Assembly: GCA_913055745.1 (NCBI GenBank)
Contig: CAJXJZ010000010.1
Location: 1-49,290, forward strand
Source: an uncultured bacterium
Lineage (GTDB): Bacteria; Hydrothermota; Hydrothermia; UBA1063; CAJXJZ01
Reading direction: 5' to 3'
Length of the DNA stretch: 49,290 nucleotides
Shown here: piece after piece, positions 1 through 49,290 of the stretch
Numbering within the stretch: position 1 is the stretch's first letter
How the letters are laid out: each line of letters starts with the position of its first letter
Notes under the pieces: generated by a model
What the model saw: only the letters and a program-made list of their open reading frames with translations
What the model was told of the DNA's origin: nothing
The model's database searches: none
Position numbers and translations under genes: made by a program

Positions 1-5
1 AATAC

Positions 6-34
6 TTGTTTATACGATAATTTTTCCGTAAAAT
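6..34 (+). promoter_or_regulatory. possible sigma70-type promoter for the NifX/MinD operon
   Basis: TTGTTT (6-11), a 17-base spacer and TAAAAT (29-34) resemble a housekeeping promoter ahead of the first gene. A short perfect inverted repeat AATGA-AAA-TCATT (40-52) follows, near where the transcript would begin, and could be an operator. Both are weak matches at the window edge. Confidence 0.35.
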
Positions 35-80
35 ATTACAATGAAAATCATTTTTAAATATGAATACAAGGAGGCTTGTT

Positions 81-542
81 ATGAGAATAGCAGTTTCATC
101 ACAGGGGCCATCATTGGATTCACCATTTGAGCCACGTTTTGCTAGGTGCGCATATTTCGTAGTTGTTGATACTGATACAATGGAATTTCAATCTTACCCA
201 AATCCTGGTCAAAATGCTACTGGTGGTGCCGCTACGCAGGCTGTTCAATTAATCAGCGGTCTTGGAGTAAGTGCTGTAATTACAGGTAGTTTTGGCCCAA
301 ATGCAGCATCTCTTATGGCTTCTACAGGCATTAAGGGCTACCGGGGCCAGGGTGGTACTGTTAGAGATGTTGTTTTGATGTTTAAAGAGGGCAAACTGCC
401 ACCTCTTGCCACAGATGGTCAAGGAGGAATGCCTCCTCAAGGTGGTGGATTTGGAGGGGGAATGGGCCAAGGTGGTGGCTTCGGTAGAGGAGGCGGAAGA
501 GGAATGGGCCGAGGTGGCGGCTTCGGTAGAGGAGGATGGTAA
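81..542 (+). CDS. NifX/NifB-domain (dinitrogenase Fe-Mo cofactor biosynthesis-like) protein with Gly/Arg-rich tail
   Basis: A 153-residue protein. The first ~110 residues match the small RNase H-like domain shared by NifX, NafY and the NifB C-terminus (MRIAVSSQG start, ARCAYFVVVDTDT, a GGAATQAVQLI helix, then VITGSFGPNA). These proteins bind Fe-S or Fe-Mo cofactor intermediates; non-nif members are common in anaerobes beside MinD/ferredoxin ATPases, as here. From about residue 115 the chain is an almost pure Gly/Met/Gln/Arg tail with repeated GGGFGRGG units. The start was set at 81 because AAGGAGG (68-74) sits just before that ATG; an in-frame ATG at 60 overlaps the ribosome binding site. The stop abuts the next start (TAAATG). 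No nitrogenase genes are visible, so a general Fe-S role is inferred. Confidence 0.85.
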   Translation: MRIAVSSQGPSLDSPFEPRFARCAYFVVVDTDTMEFQSYPNPGQNATGGAATQAVQLISGLGVSAVITGSFGPNAASLMASTGIKGYRGQGGTVRDVVLMFKEGKLPPLATDGQGGMPPQGGGFGGGMGQGGGFGRGGGRGMGRGGGFGRGGW

Positions 543-1406
543 ATGGTTATTACTGTGGCTTCTGGAAAGGGTGGCACTGGGAAAACAACGGTTTCTACAT
601 CTTTAACTTTTGCCGTATCAAGTATTAAGAGTGTAAGCCATGTAGACCTTGATGTTGAGGAACCTGATTCAAATATCTTTTTGAAGGTTCCTATTCAAAG
701 AGAGGAGATGATATGGCTTCCTCTTCCAACAGTTGACTACTCAAAATGTACTTTTTGCGGTGTATGTCAGAGAGTTTGCGAATACAATGCTATATTCGTT
801 TTTAAAAACAACAAGGAAGTTAAGGTGTTTGGCGAGTTGTGTAGAGGTTGTGGGGCATGTACAGCGATGTGTCCTTATGGAGCAATCTCTGAGATTCAAA
901 GGTTTATTGGTGTATTTAGTTATGGAAAAAGGGGCAACATAAGTTTTTACGAGGGAAGATTAAATATTGGAGAATATGTTGCCACCGATGCAATAAGATG
1001 GGTAAAAAAGAGGCTCAGTGAAATAAATACCTCGGATATTACCATCATAGACGCCCCTCCTGGAACTTCCTGTCCAGTGATACATTCCATGAAGGATGCA
1101 GATTATATAATACTTGTTACCGAGGATACACCATTTGGATTTTTTGATATGAAACTCGCCTACAAAGTAGCGAAGAAGATGGACAAAAAGATGGGCATAA
1201 TTATCAATAAGGCATTATCTGGATATGATGAGATCCGTAATTTTGCGAAGGAGGAGGATATCCCTATACTAATGGAGATACCTTTTGACAGAAAGTTTGC
1301 CAAATCTTATGCAGATGGTATTACCTTAAGTGCATATTCTGATGAGTTGAAGAACAAGTTTCTTGATGTATTTTCCTATATAGAGAAGGAGGTTCATAAT
1401 GCTTGA
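543..1406 (+). CDS. MinD/Mrp-family ATPase with inserted 2x[4Fe-4S] ferredoxin domain (first copy)
   Basis: A 287-residue P-loop ATPase of the CobQ/MinD/ParA class. The deviant Walker A (SGKGGTGKTT, residues 7-16) is followed by a ferredoxin insertion with two complete cysteine sets: C69, C72, C75, C79 and C100, C103, C106, C110. The signature IIDAPPGTSCPV follows the insertion. Related Mrp/Nbp35 proteins are Fe-S cluster carriers; this ferredoxin-containing pair is widespread in anaerobic bacteria and archaea and its exact role is not settled. It starts immediately after the NifX-like stop and overlaps the second copy by 8 bases, so the three are translationally coupled. The likely role is Fe-S or metallocofactor handling in the cytoplasm, possibly as a heterodimer with the next protein; that pairing is inference. 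Confidence 0.88.
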   Translation: MVITVASGKGGTGKTTVSTSLTFAVSSIKSVSHVDLDVEEPDSNIFLKVPIQREEMIWLPLPTVDYSKCTFCGVCQRVCEYNAIFVFKNNKEVKVFGELCRGCGACTAMCPYGAISEIQRFIGVFSYGKRGNISFYEGRLNIGEYVATDAIRWVKKRLSEINTSDITIIDAPPGTSCPVIHSMKDADYIILVTEDTPFGFFDMKLAYKVAKKMDKKMGIIINKALSGYDEIRNFAKEEDIPILMEIPFDRKFAKSYADGITLSAYSDELKNKFLDVFSYIEKEVHNA

Positions 1407-2277
1407 ACTTGCTGTAGTTTCTGGAAAAGGTGGAACTGGTAAAACTACTTTTACAGCATCCCTTGCCGCTTTAGTAAAAAATAAGGTACTTGTAGATGCT
1501 GATGTGGATGCACCTGACCTACATATATTATTAAAAGCTACGAAGGAACAAGAGGTACCATTTTATGGAATGAAAAAGGCAAGGATAGTCCAGGAGAAAT
1601 GTATTTCATGTGGTATATGTAAGCAGGTTTGCAGGTTTTCAGCCATTGATGTAATAGATGGTAGGTATGTAGTAGATCAGGTAGCATGTGAAGGATGCAA
1701 ACTCTGTTTTAGAAAATGCCCAAGAAAGGCAATAGTCATGGAAGACAGCCTTTCTGGCCACTGGTATGTATCCAATACGCCTTATGGAAAGATGGCGCAT
1801 GGTATTTTGGAGGTTGGTGAAGAGAATTCAGGAAAATTGGTGACTATTATACGAAAACAGGGTATGTTTCTTGCTCAGAAAGAAAAGGCAGACTATGTTA
1901 TTATAGATGGACCTCCCGGTATAGGTTGTCCCGTAAACTCAACTATAACAGGTCTTAAATACGCTATTGTAATTACAGAGCCCACTCAATCAGGCCTTTC
2001 GGACCTTGAAAGGCTTTTAGACCTTATGGAACATTTTAATGTGCTGCCTTTTGTTGTAATAAATAAATACGACCTTTCACCTTCTAAATCAGAGGAGATA
2101 AAGGAATATGCATCAAAGAGGGGAGCAAAAGTCAAAGGTCTTATACCCTTCGATGAAACCGTTGTAAAGGCGCTTTCTGAAGGTAGGCCTGTTGTTCAGT
2201 ATGCACCAAACTCGCAGGTATCGCTTAAAATAAAGGAAATATGGGCATCTATAGAGGCTGAAATCAGCCCCTCTTGA
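1399..2277 (+). CDS. MinD/Mrp-family ATPase with inserted 2x[4Fe-4S] ferredoxin domain (second copy)
   Basis: A 292-residue paralogue of the preceding gene with the same order: Walker A (SGKGGTGKTT, residues 8-17), DADVDAPDLH, ferredoxin insertion with C68, C71, C74, C78 and C97, C100, C103, C107, then IIDGPPGIGCPV and an EPTQSGLSDL segment. The start lies 8 bases inside the upstream gene, preceded by GAGAAGGAGG. Tandem non-identical copies next to a NifX-like gene form a recurrent block in anaerobes, which supports one complex acting on Fe-S clusters. The last codons contain the -35 hexamer of the next transcription unit. Confidence 0.88.
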   Translation: MLELAVVSGKGGTGKTTFTASLAALVKNKVLVDADVDAPDLHILLKATKEQEVPFYGMKKARIVQEKCISCGICKQVCRFSAIDVIDGRYVVDQVACEGCKLCFRKCPRKAIVMEDSLSGHWYVSNTPYGKMAHGILEVGEENSGKLVTIIRKQGMFLAQKEKADYVIIDGPPGIGCPVNSTITGLKYAIVITEPTQSGLSDLERLLDLMEHFNVLPFVVINKYDLSPSKSEEIKEYASKRGAKVKGLIPFDETVVKALSEGRPVVQYAPNSQVSLKIKEIWASIEAEISPS

Positions 2278-2302
2278 CAATTCCTCATTGAGGTGTTATA
2301 TT
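2274..2302 (+). promoter_or_regulatory. sigma70-type promoter, probably giving a leaderless rlpA-like mRNA
   Basis: A perfect TTGACA (2274-2279), a 17-base spacer and TATATT (2297-2302). The next start codon, GTG at 2309, is six bases beyond the -10 hexamer, about where transcription should begin, so the mRNA may have no 5' leader. A GAGGTG lies between the hexamers but is about 13 bases from the start and would be outside the transcript. Confidence 0.7.
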
Positions 2303-2308
2303 TAAAAT

Positions 2309-2710
2309 GTGAAGAAAATATATTGGTATGTTGGTATTATAAATATAATTTCAACAATTTTTCTTTCTTCCTGTGCTGAATATACACCATCTGGCACATG
2401 GATTGAGGTTGGATATGCCTCTTATTATTCTCAAGAATTTGCAGGGAGAAAGACTGCATCAGGTGAGATATTTAACCCTATGAAACTTACTGCAGCCCAC
2501 AGAACTCTTCCCTTTGGAACCCTTGTCAAAGTAACAAATCTTGAAAACAAAAAAACTGTTATAGTAAGAATTAATGATAGGGGACCTTTTGTAAAGGGGA
2601 GAATAATAGACCTCTCATATAAGGCTGCATTAAAGATTGGTATGGTATCACATGGCATAGCAAAGGTAAAATTGGAGGTTATAAGATGGCCAAAACAAAG
2701 GATGCATTGA
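2309..2710 (+). CDS. rlpA: RlpA-like lipoprotein (double-psi beta-barrel, peptidoglycan-associated)
   Basis: A 133-residue lipoprotein: signal peptide with lipobox LSSC near residue 22, then one RlpA double-psi beta-barrel. Hallmarks are [35 protein letters not shown] and the conserved INDRGPF...RIIDLS block carrying the catalytic-type Asp. RlpA proteins are outer-membrane lipoproteins that in some species cleave denuded glycan strands. No SPOR domain follows, so this is the short form. The GTG start is forced because the ATG two bases earlier is followed at once by a stop in its frame. The gene overlaps the next by 25 bases, so the downstream acyltransferase gene is probably cotranscribed. 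Confidence 0.85.
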
Positions 2711-3669
2711 ATCTTGAGATTGAAAGAGTAGATGACCCTCTTTCAATCTGGGATTATAGAGAAAAATGGTTAGAACTCTTAGACAGAACACAGGAGAGAA
2801 ATCCATTTCTTACACCTCACTGGGTATTCCTCTCTTATGATTATTTTGGTGTAAAGGAGTTTTTTGATTTTTATATCTTAAGGCATAATGGTAATGTGGT
2901 AGGATTTTTGCCTTTGTCTATTGATTCTGAAAAAAATTGTGTTACGACTGTAAATGCGGATTTAAAAAGGGCAATAACGGATATACTTGCAGAGCCATAT
3001 ATCAAGGAGCATATTTTTCAGTTACTCCTTGAGCGATTTGATAAGATACATTTACCGAGAATCATAGAAAATTCAAGTACCCTTTGGGCCATGGAGAAAA
3101 CTGCCCAAAATGCTTATTTTGAAAAGGAACATACAGATACTATTAACAAAATAGATCTTGCTGAGGATTTTGACAGGATGCTTTATAGAGAAAAGGGAAA
3201 GTTAAAAGGCAAAGGTATAAAATTGATCAAAAAATTAGAGAGAGAAGTTCATGCGGAAATAGGAGTATTTACTAATAAAAAGGATATCGCCTTTGCTCTT
3301 GATGAGGTTCTTTCTTTACAAGATGATAATATATTTTCTATAGGTGAGGTGGCGTTTCTTCGTGATATTACAACTGTATTTTCTAAGTCTGGATGGGCAA
3401 GGGTATATGTCTTAAAAGCAGATGATTGGCCTGTGGCTGGTGGTGTGGTATTCTCTTATGAGAATTCATCCTTTTTGTATGTTTTAACAACTCGCAAAGA
3501 AACCCTTGAACTTAAGGTTGCCGATTATTTGTTTCTTGAAATCCTCAAAAATGAAGGTAAAATGGGTATAAAGTCATTTTATTTTTTCAACGATGGATTT
3601 AACCCACTTGTCTCTACGAAAAAATTAAAAATTAAGAAAGCGATCTTGAGTAAAAATGGCGTCAATTAG
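2686..3669 (+). CDS. GNAT/FemAB-like acyltransferase (CelD/BcsL-type), putative
   Basis: A 327-residue soluble protein resembling the CelD/FemAB-like acetyltransferase group: an N-terminal region ([19 protein letters not shown]), then [16 protein letters not shown], and a C-terminal GNAT half with [20 protein letters not shown] and a FLYVLTT strand. These enzymes transfer acyl or aminoacyl groups in exopolysaccharide or envelope synthesis; the substrate cannot be told from sequence. GGAGG (2674-2678) precedes the start, which lies inside the rlpA-like gene; the end overlaps the next gene by 14 bases. The envelope-linked upstream neighbour fits a cell-wall or surface-polymer role, which is inference. 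Confidence 0.65.
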
Positions 3670-6600
3670 AGATAAATTAGTATTTTTGCCCTTCAAGGTA
3701 AAGCCGGGCTCTCGTCCCTCTTTGTTTTACAAACTATCTATTCCGTTTTTAACAGAGACTGTTCGTAAAACCCTTACAAAGGAGGTTGACCCTTACGATG
3801 GAATACTAAGGATAGAGAATTTTCTAAAAGAAATGAGAAGTCTTCCCCTATTAAAAGACTCTTTCTTGGTTGATATGGATAATGATTTGTATATTGTTAT
3901 TAATGAAATAAAGAACTTTAGTAAAAAAGTGAGAGATATTTTCTCTATTTTTGGGAAGTATAAAGGTATTGATTTTGAACAAGTACCCTTTTCTCTATTT
4001 AAGTTAGATATAGATGGCATTGGAAATATAAATTTTATAGAAGTGTTAGATGATGTGGATCCATCTGGGTATATTAGGTTGGATTATGATAAGAAAGATA
4101 CTATGCTTCTTTTAGATAGAGTGGAGTTTTATGATGACAGGCCAGTAGTTTTCATAGAATTAGGAAAACAGAATACCTTCCTTGTCAAAAAGGTGCTGAA
4201 GATTAGCATGGATATGGCTAAGAGATTTGGAATTTTTATGCACATAAAACCTCTTATTGTAAATGGTAAGATAAGAATAAGGGGCGTATTTCAAGAAGAT
4301 TTGTTTAGCATAAAGGACAGAGCAAAGGAAATACGAGATTATATTTATGATAACTTTAAAAAAGAAGATAGAATAAGTGTTTATTTTGGTATTTTACCGG
4401 TTTTAGCAGGGACATTTGACCTTGATAGATTTAAATTCCCGATTATTTATGGGTATTGGCCAGTGTTTGAAAAAAATGGTATCAAAATAGATGATAGAAT
4501 AAAAGATGTTATATCCAAGGATGAGTTCATACCGTCGGAGGACATAACATTTGTTGGAAGACTGAGAGAAATAGAAAAGGTAACAGGTATCTTATCAAAT
4601 CTACAAAGGGAAGACCTTCCTTATCTTATAAATATCACAGGTATTTTGGGTGTAGGTAAGACAAAATTCGTAGAAGAAGTACTTAAGTTCATAGAAAATG
4701 AGGAAGATGTTAAAACTTTTTATCTTAGACTCTCTCATGGGATAACAATCAATAGATATACATTGATATCAACCATTGCCAAGAAACTTAATATAACTGA
4801 TATCGTAAAAGATACTAAAAATCTGGAAGAAATACAAAAACTTCTTCTTGAAAGGCTTAGGGAACTATCAAGGGATTACAGACTAATTCTGGTACTTGAT
4901 AATGCTGATTATATAGATGATGATACCCTATCTTTTATGAAAAAAATATTAACAGCAGAAGATGCTCCTCCATTCTTTGTCGTACTGGTTTCCCGTGAAA
5001 GAAGAATCCCACAAGGTCTTTTAAAGAGTAAGTATTCTATTATTGAACTCAATCCTATGACTATAGAGTCTGTGAAATTTATGGTACTGGAATTCCTCGG
5101 TTACTTCCCATCAAAAAAGATGTTGGATTTCATCTACAGCTTTACCCAGGGTATTCCTCTTTATGTAGTGGAAATGCTTACGAGGTTGAAGAGAGAGGGA
5201 AAATTGGAGGTGAGGGATGATAAAGTCTTTTTAAAAGACACAAGAGATAGGATATCTTCATTGGAAGATATGCTCATTAGCTTTTATGAAGGCCTTAGAG
5301 GTTCACCAGTTAAAGTTTTGTTGGATATAATATCTGTTTTTGGTGATGAGATCCCTTTAGATATACTCAAAAAGGTTTTTTCAGATATAAGCCCCAATGC
5401 GGATTTTGAAGGTAGTATTAAGTCATTAATGCAGACAAGTCTTGTAGAATTCGGACATGTAAATTACATTTCCCCTGCTGTGACCATAACTTTTAAGAAT
5501 AGTATTTTCAGAGATATTATACAAAGCCATCTTCCTTTAAATTGGCAGGGGAGAATAAGAAACCTTATTATTAAAGCACTTTTAGAGGATAAACAGTTAT
5601 CTGGTATGTTCAAGTACAGAATTATTGCTGAGTTTTATAAGGATTCAGGGAAATTTGATCAATTCACTTATTACATGCTTAAACTGGCACGTCTGTACGA
5701 AAAGGTAAATGAGTATAATATTATTAAAGAGTTGCTTTTGGAGGTTTTGCCGTACGAAAAGCATGTAATAGATAAATTCGAATTTTATAAAACTCTTACA
5801 TATATACTCGTTCAAACAGGAGATTATAAAGAAGCAGAAACATATTATAAAAAAATCCAGAAGGATGATGAAAAAGATAAAAATTTTATATTGTTTCTTG
5901 GTATAGTTATATATTCGGCATTAGGTAATGATAACAAGGTTAAGGAACTTATAAACAAAATTGATTTCAGAAAAATCAAGAAAAAGGATAAGTATCTTAT
6001 TTACCACGCCATTGGAGTTTATTACTCAGAGCGACACAATTATAAGAAAGCATTGCAATTTTTTGAAAAGGAGCACAATCTGATTAAAAAAGAAGGCACA
6101 CAGTATGTTCAGAGTCTCTTAAATATGGCACATGTTTTCGAGGAAATGGGAGAGTATTATAAAGCCCTTGACACACTGAATAAGGCTATAAGTAGCGTCT
6201 CACAGAGCATTTACCATGCCGATGAACTTATGGCACTTTATCATAATAAGGCTGTTATCCATATTCATTTAGAACAGTACGATAAGGCTATTTCTGCCCT
6301 TGATGAGAGCCTATTCTGGGCTAAAAAAATTAAACTATATAGAGCAATGGCTTATATATACAATACAAGGAAGATGATATTGGTGGAATTAGGTAAGTAT
6401 AAAGATGCTTTGAAAGAGGTGGAAAAAGCCTATACTTATTTACAGAAAACAGAGGATGATGGGATAAAGGGTGCTATTCTTGCTAGTATGGGGTTTATTC
6501 AGACTAATCTTGGTGAATGGAGAGAGGCTTATAAAAACCTCCAAGAATCTTTGGAGGTTAGAAAGCGCATTAAGGATTATAGAGGCATATCACATACCCT

Positions 6601-7234
6601 TTTTTACCTTGGGGAACTTGAGCGACAGAGGGAGCAATATGAAAAAGCACTTGATTTTTTCAGAGAAAGTATGTCTATGAAAGAAAAAGTTGGTCATAGA
6701 GAAGGTATGCTATATGTTTTGGCTTATAATGCCATTTTGCACATAGAAAAAGAAGAGTTTGATGAGGCATACAAACTTATAAAAAAGGGTATTAAGATGT
6801 ATGAAGAGGTTCCTGATAAACATGCCTACTTATTATTAAATCTTGCTCTTGCATATTCATATTTGGGCTTTGGAGAGATTGAAAAATCTAAATCAGTATT
6901 AAGTGAAGTGAATGCTGTACTTTCTTCAAGAACGCAGTATCATCTTGAGGGTTTTTCCCATTATATAGAAGGTCTTATCAAACTGAGGCAAGGGGATGTG
7001 AGGCAAGCATTTACAGAATTTTTGATGGCAAGGGAAAAGTTCAAGTTTACGGGAGAAAAAAAATCTCTTGCAAAAACCATTGAAAATTTAATTGATATTT
7101 TAGCAAACCACTCTGTGTACTATATGGGGAGTGATACGATAATAGAAGAGGCAAAGGGTATATTGGAGTTTTATGAAAGTAATGGTCTCTTACATAGAGC
7201 AAAAACACTTTCTTTAAATCTGTCAAAACTGTGA
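3656..7234 (+). CDS. giant AAA/STAND-type ATPase with degenerate cyclase-like N-terminus and TPR array
   Basis: A 1192-residue protein. Residues ~1-150 are unassigned. Residues ~162-290 weakly follow a class III nucleotide-cyclase fold (RPVVFIEL strand, GILPVLAGTFD near 245-254, then GIKIDDRIKDVI) but lack recognisable metal-binding Asp residues. The NTPase begins with FVGRLREIE (299-307), Walker A GILGVGKT (329-336) and Walker B LILVLD (410-415). From about residue 640 to the end are many TPR-like helical repeats (for example YDKAISALDESLFWAKK and YEKALDFFRESMSMKEK). This order, cyclase-like/AAA/TPR, is that of bacterial soluble-adenylyl-cyclase-like regulators; here it is probably a non-catalytic scaffold or sensor. 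A second protein of the same plan is encoded at 37261. The start overlaps the upstream gene by 14 bases. Confidence 0.75.
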   Translation: MASIRDKLVFLPFKVKPGSRPSLFYKLSIPFLTETVRKTLTKEVDPYDGILRIENFLKEMRSLPLLKDSFLVDMDNDLYIVINEIKNFSKKVRDIFSIFGKYKGIDFEQVPFSLFKLDIDGIGNINFIEVLDDVDPSGYIRLDYDKKDTMLLLDRVEFYDDRPVVFIELGKQNTFLVKKVLKISMDMAKRFGIFMHIKPLIVNGKIRIRGVFQEDLFSIKDRAKEIRDYIYDNFKKEDRISVYFGILPVLAGTFDLDRFKFPIIYGYWPVFEKNGIKIDDRIKDVISKDEFIPSEDITFVGRLREIEKVTGILSNLQREDLPYLINITGILGVGKTKFVEEVLKFIENEEDVKTFYLRLSHGITINRYTLISTIAKKLNITDIVKDTKNLEEIQKLLLERLRELSRDYRLILVLDNADYIDDDTLSFMKKILTAEDAPPFFVVLVSRERRIPQGLLKSKYSIIELNPMTIESVKFMVLEFLGYFPSKKMLDFIYSFTQGIPLYVVEMLTRLKREGKLEVRDDKVFLKDTRDRISSLEDMLISFYEGLRGSPVKVLLDIISVFGDEIPLDILKKVFSDISPNADFEGSIKSLMQTSLVEFGHVNYISPAVTITFKNSIFRDIIQSHLPLNWQGRIRNLIIKALLEDKQLSGMFKYRIIAEFYKDSGKFDQFTYYMLKLARLYEKVNEYNIIKELLLEVLPYEKHVIDKFEFYKTLTYILVQTGDYKEAETYYKKIQKDDEKDKNFILFLGIVIYSALGNDNKVKELINKIDFRKIKKKDKYLIYHAIGVYYSERHNYKKALQFFEKEHNLIKKEGTQYVQSLLNMAHVFEEMGEYYKALDTLNKAISSVSQSIYHADELMALYHNKAVIHIHLEQYDKAISALDESLFWAKKIKLYRAMAYIYNTRKMILVELGKYKDALKEVEKAYTYLQKTEDDGIKGAILASMGFIQTNLGEWREAYKNLQESLEVRKRIKDYRGISHTLFYLGELERQREQYEKALDFFRESMSMKEKVGHREGMLYVLAYNAILHIEKEEFDEAYKLIKKGIKMYEEVPDKHAYLLLNLALAYSYLGFGEIEKSKSVLSEVNAVLSSRTQYHLEGFSHYIEGLIKLRQGDVRQAFTEFLMAREKFKFTGEKKSLAKTIENLIDILANHSVYYMGSDTIIEEAKGILEFYESNGLLHRAKTLSLNLSKL

Positions 7235-7237
7235 GTC

Positions 7238-7243
7238 TATAAT
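7238..7243 (+). promoter_or_regulatory. TATAAT -10 element directly ahead of a probable leaderless start
   Basis: A perfect TATAAT is followed by six bases and then the ATG at 7250. No Shine-Dalgarno sequence lies between the upstream stop and this start, and no good -35 is visible. The spacing equals that at the rlpA-like gene. Confidence 0.5.
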
Positions 7244-7249
7244 AAAACG

Positions 7250-9337
7250 ATGAGAAAACTTGTCCTGTATATAAAAAATGGGAAGATTGAACTTGTTGAT
7301 GTGCCTTCTTATGTTTTTCGCCCAGGTTTTGTGCTTGTTAAAACAGCCTATTCCGCGATAAGTCGGGGCACCGAACTTGCCCTTGTGGGACTTTTAAAGT
7401 CCTCTTTAATCCAAAAGGCAAGAAAAAGGCCTCAGGATGTAAAGAAAGTAATCCAGATGGCAAAGAGATATGGAATAAAGACCACTTATTCCCTTGTAAA
7501 GGATAGGTTGGATGCTTATATGCCATTGGGATATTCGCTTTCAGGTGAGGTTATTGTGGCAGATGAGGAGAGTGAGTTTTCTAAAGGGGACCGGGTTGCG
7601 TGTGGTGGAAGTGAGTATGCATCCCATCAAGAAATAGCCCTTGTCCCCGTGAATATGTGTGCAAAGGTACCAGAGGGTGTATCCTTGGAAGAGGCATCAT
7701 TTACCACCATAGGTGCTGTCTCAATATGGGCCCTCCGTGAGGCTGATATTAAGTTTGGAGAGAGGGGGCTTGTTGTAGGCCTTGGTCTTTTGGGTATTCT
7801 TTCTTCTCTCATTATGAAAACTTCAGGTATTATAACAAGGGGGGTGGATATAGATAGAAAAAAAATAGATTTTGCCTCTAAGGTTGGGATAAGTGCCTCT
7901 TTATTGGAAGGGCTTGATGAAGAGGATTTTGATTTTGCGATTGTTGCAGCATCTTCGCAAAGTGCAGCGCCTTTACAGTATGCCTTGCAAAAGGTGAGAC
8001 GAAGAGGTAGAGTAGTTATCATAGGTTCTGTTCCCATAGAAGCAGATAGAAATATCCTATATGAGAAAGAGGTAAAAATCTCTGTATCTAAATCCTATGG
8101 GCCTGGACGTTATGACCCATACTATGAGATATTAGGCTATAGGTGCCCTCTTGAGTATCAAAGATGGAATGTAAAAGAAAATATGAAGACATTTTTGAGC
8201 CTGATTGCTTTAAACGGATTGAATGTAAAAGATGTTATAACCCACAGATTCAAATTTGATGATGCACCAAAAGTCTATGATATGCTTAAACATGAACACG
8301 CTGTGGGTGTTGTGCTTGAGTATCCAGAAAAGGTAAAACCCTTTAATAAGATTGAGATAAAAAAAACAAACAAGGCGGTGGGGAAAATACATGTAGGTGT
8401 TATAGGTGCAGGCACATTTGTCAAGAATTTCATACTGCCTCATTTTAAATCGCATAAGGATGTAGTGTTGGATACTGTTTGTAATGAAAAGCCAGAAACA
8501 AGTTTAAATGTGGCAGAAAGATTTGGCTTTTTATCATATACCAATGACCCATCCGATTTAATTAAGAGGGGCCTTGACCTTATTGTCATAGGAACAAGGC
8601 ACGATACGCATGGAAGGCTTGTAAAAGATGCTCTCCTTTCTGGAAGACCTGTATATGTTGAAAAACCACTTAGTATTAACCTTGAGGATATTTACGATAT
8701 AGAGAAGATAATAAAGGAAAGAGGCGGCTTTCTTCATGTAGGTTTTAACAGGAGGTTTTCTAAAGGTCTATCCAAGGTAAGGGAGTTTATCAAAGACCAG
8801 GAACCTTTGACAGGTTTTATAAGGGTGATTGCAGGTAAGCTTCCTAAGAATCATTGGGCAAAAATAAGAGAAATAGGAGGAGATAGGATAGTTGGTGAGG
8901 TTTGCCATTTCATAGATGCCGCAGTATATTTAACTCAAAGTCCTGTAATGAGCGTTTTTGCAAAGAGTGTTAAGGTACATTCGGATTTTGATGATAACCT
9001 TCATATTGTTCTCAGAATGGAAAACGGTAGTCTTATTACAATATTATACACAGAGTGGGGTAGTGGAGCATTGGGAAAAGAGTACTATGAAATCCATCAG
9101 TTAGAGAATAGTATTATGCTTTATGATTTTAGGGAAGTTGTTTTAAAGGGCAAAAAGAATGTCAAATTAAAGGCTAATGGTAAAGGTCATAAAGAAGAGG
9201 TAAAAGCGGTTATAAATGGGCTTTTAGAGGGAAAGCCCCCTATACCACTGAGTGATATTTTAAATGTTTCACTTTCCACATTCGCTATTAGAAAATCCTT
9301 AAGAGAGGGACGAGAGGTATTTATAAGTGAATTTTGA
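7250..9337 (+). CDS. bi-domain oxidoreductase: zinc-type alcohol dehydrogenase fused to Gfo/Idh/MocA oxidoreductase
   Basis: A 695-residue fusion. Residues ~1-360 are a medium-chain dehydrogenase/reductase with a GroES-like N-terminus (AYSAISRGTELALVG, YSLSGEVIVADE) and an NAD(P) Rossmann segment (GLVVGLGLLGILSS). Residues ~380-695 are a Gfo/Idh/MocA oxidoreductase: GVIGAG (383-388), then E471-K472-P473, the motif containing the catalytic lysine, and GEVCHFIDAAVYL. Such two-domain proteins occur in bacterial surface-polysaccharide and cyclitol loci and are thought to act on sugar-like substrates; the actual substrate is unknown. Its 3' end overlaps the convergent gmk gene by 17 bases. The start is the first ATG after the upstream stop and appears leaderless. 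Confidence 0.85.
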   Translation: MRKLVLYIKNGKIELVDVPSYVFRPGFVLVKTAYSAISRGTELALVGLLKSSLIQKARKRPQDVKKVIQMAKRYGIKTTYSLVKDRLDAYMPLGYSLSGEVIVADEESEFSKGDRVACGGSEYASHQEIALVPVNMCAKVPEGVSLEEASFTTIGAVSIWALREADIKFGERGLVVGLGLLGILSSLIMKTSGIITRGVDIDRKKIDFASKVGISASLLEGLDEEDFDFAIVAASSQSAAPLQYALQKVRRRGRVVIIGSVPIEADRNILYEKEVKISVSKSYGPGRYDPYYEILGYRCPLEYQRWNVKENMKTFLSLIALNGLNVKDVITHRFKFDDAPKVYDMLKHEHAVGVVLEYPEKVKPFNKIEIKKTNKAVGKIHVGVIGAGTFVKNFILPHFKSHKDVVLDTVCNEKPETSLNVAERFGFLSYTNDPSDLIKRGLDLIVIGTRHDTHGRLVKDALLSGRPVYVEKPLSINLEDIYDIEKIIKERGGFLHVGFNRRFSKGLSKVREFIKDQEPLTGFIRVIAGKLPKNHWAKIREIGGDRIVGEVCHFIDAAVYLTQSPVMSVFAKSVKVHSDFDDNLHIVLRMENGSLITILYTEWGSGALGKEYYEIHQLENSIMLYDFREVVLKGKKNVKLKANGKGHKEEVKAVINGLLEGKPPIPLSDILNVSLSTFAIRKSLREGREVFISEF

Positions 9338-9926
9338 ATGGCGAGAGCCTTGAAGATAGGCTCTCCATTGAATGGAGAATGCTTAAAATCCTTCTTGCCG
9401 CATGTTCTACAGAGTCGTTTAAAACCCAATAATCGTATAAAGGGGCATTGGCAAGTTCGTGTTTCAATCGTTCTATCCGTATTTTTAATTGACTTTCTGT
9501 TTCCGTGCCCCTGTTTTTCAATCTCTCAATAAGGGTATCAAAATCTGGTGGAAATAAGAATACACTCACAGCGTCTTCAGAATAGTGCTTTTTGATCTCT
9601 TTCATTCCGTTTACATCAAGGTCTGCTATTACACTCTGTCCAAGGGATAAGGCTTTTTCTATAGGTTCTTTGGGCGTACCGTAGTATTCTCCATAAACCT
9701 CTGCCCATTCAAGAAGTTTGTGCTCCTTTATCCATTTTTTAAATGTGTCTCTTTTAATGAAAATATAGTCTTTTCCATTTTTTTCATTAGGTCTTTTGGG
9801 CCTTGTAGTTGCTGATACAGAATAAAAAAGGCCATGTTCTATTTCAAGTATGCGGTTTATAACTGTGGTCTTGCCTGTTCCAGAGGCTGCAGATACTACC
9901 ACTATAGCAGGCTTATATTTAATCAT
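9321..9926 (-). CDS. gmk: guanylate kinase
   Basis: A 201-residue enzyme phosphorylating GMP to GDP with ATP. The P-loop SAASGTGKTTV is near residue 12, followed by the GMP-binding region SVSATTRPKRPNEKNGKDY and the YGEYYGTP and ADLDVNGM motifs typical of the family; the length is normal. The ATG overlaps the yicC stop by 4 bases, a common yicC-gmk pairing. There is no rpoZ after it; instead the gene ends inside the convergent oxidoreductase gene. Confidence 0.95.
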   Translation of the reverse strand: MIKYKPAIVVVSAASGTGKTTVINRILEIEHGLFYSVSATTRPKRPNEKNGKDYIFIKRDTFKKWIKEHKLLEWAEVYGEYYGTPKEPIEKALSLGQSVIADLDVNGMKEIKKHYSEDAVSVFLFPPDFDTLIERLKNRGTETESQLKIRIERLKHELANAPLYDYWVLNDSVEHAARRILSILHSMESLSSRLSPFKIHL

Positions 9927-10762
9927 TGTATATTCCTCAATTGTTCTCTAATCCTCTCAACCTCTTCTTTTAGAAGAATGATGTTGTGTACAATATCTGG
10001 TCTATGGGTTTTACTACCCAGGGTCGTAAGTTCTCTTGTTATTTCTTGAGATAGAAAGTCAAGCTTTTTCCCTTTCTCATCGCCTTTTTCTCTTAATACA
10101 GTTTTGAAGTATTTTATATGAGCACTTAGTCGTTCTACTTCTTCAGATACATCAAGTTTGAGTAGGAGGCTCAATAGGTTTTCATCTTTTTCAATGCCTT
10201 TGTCTTTGTACTTTTGTTCTGCCTCTTTTTTCTCCTCTTTTTTCATTTTTACGATTTTAGGTAATGTTTTCTGAATGATATCCACTCGTTCTCTTAGAAA
10301 TTTTTCTGTTTTCTGACCCTCAATCTTTCTCATCTTAAGCACCTTTAAAAGTGCGTTTTTAAAGCATCTTTTAAATGCAAGCTTTTCATATCTTTGGATG
10401 ATATCTCTATGATGATGTTTAACAGCGTTTAATTTGCCAAGATCAAGGTAGAGGTTAAATGGGATGTTTTCTATGTTTAAGTTATGTTCCTTGAAGTATT
10501 TTTGCGTACTCGCAATAAAACTATGTATTTTTTCAAGATACTCCCATTCCGCTTCATCTATATCGATTTTTATAACAATTTTTCCACGTTTAAACGCCTT
10601 CTTTATCTCTTTTTCAATCTCTAATCTTACAGGGTCAAACAAAGATGGTGCATTAAAATTTATCTCAAGATATCGTGAATTTAGTGAAGTTATTTGTATA
10701 TTGAGTGTATAACGCCCTATGGTACATTTTTCTTCACCATAACCAGTCATGCTCTGTATCAT
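9923..10762 (-). CDS. yicC: YicC-family endoribonuclease-like protein
   Basis: A 279-residue YicC/YloC protein: N-terminal MIQSMTGYG and the NSRYLEINF block, and a C-terminal DUF1732 region with LSAHIKYFKTVL, KGKKLDFLSQEITREL and TLGSK. E. coli YicC is an endoribonuclease linked to small-RNA turnover. A lysine/glutamate-rich coiled segment lies in the middle. It begins four bases after glmS with no obvious Shine-Dalgarno sequence, suggesting translational coupling, and overlaps gmk. Confidence 0.92.
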   Translation of the reverse strand: MIQSMTGYGEEKCTIGRYTLNIQITSLNSRYLEINFNAPSLFDPVRLEIEKEIKKAFKRGKIVIKIDIDEAEWEYLEKIHSFIASTQKYFKEHNLNIENIPFNLYLDLGKLNAVKHHHRDIIQRYEKLAFKRCFKNALLKVLKMRKIEGQKTEKFLRERVDIIQKTLPKIVKMKKEEKKEAEQKYKDKGIEKDENLLSLLLKLDVSEEVERLSAHIKYFKTVLREKGDEKGKKLDFLSQEITRELTTLGSKTHRPDIVHNIILLKEEVERIREQLRNIQ

Positions 10763-10766
10763 TAAA

Positions 10767-12590
10767 CTACTCTACAGTCACACTTTTGGCTAAATTACGT
10801 GGTTTATCAACATCGCAGCCACGCTTTACAGCAATATGGTATGCAAGGAGTTGAAGTGGAATTATAGTTATTATTGGCTCAAGTATCTCGGGCATCTTAG
10901 GCACATAGATTACATGATTTGCAAATTCTTTGATAGAGTCATCTTTTTCTGTGGCAACAGCAATGATTTTCCCGCCCCTTGATTTTATTTCAAGCAGGTT
11001 GTTTTTAGTCTTTTCGTATACAGAATCTTTTGGGATGATGAAACATACGGGAAGGTTTTTATCTACAAGGGCAATAGGCCCGTGTTTCATCTCTCCTGCA
11101 GCATATCCTGCTGCATGTATATAGGATATCTCTTTAAGTTTCAACGCAGCCTCAAGGGCTGTAGGATAATTAAACCCCCTTCCAAGGAACATAAAGTAGT
11201 TTGAATTTTTGTATTCTTCAGCGATTTTGTTTATTTCATCATCAAGATGGAGTACCCTTTCAGCAAGATCTGGAAGTTTCCTTATATCTTTAACCAATTC
11301 CCTTCTTTGCTCATCGCTTAAGTATCCCTTAAGTGCTGCAAGTTCAAGTGATAAAAGTAGTAAGACAAGAAGTTGTGCTGTATAGGCCTTTGTTGAAGCA
11401 ACGCCTATTTCTGGCCCTGCATTAATATAAATAACATAATCAGATTCACGGGCTATTGTACTATTCTTTACATTAACAATAGAAAGAACATCAACTCCCT
11501 GCTCTTTGGCAAGTCTTATCCCTGCGATTGTATCTGCCGTCTCACCAGATTGACTTATGGCAACAACAAGGGTGTCCTTTGATAGAAGTGGTTCTCTATA
11601 TCTAAACTCAGAGGAGAAATCTGCATCTGTTAGTACCTTTGCCATTTTCTCCAGCCACAATCTTCCTACAAAACCTGCATGTAGCGATGTACCAGATGCT
11701 TGAAAATAATACCTGGATTTGTTTAAAAGGAGCCTCCTTAAGTTATAATCTTTTAAAAGGGTAAAATCGTCTTCCCTTATGTATTCTTGAATATTTTTTC
11801 TGAATATATCTGGCTCTTCATAGATTTCCTTGAGCATAAAATGCTTGTATCCCTTTTTACTCACCATAGTAGGTTCCCACTCAATGGTCTTTATCTCTCG
11901 CTCTACTTTATTTCCCTCAAAATCCATAATTTCATATCCCTTTTTAGTACAAACACATATATCACCATCCAAAAGCGCAATTATATCCTTTGTATGGGAA
12001 AGTAAGGCGGTTGCATCTGATGCAAGGAGCATCTCATCTTTGCCTACTCCAAGTAAGAGTGGGCTATCCTTTTTTACACCGATTAATTTATCTGGTTCAA
12101 GTGAAGATACAATAACAAGTGCGAATGAACCTTCAAGCCTTTTAACGGTCTTAAGTACGGCATCTTTTAATGAACCTTTGTAATACTCCTCAATTAAATG
12201 AGGTATCACCTCACTGTCTGTATCGGAAAGAAATTTATGGCCCTTTGCTTCAAGTTCTTTTTTGAGTTCCTGGAAGTTTTCAATTATGCCATTGTGTGCT
12301 ACTGCTATTCTATCATTGCAATCTGTGTGTGGGTGGGCATTTATATCATTTACTTTGCCATGTGTTGCCCATCTTGTATGTCCTACACCTACGTGTCCAT
12401 TAAAAACAACACCGTTTACAATAGAATATAGGTCTTTTAATCGACCTGCTTTTTTCATTAAAACGAGTCTATGGTTATGTATTGCTGCTATACCTGCAGA
12501 ATCATATCCCCTATATTCTAATTTTTCCAGTCCCACCAAGATAACTGAGCCTAAATCTTTATCTCCGACATAACCAACTATACCGCACAT
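10767..12590 (-). CDS. glmS: glutamine--fructose-6-phosphate aminotransferase (isomerizing)
   Basis: A 607-residue enzyme of normal length making glucosamine-6-phosphate from fructose-6-phosphate and glutamine, the entry to UDP-GlcNAc, peptidoglycan and lipid A. The Cys2 nucleophile (MCGIVGYVG) and EYRGYDSAG open the glutaminase domain; two SIS domains follow (ISQSGETADT, GRGFNYPTALEAALKLKE), and the C-terminus DKPRNLAKSVTVE is canonical. AAGGTGAT precedes the ATG. tRNA-Leu lies just upstream on the same strand with no terminator between, so tRNA-Leu, glmS, yicC and gmk are probably one transcript. No glmS ribozyme is present in the 28-base gap. Confidence 0.97.
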   Translation of the reverse strand: MCGIVGYVGDKDLGSVILVGLEKLEYRGYDSAGIAAIHNHRLVLMKKAGRLKDLYSIVNGVVFNGHVGVGHTRWATHGKVNDINAHPHTDCNDRIAVAHNGIIENFQELKKELEAKGHKFLSDTDSEVIPHLIEEYYKGSLKDAVLKTVKRLEGSFALVIVSSLEPDKLIGVKKDSPLLLGVGKDEMLLASDATALLSHTKDIIALLDGDICVCTKKGYEIMDFEGNKVEREIKTIEWEPTMVSKKGYKHFMLKEIYEEPDIFRKNIQEYIREDDFTLLKDYNLRRLLLNKSRYYFQASGTSLHAGFVGRLWLEKMAKVLTDADFSSEFRYREPLLSKDTLVVAISQSGETADTIAGIRLAKEQGVDVLSIVNVKNSTIARESDYVIYINAGPEIGVASTKAYTAQLLVLLLLSLELAALKGYLSDEQRRELVKDIRKLPDLAERVLHLDDEINKIAEEYKNSNYFMFLGRGFNYPTALEAALKLKEISYIHAAGYAAGEMKHGPIALVDKNLPVCFIIPKDSVYEKTKNNLLEIKSRGGKIIAVATEKDDSIKEFANHVIYVPKMPEILEPIITIIPLQLLAYHIAVKRGCDVDKPRNLAKSVTVE

Positions 12591-12618
12591 AAAAGATCAC
12601 CTTCTTTTTTATAATTTA

Positions 12619-12701
12619 TGCCGGAGGAGGGATTTGAACCCTCACGGGCCTATGCCCAGCGGATTTTGAATCCGCCGCGTCTTCCATTCCGCCACTCCGG
12701 C
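12619..12701 (-). tRNA. tRNA-Leu (anticodon CAA)
   Basis: On the minus strand the acceptor arms GCCGGAG and CTCCGGC pair fully. The anticodon stem GCGGA/TCCGC encloses TTCAAAA (anticodon CAA). A long variable arm (GGGC-ATA-GGCCC region) and a GAGGG/CCCTC T-arm with TTCAAAT give a class II tRNA. The discriminator is A and the CCA is not encoded. Confidence 0.96.
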
Positions 12702-12712
12702 GCATTTTTATA

Positions 12713-12721
12713 ATTATAACA
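12713..12721 (-). promoter_or_regulatory. extended -10 promoter for tRNA-Leu/glmS operon
   Basis: On the minus strand TGT-TATAAT (extended -10 form) ends 11 bases before the tRNA-Leu 5' end. No strong -35 is visible, consistent with an extended -10 promoter. Confidence 0.55.
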
Positions 12722-12747
12722 CAAATATGTTGAAAATAAAAAACTTC

Positions 12748-14589
12748 TTAGAATTCAAGTTCTATGCCACCTTCTGTGTATCTTCCCCTCCCTGGTATGC
12801 CATGCTCATACTCGTAAAAATTATCAAATAAATTATTTACTTTGAGATACAAAATCAAATTTTTGTATCTCTTTTTCAATGTTAAATTCACCAATGTGTA
12901 TGCAGGTAGGGTATATACAGTATCCTTTGTAGCCTGGTATCTTTTGCTTGTATATAGAACATCTGAATATAGTATAGTTTTGAAAATAAATGGTTTTGAA
13001 AGTATTATGCCTCCTTTGCTTTCTGGAATAAGGTCCAGGGGTCTATTTTCATTATCACGGGCCCTGTTATATGAGCCAAAGATGTTGTATGATATATTCC
13101 CAACTATGCCTTTTATTCCTCCCTCAATACCTCTTGAATATGAACTTTCAAGATTTACGGTCTTGTAAAGGGAATCTATGAGTATTTTTTGAATTAAATT
13201 GTTCGTATAGGAGTAAAAAAGGCCAATGTAGAATGTGTTATCCATGCATTTAAAGGTGTTTTTTACATCTATGTTATATGAAACTTCAGGCACAAGGTCT
13301 GGATTAGGATAGGCTGAGCCAGAATATGTAGAGTACATCTCTTTCAATGTAGGGAATCTTACCCTTCTTGACACTGAAATAGACCCTGAAAATCTTTTAA
13401 AGACTTTTGAAAAAGATGCTGTAAATTGAGGTGCAAGGTTTTTATGTGGCCCTTGAGAATGGCGTAAAAACTCAGTGGACAATAACAATGTACTTTTAGA
13501 AAAGGATTTTTTAGCATATATACCAAGGTCTTGAGAAAAGGCATCAAGTCTTTTCCATTTTTCATCGTAATCTGGTTGTTCTTTGTGTACATCCTTTCTG
13601 AAGGATACTATACCTGTAAAATCCCATCCGTGTATAGTATTGCTTGACCTTATATATCCCCCATCTGAAAAATCATCGTATGTGGAATGAAAGGCATAAG
13701 GGGCATTCTGTGTTGTATAGGTGGAGTCATCGTATGCATCAAGGATGTTGTAGTATTTATCGTGGTATAATCCCACTCGCATGCTTTTCCATTTGTGCCT
13801 TAACATTAAGGTCATTCTTTTCCAAACAGGGAATCGCCAGTATCTTTTCCTTTTTGTATTTTGCATAGGTGGAACGCCCTTCTCGTTGTCAAGATATATC
13901 GCATTTAATCTGGTTATGCCTGCCTTTGTATTTATACGAAATTTGGATAAAATCCCTCTCTTGATAAAATAAGAGTTAGGCAGAAGACCGTTTATGCCAT
14001 ACGGATTATCTTGGGATAAAGTAAAGCCATCACACCTTGTATAAGCATAACCAATAATATAGGATAAATGTTTCCCTGTGTCTCCAACAAAGGCATAGTT
14101 CTTAAACAACTTCCCGCTGCCTGTAGATATGGAAAAATGTCTTGTTTTTTTGATGTTGAGTGAATTTATATTTATTATGCCCCCTATTGCGTCTTTTCCT
14201 GCAAGGATGGGCGCAGATGGTGGAATTACTGAGATAGAGTTTATAAAACCTGAGGGTATTTGCGATATGTCAAACATACCTGAATATGGAATGCTCATAG
14301 GAATGCCATCTAATGCCAATGTTAAGTTTTTAATACCAGTCCCTCTAAAATGCACGATGCCGTATCCTTTTGCTGTATATTCAAAAGTCAAGGAAGGGAT
14401 AATATTAAATGCGTCTTCCGAAAAAGAGATCTTTTTAAGTCTAATGACAGAGTGGGGAATATTGTAAATTGCATGTATGTTTTGTTTTTTTGCCTTTACC
14501 ACTACACTGTCCAATATGAAAACAGGAAGGTCGGTATTTTTATTTTCTCCGTAAAGTGCAGATAACATTAAAAATATTAATAACTTCAT
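12748..14589 (-). CDS. TonB-dependent outer-membrane receptor
   Basis: A 613-residue protein with a short signal peptide (MKLLIFLMLSALYG), a plug domain over about residues 40-150 (TAKGYGIVHFRGTGIKNLTLALDG, LAGKDAIGGIININS) and a 22-stranded-type barrel ending in a C-terminal aromatic (IELEF), as expected for BAM insertion. Near the end, LKVNNLFDNFYEYEHG is typical of BtuB/siderophore receptors. The ligand is unknown; no B12 riboswitch or Fur box is visible in the roughly 50-base leader. GAGGAG precedes the ATG. The capA-like gene lies directly upstream on the same strand. Confidence 0.9.
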   Translation of the reverse strand: MKLLIFLMLSALYGENKNTDLPVFILDSVVVKAKKQNIHAIYNIPHSVIRLKKISFSEDAFNIIPSLTFEYTAKGYGIVHFRGTGIKNLTLALDGIPMSIPYSGMFDISQIPSGFINSISVIPPSAPILAGKDAIGGIININSLNIKKTRHFSISTGSGKLFKNYAFVGDTGKHLSYIIGYAYTRCDGFTLSQDNPYGINGLLPNSYFIKRGILSKFRINTKAGITRLNAIYLDNEKGVPPMQNTKRKRYWRFPVWKRMTLMLRHKWKSMRVGLYHDKYYNILDAYDDSTYTTQNAPYAFHSTYDDFSDGGYIRSSNTIHGWDFTGIVSFRKDVHKEQPDYDEKWKRLDAFSQDLGIYAKKSFSKSTLLLSTEFLRHSQGPHKNLAPQFTASFSKVFKRFSGSISVSRRVRFPTLKEMYSTYSGSAYPNPDLVPEVSYNIDVKNTFKCMDNTFYIGLFYSYTNNLIQKILIDSLYKTVNLESSYSRGIEGGIKGIVGNISYNIFGSYNRARDNENRPLDLIPESKGGIILSKPFIFKTILYSDVLYTSKRYQATKDTVYTLPAYTLVNLTLKKRYKNLILYLKVNNLFDNFYEYEHGIPGRGRYTEGGIELEF

Positions 14590-14639
14590 ACCACTCTCCT
14601 CTGTGGTCTTATTATGTTAATGGATTATATTTGAAAAGT

Positions 14640-15629
14640 CTAATTTAAGTTGAGAATGTCTCTGTATCTCCTTATAAAATCCACCTTCTCTTTATGCTCC
14701 AATAGTGTTGGTCTAAATCTCCTTATCTTGTAGGGAATAAGTACTATATCCTTAATGCCGTTTTTAGTGAGTTTGCATGTAAATATTATGCCCTCGTTCC
14801 TCTCCTTCCCTATCTGGTCAAAAATAAAATTCCCGAGGCTGTAAATAATAATACCTGAGTGGTAGTATTCCATCTCCTGTACAACATGTGGGTGATGTCC
14901 TATTACAATGTTTGCACCATTATCTATAAGAAAATGTCCAATTTTTTTCTGCTCTTTGTTCGGAAAATGGGTATATTCTGTTCCCCAATGCATGGATACA
15001 ATGATAAGATCAACGCTATCTTTGAGTTTATTTAGGTAGTATAGTGCTGTATCCTTATTAAAAACAGCAATTTGTGGCAGATTTTCTCTTGTAGGCACAC
15101 CTGTTGGGATAAGGCAGTAAGATAAAAAACCTATTTTAATACCATTTATTTTTAAAATAAGCGGCATATATGCTTCATGTAGATTATTTCCAGCACCAAC
15201 AATGTTAAAACCCATCCCTTTAAGTCGCTTTATGCAATCTTTAAGTGCCCATCTTCCAAAGTCAAGCGCATGGTTATTTGCAAGGTTTATTACATTAAAG
15301 TTTGATTTTAAAAGTGGATTTAACATTTTTATTTTAGCCTCAAAGGTGATAGGTTTTCTAATAGGATGCCCCTTATCAGATATTATTGATTCAAGATTAC
15401 AAAAGGCAATATCGTATTTCTTTATTAATGGTGCCATCTTTTCAAAGGGATAAAAGGGGTATGTTTTCTCTACCATTCTTTCAACGCCCCTATCAAGCAT
15501 AATATCTCCCACAGCAAGTAAAGAAACATATTGCCTATGCTCTATTACTTTTTCATCTCTTGTGGTATTAGTTTTACAGGATAAAGTAAAAATAAAGGAT
15601 AAGAGGATAAAATGAGAATTCTTCAGCAT
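14640..15629 (-). CDS. CapA-family (poly-gamma-glutamate synthesis type) metallophosphatase lipoprotein
   Basis: About 329 residues from the chosen start. Lipoprotein signal MLKNSHFILLSFIFTLSC, then the PGA_cap metallophosphoesterase fold: LLAVGDIMLDRGVE, IAFCNLESIIS, VINLANNHALDFG, IVSMHWGTEY, GANIVIGHHPHVVQ and IIYSLGNFIFD supply the metal-binding Asp, Asn and His residues. CapA proteins are tied to poly-glutamate capsule synthesis, but many homologues are not. A longer reading frame starts nine codons earlier; the internal ATG was chosen because it begins the lipoprotein signal and because a -10-like hexamer sits six bases before it. Confidence 0.85.
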   Translation of the reverse strand: MLKNSHFILLSFIFTLSCKTNTTRDEKVIEHRQYVSLLAVGDIMLDRGVERMVEKTYPFYPFEKMAPLIKKYDIAFCNLESIISDKGHPIRKPITFEAKIKMLNPLLKSNFNVINLANNHALDFGRWALKDCIKRLKGMGFNIVGAGNNLHEAYMPLILKINGIKIGFLSYCLIPTGVPTRENLPQIAVFNKDTALYYLNKLKDSVDLIIVSMHWGTEYTHFPNKEQKKIGHFLIDNGANIVIGHHPHVVQEMEYYHSGIIIYSLGNFIFDQIGKERNEGIIFTCKLTKNGIKDIVLIPYKIRRFRPTLLEHKEKVDFIRRYRDILNLN

Positions 15630-15635
15630 ACAAAG

Positions 15636-15664
15636 AGTATAATACATACATGCCATTAAGGCAA
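15636..15664 (-). promoter_or_regulatory. promoter for the capA-like gene, probably leaderless
   Basis: On the minus strand, TTGCCT, a 17-base spacer and TATACT, followed by six bases and the ATG. No Shine-Dalgarno sequence precedes the start. The -35 is a partial match. Confidence 0.45.
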
Positions 15665-15684
15665 GAAAAGAAAGTCTTCAATTT

Positions 15685-15736
15685 GTTGCAAAACGCCTGT
15701 TACAACTTCTTAGAAAGCCACGCAATAGATGCGCGG
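15685..15736 (-). terminator. two small hairpins after the ferritin-like gene, possible weak terminator
   Basis: Downstream of the ferritin stop, the minus strand can form CCGCGCA/TTGCGTGG-type pairing (15718-15736, one G-U pair) and then GTTGTAA/TTTGCAAC-type pairing (15685-15706). Neither is followed by a clean U-run, so termination is only a possibility. Confidence 0.3.
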
Positions 15737-15743
15737 CAATATG

Positions 15744-16163
15744 TTAATCTTCTTCTAAAAGTGAAACAAATGAGTCGTGATGTTCTTCCTCTTCAGATAA
15801 TATTTTTCTAAATAACCTATGGGTTGTTTCATCTCCCTCTTCTTTCGCAACCTTGATGATCTCTTTATAGAGTTCAATGGCTTCTTCTTCGGCTTTAACA
15901 TCTAATTTAATCATCTCATTCAGGTTATTCCCTACAAAAATAGGTGTAGGTTTTGTGGTAGGCCTGCCGCCGAGGTAAGCAAGCCTTTCTGCGATTTCTT
16001 CTGCATGTTTCATCTCTGTAATAGCGATCTCTTTGAATAGACCTTTTACTGCATATCCTTTTATACCCTTGGCAAGAACATGTTGCCACATATACTGTAT
16101 TGATACCTGAAGTTCACGAGCCGTTGCCTGATTTAGTAAATCTTTAAGTCTTTCACTGGCCAT
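15744..16163 (-). CDS. ferritin-like / bacterioferritin-family di-iron protein
   Basis: A 139-residue four-helix protein. Di-iron-type residues are visible as glutamates and E-x-x-H pairs: ARELQVSIQYMWQH (helix 1), AITEMKHAEEIAERL (helix 2), KAEEEAIELYKEII (helix 3) and SEEEEHHDSF (helix 4). Bacterioferritin-like proteins store iron or detoxify peroxide, and in anaerobes often serve oxidative-stress defence. A strong GAGGAGGT precedes the ATG, with its own promoter divergent from the surface-protein gene. Confidence 0.88.
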   Translation of the reverse strand: MASERLKDLLNQATARELQVSIQYMWQHVLAKGIKGYAVKGLFKEIAITEMKHAEEIAERLAYLGGRPTTKPTPIFVGNNLNEMIKLDVKAEEEAIELYKEIIKVAKEEGDETTHRLFRKILSEEEEHHDSFVSLLEED

Positions 16164-16189
16164 ATTTTACCTCCTCTTGTTTTAGTATT

Positions 16190-16218
16190 ATTTTAACTGC
16201 AGGATTGTAGACAGTCAA
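16190..16218 (-). promoter_or_regulatory. promoter for the ferritin-like gene
   Basis: On the minus strand, TTGACT (16213-16218), a 17-base spacer and TAAAAT (16190-16195). It is divergent from the promoter at 16226, with the two -35 elements only seven bases apart. Confidence 0.65.
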
Positions 16219-16225
16219 GAGTTAG

Positions 16226-16254
16226 TTGTCTAAACACATATTTTGAAGTATAAT
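16226..16254 (+). promoter_or_regulatory. promoter for the glucodextranase-module/permease operon
   Basis: TTGTCT (16226-16231), a 17-base spacer and TATAAT (16249-16254). The same TTGTCT-N17-TATAAT form appears before rpsF. Confidence 0.65.
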
Positions 16255-16275
16255 ACTCACAAAAAGGAGGCAAGT

Positions 16276-17397
16276 ATGCATAGATATATCGTAGCAGTGG
16301 CGCTTCTTGTTGCTGTGAGGCTTTATGCCCATAGTATAACAGTGGATGGAGATCCAACAGATTGGATAGGAGCAACAATATCTCAGAATGATACAGGTTA
16401 TGTTGATGGTGGTGAGTATGTATGGATTGATACAGTGGGTGATGATATTGGAGATGGGGGAGATGCCTTAAATGCTAATGATAACCCAGATGGCTATACA
16501 TATCCCACTGACAGCAGTTTTACAGGTGGTGAAGCTGATATAGTACAATTTAGACTGACAGCAGATGACCAGAATATGTACTTCCTTGTAAAACTTGATT
16601 CCTTTGCCTCTGTGTATACTCCTATGGTCGTTATAACCATTGATGTTGACCATGTCTCAGGAAGCGGTGAGGTATGGCTACCCCAGGATGCAGACCTTCA
16701 GGTAGATTCTTTGATCGCATGGGAATATGCCATCGTCCTGGGAGATGATAATATAAAGGTGTTTAATAGCTCATGGACAGATATAACAGATTCTGTTCAA
16801 GCGCAAGCAGTGTTTAATCCTAATGGCGGGTATATTGAGGCAGGGCTCAATACTTCCTTACTCAATTCTTCTGTAAATATCCTTGATACCACTATATATT
16901 TGACTTGTGCTGCAGGACTTAATGAATTCGGTCATTTTAAAGAGGTTGATTCCTTGGCTACTCAATGGCATGGTGGAGGTGGCATTGGCTCAAATGGAAG
17001 TACAGATTCCATATTCTGGGTGGAGCCAGATGTGTATGACCTCGCCTTTGTACCACACAACGAGCAGGTAAATGACCTGAATGCATACAATGATTCAACA
17101 TTAACACCTTCTTTCATAAGGGCTACTTCAGCAGCAGAGGTAAATATGAAGGATGTGTCAGGCATTAAAGAAGAGCATAAAAAGATTGCAAATAATCTAC
17201 CTGTCCTTTTTGCACACAAAGGTGTTATAAGATTTGATGGCAATATAGATAGAGTTGTTGTTTATGCTGAAAACGGTGCAAAAATTATAGAGCGCTCTGG
17301 CAATATAAACTCATTGGCCCTGCCACATGGTGCCTTTTTTGCTCTTGTTAAAAGCAAAAAAGGACAGAAACTTTACAGGATTATCAGTGCAAGATAA
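16276..17397 (+). CDS. secreted protein with glucodextranase-type C-terminal/DOMON-like carbohydrate-binding module and sorting-domain tail
   Basis: A 373-residue exported protein: signal peptide (MHRYIVAVALLVAVRLYAHS), then ITVDGDPTDWIGATI, and a module resembling the glucodextranase C-terminal domain (DTVGDDIGDGG, DGYTYPTDSSF, ADIVQFRLTADDQNMYFLVKL, VVITIDVDHVSGSG). Thermophile amylopullulanases carry similar modules. The last ~60 residues (VVVYAENGAKIIERSG ... RIISAR) resemble a Por-type sorting domain. AAAGGAGG precedes the chosen ATG; the frame is open 33 bases further upstream but that start would lie in the promoter. It shares one base with the MalF-like gene, so a role in starch- or glucan-like substrate capture is inferred. 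Confidence 0.75.
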   Translation: MHRYIVAVALLVAVRLYAHSITVDGDPTDWIGATISQNDTGYVDGGEYVWIDTVGDDIGDGGDALNANDNPDGYTYPTDSSFTGGEADIVQFRLTADDQNMYFLVKLDSFASVYTPMVVITIDVDHVSGSGEVWLPQDADLQVDSLIAWEYAIVLGDDNIKVFNSSWTDITDSVQAQAVFNPNGGYIEAGLNTSLLNSSVNILDTTIYLTCAAGLNEFGHFKEVDSLATQWHGGGGIGSNGSTDSIFWVEPDVYDLAFVPHNEQVNDLNAYNDSTLTPSFIRATSAAEVNMKDVSGIKEEHKKIANNLPVLFAHKGVIRFDGNIDRVVVYAENGAKIIERSGNINSLALPHGAFFALVKSKKGQKLYRIISAR

Positions 17398-18302
17398 TGA
17401 ATGACAATTTAAGAGAACAGATCTCGTCCTATATTTACATATCACCCTTCCTTATTATCTTTCTGGTTTTCATTGGTTTTCCTTTCCTTTATGCCTTCTA
17501 CCTATCATTTCATCAGGTTACCTCATTGCGTGATGTATTTGGTGGTCTTCAGTTTGTTGGTCTTAAAAATTACTGGCTGATTTTAAAAGACCCCAAATTT
17601 CATTGGGCACTTATTGCTACCCTGTATTATGCAGTTCTCATTATCCCATTAAACATTGCCTTTTCTCTTCTCCTTGCATCACTTATGAGGATTCCATTTA
17701 AATTGAATAGTGCTTTCAGAACAGGTTTTTTCCTGCCATTTGTTCTTGATGCCTTTGTTGTTGGTATCGTCTGGACATTTCTCCTATCGGGTAGGTTTGG
17801 GATAATAACCAACATATTAAGACCTTTTATAAGTGAAGGCATATACAGGCAGGGGTTTTTGGGTACCCCTGCCACGGTGATGCCTTCTGTTGCTACAGCA
17901 ATGGTGTTAAAGGGTGCTGGTTTTGGAATGGTTCTCTATTTGGCCGCAATGCAGAATATCCCAAAAGAGATATACGAGGCTGCTTCAATAGATGGAGCAT
18001 CGGGTTTTAAAAGATTTTTTTATGTTACACTCCCTTTGCTTAAACCTGTTACGACATTTTTGGTCATAACGGGTTTTATTGGCGCGATTTCCGCCTTTGC
18101 CGAGTTTTACGCAATGACAGGTGGTGGTCCAACAATTCGTGTATTTGGCGTGCCACAGGGTATGACAAAAGTAACAGGGCTTTATCTTTTTGACTTTATA
18201 CAAACATTAAAATTGGGCAAAGCCGCTGCTCTGGCATTTATACTATTGGTTATTACGCTTTCTATTTCATTATTCTATGCTAAACTACAGAAGGGAAAAT
18301 AA
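17397..18302 (+). CDS. sugar ABC transporter permease (MalF/UgpA family)
   Basis: A 301-residue inner-membrane permease with about six transmembrane helices. The EAA loop is clear: EAASIDGASGFKRFFYVTLP, which contacts the transport ATPase. NLREQISSYIYISPFLIIF at the N-terminus and YAMTGGGP near the end are typical of carbohydrate permeases. It pairs with the next gene as a heterodimeric channel. No periplasmic binding protein or ATPase is encoded nearby; these components must come from elsewhere, or the upstream surface protein acts in capture. Confidence 0.92.
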   Translation: MNDNLREQISSYIYISPFLIIFLVFIGFPFLYAFYLSFHQVTSLRDVFGGLQFVGLKNYWLILKDPKFHWALIATLYYAVLIIPLNIAFSLLLASLMRIPFKLNSAFRTGFFLPFVLDAFVVGIVWTFLLSGRFGIITNILRPFISEGIYRQGFLGTPATVMPSVATAMVLKGAGFGMVLYLAAMQNIPKEIYEAASIDGASGFKRFFYVTLPLLKPVTTFLVITGFIGAISAFAEFYAMTGGGPTIRVFGVPQGMTKVTGLYLFDFIQTLKLGKAAALAFILLVITLSISLFYAKLQKGK

Positions 18303-18305
18303 TAT

Positions 18306-19106
18306 ATGAAGAAGACTATAGTAATACTTGTATCATCGGCATTGCTCATAGTGGTGCTATTTCCCTTTGTTTGGATGCTTTATACGGCCTTTAAACCTCC
18401 TGGAACAGGGCTTATATTCTCTTTAAAAACAGGATTCACTCTTGAAAATTTCCGAAAGGTCCTTTTTGAGTATAATTTTTTAAAATACTTTAAGAATAGT
18501 TTTATTGTTGCATTTTTTGCTGCCACATTTTCTACTCTTTTTGCTGCCATGGCTGCCTATGCCTTTGCAAAGAAGAGATTTTTTCTGAAAGATGCGCTCT
18601 TTTGGACATTTATTGCATCAATGATGGTTCCAGGGCTTTTATATGTTATACCCCAGTTCCTTGTTGTTTACAGGTTTGGATGGATGAATACCTATCAAGG
18701 GATGATAGTTCCTCATCTTGCGAATGTTTTCGGGCTTTTCGTTCTTACGCAGTTTGCAAGAGAAGTCCCTGATGCCCTTTTAGAGGCTGCACGAATAGAT
18801 GGTGCATCAGATTTAAAGATATTTACATCCATAATGTTACCCCTTATGCTTCCTATTGTGGCTACGGTGTACCTTCTAAACTTCCAATTTCATTGGTCAA
18901 ATTTCCTCTGGCAATTGATTGTAGCGCAAACAGACAAAATGTATACAGTACCTGTCGGATTGGCTATGTTTAAAAATTCACATCAAGAGGCTTATACTCT
19001 TGAGATGGCAGCATCTTCTCTTTCTATCGTGCCTATAGGTATTTTGTTTATATTTGCCCAAAGATACTTTATTGAAGGTATTACTCAAGGAGCAGTTAAA
19101 GGATAA
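18306..19106 (+). CDS. sugar ABC transporter permease (MalG/UgpE family)
   Basis: A 266-residue partner permease, six transmembrane helices, EAA loop EAARIDGASDLKIFTSIMLP, and an N-terminal VVLFPFVWMLYTAFKPPG typical of MalG-type subunits. It starts three bases after the MalF-like stop. The pair probably imports an oligosaccharide; its identity cannot be read from the permeases alone. Confidence 0.92.
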   Translation: MKKTIVILVSSALLIVVLFPFVWMLYTAFKPPGTGLIFSLKTGFTLENFRKVLFEYNFLKYFKNSFIVAFFAATFSTLFAAMAAYAFAKKRFFLKDALFWTFIASMMVPGLLYVIPQFLVVYRFGWMNTYQGMIVPHLANVFGLFVLTQFAREVPDALLEAARIDGASDLKIFTSIMLPLMLPIVATVYLLNFQFHWSNFLWQLIVAQTDKMYTVPVGLAMFKNSHQEAYTLEMAASSLSIVPIGILFIFAQRYFIEGITQGAVKG

Positions 19107-19119
19107 AAGGAGGTTTTAA

Positions 19120-19575
19120 ATGATAGAAGAATTGTTAAAAAAAGATAGAATAATCTATGATATGAAGTCCAAAACCAAACAAGAGGCATTGGAGGAACTC
19201 ATAGAGCCATTGAAACTCTCAGAAGAGAGGAGAAAGGTGGTCCTTGAGGCACTGAGGAAGAGAGAGGCCATTGGTTCTACAGGAATAGGCCATGGGATTG
19301 CTATTCCTCATACAAGAAGTGTTGTCCTTGATAATGTAGGATTGGTAGTTGGAAGGTCTAAGGAGGGGGTTGATTTTGATTCCCTTGATGGCAAGCCAGT
19401 CCACCTATTTTTCCTTCTTGTTGCTCCTCCCAATGACCCTGGTACCAGATACCTGATTACCCTTGGTGAGGTTGCAAGGATGGCAAAAAAACTTATTGAA
19501 AAAGATGAATATCTCAAGATAGATGATGAGGAGAAGTTGTACAAACTACTTAAAGAGGCAGCTGGAGAGATATAA
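19120..19575 (+). CDS. PTS EIIA type-2 (fructose/PtsN-like) domain protein
   Basis: A 151-residue single-domain protein of the EIIA-2/PtsN family. The phosphorylatable histidine is H64 in GHGIAIPHTRS. No EIIB or EIIC domains are attached or nearby, so a regulatory role like that of PtsN is more likely than sugar transport. AAAGGAGG precedes the ATG. It is 13 bases after the permease gene and overlaps the next gene by one base. Confidence 0.88.
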   Translation: MIEELLKKDRIIYDMKSKTKQEALEELIEPLKLSEERRKVVLEALRKREAIGSTGIGHGIAIPHTRSVVLDNVGLVVGRSKEGVDFDSLDGKPVHLFFLLVAPPNDPGTRYLITLGEVARMAKKLIEKDEYLKIDDEEKLYKLLKEAAGEI

Positions 19576-19916
19576 TGAATAAAGTAATAGAAAAACTCAT
19601 TGCTCTGAATGATATAGATGCCATGCTGAAGGATGCAGAATCTGAAGAGTATAAACGTCTTGGGTTTCAAACTAAAGAGCAATGTATTGAGAATCTCAAG
19701 AAAATGCGTGATGAGATAGCGGCATCCATTCCAAAGTCTATTTTAAGGAGATATGAAAAACTTAAAAAGAAGTATGGAAGAGGCATTGCTCCGGTTGTAA
19801 ATAATATATGCACAAATTGCTTTATGCAAATGCCCACTGAGGTTGCTTCAAAAACCGATAAAAATGAGAAAGTAGAGACCTGTGAGAACTGCGGAATCAT
19901 AATTTACTGGACTTAA
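19575..19916 (+). CDS. C4-type zinc-ribbon protein with N-terminal helical region
   Basis: A 113-residue protein: about 75 residues of charged helix (LKKMRDEIAASIPKSILRRYEKLKKKYG), then a C4 zinc ribbon with CTNC and CENC pairs about 28 residues apart. This matches the C-terminal part of the zf-RING_7/CT398-like family, usually ~240 residues with a long coiled coil; this is a short version. The TAATG junction couples it to the PTS gene. Function unknown, nucleic-acid or protein binding likely. Confidence 0.75.
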   Translation: MNKVIEKLIALNDIDAMLKDAESEEYKRLGFQTKEQCIENLKKMRDEIAASIPKSILRRYEKLKKKYGRGIAPVVNNICTNCFMQMPTEVASKTDKNEKVETCENCGIIIYWT

Positions 19917-19948
19917 AAATACATAATTTAAAGAAAAGGGGACAATAA

Positions 19949-21139
19949 ATGGGATGGAAGATAGGGGAAGTATTGCCTGCCATTAAGCAAAATGTGGTTG
20001 ATTTAATAAGTGAAGATGAACTTATTGATAAACTTAGGCGGAAAGATGAAATAGTAGTCAAGTATGGTGCAGATCCCTCGCGCCCTGATCTGCATCTCGG
20101 CCATTATGTTTGTTTAAAGAAACTTAGGGACCTTCAGGATATTGGATTTAAGATTATTTTTATAGTTGGTGATTTCACAGCAATGATTGGTGATCCAACA
20201 GGCAGGTCAAAAACAAGGCCAAGACTTACAGAGGAAGAAATTAAGGAAAACGCCAAGACCTATTTCCAGCAGGTTTTCAAGGTTCTTGATGGAGAAAAGA
20301 CTATTGTTAGATACAATTCAGAATGGCTCTCTAAACTTACAGCAAAGGATATTATTGAGATTGCCTCTACCTACACAGTTGCCCGGATGTTAGAGAGGGA
20401 TGATTTCGCAAAAAGATACAGAGATAACATCCCCATATCTATTCATGAGTTTTTATATCCTCTTTTTCAGGGATATGACTCTTATGCCACAGGTGCTGAT
20501 ATTGAGGTGGGTGGAACTGATCAAGTATTTAATTTCCTCGTTGCGAGGGACATACAGAAACACTTTGGACAGGAATCTCAGGTGATACTCACTGTGCCAT
20601 TATTAGAAGGGACTGATGGTAGGCTCAAAATGTCCAAGTCCTACGATAATTACATTGGCCTTACAGAAGATCCAGAGAATATTTATGGAAAGGTAATGTC
20701 TATTCCTGACACGCTTATAAAAAAATATTATAAACTCGTTCTTTATTATACAGAGGATGAACTTTTAAAGGTTGAAGAATATATCAAGAAAGACCCAAGA
20801 GGTGCTAAGGCAAAACTCGCCTATGAGATCGTAAAATTGCTTTATTCTGATAAAGAGGCAAAAGAAGCAGAGGAGCATTTTAATAGGGTATTTCGTGAGA
20901 AAAAGATACCGGAAAACATACCAGAATTTTCCATACCAGCTGAAGGTAAGAATATAATAGAGATAATCTTTGAGTCAGGGCTTGTAAACTCAAAGAGTGA
21001 AGCAAGGAGGCTTATTACACAAAAGGCTGTGAGGGTTAATGGTGAGGTTGTAACCAATATAGAGGCGGTATTAAAACCAGATAATGAAAAGATAATAAAG
21101 GTTGGTAAAAGGAAGTTTTTAAAAATAGTGCATAAGTGA
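19949..21139 (+). CDS. tyrS: tyrosine--tRNA ligase (TyrZ-type)
   Basis: A 396-residue class I synthetase charging tRNA-Tyr. The HIGH motif is HLGH (49-52) and the KMSKS motif is an exact KMSKS (227-231), as in the TyrZ-like subgroup (TyrS proper usually has KFGKS/T). The tyrosine pocket contains PLFQGYDSYATGADIEVGGTDQ, and an S4 RNA-binding domain ends the protein (SEARRLITQKAVRVNGEVV). The last four bases overlap the ribD GTG. Confidence 0.96.
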   Translation: MGWKIGEVLPAIKQNVVDLISEDELIDKLRRKDEIVVKYGADPSRPDLHLGHYVCLKKLRDLQDIGFKIIFIVGDFTAMIGDPTGRSKTRPRLTEEEIKENAKTYFQQVFKVLDGEKTIVRYNSEWLSKLTAKDIIEIASTYTVARMLERDDFAKRYRDNIPISIHEFLYPLFQGYDSYATGADIEVGGTDQVFNFLVARDIQKHFGQESQVILTVPLLEGTDGRLKMSKSYDNYIGLTEDPENIYGKVMSIPDTLIKKYYKLVLYYTEDELLKVEEYIKKDPRGAKAKLAYEIVKLLYSDKEAKEAEEHFNRVFREKKIPENIPEFSIPAEGKNIIEIIFESGLVNSKSEARRLITQKAVRVNGEVVTNIEAVLKPDNEKIIKVGKRKFLKIVHK

Positions 21140-22212
21140 GAATGAAGACTGATAAAGATTACATGGCTTATGCCTTAAAACTTGCAGAACTTGGTTATGG
21201 GTTTACATGGCCCAATCCAGCAGTAGGTGCTGTAATTGTAAAAGATGGGCGGATAGTTGGAGTAGGGTATCATAGAAAGAAGGGAGAGGCACATGCCGAG
21301 GTTATGGCTATAAAGGATGCAAGAGGCCTTACAAATGGTGCTACTATGTATGTCAATTTAGAGCCACATTCCTTTTATGGACTTGTTCCTCCATGCACTG
21401 ATGCCATTATTAAAGCAGGTATAAAAAAAGTAGTTATAGGTATGCTTGACCCCAATCCGAAGGTAATGGGCAATGGAGTGAGGATCTTAAGGGAACACGG
21501 TGTTGAAGTGGTAGTAGGTGTCCTTGAGGAAGAAGCGAAGTTTTTAAATAGGTTCTTCTATAAGTTTCATAAAAAGAAGAGGCCCTATGTTATGTTAAAG
21601 TTTGCTGTGAGTATGGATGGATTTATCGCCGATCGAAATGGAAATTCCAAATGGATAAGTAATGAAAAATCACGCAGATATGTCCATAAGATGCGAGGTG
21701 AGGTGGATGCAGTGATGGTGGGGAGGAATACCCTTGTAAAAGATAATGCACGATTGACACCACGAGATGTCTTTTATGCTAAAATGCCTGTGAGGATAGT
21801 AGTGGGTAGAAATTTTAAAAAAGATGTGTTCCAACTGGATTTTTTTAAAGAAAAGGGCGAAAAGTGGATTTTAACCACGCAGGATGCCATTATACCCAGA
21901 CCACCAGATAATGTAAATATCATAAGATGTGGTAAAGAAAGAGTGGATTTTAATTGCTTGTTGAATTACATGAAGGAACGAGAGATGCTTTCTTTATTGG
22001 TAGAAGGAGGTTCTATGCTTGCAAGTTCCATGATGGAACAGGGCCTAATAGACGAGATTATTCTGTTCAAGGCTCCGAAGATTTTTGGTAATGGACTTGG
22101 GATGTTTAATCTTCAAATTGATAAGCATTTAATTGATTTTTATCTATATGATGTAAAGAGAATTGATAATGATATGATGCTTCGGTATATAAAGAATGGA
22201 ACACTTGATTAA
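21136..22212 (+). CDS. ribD: RibD-like bifunctional pyrimidine deaminase/reductase with an altered deaminase zinc motif
   Basis: A 358-residue protein with the full RibD order: deaminase (WPNPAVGAVIVKDGRIVG, HAEV with H53 and E55) and reductase (RPYVMLKFAVSMDGFIAD, GEVDAVMVGRNTLVKDNARLTPRD, LLVEGGSMLASS). These are two successive riboflavin pathway steps. The usual zinc/substrate motif EPCSHxGRTPPC reads EPHSFYGLVPPC: the first zinc cysteine is His78, the next His is Phe, and Arg-Thr are Leu-Val; C87 is kept. Deaminase activity is therefore uncertain. No other rib genes are near. GTG at 21136 overlaps tyrS; ATG at 21142 is an alternative. Confidence 0.85.
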   Translation: MRMKTDKDYMAYALKLAELGYGFTWPNPAVGAVIVKDGRIVGVGYHRKKGEAHAEVMAIKDARGLTNGATMYVNLEPHSFYGLVPPCTDAIIKAGIKKVVIGMLDPNPKVMGNGVRILREHGVEVVVGVLEEEAKFLNRFFYKFHKKKRPYVMLKFAVSMDGFIADRNGNSKWISNEKSRRYVHKMRGEVDAVMVGRNTLVKDNARLTPRDVFYAKMPVRIVVGRNFKKDVFQLDFFKEKGEKWILTTQDAIIPRPPDNVNIIRCGKERVDFNCLLNYMKEREMLSLLVEGGSMLASSMMEQGLIDEIILFKAPKIFGNGLGMFNLQIDKHLIDFYLYDVKRIDNDMMLRYIKNGTLD

Positions 22213-22738
22213 AAGTATACAGTCTATTGGACTTCCTGCGGAGGTCCAAATCCCTATAATTGCAGCACTTCCTATTCTTGAACTTAGAGGTGCTATTCCT
22301 TATGGAGTTTTAGTACTTAAGATGAGTCCAATTAAAACACTTATACTTTCCCTTGTCGGTAATCTCATTGTCATAATACCATTGCTTTTTATAATTGATA
22401 GGCTGCGGGATAAGATTGAGAAGATTGAGATAGGCAAAAAGATGTTAGAAAGGGCCAAAAGTAAAGGAAGGCTCGTAGAGAAATTTGAACTTTTGGGACT
22501 GTTCCTATTTGTTGCCATACCGCTCCCTGGGACGGGGGCATGGACAGGTGCCTTGTTGGCAATAATCTTTGGCATAAGGAAGCATCTTGCCATACCAGCC
22601 ATTTCATTTGGTGTTATCATAGCGGGCCTTATAGTAACTTTTATTGTTTCTCTTGGCACTGTAAAGGGCATACTGCTTGGGGTATTATTCCTTGTAGGAG
22701 TTTCAAAGATGCTTGATTATATGATGGAGAAAAAATGA
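22196..22738 (+). CDS. small multidrug-export family membrane protein (COG2426-type)
   Basis: A 180-residue hydrophobic protein with about four to five membrane helices and the family marks ALPILELRGAIPYGV near the N-terminus, a charged cytoplasmic stretch (KIEIGKKMLERAKSKGRLVEKF) and IPLPGTGAWTGALLA. The export function attributed to this family is poorly documented, so the transported substrate is unknown. It overlaps ribD by 17 bases and the HDAC-like gene by four. Confidence 0.8.
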   Translation: MEHLIKSIQSIGLPAEVQIPIIAALPILELRGAIPYGVLVLKMSPIKTLILSLVGNLIVIIPLLFIIDRLRDKIEKIEIGKKMLERAKSKGRLVEKFELLGLFLFVAIPLPGTGAWTGALLAIIFGIRKHLAIPAISFGVIIAGLIVTFIVSLGTVKGILLGVLFLVGVSKMLDYMMEKK

Positions 22739-23745
22739 GGGTATTTTATCCTGCATTCGAATCGTCGTACATACCCCCCTTCAGGATACAGGGGAAACTT
22801 TTAAATACATTTTTAGAAACGCCAAAAAGGCTTAAAGAGGTTCTAATATATATGGAGAAGTATCCCAATAAGTTTGATATCATAAAAGTGGCATCAATGG
22901 GTATAGACAATATTGGTAAGGTTCACTCTCCCAAGTTAATTTCTTTTTATTCTCAAATACAGAGGGTATTGAGTAAAAAAGAATATATTGAGCCTATAAC
23001 ATTCCCTATCCGAAAAGGCCAAAGGCCACAAAATATCAAATTTCAGGCAGGATACTATTGTTTTGATTCAAGAACTGTTATTAAAAGGGATACATTAAAG
23101 GCAGCACTAAATGCGGGTGCAGCAACGATGAAGGCAGCCCTGGAACTAATAAAAAGTAAGGATTTATATACCCTTGCCCTTGTTCGCCCGCCAGGTCATC
23201 ACGCAGGCAGAGATTTCTATGGAGGGTTTTCGTTTGTTAATAATGCTGCAATTGGTGCTGCTGTTTTAGAAAAACTTGGAAGGGTAGGGATACTTGACCT
23301 TGACTATTTTCATGGTAATGGAACACAAAATATTTTTTACCAGAGTTCTCGTGTCTTTACTGTTTCTATTCATCGCACACCCGAGGTGGAATTCCCTTAT
23401 CTTTGGGGATATGCAAGTGAAAAGGGGAGGGGGAGTGGAGAAGGATGGAATCTCAACATCCCACTTGAGGGCAAAGTAAGCGGTTCAACATACTTGAAGT
23501 TGGTAGAGAAGGTGTTATCTCTTTTTAAGAAGCGTCAGGTCAAAGCCCTGGTTGTTTCTCTTGGTACGAATATACACAAGGATGACCTTTTGGGTGATTT
23601 CTATCTTGATACAGATGATTTTAAAAAGATTGGTAATTTAATAGGCAATATGGGCTTAAAGGTCCTCACTGTGCTTGAGGGTGGTTATCAGCCTAAGGTA
23701 CTTAAAGAATCATTACTTGCATATCTGGAGGGACTTTATGCATAA
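22735..23745 (+). CDS. HDAC/acetoin-utilization family protein with degenerate zinc site
   Basis: A 336-residue arginase/deacetylase-fold protein. The tandem active-site histidines are kept (RPPGHHAG, H155-H156), as are LDLDYFHGNGTQ and the C-terminal LEGGY. Of the three zinc ligands, D190 is present, but the His of DxH is F192 and the Asp of the GxDxH-type motif is N279 (SLGTNIHKDD). Family enzymes deacetylate lysines or polyamines with this zinc, so catalysis by the normal route is doubtful. The codons read cleanly with no frameshift. The ATGA overlap couples it to the upstream membrane protein. Confidence 0.82.
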   Translation: MRVFYPAFESSYIPPFRIQGKLLNTFLETPKRLKEVLIYMEKYPNKFDIIKVASMGIDNIGKVHSPKLISFYSQIQRVLSKKEYIEPITFPIRKGQRPQNIKFQAGYYCFDSRTVIKRDTLKAALNAGAATMKAALELIKSKDLYTLALVRPPGHHAGRDFYGGFSFVNNAAIGAAVLEKLGRVGILDLDYFHGNGTQNIFYQSSRVFTVSIHRTPEVEFPYLWGYASEKGRGSGEGWNLNIPLEGKVSGSTYLKLVEKVLSLFKKRQVKALVVSLGTNIHKDDLLGDFYLDTDDFKKIGNLIGNMGLKVLTVLEGGYQPKVLKESLLAYLEGLYA

Positions 23746-24001
23746 AATTATTAAAATAGGTATCACTTATATACGTTTTTCTGCCTTTCTTGTTCTTTTT
23801 GTGCTTTTCCTTTATATACTTGTTGCTTTGGCAAACATGATTGGTGCCACTTTCTATTCTTTTTGGGGTATAATCTCCTATATATTGTTACAGATTATTC
23901 TGCCCATATATGCAGGTCTTTTGCTCTTCTTTATTTTGTACATCCTTGCTGAGTCGTTTGGAAAAATTTTTATAAAGAAAGATAAAGAAGAAAATGCATA
24001 A
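23738..24001 (+). CDS. small two-helix membrane protein, unknown function
   Basis: An 87-residue protein with hydrophobic segments at about residues 10-35 and 40-70 and a charged tail (KIFIKKDKEENA). It was started at 23738 because GGAGGG sits just upstream; a longer frame within the HDAC gene is less likely. It overlaps the HDAC gene by 8 bases and the convergent kinase-like gene by 32. I do not recognise the family. Confidence 0.6.
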   Translation: MHKIIKIGITYIRFSAFLVLFVLFLYILVALANMIGATFYSFWGIISYILLQIILPIYAGLLLFFILYILAESFGKIFIKKDKEENA

Positions 24002-24548
24002 CAAGTGCGCCAGATAAAGGAGCCCATACATTGTCATCGGGATAAAAGTCTGCAAACTCCATCACGCCTATAGTAAGTCCGGATAGAATCTTGATATAAA
24101 GTGGTATAGGATGGTATGAAATAATAGAAATGATGATGGCAAGGGTGGTAAATGTTATAAAGTGGGCAAGGTCTTTTCCAGAAGGAGGTTCTCTTAAAAG
24201 TCCTGCAATTATAGGAGTAATCCCATCAACAAGTACAGAAACAAATACAACAAATTCAAAAGTAGTTTTATCCCATAATATCGCTACAGTGGTTATGCTT
24301 AAGAGCATGTATGTGGCACCAGATAAGCCGTTTTTCTCTTTATCTTTTAGCATTGTACCTAAAAGTTTCAAAAAGAAGTCGTTAAATGTTGGTGTCTTCC
24401 TTCTTAAAAACTCTACGAGTAGTGCTATAAAGGTAAGAATTAGTAATACGAGTTTTGTGTTAAAATATCCTATTAATGGAGGCAAAAAGACAGTGATAAG
24501 AAGGCTTAAATGTAATAGCTTTCTAAGATAAAATTTCCCTTTATTCAA
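23970..24548 (-). CDS. dolichol/polyprenol/diacylglycerol kinase-like membrane protein
   Basis: A 192-residue membrane protein resembling the SEC59/VTE5/DGK1 CTP-dependent lipid kinase family and bacterial homologues: KLLHLSLLIT at the N-terminus, then LRRKTP, KNGLSGATYMLLS and a C-terminal MEFADFYPDDNVWAPL block. About six transmembrane helices. Members phosphorylate polyprenols, phytol or diacylglycerol; the substrate here is unknown. The start is a TTG at 24548 inside the PorV-like stop region, implying coupling. Confidence 0.75.
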   Translation of the reverse strand: MNKGKFYLRKLLHLSLLITVFLPPLIGYFNTKLVLLILTFIALLVEFLRRKTPTFNDFFLKLLGTMLKDKEKNGLSGATYMLLSITTVAILWDKTTFEFVVFVSVLVDGITPIIAGLLREPPSGKDLAHFITFTTLAIIISIISYHPIPLYIKILSGLTIGVMEFADFYPDDNVWAPLSGALVMHFLLYLSL

Positions 24549-25446
24549 TATGATAACTTAATGCAAGTTTATGTGTTATTCCTGCTGTATGAAAGGGTCG
24601 TATCCCATAGTCCACATAAATTTTTTTAAATCTAAGACCTGCGCCTAAGCCCATTCCATAATTACCTGTTCCAGCCCTTATGAGTATCCTTGGTGATATA
24701 TAATATTCCATGCCCAAAGAGGCAGAAATTGATAGGTCCTTGAAAGCAAATAGGGAATAATCCTTTTGTTTGTCGTATTCAGAAGATATGGTGAAGTATG
24801 TGTGTATTTTTTTGCTTTTTGTGAGTGCAGTGATGTCAAAAGATGGCCTTAGTACTTCTTTTGACCCATTTTCTAATCTTGCAGTTGTAAGGTTTCTTAT
24901 TTTTCCGCCTATGGTTATAAAAGAACTTGGTGTGTAAACAAAGCCTGCATCAATGCCAATATCAAATATGCTGTAATCGGGAAGTTGCTCTGTTATATAA
25001 TGAAGGTCTATACCCAAAGAGAGGTATTGTTTTATTTTTCTTTGTAAGGCAAAATAGGCTGATAAACTTTGGAAAGGCTTTTTGTCTTTTACTACTATAT
25101 TACCATCTGTTATTCCATACTGAGAATCTGCAAGTTGTGTGAGTTCAATGGGCTTAGAATGTATGTAAGATACATAGAAAGATGTAGTATATATGCTGCT
25201 TTTAATCCCTGATATGCCTATGTTCTCTACCCCTATAAAATTACTGAAATAGGAAAAATGAGATGCACCTATTATCTTTTTTGAGGATGAGGCGGGGTTA
25301 TAGTATGCTGAGGCGGCTTCCCACATAGAAACAGAGTGGTTTCCACCCAATGCCATAGAAACAGGGTCTTCTAAAAGGTTTATAATCTCAGAGGAGTATT
25401 TGTATTGTGTGTAAAAGGCGAAAATGAACAAAAGGGGTGTAAACAA
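24541..25446 (-). CDS. PorV/PorQ-family outer-membrane protein
   Basis: A 301-residue exported beta-barrel candidate. The N-terminal signature DPVSMALGGNHSVSMWEAASAYYNPAS matches PorV/PorQ-type proteins, and the remainder alternates in barrel fashion (IRAGTGNYGMGLGAGLRF). PorV is a type IX secretion shuttle; related proteins are widespread in FCB bacteria without a proven T9SS. Four proteins with sorting-type C-termini are encoded in this window, which fits. The signal peptide is short (MFTPLLFIFAFYTQ). It starts two bases after the hslV stop. Confidence 0.78.
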   Translation of the reverse strand: MFTPLLFIFAFYTQYKYSSEIINLLEDPVSMALGGNHSVSMWEAASAYYNPASSSKKIIGASHFSYFSNFIGVENIGISGIKSSIYTTSFYVSYIHSKPIELTQLADSQYGITDGNIVVKDKKPFQSLSAYFALQRKIKQYLSLGIDLHYITEQLPDYSIFDIGIDAGFVYTPSSFITIGGKIRNLTTARLENGSKEVLRPSFDITALTKSKKIHTYFTISSEYDKQKDYSLFAFKDLSISASLGMEYYISPRILIRAGTGNYGMGLGAGLRFKKIYVDYGIRPFHTAGITHKLALSYHIE

Positions 25447-25448
25447 TT

Positions 25449-25982
25449 TTAATCTACCTTTAATATAGTAAAATGTGAGTTTGTATAAATACAGATCTCA
25501 GAGGCAATCTTCAATGATTCTTTCACAATTTCATAAGGTGGGAGTTTTGTATGTTTCATAAGGGCGCGGGCTGCAGCAAGTGCGTAAGGCGCCCCTGATC
25601 CCACAGCAACTATGCCATCGTCGGATTCAATAAGATCACCTGTGCCAGAAATTACAAAGGCATGCTTTTTATCTACAACTGCTAAAAGCGCCTCAAGTCT
25701 TCTTAGGACCTTGTCCTGTCTCCAGTCCTTGGCAAGTTCCACAGATGCCTTTAATAGGTTGCCTTTTGCATCTTCTAATTTTTCTTCAAGGCGTTCAAAC
25801 AGAGTAAGGGCATCCGCAACCGAGCCTGCAAATCCTGCGAGTATGTTGCCTTGCCAGAGGGTTCTTACCTTGCTTGCTGTGTGTTTTAGAACAGTGTCCC
25901 CGAATGTCACCTGGCCATCAGAACCTATGGCCGCTTTACCATCTTTAACAATACCTATAACAGTAGTTGAGTGTATTTCCAT
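25449..25982 (-). CDS. hslV: ATP-dependent protease subunit HslV (ClpQ)
   Basis: A 178-residue N-terminal-nucleophile protease, cytoplasmic, normally capped by the HslU ATPase. The canonical TTV and GSDGQVTFGDTVLKHTASKVR follow the start; Thr6 of MEIHSTTV is the expected nucleophile after removal of a five-residue propeptide. VGSGAPYALAAARALM is also typical. The upstream in-frame ATG at 26045 was rejected because it would cross two promoters. A -10 hexamer lies seven bases before the chosen ATG. No hslU is found in the window, unlike the usual hslVU pair. Confidence 0.93.
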   Translation of the reverse strand: MEIHSTTVIGIVKDGKAAIGSDGQVTFGDTVLKHTASKVRTLWQGNILAGFAGSVADALTLFERLEEKLEDAKGNLLKASVELAKDWRQDKVLRRLEALLAVVDKKHAFVISGTGDLIESDDGIVAVGSGAPYALAAARALMKHTKLPPYEIVKESLKIASEICIYTNSHFTILKVD

Positions 25983-25989
25983 ACCACAT

Positions 25990-26017
25990 ATTATATTTCC
26001 TTTTATGTGTTTTTCAA
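25990..26017 (-). promoter_or_regulatory. hslV promoter, near-leaderless
   Basis: On the minus strand, TTGAAA (26012-26017), a 16-base spacer and TATAAT (25990-25995); the hslV ATG begins seven bases further on. Its -35 is ten bases from the divergent TTGACA at 26028. Confidence 0.6.
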
Positions 26018-26027
26018 AAGAGTAACC

Positions 26028-26056
26028 TTGACAATTCACGGACAAACCTTTATAAT
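26028..26056 (+). promoter_or_regulatory. perfect sigma70 consensus promoter
   Basis: TTGACA (26028-26033), exactly 17 bases, then TATAAT (26051-26056), followed by GGGAGG and the ATG at 26081. This is an exact -35/-10 consensus and suggests strong expression of the large secreted protein. Confidence 0.85.
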
Positions 26057-26080
26057 TTATTTATAAAAAGGGAGGCTCGT

Positions 26081-28381
26081 ATGCATTTTTTAGTATTATT
26101 TATCATGACAATAGTACCAAACAAAATTGTGGTGGATGGCGTACTTCACCGTGACCAGATGGCTGCATATTATAAAGACACATCATCTATTACTGTGGGA
26201 TTGGGCAATCCTTCTAAACACCTTGGCATTGATTCGGTTTTTGTGGCAAGAGATAATCACAATGTTTACATAAGGATAAAAAGTAAAGACACACTGTATC
26301 TTGGAAATTATGGAGATTTGTTTGTTGCAATTGATACAGGTTCTGCATCGGGAGGGCTTTATTCTCCTTTTGGAAAGCATGTAAAGTTCACAGGTAATTT
26401 GCCTGATTATGTTTTATATGTAAATGATAATAACGATTGTTCCCTCCTAAGGTATGACGATACTCTGAATGCATGGCAGAATACAGGGACAAGCGTGTTA
26501 TGTGGTGGTGCAGGCAATCACCCTGATTTTGAGATAAGTTTTCCCCGTGATTCTATTGGAAATCCTCAAAATATAAATCTTGCCCTGTATACAACCTATT
26601 ACAAAAATGGAGACAGCATTGTTGATTATCAAGTAGGTGATACATCTTATGCCCATATCACACTTGATGCCCAGAGGGATACAGATTATTCCTTAGTAGG
26701 TATATCAGACCAATCAGGAGGGAATGGAGCAGATCTGGATAGTTTCTTTGTCGCATGGGATTCTTTAAATTTATATGTTTTTATTAATACTTTAAATTCA
26801 GCTTCATGGAATGCCGCCTATGGCATTGGCTTTGATGTTGACCAGGTAGCAGGTTCAGGGTACTACACGGGTGATGCTGATGCGTGGGGAAGGAAAATAG
26901 ACTTTGCAAATACACTTTCAACAGAGCCGTATGCTATAGATTACGAGATGTATTTTTGGTGGGATGGCTCATCGGACAGTATAACAAGTGCCAATTTCTG
27001 TAAGTGGAATGGAACGGGCTTTGATTATGATAATATAACGGATAGCACCTCCTGGTATGTGTACTCCGGTGGTGCAAATGGACTTGGGACACTTGAGATT
27101 AAAATACCTTTATCTAAACTCGGTATATTAGACAGTACAGGAAAGGTAATTAATAATAAAATTCTTTTGAGTACATGGATTGCAGGTGGCTCGGGTTCCA
27201 GTGCAGTGGATATTATTCCTCATGATGACCAGATAAGTAATAGTCAGAGTGAATGGACTGATGTGGATACCATCTATAGCTATGTGTCAGTTAATCTTGA
27301 TAAGCCTTCCATACAGGATGTGAATGTATCTTATTTTAGCGGTGGTGGTAAGGCTCCAGATAGCCTTTCCTTAAGCAATCAGATCTCACTTAATTCCAGT
27401 CTTTTGACCTTTGGTTATTACGATTATTCAAACTGGGGAAACGCGCCCGTTGGCTTTCTGTATCCTATTGATGGTGTAGTAGATACAGGTGGTTTTGATG
27501 AGGATGAGATGCTTTTGTGCAGTGATAATAAAAATGCCTGGCTCACATGGGATGGAGATTCTATCTATTTAGGATATACATATCAAGCCTTTGATTCAGG
27601 TTATGGCGGAGATGGAGACCTCTTTATTTACTTTCAGATAGATTCAGTATCTTCCTCCAATCCATTGAGTGATACGGGATGTAATGTGGCAGTTGATTGG
27701 TGGAATGGTGATTCTATAATCCTTGGTTTTAACGCAGATTATGCCATTGCTATAGAGGATGGCAACTACTATGCACTCTATGGGTATAATGACTCTACAA
27801 AGACATGGGATGTAATTTATTCCAGTAATAATAACGATTTTCCTGGTAGTGCATATATAGGGCATGATAACGATTCTGCAACGGCAAATGGTACAACAGA
27901 ACTATCCATTGCTCGTTCTGCCTTGGGTAATCCCATGTATCTGGGTGTTTTATTCTTTTCACATACAGATGCCACGGGAGAGATTTACGGTATAAGCCCC
28001 ATAGATACGACCTTTAAATTCAAAGATATTTCTAATGCTGATGGCATAAATGATACATTGAAACACTTTTGGGGCATATACAGGCTCAATGATACGAATG
28101 TGGTGGTTAATTCTATAAAAGATCAGTACCCACCACTTGGTATTGAAGAGCAAAGGTCGGCTAAAAGTACAACCTTTTTCACTATTAAGCGAGGCATCTT
28201 GTATGTAGACACCAATAATAGGCCTGATGTGGTTGAGATTTATAATATTACAGGACAAAGAATACTTAAAAGATATGTAAGTTCGAAGAAAAACAGGATT
28301 CCTCTAAAAGGCGTTCGAAGGGGCATATATTTTATTAAACTATTACATAACAAAGAAAGGGGAAGGTTTATAATCTTTTAG
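26081..28381 (+). CDS. large secreted multidomain beta-sandwich (CBM9/DOMON-like) protein with sorting domain
   Basis: A 766-residue protein rich in Asp, Ser, Asn and aromatics. Three sandwich-like modules can be seen: ~15-195 (NKIVVDGVLHRDQMAAYY, VYIRIKSKDTLYLGNYGDLFV), ~200-415 (DSFFVAWDSLNLYVFINT, GFDVDQVAGSGYY) and ~420-690 (AWLTWDGDSIYLGYTYQAF, DLFIYFQIDSVSS), each like a carbohydrate-binding DOMON or glycoside-hydrolase C-terminal module. The last ~75 residues are a Por-type sorting domain (VVEIYNITGQRILKRYV ... RRGIYFIKLL). The N-terminal signal is short (MHFLVLFIMTIV). Likely a strongly expressed surface protein; no catalytic motif seen. The frame is open further upstream, but the strong ribosome binding site selects 26081. 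Confidence 0.75.
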   Translation: MHFLVLFIMTIVPNKIVVDGVLHRDQMAAYYKDTSSITVGLGNPSKHLGIDSVFVARDNHNVYIRIKSKDTLYLGNYGDLFVAIDTGSASGGLYSPFGKHVKFTGNLPDYVLYVNDNNDCSLLRYDDTLNAWQNTGTSVLCGGAGNHPDFEISFPRDSIGNPQNINLALYTTYYKNGDSIVDYQVGDTSYAHITLDAQRDTDYSLVGISDQSGGNGADLDSFFVAWDSLNLYVFINTLNSASWNAAYGIGFDVDQVAGSGYYTGDADAWGRKIDFANTLSTEPYAIDYEMYFWWDGSSDSITSANFCKWNGTGFDYDNITDSTSWYVYSGGANGLGTLEIKIPLSKLGILDSTGKVINNKILLSTWIAGGSGSSAVDIIPHDDQISNSQSEWTDVDTIYSYVSVNLDKPSIQDVNVSYFSGGGKAPDSLSLSNQISLNSSLLTFGYYDYSNWGNAPVGFLYPIDGVVDTGGFDEDEMLLCSDNKNAWLTWDGDSIYLGYTYQAFDSGYGGDGDLFIYFQIDSVSSSNPLSDTGCNVAVDWWNGDSIILGFNADYAIAIEDGNYYALYGYNDSTKTWDVIYSSNNNDFPGSAYIGHDNDSATANGTTELSIARSALGNPMYLGVLFFSHTDATGEIYGISPIDTTFKFKDISNADGINDTLKHFWGIYRLNDTNVVVNSIKDQYPPLGIEEQRSAKSTTFFTIKRGILYVDTNNRPDVVEIYNITGQRILKRYVSSKKNRIPLKGVRRGIYFIKLLHNKERGRFIIF

Positions 28382-28393
28382 CAAATTAATTAT

Positions 28394-28446
28394 GTCGAAA
28401 AATTGACAGTTATAAGATGGTGTAACAGAGTTTTCGGTGTCGAAAA
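28394..28446. promoter_or_regulatory. repeated GTCGAAAA boxes with a TTTTCG partner
   Basis: GTCGAAAA occurs at 28394-28401 and again at 28439-28446. TTTTCG (28431-28436) can pair with either copy, forming TTTTCG-GTGT-CGAAAA locally. It lies between two secreted-protein genes, upstream of the protease promoter; it could be an operator or an alternative-hairpin element. Confidence 0.3.
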
Positions 28447-28519
28447 TGTGTACTAAATAATGGTTCCATCTGTTTAAAATTCATTGTAATTACAGTAAAT
28501 ACCTTGTAAGCCCGAAGCC

Positions 28520-28547
28520 TTGACAAATTACGCACTCGGTGTATAAT
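28520..28547 (+). promoter_or_regulatory. sigma70 consensus promoter for the clostripain-family gene
   Basis: TTGACA (28520-28525), 16 bases, TATAAT (28542-28547), then AGGAGGT before the ATG at 28571. Confidence 0.8.
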
Positions 28548-28570
28548 ATTGAATATAACAGGAGGTAAAA

Positions 28571-30916
28571 ATGAAGGCATTGTTTAGGTATGTTGTAGTA
28601 GGTGTTATTTCTATTGGATTTGTCATTGCGGCAAGTCCATCATCAGAGCCTGGAAATGATATGGATCATGCCTTTGAGATTGTGCCCAACAAAACCTATA
28701 CAGAGCATCTTGATTCTGTTGATGTCCATGATTTTTACAAGTTTAAGGTGGCATATAGCGAATCAATTACTCTTACGATGACCCCAACATCGGGTAATGA
28801 TTTTGACCTTGCACTTTATGATTGTAATGGTATTGGAATTTCCAATAGTACACATCCTGCAGGTCAAAGGGATATTGTAACTGGTATTGTGAAGGATTCC
28901 TCCTGTGAGTACTGGTATGCTGATGTATTTAGACATAGTGGTGAAGGAAACTATTACTTGTATCTTGAAAAAGATACTATAAAACCCGAATGGACCTTGA
29001 TGGTATATTTGAATGGAGATAATAATCTTGAGTCCTTTGCTTATCAAGATTTCAATGAAATGGAGGCTGCAAATCCATCCCCCTATGTTAATGTGGTCGT
29101 TCAGTTTGATACAAAGAGTGGAGGAACCTACAGGTATTTAATTAGGGGTGATAATGATCCTAATAGAATTAATTCGCCAGTGGTTGATAATCCGGGTGAA
29201 CAAAATATGGGAGATGGAAATACGCTTGTGAATTTTGTGCGCTGGGCAGTGAATAAGTATCCTGCCAAGAAATATGGCCTTATACTATGGGACCATGGTT
29301 CAGGATGGCATAAGGGGAAAACCCAACCTACCTCGCCGCTTAAGGGTGTATCACAGGATGAGTCAAGCGGCGGTGATTTTATTGGTGTATCTAATGGAGA
29401 GTTGAAGAGTGCACTCTCTTCTATAAAAAGTATAGTGGGAGGGAAACTTGATTTTCTTGGATTTGATGCCTGTCTTATGGGTATGTGGGAGGTTCTTGAT
29501 GTTATAAAGGATTATGCTAAATTTACTACAGTATCAGAGCAAACAGAAGGTGGGCAGGGTTGGTATTACACGGGATTTGCCAATGTCCTCCCTTCATGGG
29601 ATGGTGCAGGACTTGCTTCTCAGATAGTTAATTCACAACAAGGACTGGCAACCCTGGCTGCAATTGACCTTTCAAAGATAGAGAGACTCACACAGACAGT
29701 AAATGATTTTGCAGAGGCTCTTATTAATCAAAGACCCGCCTTGTCTTCGGCAATAGATGATGCAAGGGCGCATTTTTATCATGATGGTGCTTCCGGGCAT
29801 GATCATGAATATGGATGGGAGTCAAGTTATAACAATCGTGAAGATATAGATCTCTTTAGATTCGCTTATTATATCAATAATGATAGCCGATTCCCAGAAA
29901 GTGTTCGAAAACTTGCACAGGATGTAATGTCTGCTGTAGGTGGTGCAGTAATCAATCTTAGTACTGCCAGTGACTATAGAGATGACTCTCATGGAATTTC
30001 CATTTATTATCCCAGCGACCCAAGAAACTATAATCACTCTATCTTTGGTGGGAACTACGATAACCTTCCTGTGGCAAGAAAGACCAAATGGGACGAGTTT
30101 ATAAAGGGTGAAGAAGGTGGAGCAAACTATGATTATACGCTTACCACAACAGCATATAACTGGATAGATACAAGAAATGCCACTGGTATAACAGGTGATG
30201 ACCAGTCTAAGGCCTTCTCTCTTCCGTTTACGTTCAAGTTCTACGGCGTCGATTATAATTCTGTATATGTATCCAGTAATGGATTTTTAAGTTTCACTTC
30301 CAACAATTCTGGTTATAATCCTCAGAGGATACCTGATAATGCTGCACCCAACGCAGTAATTGCACCACTTTGGAGAGACCTTGACCCTTCCAAAGCAGGG
30401 CATATAACCTATTATTCAGGAAGTGATAAGTTTGTGATTACCTGGGAAGGTGTGAAGAATTACAGAACAGATAATAGGCAGACATTTCAGGTAATCCTTT
30501 ATCCAAACGGGGAGATAGTGTTCCAGTATAAAGATGTTACCAATGATGTCACAACAACAATCGGGCTGGAAGATCAGAATGGTAACAAGGGAAAGAATGC
30601 AGGCGCGCCACGTAATGGTACTGCATATAGGTGGATTCCAACAACGAAGAATATTCTTACCAGTACTTCTTCAAAAGTTTTCGTTAAAAGGGTTTACTAT
30701 CTAAATGGTGAACTAAATCTTGAGTTCTCAAGCATGCCATCTTCAGAAGTTAATATTTCTGTTTACAATGTTCTTGGTAGGAAGGTATCACAAAAAGTAA
30801 TAAAAGCTATGCCTCACATTGCCTGGCGAGTTGGCACTCTTCCGCGTGGTGTATATCTTGTTACATTAAAGGTAGATAATACATTATACACGCGCAAGTT
30901 CTATGTGATAAGGTAA
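28571..30916 (+). CDS. secreted clostripain-family (C11) cysteine protease with PPC-like and sorting domains
   Basis: A 781-residue exported protein. After the signal peptide (about 22 residues), a pre-peptidase C-terminal-type domain (DMDHAFEIVPN, DFYKFKVA, DFDLALYD; ~25-135) precedes the clostripain domain (~137-510): EWTLMVYLNGDNNLE, H242 in LWDHGSGWH and C301 in FDACLMGM form the expected His/Cys dyad. Then a beta-rich module (LPFTFKFYGVDYNSVYVSSN ... PLWRDLDPSKAGHITYYSG; ~540-690) and a Por-type sorting domain (NISVYNVLGRKV ... RGVYLVTLKV). It likely digests extracellular proteins with Arg/Lys preference, inferred from family. Own strong promoter and own terminator. Confidence 0.9.
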   Translation: MKALFRYVVVGVISIGFVIAASPSSEPGNDMDHAFEIVPNKTYTEHLDSVDVHDFYKFKVAYSESITLTMTPTSGNDFDLALYDCNGIGISNSTHPAGQRDIVTGIVKDSSCEYWYADVFRHSGEGNYYLYLEKDTIKPEWTLMVYLNGDNNLESFAYQDFNEMEAANPSPYVNVVVQFDTKSGGTYRYLIRGDNDPNRINSPVVDNPGEQNMGDGNTLVNFVRWAVNKYPAKKYGLILWDHGSGWHKGKTQPTSPLKGVSQDESSGGDFIGVSNGELKSALSSIKSIVGGKLDFLGFDACLMGMWEVLDVIKDYAKFTTVSEQTEGGQGWYYTGFANVLPSWDGAGLASQIVNSQQGLATLAAIDLSKIERLTQTVNDFAEALINQRPALSSAIDDARAHFYHDGASGHDHEYGWESSYNNREDIDLFRFAYYINNDSRFPESVRKLAQDVMSAVGGAVINLSTASDYRDDSHGISIYYPSDPRNYNHSIFGGNYDNLPVARKTKWDEFIKGEEGGANYDYTLTTTAYNWIDTRNATGITGDDQSKAFSLPFTFKFYGVDYNSVYVSSNGFLSFTSNNSGYNPQRIPDNAAPNAVIAPLWRDLDPSKAGHITYYSGSDKFVITWEGVKNYRTDNRQTFQVILYPNGEIVFQYKDVTNDVTTTIGLEDQNGNKGKNAGAPRNGTAYRWIPTTKNILTSTSSKVFVKRVYYLNGELNLEFSSMPSSEVNISVYNVLGRKVSQKVIKAMPHIAWRVGTLPRGVYLVTLKVDNTLYTRKFYVIR

Positions 30917-30937
30917 TCTTAAATATCCAAATTGTGA

Positions 30938-30975
30938 TGGGGCGGTCATCTTACGATGACCGCCCCATATTTTTT
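30938..30975 (+). terminator. strong rho-independent terminator
   Basis: A perfect 13-bp stem TGGGGCGGTCATC / GATGACCGCCCCA with a TTAC loop, followed by TATTTTTT. It ends the protease transcript and is the only textbook terminator in the window. The other strand lacks a U-run. Confidence 0.95.
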
Positions 30976-31047
30976 AATATAAAAGTCTAATCTTTTCCTT
31001 TTCATTCGCAGTGATTTATAATATATAATATAAAGGGAGGTGTTTTT

Positions 31048-32283
31048 ATGAAAAAGAGATTTATCTTAGTGGGCTTGCTTATACTTATATTTTCATGCGC
31101 AAAAAAGGAAGAGCCCTATTATATGTTTCATATAGGAAGGGATTTGGTGATAACAGATAGTACAGGCAAGATCCTGAAAGATACATTTTATAATAGAATC
31201 AATCTTGGGTATTCTTATGAATATATTAATGGGATGGATACAGTATATGTGCCTAAATATGTAAAAACAATGGATTTAGCGAGGGGAATAGAGATAAAGA
31301 TGTTCTCAGGAATGGTTGCCATAGAGCCTAAAACGCTTAGACTTTTGATGAATTATTCCCCTTCAAAACTTACTTATATGAAGGGCAGCTTCCAATTAAT
31401 TCCAGAGGACTTCGTTGGTCTCTATAAAACAGAAAATGGTTATGTGATTTTTACAACAATGAACATCTATCAGACTGATTTAGATGGGAGAGAAAAGAAA
31501 GTAATTGAGGTTTATACAAGTAAAAAGTATTATGGATTTTACATAGAACATGTAGATAGAATAAGTCCAGAAAGGTTTTTGCTCATTGGCGGAGATAAGT
31601 TTGGCATATATGACATAAGAAGAGACACTTTAATAGTATCAAAACCCAAAAGACATTCTTCACCCGTATTTATGTTAAATAAAAGTATATATAGACTTGA
31701 GGCAACAATTTTTGAGCCTGGTAAGTCAAGGTATGTGCTTCTGGGATATAATTATAATGGAGAACTCGTTGATTCAATGAATATGCCTATTTTTAAAGAT
31801 CAATATAGGATAAGACCATATGTATTTAAAGGAAGTTTATATGCTATGAGTGAAAACGCACTTTATCATCTAAGCGCTGAGGATTTTTCAGTTTTGAAGA
31901 AATTGGACTTACCAGTGGAGTATGATAGTTTATGGAATACGCAAAAAGGTTTTATTGTTTATTCTAAAAGGAAAAATCAGATAGCAAAGATTCCAAAAGA
32001 CCTATCAAGTATACAGATTTTAGCAAAGGATATAAATTGTGAGAGGGTGTATGCATCTATGTCCCTTATTGCGTGCCAAAGAGGGGATAGTTCCTATATC
32101 TATGACCTTTCTTTTAAGCCTGTTTCAGTGTATAATAATGCACTTTTTGTCAAGGGAGATTTTATTGGAACAAGGGTAGGCGATACACTATTGGTTTTCA
32201 GAAAGGGTGATACATTTTTAAAAGTCGCATCGCCTTATTATTCCTATCAGAAAAAACTTCAAGAACAAGAAAAGGGAGAGTAG
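31048..32283 (+). CDS. lipoprotein of unknown function, possible beta-propeller
   Basis: A 411-residue lipoprotein (MKKRFILVGLLILIFSCAKK, lipobox IFSC). The remainder has repeated short strand pairs such as RFLLIGGDKFGIYDI, RYVLLGYNYNGELVDSM, SLYAMSENALYHLS and DTLLVFRKGDTF, suggesting a six- or seven-bladed propeller, though no family is recognised. AAAGGGAGG precedes the ATG, and a TATAAT lies at 31017-31022 with a poor -35. Six bases separate it from glutamine synthetase. Confidence 0.6.
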   Translation: MKKRFILVGLLILIFSCAKKEEPYYMFHIGRDLVITDSTGKILKDTFYNRINLGYSYEYINGMDTVYVPKYVKTMDLARGIEIKMFSGMVAIEPKTLRLLMNYSPSKLTYMKGSFQLIPEDFVGLYKTENGYVIFTTMNIYQTDLDGREKKVIEVYTSKKYYGFYIEHVDRISPERFLLIGGDKFGIYDIRRDTLIVSKPKRHSSPVFMLNKSIYRLEATIFEPGKSRYVLLGYNYNGELVDSMNMPIFKDQYRIRPYVFKGSLYAMSENALYHLSAEDFSVLKKLDLPVEYDSLWNTQKGFIVYSKRKNQIAKIPKDLSSIQILAKDINCERVYASMSLIACQRGDSSYIYDLSFKPVSVYNNALFVKGDFIGTRVGDTLLVFRKGDTFLKVASPYYSYQKKLQEQEKGE

Positions 32284-32289
32284 AAGCTT

Positions 32290-33612
32290 ATGAATATCAA
32301 TGATATAATGGAACTTATAAATAGCAAGAAGATAAGGACAGTAGATATAAGATTTTTTGATATATTTGGGAGGATGAAACATGTCATTGTTTCATCCTCG
32401 TATTTTTCAGAAGTCATGAAAATGGGAGTTGGTATAGATGGATCAAGTATTCCTGGTTTTGCTTCTATTTCTAATAGTGACATGAGGGTAAAGCCAGACC
32501 TTAATACCTGTTTTATAAATCCTTTATTTGATGATGTTTTGTCCGTAATAGGGGATGTGTATCTCTCGAAAAAGGATGAGGTTTTTGAAAAATATCCGAG
32601 ATATGTTTTAAAAAAGGCGCTTCTTTATGCAAGAAAAGAAAAAATTGCCGACGATTTCTTTGCATTCGGAGAACTTGAATTCTATCTTTTTAAGAATATA
32701 AGATTTGATGACCTTTCCTTCAACCTTGAATTGAGTGAAAACCTACCTATTGAGAAGGGTTATCACATAGCAGAACCTTATGATTTTCAATTTAAACTAA
32801 GAAACCATGTAGTGAATATTCTTGAAAACTTAGGTATAAAGGTAAAATATCATCATCATGAGGTTGGAACGAAAGGGCAACATGAGATAGAATTATCATT
32901 TGCACCCATTTTAAGTATGGCGGATTATGTGGAAATATCAAAATACATTATAAAAGAAGTTGCCAGAAGTTATGGTCTTTATGCCACCTTTATGCCAAAG
33001 CCTATTGCTGCTGAGCCAGGTTCAGGTCTTCACTTCCATTTGTATCCTGTCAAAGATGGAAAGCATCTATTCTCTTTTGAAAAAGACAATTTAAATAATA
33101 TAACGAAGTACTTTATTGGTGGTATTCTTAAGCATTCAAAAAGCCTCTGTGCATTCACTAATCCATCAACAAATTCTTATAAGAGACTTATGTCTGGTTT
33201 TGAGGCACCATCATCCATAAACTATTCTATTGCAAACAGATCAAGTGCTATAAGAATTCCAGGATACAGAGACGAAAGGCATTTAGATATTGAATATAGA
33301 CCACCAGATGCCACTATGAACACATATTTTGGTCTTGCTGCAATATTGATGGCTGGTATTGATGGGATAAAAAATAGTATAGATCCGGGTTTGCCAGCAC
33401 GCTCAAATGCGTATGAGAATAAGGATGAATTTGAGAGGCTACCTGCATCTTTATGTGATGCACTATCCTCTCTCGAGAATGATTATGGGTATCTTTTAGA
33501 AGGTGGTGCTTTCACAGAGGAACTTATAAGAGAGTGGATCGCTCTTAAAAGAGAAGAGTGCCAGAGGGTGAATTTAATGCCTTCTCCTTTGGAGTTTAGA
33601 TTGTACTTTTAA
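32290..33612 (+). CDS. glnA: type I glutamine synthetase (divergent)
   Basis: A 440-residue enzyme forming glutamine from glutamate, ammonia and ATP. Present are the Asp50-type loop (GIDGSSIPGF), the metal ligands in FGELEFYLF and EVGTKGQHEIEL, GSGLHFHL with the metal-binding His, NPSTNSYKRL and NRSSAIRIPG. Divergent points: the usual (R)(I/L/V)ExR segment reads LDIEYR, with Asp replacing the arginine, and the usual NPY reads NTY. The adenylylation tyrosine loop of GSI-beta is missing and the length fits the alpha group. No P-II or regulator gene is nearby. A ligase for another amine is possible. Confidence 0.85.
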   Translation: MNINDIMELINSKKIRTVDIRFFDIFGRMKHVIVSSSYFSEVMKMGVGIDGSSIPGFASISNSDMRVKPDLNTCFINPLFDDVLSVIGDVYLSKKDEVFEKYPRYVLKKALLYARKEKIADDFFAFGELEFYLFKNIRFDDLSFNLELSENLPIEKGYHIAEPYDFQFKLRNHVVNILENLGIKVKYHHHEVGTKGQHEIELSFAPILSMADYVEISKYIIKEVARSYGLYATFMPKPIAAEPGSGLHFHLYPVKDGKHLFSFEKDNLNNITKYFIGGILKHSKSLCAFTNPSTNSYKRLMSGFEAPSSINYSIANRSSAIRIPGYRDERHLDIEYRPPDATMNTYFGLAAILMAGIDGIKNSIDPGLPARSNAYENKDEFERLPASLCDALSSLENDYGYLLEGGAFTEELIREWIALKREECQRVNLMPSPLEFRLYF

Positions 33613-33614
33613 TT

Positions 33615-33642
33615 TTGACGTCCGTTTTTTTTGTGTTATAAT
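33615..33642 (+). promoter_or_regulatory. promoter for rpmA
   Basis: TTGACG (33615-33620), 16 bases, TATAAT (33637-33642), then CAAGGAGGA before the rpmA ATG. It begins right after the glnA stop. Confidence 0.75.
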
Positions 33643-33665
33643 ATTATGGCACAAGGAGGAATGAT

Positions 33666-33923
33666 ATGGCACATAAAAAAGGAATGGGTTCAACAAGAAA
33701 TGGCAGAGACTCTATTTCTAAGAGGCTTGGTGTCAAAAAGTATGCTGGTCAAATTGTAAAGTCTGGAAATATAATAGTCAGACAGAGAGGAACACATTTC
33801 CATCCTGGGTATAATGTTAAAAGGGGTGGAGATGATACACTCTTTGCCATGAAAGATGGTAAGGTGGTGTTTGAGAAGCGGAAAAATAGGATATATGTAT
33901 CTGTTTATCCCCTGAATGCGTAA
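33666..33923 (+). CDS. rpmA: 50S ribosomal protein bL27
   Basis: An 85-residue L27 with [39 protein letters not shown] and a basic C-terminus. The Gly-rich N-terminus reaches the peptidyl-transferase centre. It is unusual in having its own promoter and no rplU (bL21) or obg beside it. Its last codons overlap the start of a lipoprotein gene. Confidence 0.96.
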
Positions 33924-34440
33924 TTTCATTCGGGGGATACCTTTTTTTCTTTTTATAATCCTCTCGTGTAAGGTATATAATCCTTTTAATTTCCCCAGAG
34001 CTAGTGAAACATCTTCTATTGATACACCCTTAGATGTTGTCTATACTCTAAAACATGCATATGTATCAGAGGACCTTAATCTTTATTTATCCTGCCTTTA
34101 TAGAGATTCTTTCAGGTTTTATTTTAATCCCCAGGATACGGTTGTTCAGCATATATTAGAAGTAGATCTTGGTATAGATTCCCTTGTTTGGGGTTTTGAA
34201 GAGGAGAAAAAAGCCACAGAATCACTGTTTGAATTATCAAAGAGCATATATCTTGAATATCTTAATCCTACATGGTTCTATTCAGAGGATAGTTCTACAT
34301 TCTATTTTATGTCCAATTATTACATGGTAGTAAGTACCCAGAATAGAGAAACTGAGATAGCACAAGGGAGATTGCTTTTTTTATTAAGAGAAATAGATAA
34401 GAGGTGGTACATTGTACGCTGGGAAGATTACCCAATTTAA
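33916..34440 (+). CDS. small lipoprotein, unknown function, possible NTF2-like fold
   Basis: A 174-residue lipoprotein: [24 protein letters not shown] gives the lipobox ILSC. The mature part ([33 protein letters not shown] ending [10 protein letters not shown]) looks like a small cone-shaped NTF2/SnoaL-type fold, by pattern only. The start overlaps the end of rpmA by 8 bases with no independent ribosome binding site, so expression probably depends on L27 translation. Confidence 0.6.
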
Positions 34441-34447
34441 TTAAGTT

Positions 34448-34476
34448 TTGTCTTTACATACACAACAACTTATAAT
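34448..34476 (+). promoter_or_regulatory. promoter for the rpsF operon
   Basis: TTGTCT (34448-34453), 17 bases, TATAAT (34471-34476). Same form as the promoter at 16226. Confidence 0.75.
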
Positions 34477-34482
34477 TATATA

Positions 34483-34530
34483 CTGAACCGGACCAAAAGG
34501 TCCCCCTAAAACAAACAGGGTCCAAGGAGG
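34483..34530 (+). promoter_or_regulatory. structured rpsF leader, candidate S6:S18 autoregulatory site
   Basis: The leader holds a CCG followed by the hairpin GGACC-AAAA-GGTCC (34490-34503) and then GGGTCC (34518-34523) directly before the AAGGAGG ribosome binding site. GGACC could pair with either GGTCC copy, so the site could be exposed or masked. In other bacteria an S6:S18 complex binds a CCG-containing hairpin in this leader; that this is the same element is an inference. Confidence 0.5.
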
Positions 34531-34536
34531 TGTAAT

Positions 34537-34824
34537 ATGAAAAAACGTAAGTATGAGATGATGATAATCCTGAATCCTGACATAGAGGATCAGGAAAGGG
34601 AGGATATACTCAATCTGGTAAAAGAAAAGGTTGAAGAAGATGGAACCGTAGAAAACATAGACCAATGGGGTAAAAGAGAAATGGCGTACGAGATACAGCA
34701 TCACAAAGAGGCATACTATTATGTGTTGAACTTTGAGACAACGCCGGAGATTGCAGATAATCTAAAACAGATGCTGAATCTTAGGAAAAAAGAAATACTT
34801 AGATATATGGTTATAAGGAAATAA
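34537..34824 (+). CDS. rpsF: 30S ribosomal protein bS6
   Basis: A 95-residue S6 (RKYEMMIILNPDI, WGKREMAYEIQHHKEAYYYVLNF) that binds S18 and 16S rRNA. The C-terminus is short, ending soon after ILRYMVIRK, without the acidic tail of E. coli S6. It heads the conserved rpsF-ssb-rpsR-rplI order. Confidence 0.97.
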   Translation: MKKRKYEMMIILNPDIEDQEREDILNLVKEKVEEDGTVENIDQWGKREMAYEIQHHKEAYYYVLNFETTPEIADNLKQMLNLRKKEILRYMVIRK

Positions 34825-34829
34825 GAATC

Positions 34830-35255
34830 ATGACTGATATTAAACTACCTAATCTGAATATAGCCATTTTGTCAGGGAGGCTTGTAAGGGAGCCAGAACT
34901 TAGATATACACAACAAGGTAAGCCTGTTACAAAGTTCAGGCTTGCCACAGACAGGAACTATAAAGATTCAATGGGCAACTGGCAAAAAGAGACACTTTTT
35001 ATTGATATAACTACATGGGGACAACTTGCAGAAAGGGTGCATTCACAATTAAGGAAAGGGAGTCCTGTAATAGTTCAGGGATACTTGAGAATGAGAGAAT
35101 GGACAACCCAGGACAATCAGAAGAGGCAGGTCATAGAGATCGTAGCAAGAAGTGTTCAATTTTTAGAAAAACAGGGCTCTTTAAATGATGCAATAAATGA
35201 GAATCTTGATGAAGAGCCACCGGAAGACACACTTCCGGATGATGTAAACTTTTAA
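34830..35255 (+). CDS. ssb: single-stranded DNA-binding protein
   Basis: A 141-residue SSB with an OB fold ([34 protein letters not shown]) and an acidic C-terminal tail ending DDVNF instead of the usual DDDIPF; the tail recruits repair and replication partners, so the Asn for Pro change is notable but the terminal Phe is kept. Normal operon position between rpsF and rpsR. Confidence 0.95.
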
Positions 35256-35269
35256 AAGGAGGTTTTAAG

Positions 35270-35488
35270 ATGAAAAGGCGTAATTCATGTGAATTTTGTG
35301 CAAGGGGTATTAAGGAAATAGACTACAAAGATGTTGAGACCCTTCGTAAATATATGACCAGAAGGGGTAAGATCTTACCAAGACGTTCTACAGGAACATG
35401 TGCATATCACCAGAGACAGCTGTCCCGTGCCATTAAGAGAGCAAGACAGATGGCGTTATTACCGTATGTTGAAGAATATTATCTATAA
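35270..35488 (+). CDS. rpsR: 30S ribosomal protein bS18
   Basis: A 72-residue S18 ([40 protein letters not shown]). C7, C10, C44-region (TGTCAYH) and the following His give a likely zinc site, the C+ form of this protein. AAAAGGAGG precedes the ATG. Partner of S6 in the platform. Confidence 0.97.
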
Positions 35489-35503
35489 TGAGGGGGAGAT
35501 AGG

Positions 35504-35953
35504 ATGAAGGTAATACTCTTAAAAGATGTTGAAAATGTTGGTAAAATGGGGGATATTAAAGAAGTTAAAGACGGATTTGCAAGAAATTATCTTTTGCCCA
35601 AGGGTTTTGCCTTAGAGGCCACTCGCTCTAATCTCAGGACATTTAAAGTGCTTCAGGAACAACAGAAAAACAAGAGAGAAAAGGAGAAGAACAGGGCTCT
35701 TAAGTTAAAGGAAAAGATTGAGAAGTTTAAACTAAAAATAAAAGCAAAATCTGGTGAAGAGGGCAAACTTTTTGGTGCTATAAGTTCTATTGACATTTTA
35801 AACGGTCTTAAAGAGCAGGGCATTGAAGTGAAAAAAGGCATGATTCATATGGAAGATGCCATAAGGTCACTGGGTGTGCACGAGGTTGAAATGAGACTCC
35901 ATCCTGAAGTGAAAGCCATATTGAAGGTAGAGGTTGTTCCTGAAAGTGAATGA
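35504..35953 (+). CDS. rplI: 50S ribosomal protein bL9
   Basis: A 149-residue L9: N-terminal MKVILLKDVENVGKMGDIKEVKDGFARNYL-type domain, a long lysine-rich connecting helix (about residues 45-75), and a C-terminal domain (GKLFGAISSIDI, EVEMRLHPEV). Full length. Its last bases overlap the start of the next gene. Confidence 0.97.
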   Translation: MKVILLKDVENVGKMGDIKEVKDGFARNYLLPKGFALEATRSNLRTFKVLQEQQKNKREKEKNRALKLKEKIEKFKLKIKAKSGEEGKLFGAISSIDILNGLKEQGIEVKKGMIHMEDAIRSLGVHEVEMRLHPEVKAILKVEVVPESE

Positions 35954-36359
35954 TTTAGTACCAGTTGTTGTTGAAAAGGTAGTTATAGATGAGAATATAG
36001 GTGGCCCATTTGTACTTTTAAAAGATAAAAATGGGGAGGTTTACCTCCCCATTTCAATAGGATATGCAGAGGCACAGTCCATTTTTTTTGCTATTGAGGG
36101 TGTTAATGTACCACGCCCTATAACACATGACCTTATAGTAAATCTATTAAAAGCCTTTGATGCACAACTTGATAGGGTAGTTGTAAATGATCTTAAAAAT
36201 AATACATTTTATGCAAGAATTGTCATGCGAAAGGAAAATGTACTATATTCCATAGATGCACGACCATCTGATTCTATTGCAATTGCACTACGTACTGGAG
36301 CTTCTATTTTTGTATCAAAAAAGGTGATGGATGAAGCAGGGCAATACAATTTGATTTGA
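35946..36359 (+). CDS. bifunctional nuclease-family (BFN/DUF151) protein
   Basis: About 137 residues. Family marks: VEKVVIDENIGGPFVLLKD, LPISIGYAEAQSIFFAIEG, RPITHDLIVNLL and DARPSDSIAIALRTGASIFV. BFN proteins have been assigned DNase/RNase activity in plants; in bacteria the role is unclear. The GTG at 35946 was chosen because it gives the usual N-terminal length and lies a suitable distance from AGAGG; a TTG at 35934 is also open. It overlaps rplI by 8 bases and pyrD by one. Confidence 0.85.
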   Translation: MNDLVPVVVEKVVIDENIGGPFVLLKDKNGEVYLPISIGYAEAQSIFFAIEGVNVPRPITHDLIVNLLKAFDAQLDRVVVNDLKNNTFYARIVMRKENVLYSIDARPSDSIAIALRTGASIFVSKKVMDEAGQYNLI

Positions 36360-37261
36360 TGTTAAAGGTAATATTAAATGGTCTTGAATTCAAGAACCCA
36401 ATACTTACGGCAGCAGGAACTTTTGGAAAAGGATATGAACTTGCACACAGTTATGACCTATCAAAATTAGGTGGGATTATACCCAAAACATTAACGCTAA
36501 AAAAAAAGAATGGCAATCCATTCCCACGGCTTTCAGAGGTTCCCTGTGGTCTTATAAATTCTATAGGCCTTGAGAATGAAGGCATAGAGCATTTTTTAAA
36601 TGAAACATATCCCATCTTAAAAAAACTTCCTACAAAAATAATTGTAAGTATATCAGGCGAGAGCATAGAGGAGTTTGCAGAACTTTTAAGCACACTTAAC
36701 AGAGAAACCGATATAGATGTCTTTGAGATTAATCTCTCCTGTCCAAATGTTGAAAGAGGAGGAGAGGAGTTTTCTCTTAATGTAGATATTCTTTCTTCTC
36801 TACTTTTAAAATTAAGAAGAATGACTGATAGGGTGTTGTGGGCTAAACTACCTCCAGATGTTTATGGTATAGTGCGGAAAGTGGAGGTAGTAAAGAGCGT
36901 AGGTATAGATGCAGTTGTTTTGTGTAATACCTACAAAAGTACATATATTGATGTAAATAAAATGTCTTATTCTATTGCAGCCGGGCAGGGAGGACTTTCA
37001 GGGCCTGCGATACTTCCTATAACACTTTACATAGTGAGAGAGGTAAAAAAAACATTTCCTGATTTGCCCATTATTGCCTCAGGTGGTGTGTTTTCCACGG
37101 AAGATGTTATAAGATATATACTTGTGGGAGCACATCTTGTGGAAATAGGCACAATGAATTTCATTAAACCTGATGAAGTATTTAAGATCCCATTCGGTAT
37201 TGAGAAGTATCTAAAAGAGAAGGAAAAAAGTCTTGATGAAATAAGGGGGTATCTACTTTAA
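36359..37261 (+). CDS. pyrD: dihydroorotate dehydrogenase, class 1B catalytic subunit
   Basis: A 300-residue FMN enzyme of pyrimidine synthesis. NPILTAAGTFGKGYEL, GLINSIGLENEGIE and FEINLSCPNVERGGEEF, which carries the catalytic Cys of class 1 enzymes, are typical, as are GGLSGPAILPITL and the FMN phosphate loop ASGGVFSTEDVIRYI. Class 1B usually needs the Fe-S/FAD subunit PyrK, which is not seen here. The ATG at 36359 overlaps the upstream TGA (TGATG), and TAATG couples it to the large ATPase gene downstream. Confidence 0.9.
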   Translation: MLKVILNGLEFKNPILTAAGTFGKGYELAHSYDLSKLGGIIPKTLTLKKKNGNPFPRLSEVPCGLINSIGLENEGIEHFLNETYPILKKLPTKIIVSISGESIEEFAELLSTLNRETDIDVFEINLSCPNVERGGEEFSLNVDILSSLLLKLRRMTDRVLWAKLPPDVYGIVRKVEVVKSVGIDAVVLCNTYKSTYIDVNKMSYSIAAGQGGLSGPAILPITLYIVREVKKTFPDLPIIASGGVFSTEDVIRYILVGAHLVEIGTMNFIKPDEVFKIPFGIEKYLKEKEKSLDEIRGYLL

Positions 37262-40260
37262 TGAAAGAAGTGGATTTTAACTTTTTTCCAAGTTCTATAA
37301 TGAGGAAACTTCTTGCTCTTAAAGAGGATGGTATATCTCAGGATATTGATATTTTCCCTGTTTTGTTGTTTGTCAATTTAAATACAGAGAGAAACTTTAC
37401 ATACGAAAGTATGTTAAAAGTTTTAAAAGACCTTGGTTTTCCTTTTGAAGCAGAAGTTCTTGACCTATATCCAGACTTTGTGGTGATGTGCTTTGACATC
37501 TTTAGAGACTATGGTGATGAAATACAAAAAGCATTAATCCTTGCAAAACAACTTGTAAATTTAGAGTTTGTTAAAAATGTCTTTATTACAAAAAAACGCG
37601 GTTTCTTCCGATATATAAATATAAAAGATCAAGAGTTTATCCTTATAGATGCTGGAGCATACACAGAATATCACCACAGAAAATCTCAAATACAAGAAAA
37701 AGGCATTTTTATTGACGAAAATGTATACTATGAACTTTATCATAATGTTAAAGTAAAGCCTATAACGGATATGGTGTTAAAGGTGGAATCAGAGAGGGAA
37801 TATTTTATTCCATATTTGAGGCCCGGTTTTTGGGGCAAAAATCCATTAATGGGTATAGGGGAGAGGAAGATAATAGTCATAAGAGGGGATAAGGGAACAG
37901 GAAAGACACGTATTTCGCTTGAGTTTTTAAGGAATGGGAATTTTGAGCGAATAGCCTATGTTAAACTATCACCTTATTTAAGATATATGCCCTATTCTGG
38001 GATTGATGAACTTGCACGCTCTATGGAATTTTATAAGACCAATAGTGGCAAGTCTTCCCTTGATTTTGTAAAAGATTTACTCACTGAGGATATTAGAACT
38101 TGTATATTTTTTGAGGATGCAGAGTATATTGACCCAGATAGCAAGAAATTCTTAGAAGAATTAATACCACTTACACCTTCCCATACGATATTCCTATTTG
38201 AAGGAGGAGGAAAATGGGATGATGAAACTACATTGCAAATAGATGGGTACGTTCACTCTACGGGAATTTCAATCCTTAAGTCGCTTTCTGGGGGGCGTAG
38301 GCCTGATAAAACCATCTTGGAAATGATGAACAGTGTGGACAATATAGATTATCAATTTATTTATGATTTTTTTACCATATTTTCTTTAAAAAAGTATTTC
38401 ATTTTTGGGGAGGATACCTTTTATCTAAGTCCCGCAGCCCATACCCTAAAAGTGCAGTTTTCAAGGGATATAGTGTACAAGATTTTATTTGATGTTTTAA
38501 AAGAGTCTGAGAAAGATGAACTTTTAAAAATTTCTCTTATGCAGAATCGTGTTATATTGAATGAGCACAGTTACAAAAAACTTTCAAGGCTTATAAGGCA
38601 TGGCATTGTTGGCATTCACGGAAATCATCTTATACTTTACTCAAAAGAAATTGCGAAGCGTTTTTTAAGTAGTGGGTTTAGAGATAAAATACTTGCATTT
38701 CTTGAAAACGAAGTTTCTGATACAGACCTTCTCCTTAGGGGATATGTTTTAAGCATTATAGGAGAAAAGAGGAGTGCCTTTAGGGTATTTAAGAAGTATC
38801 TTAAAACGATTGGTGATGGCTATGAGACCAAAAAACTCATATTACATACACTTTTGGACTTTGAGCCCACTGAAGTAGAAAAGGTTGAGTTGCTTATGGC
38901 CCTTTACAATACAGAGAAAGAAACAGAGAGTTACAACAGTGCATTATTACATCTGAAGAATGCCTTAAAGTCTGCCAAATCAATTGGAGATAAAAAGATT
39001 ATAGCACAAGTGCTCTATGCCCTTGGAAAGCACAACACAGAGATAGGACAAAATGGTGCAGCGATTATGAATTTCAAAGATGCACATAAGTTTGCAAAAG
39101 ATGCGCAGGACAAAGATATCTATTTTTCTATATTAATAGAACTCTTAGAGTTTTATAGAAAAAGAGAGGATATTAGCAAACTTGACGAAATATTGCAAGA
39201 ATTTGAGAGCGCTTTAGGTGATAATCAGGATTATCGTCCACAGATGTGGTACTACAAAGGCGTGTACTATCTTATGAAAGAGAACCTAAATAAAGCGCAT
39301 GAGGCACTCCTGGATGCGTATAATACAGCCAAGAATATTGGACAGGATACATTAACCTCATACATTCTTTCATCTTTGGCAAGATGCGAGTTTATGCTCG
39401 GCCAGTATAGGATTGCTGAAAAATATGCGGAGGATGCTATATCTTTAAATCCTGCAAATATGGAAGCTCATTTAATATTTTCAAGGACAAAATTTGTAGA
39501 TCGTAAGGTAGAAGAGGCCTGTAAAATACTAAAAGAAATCCCTAAAAGTGATAAAGAGGGGAAAGAAGTTATCCTTGACTTTTCAGCATTATGTGCATAC
39601 AAGGGAAAGTATAAAGATGCTATTAAGAAACTTGATGAATTGTTAGAAAAAATCAAAAAATTAGCAATGCATAACATATTAAAGAGAAAGGCTCGGTATC
39701 TATTACGGTTGGGACTATATGCAGAGGCATATAAGATTGTAAATGATATGAAAGATGAAGAATTAAACGCTGAGTTTAATATGTTTTTATTAGGGAGTGC
39801 TTATAATCCAGAAAACGTTACACCATATCTTAAGTATGTTGCTGCCTTCACTTCAGGCTTAAAAAGAGAACAACTTGACACTTCAGTTATAAATAATTAT
39901 GATTATATAGATGCTGAGTGTATGTTAGAATTTGGAAGGGCGGTTAAGGCACTCCTGGACGGGAATTTGAATATTGCTTATCAAATTAAGGAGAAGATGA
40001 AAAATATGTATTTTAAGGCATCCTTGGATATAAATATAGCAAAGTATATAAGTGATCGTGGGGGGGATAGCAACAATTACTTTAGAGAAGCAGGTGAAAT
40101 CGCAGAAAAAGAGGGATACCTTGAGGTACTTATGTGGCTTTATTTAATCTTGGGTAAGAAAGATAAGGCTAAAGTCTTTTTTGATAGGATGTTTGAGGGG
40201 AATGAAGAGTTAAAAGACAAATATATTAAAGTGAGAGAACATATCTTTGGGAAAATGTAA
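37261..40260 (+). CDS. degenerate class III cyclase-like domain fused to AAA/STAND ATPase and TPR array
   Basis: A 999-residue protein. Residues ~30-185 follow the class III nucleotidyl cyclase pattern (FPVLLFVNL, LDLYPDFVVMCFDIFRDY, then EFILIDAGAYTEYHHRKSQI and KGIFIDENVYYELYHNV), but the first metal Asp aligns with N39 and the transition-state Asn with T135; D72 and R140 remain. NTPase: Walker A GDKGTGKT (209-216) and the Walker B-like CIFFEDAEYID. From ~560 to the end are TPR-like repeats (YNSALLHLKNALKSAKSIG, LNKAHEALLDAYNTAKNIG). Same plan as the protein at 3656. It is probably a signalling scaffold without cyclase activity. Coupled to pyrD by TAATG; a cNMP-binding gene follows in 14 bases. 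Confidence 0.78.
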   Translation: MKEVDFNFFPSSIMRKLLALKEDGISQDIDIFPVLLFVNLNTERNFTYESMLKVLKDLGFPFEAEVLDLYPDFVVMCFDIFRDYGDEIQKALILAKQLVNLEFVKNVFITKKRGFFRYINIKDQEFILIDAGAYTEYHHRKSQIQEKGIFIDENVYYELYHNVKVKPITDMVLKVESEREYFIPYLRPGFWGKNPLMGIGERKIIVIRGDKGTGKTRISLEFLRNGNFERIAYVKLSPYLRYMPYSGIDELARSMEFYKTNSGKSSLDFVKDLLTEDIRTCIFFEDAEYIDPDSKKFLEELIPLTPSHTIFLFEGGGKWDDETTLQIDGYVHSTGISILKSLSGGRRPDKTILEMMNSVDNIDYQFIYDFFTIFSLKKYFIFGEDTFYLSPAAHTLKVQFSRDIVYKILFDVLKESEKDELLKISLMQNRVILNEHSYKKLSRLIRHGIVGIHGNHLILYSKEIAKRFLSSGFRDKILAFLENEVSDTDLLLRGYVLSIIGEKRSAFRVFKKYLKTIGDGYETKKLILHTLLDFEPTEVEKVELLMALYNTEKETESYNSALLHLKNALKSAKSIGDKKIIAQVLYALGKHNTEIGQNGAAIMNFKDAHKFAKDAQDKDIYFSILIELLEFYRKREDISKLDEILQEFESALGDNQDYRPQMWYYKGVYYLMKENLNKAHEALLDAYNTAKNIGQDTLTSYILSSLARCEFMLGQYRIAEKYAEDAISLNPANMEAHLIFSRTKFVDRKVEEACKILKEIPKSDKEGKEVILDFSALCAYKGKYKDAIKKLDELLEKIKKLAMHNILKRKARYLLRLGLYAEAYKIVNDMKDEELNAEFNMFLLGSAYNPENVTPYLKYVAAFTSGLKREQLDTSVINNYDYIDAECMLEFGRAVKALLDGNLNIAYQIKEKMKNMYFKASLDINIAKYISDRGGDSNNYFREAGEIAEKEGYLEVLMWLYLILGKKDKAKVFFDRMFEGNEELKDKYIKVREHIFGKM

Positions 40261-40274
40261 ATGGAGGTATTGGT

Positions 40275-40742
40275 ATGATGGATTTTTTTAAGGAAGTGCC
40301 TCTCCTTAGGCATATGGATGAGGATAGGCTCAGAGAAATTGCCAAAAGAGCCAAGGTTAGAAACTTCAATGAAAAGGATGTTATTATCAGACAGGGAGAA
40401 AACAGTGATAAGTTTTTCATTGTAAAAGATGGAGTAGTGGGAATAGTGCTTGAAGTGAACAAAGAAAGTGAAGAGGTGATGGGTAATTTGAAGAAAAAGG
40501 GTGATTTTTTTGGTGAGATTGGCATAATCTACAACATTCCAAGAAGTGCTACTGTGATAGCCCTTACTCCGGTTAGTGTGTTTGAATTTTCAGATAGCGA
40601 TTTTATGGAACTTATATTCTCCGATGAAGAGGCAAGGAAGCTCTTACAGGCGTCTGCAGAGACAAGACTTTTACAGGACGAGGAGGCACTTGAGAAGTAT
40701 AAAAAGACAATACTGGATGTAATATACAAATACAACATATAG
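40275..40742 (+). CDS. cyclic-nucleotide-binding (CAP-type) domain protein without DNA-binding domain
   Basis: A 155-residue protein: a CAP/CRP effector domain (LLRHMDEDRLREIAKRAKV, VIIRQGENSDKFFIVKDGVV, KGDFFGEIGIIYNIPRSATVIAL with the phosphate-binding-cassette FGE...PRSATV) followed by only a short helix (EALEKYKKTILDVIY). The PBC Arg and Glu are present, so nucleotide binding is possible. No HTH, so it is a sensor or adaptor. ATGGAGG precedes the start, 14 bases after the cyclase-like gene. Confidence 0.85.
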   Translation: MMDFFKEVPLLRHMDEDRLREIAKRAKVRNFNEKDVIIRQGENSDKFFIVKDGVVGIVLEVNKESEEVMGNLKKKGDFFGEIGIIYNIPRSATVIALTPVSVFEFSDSDFMELIFSDEEARKLLQASAETRLLQDEEALEKYKKTILDVIYKYNI

Positions 40743-40743
40743 G

Positions 40744-42006
40744 ATGCTATTCTTCTTTTTTATTGCCTTTTTGCGAGGTTGTATAATAGCGGACTCCAAT
40801 GGAGTATTTACCAATGGCTTTTCTCATCGTATTAATTGGGTTTATATAAAAGATTTAGGGCATTTCAATCTTAATTATTGTGATCTTGTAATTGTAAGTG
40901 ATAGCAAAAAGGATAGTAATATCCTTCTAAATTATGTTAAAAGAGGGGGGAATCTTTACATTGAAAGTCGTGAGTTTGGAAACTATGCTAAATTTACGGA
41001 GAATATGGCATATGTTGTGAGTACAACCTATACTCCAGATACAGTGTATGCGGAAGGCAGAGGTGTTTTTAATGGATTGAATGTAAAGATTTCTTATACT
41101 TTAAGGAACATTTTTGATATTGATACACAGAAGGTATGGGACTTCATCAGAATAAAAGGTGCACCCCTCATAGATGGCTCTATCGTCCTTTATGCTACCT
41201 CTCTTGCCAGAGGTAGTATCATTGTATCTTCGTTGCCTTTTATGCAGGATTCTTTGTATAGTAATTTAAGAAGAAGGATTGAGGGATATTTTTTCCCTGA
41301 TGTTTCCATAATAACCGATTCTATTACTCAGGAGCTAATAAGCATTGAGAGTAGTCTTTGGATGAGGGATAGCATGCTCTTAAGATACTATACAGGGGAT
41401 TTTCAGGGTATCCCTTCAGGAGGGCTTATCATTGTAAATACACCTCAACAAGTCGTTGCGAGTGATAGCACAACTGTATTTTATATGGGACCTTTTGTAT
41501 GCAATATGAGTCCTTTTTGTGATACGAACAGTTTATATTCTATGTTCTATATAATGGGAAAGGTATTCAAACTAAATAGTTTGTATAGTATTTCTATAAA
41601 AGATAGTGGTGATGATAAAATCTCATTTACAACGCCACAAGGCCTTTCAGTGGGATTTTTGTTAAAAAGAGAGAGGGTGGGTTTTTTGCCGTTTAGTCTT
41701 ACAGACATTGATACATCGGATATTGTAGGATTTATCATTGCATTGAAGAATTTTAAATATACCAGTGCAGAGGCCAAACAAAAACTTGAATACTTTAAGG
41801 GTGCATTGGAAGGTTATTTAAAAAATGTAAATAAAATTTCAGTTTTTACAATTGATGGACGTATCATTTATAAAAGTTTTGGCAATGGTAAGGTGTTTTA
41901 TGACTTTAAATCTTTACCATACGGTCATTATGTTATAAAATTAACTCTTAGTAATGGTAAAGATAGTTTAATGCTATTTGATAAACTGCAAGGAGATAAG
42001 GAATGA
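40744..42006 (+). CDS. secreted protein with Por-type sorting domain, unknown function
   Basis: A 420-residue exported protein (signal MLFFFFIAFLRGCIIA). The N-terminal ~200 residues (NYCDLVIVSDSKKDSN, LNYVKRGGNLYIESREFGNY) look like a DUF4350 or glutamine-amidotransferase-like Rossmann fold of the kind seen in proteins handling a text-like envelope cargo; no catalytic triad is evident. The last ~70 residues (KISVFTIDGRIIYKSF ... LPYGHYVIKLTL) are a sorting domain. Its TAGGATG start couples it to the cNMP protein, and its end overlaps the next gene by four bases. Confidence 0.6.
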   Translation: MLFFFFIAFLRGCIIADSNGVFTNGFSHRINWVYIKDLGHFNLNYCDLVIVSDSKKDSNILLNYVKRGGNLYIESREFGNYAKFTENMAYVVSTTYTPDTVYAEGRGVFNGLNVKISYTLRNIFDIDTQKVWDFIRIKGAPLIDGSIVLYATSLARGSIIVSSLPFMQDSLYSNLRRRIEGYFFPDVSIITDSITQELISIESSLWMRDSMLLRYYTGDFQGIPSGGLIIVNTPQQVVASDSTTVFYMGPFVCNMSPFCDTNSLYSMFYIMGKVFKLNSLYSISIKDSGDDKISFTTPQGLSVGFLLKRERVGFLPFSLTDIDTSDIVGFIIALKNFKYTSAEAKQKLEYFKGALEGYLKNVNKISVFTIDGRIIYKSFGNGKVFYDFKSLPYGHYVIKLTLSNGKDSLMLFDKLQGDKE

Positions 42007-43139
42007 AAAAGAAAGTTCTTATTGTTGATCCTGATAATAAATTACAGTTATTACTTTCCAATGCATTAAGGAATAATGGTTATCAGGTTTTGAACGCTGA
42101 AAATTTTCAAGAGGCTGATGATGCTATACATTACATGAATCCTGATGTTGTTATAATGGAACTTTTACTTCCTGATAGAAATGGTGTTGATCTTCTTGTT
42201 GACATAAAGCAAAATCAGCCTTCCACTCGCATAATCATATTCACTGATATTAAAGGCTTAACCATAGAACGGTCTGTGAAAAAGAAAGGAGCCGATGTCT
42301 TTATAAATAAAACAAGGTCCCCAGAGGAGGACATAAATAAGATTATTGAAACTATTGAAGAATTCTACAGACCGCGTCCAGAAAAAGCCAGCATGACAGA
42401 GGGATTTAAGGGAAACTTGGAAGGTGTTGATTTAAAAGATCTTGTTCAGGCATTTTCCTTAATGGGCAGAGATATAATAATCAAGATACGAGATGTTAAA
42501 ACCTTTAAGGAGGGCACGCTTTATTTTAGTGGAGGTGCTGTTGTTGATGCGAAAGCAGGTAATAAGAGGGGTGTTGATGCATTCAAAGAGGTTATGATGT
42601 GGGAAAATGGCATATTTGAGGTTGCATATCCTGATCCAAATGAACCTATGGAGACAACAATTGATGTTCCACTTGATGTTCTTTTACTTGATCTTGCAAG
42701 AGAGCAAGATGAGATGCTAAGTAAAACTGAAAAACCGCAGTTTACACCAAAAGAGGTTTTAAAGCACATAAGAGCGGAGATTCCGGGTTTTATAGGGGCA
42801 ATGATTTTTGATTATGAGGAGGGTGCTCCCCTTGAGACAGAAACAATTCTTGAAGGTAAAACATTTCATGCATCTGCTACGCTATATGGTGGCATTTTAA
42901 AATCTGCTATGGAAGCCATGGAGGTTGTAACACAAGGTAATGAGAAATCAAAAGATTTTATAGATATGATTATAACGGATAAGTATGACCATGTAATAAT
43001 GGTGCCTTTACATGTGGACTCTTATGCCGTTTTTCTACTTGTCAATTTTGATACCAATGCTCATGAGGCACTGAATGTGATCAAAAGATACATACCAGTG
43101 CTTGTTGAGTTGTACAAAGAGGAAAAAACAAGTATGTGA
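42003..43139 (+). CDS. receiver-DUF4388 (PATAN)-roadblock/LC7-like signalling protein with Asp-to-Glu receiver
   Basis: A 378-residue cytoplasmic protein. Receiver domain (~1-120): acidic residues D9 and D11, a T in IIIFTD and K in INKT are kept, but the phospho-acceptor Asp is E53 (VVIMELLLPD). DUF4388 (~130-240): FKGNLEGVDLKDLVQAF, GTLYFSGGAVVDA, AFKEVMMWENGIFEV. Roadblock/LC7-like domain (~255-370): IPGFIGAMIFDYEEGAP, YDHVIMVPLHVDSYAVFLLV. Roadblock domains often regulate small GTPases. Glu may mimic the phosphorylated state. The ATGA overlap links it to the upstream gene. Confidence 0.85.
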   Translation: MKKKVLIVDPDNKLQLLLSNALRNNGYQVLNAENFQEADDAIHYMNPDVVIMELLLPDRNGVDLLVDIKQNQPSTRIIIFTDIKGLTIERSVKKKGADVFINKTRSPEEDINKIIETIEEFYRPRPEKASMTEGFKGNLEGVDLKDLVQAFSLMGRDIIIKIRDVKTFKEGTLYFSGGAVVDAKAGNKRGVDAFKEVMMWENGIFEVAYPDPNEPMETTIDVPLDVLLLDLAREQDEMLSKTEKPQFTPKEVLKHIRAEIPGFIGAMIFDYEEGAPLETETILEGKTFHASATLYGGILKSAMEAMEVVTQGNEKSKDFIDMIITDKYDHVIMVPLHVDSYAVFLLVNFDTNAHEALNVIKRYIPVLVELYKEEKTSM

Positions 43140-44605
43140 TCAGTTTATTTACGCTATTGAACATATCTTTGTTTTTCAATTCTTCCTTTTCTTCGTACAG
43201 GACATATTATTTTGAGAGCGTAGAGGGAGCATTGTCAAACTCACTTTTTACAAAAAACTTTATAGAACTTGAAAACAACATGAATACTCAAAAAAGAAGA
43301 AGATATTTCTTCTCCATGTTTTCTCTTATGGCACCGATGAATACCCGGATAAAAACCACATTTGATGAAAACTTTGAAAATGATGCTAAAACAAGAGGAG
43401 GCAAAGTAGAAAGCCTCTTTCATTTAAAGAATTTTTTATTAAAAACCTATGTAGAAGCAAGAGAATACAGGACTGATAGCACAGTTTGCAATCCTGGTTA
43501 TGGGCTAATATCAAGATACAATTTTCTTATAAGCAATATAACGAATTATTTGCATGGTGAATATAAAAGATTTGGTAAATATCACAACGAGGTAGCAGAA
43601 TACTCACTAAGGCCTATGAAAAAAGTTAGTTTGGATTATAGTTTTATGGCGAGTGTAAAAAAGCAAAGTATCCCTTATGGACTTTTTTCGCAGGATAGAA
43701 GGACTTATGCACAAACTAATGGGTCATTATTTTACAAAAAAGAGGAGGGCAAGGTCTCTTTATCATTGAATTTTAAGCATGTAAGAAGTGAGAAAGTGGC
43801 GAGTATGAACTTTGAGAACTTTCAAGGTGAGGTGGGTTGGCATTATATGCCATATAATAAGATAGACCTTTTAGGTCATGCGAAGTATATATCAAAACAT
43901 TTTTTAGAAGGCGGTAGTGAAAGAATAAGGGATTATGGTGCATCATTTAATATGGGCATGGGATATGTTTCTACCTTAATGGGTATATGGATGAAAAGGT
44001 TTGATTATACAGGGCTTGCTCCCTTAGATAGGGATGAACGTTCAATCGTTTTTAATATATTAGTTGGCTCTTATAATCTATCTTTTGAAGATATAGATGT
44101 AAATTATATCCGCACGCCCTATGTATCAAATTCAAGGAGGATGAGAAAATTTATGATTTCTGGAAAAGAACGCGTATACTGTATACCTAATTTCCGTTTA
44201 GAATACCAAGGAAATCTTTTTGCAAGTATATTCACGCCCATATATACAGACAAGAGGGGGTTTTATGAGCGATACTGGGAAAATAATTTTTATGCCATGG
44301 CAAAAGACAGCGTATTCTGGATGCGCTTTTCTATAAAATACAAAGAGGTAAGCGAATTTAAGCAAGATTCATTGTATTCCCCAGAGGATGATATTGAGTA
44401 TATGCCAGAGATGTCTATAAGGTTTTTTTCTAAAAGGCATGTAAGAGGTTTTATCAACCAATATGCAAGTATTTCTCAAAAAAATGGAATAAGAGAGTGG
44501 CGCCTTGGAGCAAAGATTAATACAACACGGTATGAGCTTGAGTTTGGAACAGGCGAGATTTATGAAAAAAAGAATATATACATGGAGTTTTCTGGATGGA
44601 TATAA
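43136..44605 (+). CDS. exported beta-barrel-like protein, unknown function
   Basis: A 489-residue protein with a signal peptide (MISLFTLLNISLFFNSSFSS) and long alternating amphipathic strands through to the end (LDYSFMASVKKQSI, VSLSLNFKHVRSEKV, NIYMEFSGWI), typical of an outer-membrane barrel ending in an aromatic-rich strand. No family recognised. The start is a GTG overlapping the previous stop (GTGA); the end overlaps the DUF58 gene by ten bases. Confidence 0.55.
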   Translation: MISLFTLLNISLFFNSSFSSYRTYYFESVEGALSNSLFTKNFIELENNMNTQKRRRYFFSMFSLMAPMNTRIKTTFDENFENDAKTRGGKVESLFHLKNFLLKTYVEAREYRTDSTVCNPGYGLISRYNFLISNITNYLHGEYKRFGKYHNEVAEYSLRPMKKVSLDYSFMASVKKQSIPYGLFSQDRRTYAQTNGSLFYKKEEGKVSLSLNFKHVRSEKVASMNFENFQGEVGWHYMPYNKIDLLGHAKYISKHFLEGGSERIRDYGASFNMGMGYVSTLMGIWMKRFDYTGLAPLDRDERSIVFNILVGSYNLSFEDIDVNYIRTPYVSNSRRMRKFMISGKERVYCIPNFRLEYQGNLFASIFTPIYTDKRGFYERYWENNFYAMAKDSVFWMRFSIKYKEVSEFKQDSLYSPEDDIEYMPEMSIRFFSKRHVRGFINQYASISQKNGIREWRLGAKINTTRYELEFGTGEIYEKKNIYMEFSGWI

Positions 44606-45438
44606 GTTCCTTTGCACAAAAATATGGGAGTCTTTTTATAAAGAGTAAGTTCCTTGTTGATGGATTGTATCAGGGAAGACATAGAAGTATCACACCCGGA
44701 TACTCTGTTGAATTTACAGAACACCGCCCATATGAGGCAGGGGATGACTTACGGTTTGTTGATTGGAAGGTTTATGCCAGGACAGACAGGTTTATGGTAA
44801 AGAAGTTCACTGAGGAGACAGAGATGGATGTGTATGTTTTCCTTGATACAAGTGGCTCTATGGGTTTTGAAAAAAAATTTCACAATGCCATTTTAACCAC
44901 AGGTGCACTAATTTATCTTTTTCACACCCAGAAAGATAGGGTATCTTTGTATTCTACATCAGGGTATTTCATGCCCCCTACAAGAAAAAGGGATGATATA
45001 AGAGAAATCTTTAGATACCTTGAACATATTACGCCTTTTGGCACTTTCAATCCCAAAGAGTGTTTTAGTGATTTTTCCTTGAGAATAAAAAAGCGGGGAT
45101 TTGTTATTTTGGTATCTGATTTTCTTTATGATGTCTCATATATAGAACAGTTTTTAAGGTTTATGCAAAAAAAGCACAGGCAAGTAGTGGGATTTATGAT
45201 ACTCTCCTCCAAGGAAGAGACCTTTCCATTTAAAGGTGGTGCAATATTCAAAGGGATGGAAGAGAAGGAGAAAATTGAACTAAATGCCGATATAGAAAGA
45301 AGAAGGTATTTAAAAGCATTAAAAGAGCATAAAAAGACACTTTCTCATTACTTTAAAACCAATGGAGGGCATCTCATTTTCATAAATGATGATAGGGTAG
45401 AGGAGGGTCTATCCAGATTTATAGGGGGTGTTGCATGA
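44596..45438 (+). CDS. DUF58/vWA-type protein
   Basis: A 280-residue DUF58 protein: GRHRSITPGYSVEFTEHRPYEAGDDLRFVDWK is the hallmark block, followed by a von Willebrand A domain with a MIDAS-type DTSGSMGF. DUF58 proteins usually accompany a MoxR ATPase and Bat proteins; here the BatA-like partner follows (ATGA overlap) but no MoxR is seen. The possible role is envelope assembly or metalloprotein maturation. Confidence 0.9.
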   Translation: MDISSFAQKYGSLFIKSKFLVDGLYQGRHRSITPGYSVEFTEHRPYEAGDDLRFVDWKVYARTDRFMVKKFTEETEMDVYVFLDTSGSMGFEKKFHNAILTTGALIYLFHTQKDRVSLYSTSGYFMPPTRKRDDIREIFRYLEHITPFGTFNPKECFSDFSLRIKKRGFVILVSDFLYDVSYIEQFLRFMQKKHRQVVGFMILSSKEETFPFKGGAIFKGMEEKEKIELNADIERRRYLKALKEHKKTLSHYFKTNGGHLIFINDDRVEEGLSRFIGGVA

Positions 45439-46799
45439 GTTTTTTATCCCCTTATTTTTTATTACTTTTGCCTCTTGCAGGCTTACCCCTTTTGTTATTC
45501 ATAGGCCTTAAGGGCAAAAGAAAACTGGTCGTTTTTTCTACCATTTATCTTTTAAAAAGAGAAGAATTTAAGGATGAGAGGGTAAGACAGAAACTCAGGA
45601 TGTGGTTAATCATAATCTTAAGGGTCCTTATGCTCTTAAGCATTATACTTCTTCTTTCAAGGCCAAGGTATTTTGGGAATAAATGGCATAATGCGTATTT
45701 TGATGCATCCATTTCCATGAAAGGTAAATCTTCAAAAAAGGCACTCGTTAAATTATTAAATATATTTGGCAAAGACAGGGTATCAATAATCAATACCCAA
45801 CGCGGTCACTTGTTTAAGAGTGATACATCAGAGGTTCCAGAAATAGGTGAAAACGATGTATTTTATACAGATGGTAGGGTTCCTTATTTGCCGCCTTGCA
45901 AATTGATGTGCGCTAAGTTTCATAAAAAAGATGCATGGATTTTTGCTGATAGTATAAAAGGGAATAGGTTCTTTTTGAATATAAATCTTCCAGAGGATGC
46001 CTTTTTAAAGGTGTATAATCTAAAAGGCATTATAGATTCACAGCTTATAAGTTCCAACACAAAGCACTATATTTATACAGCCAAAAACAATGAAAAATAT
46101 ATCTGGTTTTACATAGACTACAAAGACCATCTAATGGACAACAATTACTATTTCCATGTCTTTTCAGATAATAGCATAGGTGTAAGGTTAATACACAGTA
46201 CGCCCATACTTTCTACCTTTTTCTCCACATATCCCTTTTATATGGACAGTTTATCTACAAACTGTGTGAGCATTGATACCCCAGATCCTTATTGTGAAAA
46301 TCAAGTGGTATTTTTCAAAAACAAGGACATGACATCTTATATAAGTTCATCTAAAAAGGTTCCCTTTGGAAGATGGCATGGTTATATGATACATTCTGGA
46401 CTAAAAACACTACTTTTATTTAATTTTTACCCCTATGACACCTCTTCACAGTTCTATGACATTGCCTTTTTAAAATCCCTCTCTCGCACATTAAAACACA
46501 TGTTTGGAGAAGATAGACTGAGAAAAAACATGTATATCCGTGATATAGACCCTGAAAAGTGCACAGGTCCAATTGGCAAAAGACCAGGTATAATTACAGG
46601 GTTTTATGTTTGCCAGGATGATACTGTGAGCGTAAATGTAAACAAGGTTGAGTACATAAGTTCTTCATTGTGTGATAACAAAACAATACATAAGTATTCC
46701 TTTTCAGACCTTTCCTCCATAATGAGCATTAAAAGGTTTCTAATTTATTTCCTGGTTCTACTTTTTATCCTTGAGACCCTTTTGGTTTATTTTCTTTAA
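45435..46799 (+). CDS. BatA-type membrane protein (aerotolerance-family N-terminus with vWA-like domain)
   Basis: A 454-residue protein. N-terminus: LSPYFLLLLPLAGLPLLLF transmembrane helix, KLVVFSTIYLLKREEF and WLIIILRVLMLLSIILLLSRPRYF, the BatA N-terminal signature. A vWA-like segment follows with DASISMKG. A C-terminal transmembrane helix (FLIYFLVLLFILETLLVYF) ends it. The 3' end overlaps the convergent glycosyltransferase by 42 bases. Confidence 0.8.
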   Translation: MSFLSPYFLLLLPLAGLPLLLFIGLKGKRKLVVFSTIYLLKREEFKDERVRQKLRMWLIIILRVLMLLSIILLLSRPRYFGNKWHNAYFDASISMKGKSSKKALVKLLNIFGKDRVSIINTQRGHLFKSDTSEVPEIGENDVFYTDGRVPYLPPCKLMCAKFHKKDAWIFADSIKGNRFFLNINLPEDAFLKVYNLKGIIDSQLISSNTKHYIYTAKNNEKYIWFYIDYKDHLMDNNYYFHVFSDNSIGVRLIHSTPILSTFFSTYPFYMDSLSTNCVSIDTPDPYCENQVVFFKNKDMTSYISSSKKVPFGRWHGYMIHSGLKTLLLFNFYPYDTSSQFYDIAFLKSLSRTLKHMFGEDRLRKNMYIRDIDPEKCTGPIGKRPGIITGFYVCQDDTVSVNVNKVEYISSSLCDNKTIHKYSFSDLSSIMSIKRFLIYFLVLLFILETLLVYFL

Positions 46800-47732
46800 T
46801 ATTGTTTCTATATATTTCATTACTGCTCTGACATCTATTTTTTTCATACATTCCTTAGTTTTAAAAGGGCACTCTCTCTTAAAACAAGGTGCGCATGAGG
46901 TAGGATACCAAAGCGTAAAAGAACCCGGTCCCAAGGGCTTTGTCCATGTAGGAGATGTGGGACCAAAAATAGTCAGAGTAGGATGTCCCATACTTGCTGA
47001 CAAATGAGCAAGACCCGAGTCATTACCTATGAGTAAAAGAGATTGTTGAATTATACATGCCGCTTCCATAAGATCGGTTTTCCCGGCCATTGGAATAATG
47101 CATTCTGGTAGTTTTTTATCTTTAAGTCTTGGTAAGTCTTTTCTGGCAGCCAAAAGAACAGTAGGAACATTGTATATTATGGATAACTTTGAGGCAAGTT
47201 CAACATAATTTTCAAAAAACCATTCCTTCGCACTTCCGAATGCAGCAAATGGTGCTATTGCAAAATATTTCTCAGGTAGATCAAAACGCTTTATATGAGT
47301 GCATGAGGGCTTAAAATAAACAGAAGGGATAGATGGTTTAATACCCATTTCCTCTAAAAGCAAAAACTGGGTATAAATGGTGTGCCGTTTTTTCCAGTAA
47401 GATGGTATTTTTATCCTTTTAGTAAGGAACATATCCCTTTTTTCAAAGGAAAAACCTATCCTTTCTTTTGGGTTTGCAATATACATAAAAAACGCTGAAG
47501 AAAAGGATAAAGGAACAACAAGCCCCAGGTCAAACCTTTCCCTTCTAAGTTCTAAAGACCTAAGAAGAAGTTCCTTTTTGTTTTTAAATGTAAGATGCGG
47601 AAAATCATAAAAAACATCTTTTAAGTTATCCTTGCATAAAACAGTAATTTGATGGTCCTTAATGTTATAAAGAAGAATGCGTGATACTACAGCATCACCA
47701 AGCCAATTAGGTGCTCTGAAAAGTATTTTCAA
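46758..47732 (-). CDS. glycosyltransferase family 9 (heptosyltransferase/WaaF-like)
   Basis: A 324-residue enzyme of the ADP-heptose:LPS heptosyltransferase class: MKILFRAPNWLGDAVVS at the start and GNDSGLAHLSASMGHPTLTIFGPTSPTWTKP near the end, the nucleotide-sugar site. It acts on lipid A core or another glycolipid at the inner membrane. It ends with CxxxCPF and a KKIN... tail, typical of WaaF-type members (CAPCFKRECPFKTKECM). The ATGA overlap links it to the transglutaminase upstream. Confidence 0.9.
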   Translation of the reverse strand: MKILFRAPNWLGDAVVSRILLYNIKDHQITVLCKDNLKDVFYDFPHLTFKNKKELLLRSLELRRERFDLGLVVPLSFSSAFFMYIANPKERIGFSFEKRDMFLTKRIKIPSYWKKRHTIYTQFLLLEEMGIKPSIPSVYFKPSCTHIKRFDLPEKYFAIAPFAAFGSAKEWFFENYVELASKLSIIYNVPTVLLAARKDLPRLKDKKLPECIIPMAGKTDLMEAACIIQQSLLLIGNDSGLAHLSASMGHPTLTIFGPTSPTWTKPLGPGSFTLWYPTSCAPCFKRECPFKTKECMKKIDVRAVMKYIETILKKINQKGLKDKK

Positions 47733-49060
47733 TACTGCTTTAAAATAGAGATTTTCAGCCTACCTACGATACTAATTATATCACTCTGTTTATCAATCCC
47801 GCCTCTTTTAAGCATTATATGACCAATGCTCGCAGGAAACTCGTGGAAAATAGGGTCAACAAAGTACCACCTGTTCCCAAGATAAACAGCATCCCACGCA
47901 TGATAGTAATAGGCACCATCTTGATAAATAAGCCCAACTGTAATCTCTGTAGGAATACCAGCGGCTCTTGCTAATGCCCCAAATAAAACAGAGTGTTCAT
48001 TACAGTCCCCTTTCTTCATATGCAATACATCAAGGGCAGAAGGAAGTGAAACAACAGGCTCTTTTTTAAGATAATCATAGACAAAATCAAGGATTTTTTG
48101 CACCTTTTCTCTGTCATTTTCAGCATTCTGTGTAATGCTCTCTGCAAGTTGTTTTATTTCAGGGTTATCTGTCTGCATAAACGGTGTAGGGTTAAGATAT
48201 GTTTTTATTGAATCAGGTATTTTACCAACATATTCGGGAATAGACTTGGGTATGCTTATCTCAACAACTGCCATTCTCTTATTTCTTGAAAGTACCTTTT
48301 GATAAGAGAAGTTGAGTTCTGTTTCAGCATCAATCCCCAGAATTTTAAATTTAAGATAATGAGCGTTTAAATGAAGTCTCTTATCTGGCTTGACCTTGAA
48401 AAAGTTGAGCAGAGCAAAAGGGTTATTGTTTAATTTAAGTGCCTCTTCCTGTGTTGTCTCCTTTGTAATGAGTCCCATTGGACCTCTATCTTCTATTTTG
48501 CCATTTTTAAAGGTAATTTTTGATTGGTAATTACCATATTTGAAGATAAAAGCATCATTTCCCTGTTTCGTTATAGATGCCTTTTCTAAGGACATAGTGG
48601 ATGGGTCAAATACCATAATATCCTGTGATGATTTTAATATCCCTTCCTTTAGCATAACATACACACAGGACGATAGAATAACCCTGTTTTTGCCCTTAAA
48701 ATATGCCTTGCGCCCCTTTGTTGTGCCTGTTGAAAAATGAACTATTAGAGAGTCTTTTTTTACCTCCCCTGTGCCATTAACATGCTGTTCAGGTGTTTTT
48801 AATGAAAAATCAAGTCTTTTTAGGGAGAAATTGCGATTGAATGTGGCATCATCTGTGAGTTTTACCCGTTTTGTACTCCCAAGCATGTTTATTTCCATGA
48901 AGGATAGGTCCTTTATGTGTACAATTTTTGGGTCTATCTCGTAATTTAACACATTATAACCTATTTTATTATTTTTTATCAGAATATCAAACCATAGGGT
49001 GTGAGCCTTATACCTGTTTGAAGCAAGGGATATTACAAAAAATAAGATTGCCTTGAGCAT
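47729..49060 (-). CDS. exported transglutaminase-like protein
   Basis: A 443-residue protein with a signal peptide (MLKAILFFVISLASNRYKA) and a C-terminal transglutaminase-like domain. The catalytic triad is visible: C353 in MKKGDCNEHSVLF, H387 in YYYHAWDAVYL and D402 in YFVDPIFHEFP. The N-terminal ~300 residues are beta-rich and unassigned. The family includes peptidases and amide-forming enzymes; the reaction is not known. AAAAGGAGG precedes the ATG, about 20 bases after the tRNA-Thr gene, so read-through from the tRNA promoter is possible. Confidence 0.85.
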   Translation of the reverse strand: MLKAILFFVISLASNRYKAHTLWFDILIKNNKIGYNVLNYEIDPKIVHIKDLSFMEINMLGSTKRVKLTDDATFNRNFSLKRLDFSLKTPEQHVNGTGEVKKDSLIVHFSTGTTKGRKAYFKGKNRVILSSCVYVMLKEGILKSSQDIMVFDPSTMSLEKASITKQGNDAFIFKYGNYQSKITFKNGKIEDRGPMGLITKETTQEEALKLNNNPFALLNFFKVKPDKRLHLNAHYLKFKILGIDAETELNFSYQKVLSRNKRMAVVEISIPKSIPEYVGKIPDSIKTYLNPTPFMQTDNPEIKQLAESITQNAENDREKVQKILDFVYDYLKKEPVVSLPSALDVLHMKKGDCNEHSVLFGALARAAGIPTEITVGLIYQDGAYYYHAWDAVYLGNRWYFVDPIFHEFPASIGHIMLKRGGIDKQSDIISIVGRLKISILKQY

Positions 49061-49081
49061 GATGCCTCCTTTTATGTTAAA

Positions 49082-49155
<74 letters not shown>

Positions 49156-49160
49156 CTTTA

Positions 49161-49245
49161 TGGCGGAGGGTGAGGGACTCGAACCCCCAAGGGCAGAGCC
49201 CGCCGGATTTCAAATCCGGTGCCTTACCAATTAGGCTAACCCTCC
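49161..49245 (-). tRNA. tRNA-Ser (anticodon TGA), CCA encoded
   Basis: On the minus strand: acceptor GGAGGGT/ACCCTCC, anticodon stem CCGGA/TCCGG around TTTGAAA (anticodon TGA), a long variable arm with GGGC/GCCC pairing and a T-arm with TTCGAGT. The discriminator is G, followed by an encoded CCA, unlike tRNA-Leu and tRNA-Thr here. Class II, as expected for Ser. Confidence 0.95.
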
Positions 49246-49256
49246 GTTAGTATAAA

Positions 49257-49285
49257 ATTATAAACAATGATATGCGATTGTTCAA
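49257..49285 (-). promoter_or_regulatory. promoter for the tRNA-Ser/tRNA-Thr unit
   Basis: On the minus strand, TTGAAC (49280-49285), 17 bases, TATAAT (49257-49262). It lies 11 bases upstream of the tRNA-Ser 5' end. Confidence 0.75.
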
Positions 49286-49290
49286 CAAAA

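Follow-up and report, generated by a model that had tools for sequence, protein, structure and literature searches.

A putative zinc-less relative of acetylpolyamine amidohydrolases conserved in an uncultured bacterial genus

The gene at positions 22735-23745 of the window (the 49,290-nucleotide stretch analyzed here, contig CAJXJZ010000010.1 from an uncultured bacterium of the Hydrothermota) encodes a relative of acetylpolyamine amidohydrolases (APAHs) in which two of the three zinc ligands are replaced, a ligand His by Phe192 and a ligand Asp by Asn279. Sequence comparisons make it most likely that the gene, far from being broken, has been retained, and that its product is a family descendant without enzymatic activity or with altered chemistry. 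The preferred reading, to which we assign a probability of roughly 0.7, is that of an APAH-derived pseudoenzyme maintained for a binding or regulatory role.

Family, active-site residues and gene neighborhood

The original prediction, made from the DNA sequence, had placed the product in the HDAC family. The family stands, PF00850 being the sole Pfam match (E 1.9e-59; 201.9 bits against a cut-off of 27.9; none of the NCBIfam models matched), but the assignment can be narrowed to the APAH branch. The closest solved proteins are APAHs (9gkz, E 3.9e-55; 3q9b, E 6.9e-50), and every one of the top 16 PDB fold matches of an AlphaFold2 model (metal-free, from 12 sequences; pLDDT 89.0, pTM 0.91) is an APAH chain. 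The nearest known system is that of the APAHs of Pseudomonas sp. (PsApaH, 9gkz), Mycoplana ramosa (MrAPAH, 3q9b) and Marinobacter (6phr), cluster 4 of Graf et al. (2024; PMC11532494). Cluster 4 is further marked by acetylpolyamine hydrolysis and a head-to-head dimer. The protein shares with cluster 4 whole-length homology, the deacetylase fold, the L2-loop region, the RPPGHH and EGGY motifs and Asp190. It differs in its zinc site, where the Asp-His-Asp ligands of the cluster are represented by Asp190, Phe192 and Asn279, in having Ser for Cys at 166, and in its net positive charge and basic residues (Lys/Arg102, Arg113) where cluster 4 has a negative, polyamine-binding mouth.

Residues were mapped by alignment to MrAPAH. 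Its ligands D195, H197 and D284 align with D190, F192 and N279, its tandem H158-H159 with H155-H156 and its Y323 with Y318. The alignment and the codons (GAC TAT TTT CAT at 23302-23313; AAT at 23569-23571) bear out the residues and numbering first given for the D190-Y-F192 pair and N279, as well as the claim that the tandem catalytic His and the GGY motif are kept. The features are the following, all on the + strand:

22735..23745, +, putative zinc-less APAH-like protein (PF00850), 336 aa, from ORF, Pfam, PDB homology and AlphaFold2 fold
23302..23304, +, Asp190, the sole kept zinc ligand (MrAPAH D195)
23308..23310, +, Phe192 (TTT), replacing the ligand His (MrAPAH H197)
23569..23571, +, Asn279 (AAT), replacing the ligand Asp (MrAPAH D284)
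23197..23202, +, His155-His156, the catalytic pair, kept
23680..23688, +, Gly-Gly-Tyr318, kept in the genus; the Tyr is absent from the Anaerolineae Phe/Asn proteins
23230..23232, +, Ser166, where Cys stands in 71 of 72 zinc-competent relatives
23038..23040, +, Lys102 (Lys/Arg across the genus), aligned with the polyamine-binding Glu106 of MrAPAH
23071..23073, +, Arg113 (4/4 species), aligned with MrAPAH Glu117
23374..23379, +, Arg214-Thr215, mostly Ala-Asp in the family
22196..22738, +, upstream coupled gene, PF06695 (putative small multi-drug export protein)
21136..22212, +, ribD-like gene (PF00383 and PF01872), upstream in the same overlapping run
23738..24001, +, small hydrophobic ORF, 87 aa, downstream and overlapping, conserved in the genus

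The predicted translational coupling to the neighbors also holds: the start ATG overlaps the stop of the upstream PF06695 gene (ATGA, 22735-22738) and the stop codon overlaps the ATG of the downstream ORF by 8 bases (23738-23745). At loci L002 and L003 the neighborhood is collinear, and there too the gene overlaps PF06695 upstream by four bases. No Pfam model matched the small hydrophobic ORF (scanned from 23735), no shared partner gene was found in the contexts of L005 and L008, and none of the window's neighbors was found beside the order-mate's copy, except for distant matches to sugar-transport genes. Since the gene is flanked by the PF06695 membrane-protein gene and the hydrophobic ORF, its context makes an association with a membrane complex possible. 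Elsewhere in the window (28571-30916), a secreted-looking protein carries, from reading, a candidate motif resembling C11 (clostripain-like) peptidases.

Distribution and origins of the Phe/Asn pair

Phe192 and Asn279 are present in all four genomes of the genus (the window's genome, G001, G002 and G003), an agreement that excludes sequencing error at both codons, the artifact against which the original prediction had cautioned. In an alignment of 84 proteins, of which 82 are APAH-like and two are class II outgroups, positions 192/279/318 read His/Asp/Tyr in 73, both outgroups among them, Phe/Asn/Tyr in the four genus proteins only, and His/Asn/Tyr in four. Phe/Asn/Gly, Phe/Asn/Thr and His/Asp/Ser are represented by one protein each. 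Setting aside the Phe/Asn and His/Asn groups, every one of the 72 APAH-like relatives has His at the position equivalent to 192 and Asp at that equivalent to 279, so the pair in the genus is not a chance occurrence. Homologues sharing both residues, for which a search had been proposed, were found in the three genus mates and in two Anaerolineae proteins, L046 and L096. In the 72 zinc-competent relatives, 44 positions reach at least 95% conservation, and each genus protein matches at 38-40 of them; C166S, H192F and D279N are the substitutions that all four share at conserved positions, and a fourth shared difference lies at residue 44, in an alignment column gapped in the majority of relatives.

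Variations of other kinds were seen among the relatives. The His/Asn proteins L097 and L099 also share the Cys to Ser change at 166 with the window's genus, while L047 and L023 (His/Asn) keep Cys. Ten Chloroflexota-class APAH-like proteins (L061, L062, L064, L071, L072, L074, L075, L079, L081 and L082) have Ala, Gly or Cys for the His that follows the ligand His (DYHAGNG and similar) and keep their zinc ligands. In L111, zinc ligands are present and the GGY Tyr is Ser. Three deacetylase-like proteins from Dehalococcoidia (L013, L014, L015) have SFGDHH for RPPGHH and HHADGT for HHGNGT.

In a maximum-likelihood tree computed after removal of the trait columns, in which long branches are present, the genus proteins form one clade (support 100/100) with an order-mate protein bearing normal ligands, L020, as sister (95/84). 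L046 and L096 form a separate clade beside L047. A single origin of the pair was rejected: a tree constrained to unite the six Phe proteins is worse by 72.8 log-likelihood units (AU p 2.8e-5). As judged from this tree, Phe and Asn together arose twice, independently, in the genus and in the Anaerolineae, another phylum. Four changes are counted at 279 (Asp to Asn) and two at 192 (His to Phe); both Phe lineages are nested inside Asn lineages, Phe occurring only on an Asn background. The Anaerolineae branching suggests that Asp to Asn came first, followed by His to Phe together with loss of the Tyr. Only there does the tree give an order, since in the window's genus both ligand changes fall on one branch.

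Among the best 30 or so matches listed from 147 genomes of the window's phylum, none outside the genus has Phe. A DNA search for D-x-F-H-G-N-G-T, a pattern that demands exact HGNGT so that other sequence contexts may escape, picked out G150 alone when 400 genomes from its phylum were scanned; 399 genomes of the phylum of G152 gave four hits, all in frames unrelated to deacetylases. No viral contigs with relatives were found, and plasmid-borne relatives were less than 60% identical.

It is conceivable, if unlikely, that the protein is still an enzyme of changed chemistry, with the His pair and Tyr318 acting metal-free or with Asp190/Asn279 and a neighbor holding another metal weakly. His155, His156, Asp188, Asp190 and Tyr318 do not vary among the four genus proteins. 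A pure binder would have no need of the His pair, Asp190 or Tyr318, so the protein may retain some residual chemistry or have an altered one. The genus-shared substitutions lie in the active site, the His/Asn intermediate with its Tyr kept survives in three lineages, and Asn can serve as a metal ligand in other enzymes. However, Phe cannot bind metal, which leaves one ordinary ligand, and the Anaerolineae Phe/Asn proteins lack the Tyr as well, as expected if catalysis was lost.

Net charge and polyamine binding

The genus proteins have net charges of +15, +11, +7 and +3, whereas the 72 relatives average -13.3 (SD 3.5, maximum 0); the Anaerolineae Phe/Asn proteins are at -10 and -12. As a control for genome-wide drift, the window's genome was compared with that of the order-mate G049 over 156 reciprocal-best pairs: the charge shift per 100 aa averaged 0.97 (SD 2.17), and the APAH-like protein, at +7.8, ranked third. 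Proteins of the window's genome are often basic (median pI 8.8); those of the order-mate are similar (8.5), yet its APAH orthologue is acidic. At single positions, all four species have Lys or Arg at 102 and Arg at 113, aligned with Glu106 and Glu117 of MrAPAH, and A to R at 214 and D to T at 215 are fixed in the genus. Glu106 of MrAPAH contacts the polyamine, and a negative active site favors polycations (Graf et al., PMC11532494). Polyamine binding by the genus protein thus appears disfavored. The proposal that acyl-lysine or polyamine may be bound without hydrolysis is supported in part: a non-hydrolytic role is likely with two ligands lost, but the case for polyamine is weakened by the reversed charge and the residues at 102 and 113.

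The same charge reversal makes it quite improbable that the protein is a zinc-less binder, sensor or sink for (acetyl)polyamines, a variant of the preferred reading with another ligand, even though its APAH ancestry would fit and two aminopropyltransferase-like PF01564 genes make polyamines plausible in the genus. Such a role may yet apply to the acidic Anaerolineae proteins, though G150 gave no PF01564 match. In G000 the two PF01564 genes adjoin each other (C45 7409-9286), and they are likewise paired in G001, G003 and G049.

Selection, proposed function and related systems

The genus mates are 65-76% identical to the APAH-like protein. Between species, Nei-Gojobori dN is 0.17-0.25 with dS at 2.55 in one pair and saturated in the others; YN00 dN/dS was saturated in nearly all comparisons. 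The neighboring ribD and PF06695 genes have dN in a similar range. Taken together, these values place the gene under strong purifying selection, and the open ORF, its intact counterparts across the four species and the low dN beside high or saturated dS uphold the original view that the frame is intact and not a decayed pseudogene. Neutral decay of a dispensable gene is most improbable: catalytic ligands are typically lost first in a redundant enzyme, but here, besides the intact frames and low dN, all six Phe/Asn proteins retain 34 of the positions at which the relatives reach 95% conservation or more.

As a conserved, selected homologue without essential catalytic residues, the APAH-like protein has the properties of a pseudoenzyme, and it is probably zinc-free and non-hydrolytic. 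The Asp to Asn change would remove charge at the metal site and His to Phe would fill the space with an aromatic side chain, so that the core could stay packed without metal; with no zinc, no water would be activated and the ancestral amide hydrolysis would stop. The protein would then owe its retention to some partner bound by its pocket or surface. A zinc-competent family member is unlikely to pair with it, as its gene is the single PF00850 match in the window's genome; the Anaerolineae genomes with Phe/Asn proteins have a second family member. In the genus, the partner would probably not be a polyamine, since the protein and its pocket-mouth positions have turned basic. If the protein is indeed zinc-free and non-hydrolytic, an anionic partner may be entertained, though we hold it to be somewhat doubtful; an anionic metabolite, a nucleic acid or a membrane surface would be a guess. 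Likewise tentative is the full scenario in which the same two substitutions, probably Asp to Asn and then His to Phe, have on at least two occasions turned bacterial APAH-like proteins into zinc-free proteins of new function, with a switch from polycation to anion binding in the genus.

Inactive relatives with this fold have precedents. The C-terminal pseudo-deacetylase domain of human HDAC10 is reported to be catalytically inactive (PMC11532494); there a second domain is fused to an active one, whereas the present protein is encoded by a stand-alone gene and its active site is mostly intact. Class IIa HDACs have weak activity and are proposed scaffolds (PMC11532494); these lose the Tyr, whereas the APAH-like protein keeps it and loses zinc ligands. 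A survey of bacterial deacylases stresses the conservation of catalytic residues in its representatives (PMC11532494). Within the searchable literature (subscription papers lay outside its scope), no paper on zinc-less bacterial deacetylases was on point. The pseudoenzyme kind is known; the branch, its parallel origin and the charge switch were not found there.

Because the zinc triad is missing, annotation of the APAH-like protein as a histone or polyamine deacetylase is unwarranted. Genomes receive such labels by fold alone, which would misname a conserved zinc-less branch. The loss in parallel in two phyla, apparently in order and with His/Asn intermediates still extant, would provide a natural series leading from metalloenzyme to pseudoenzyme.
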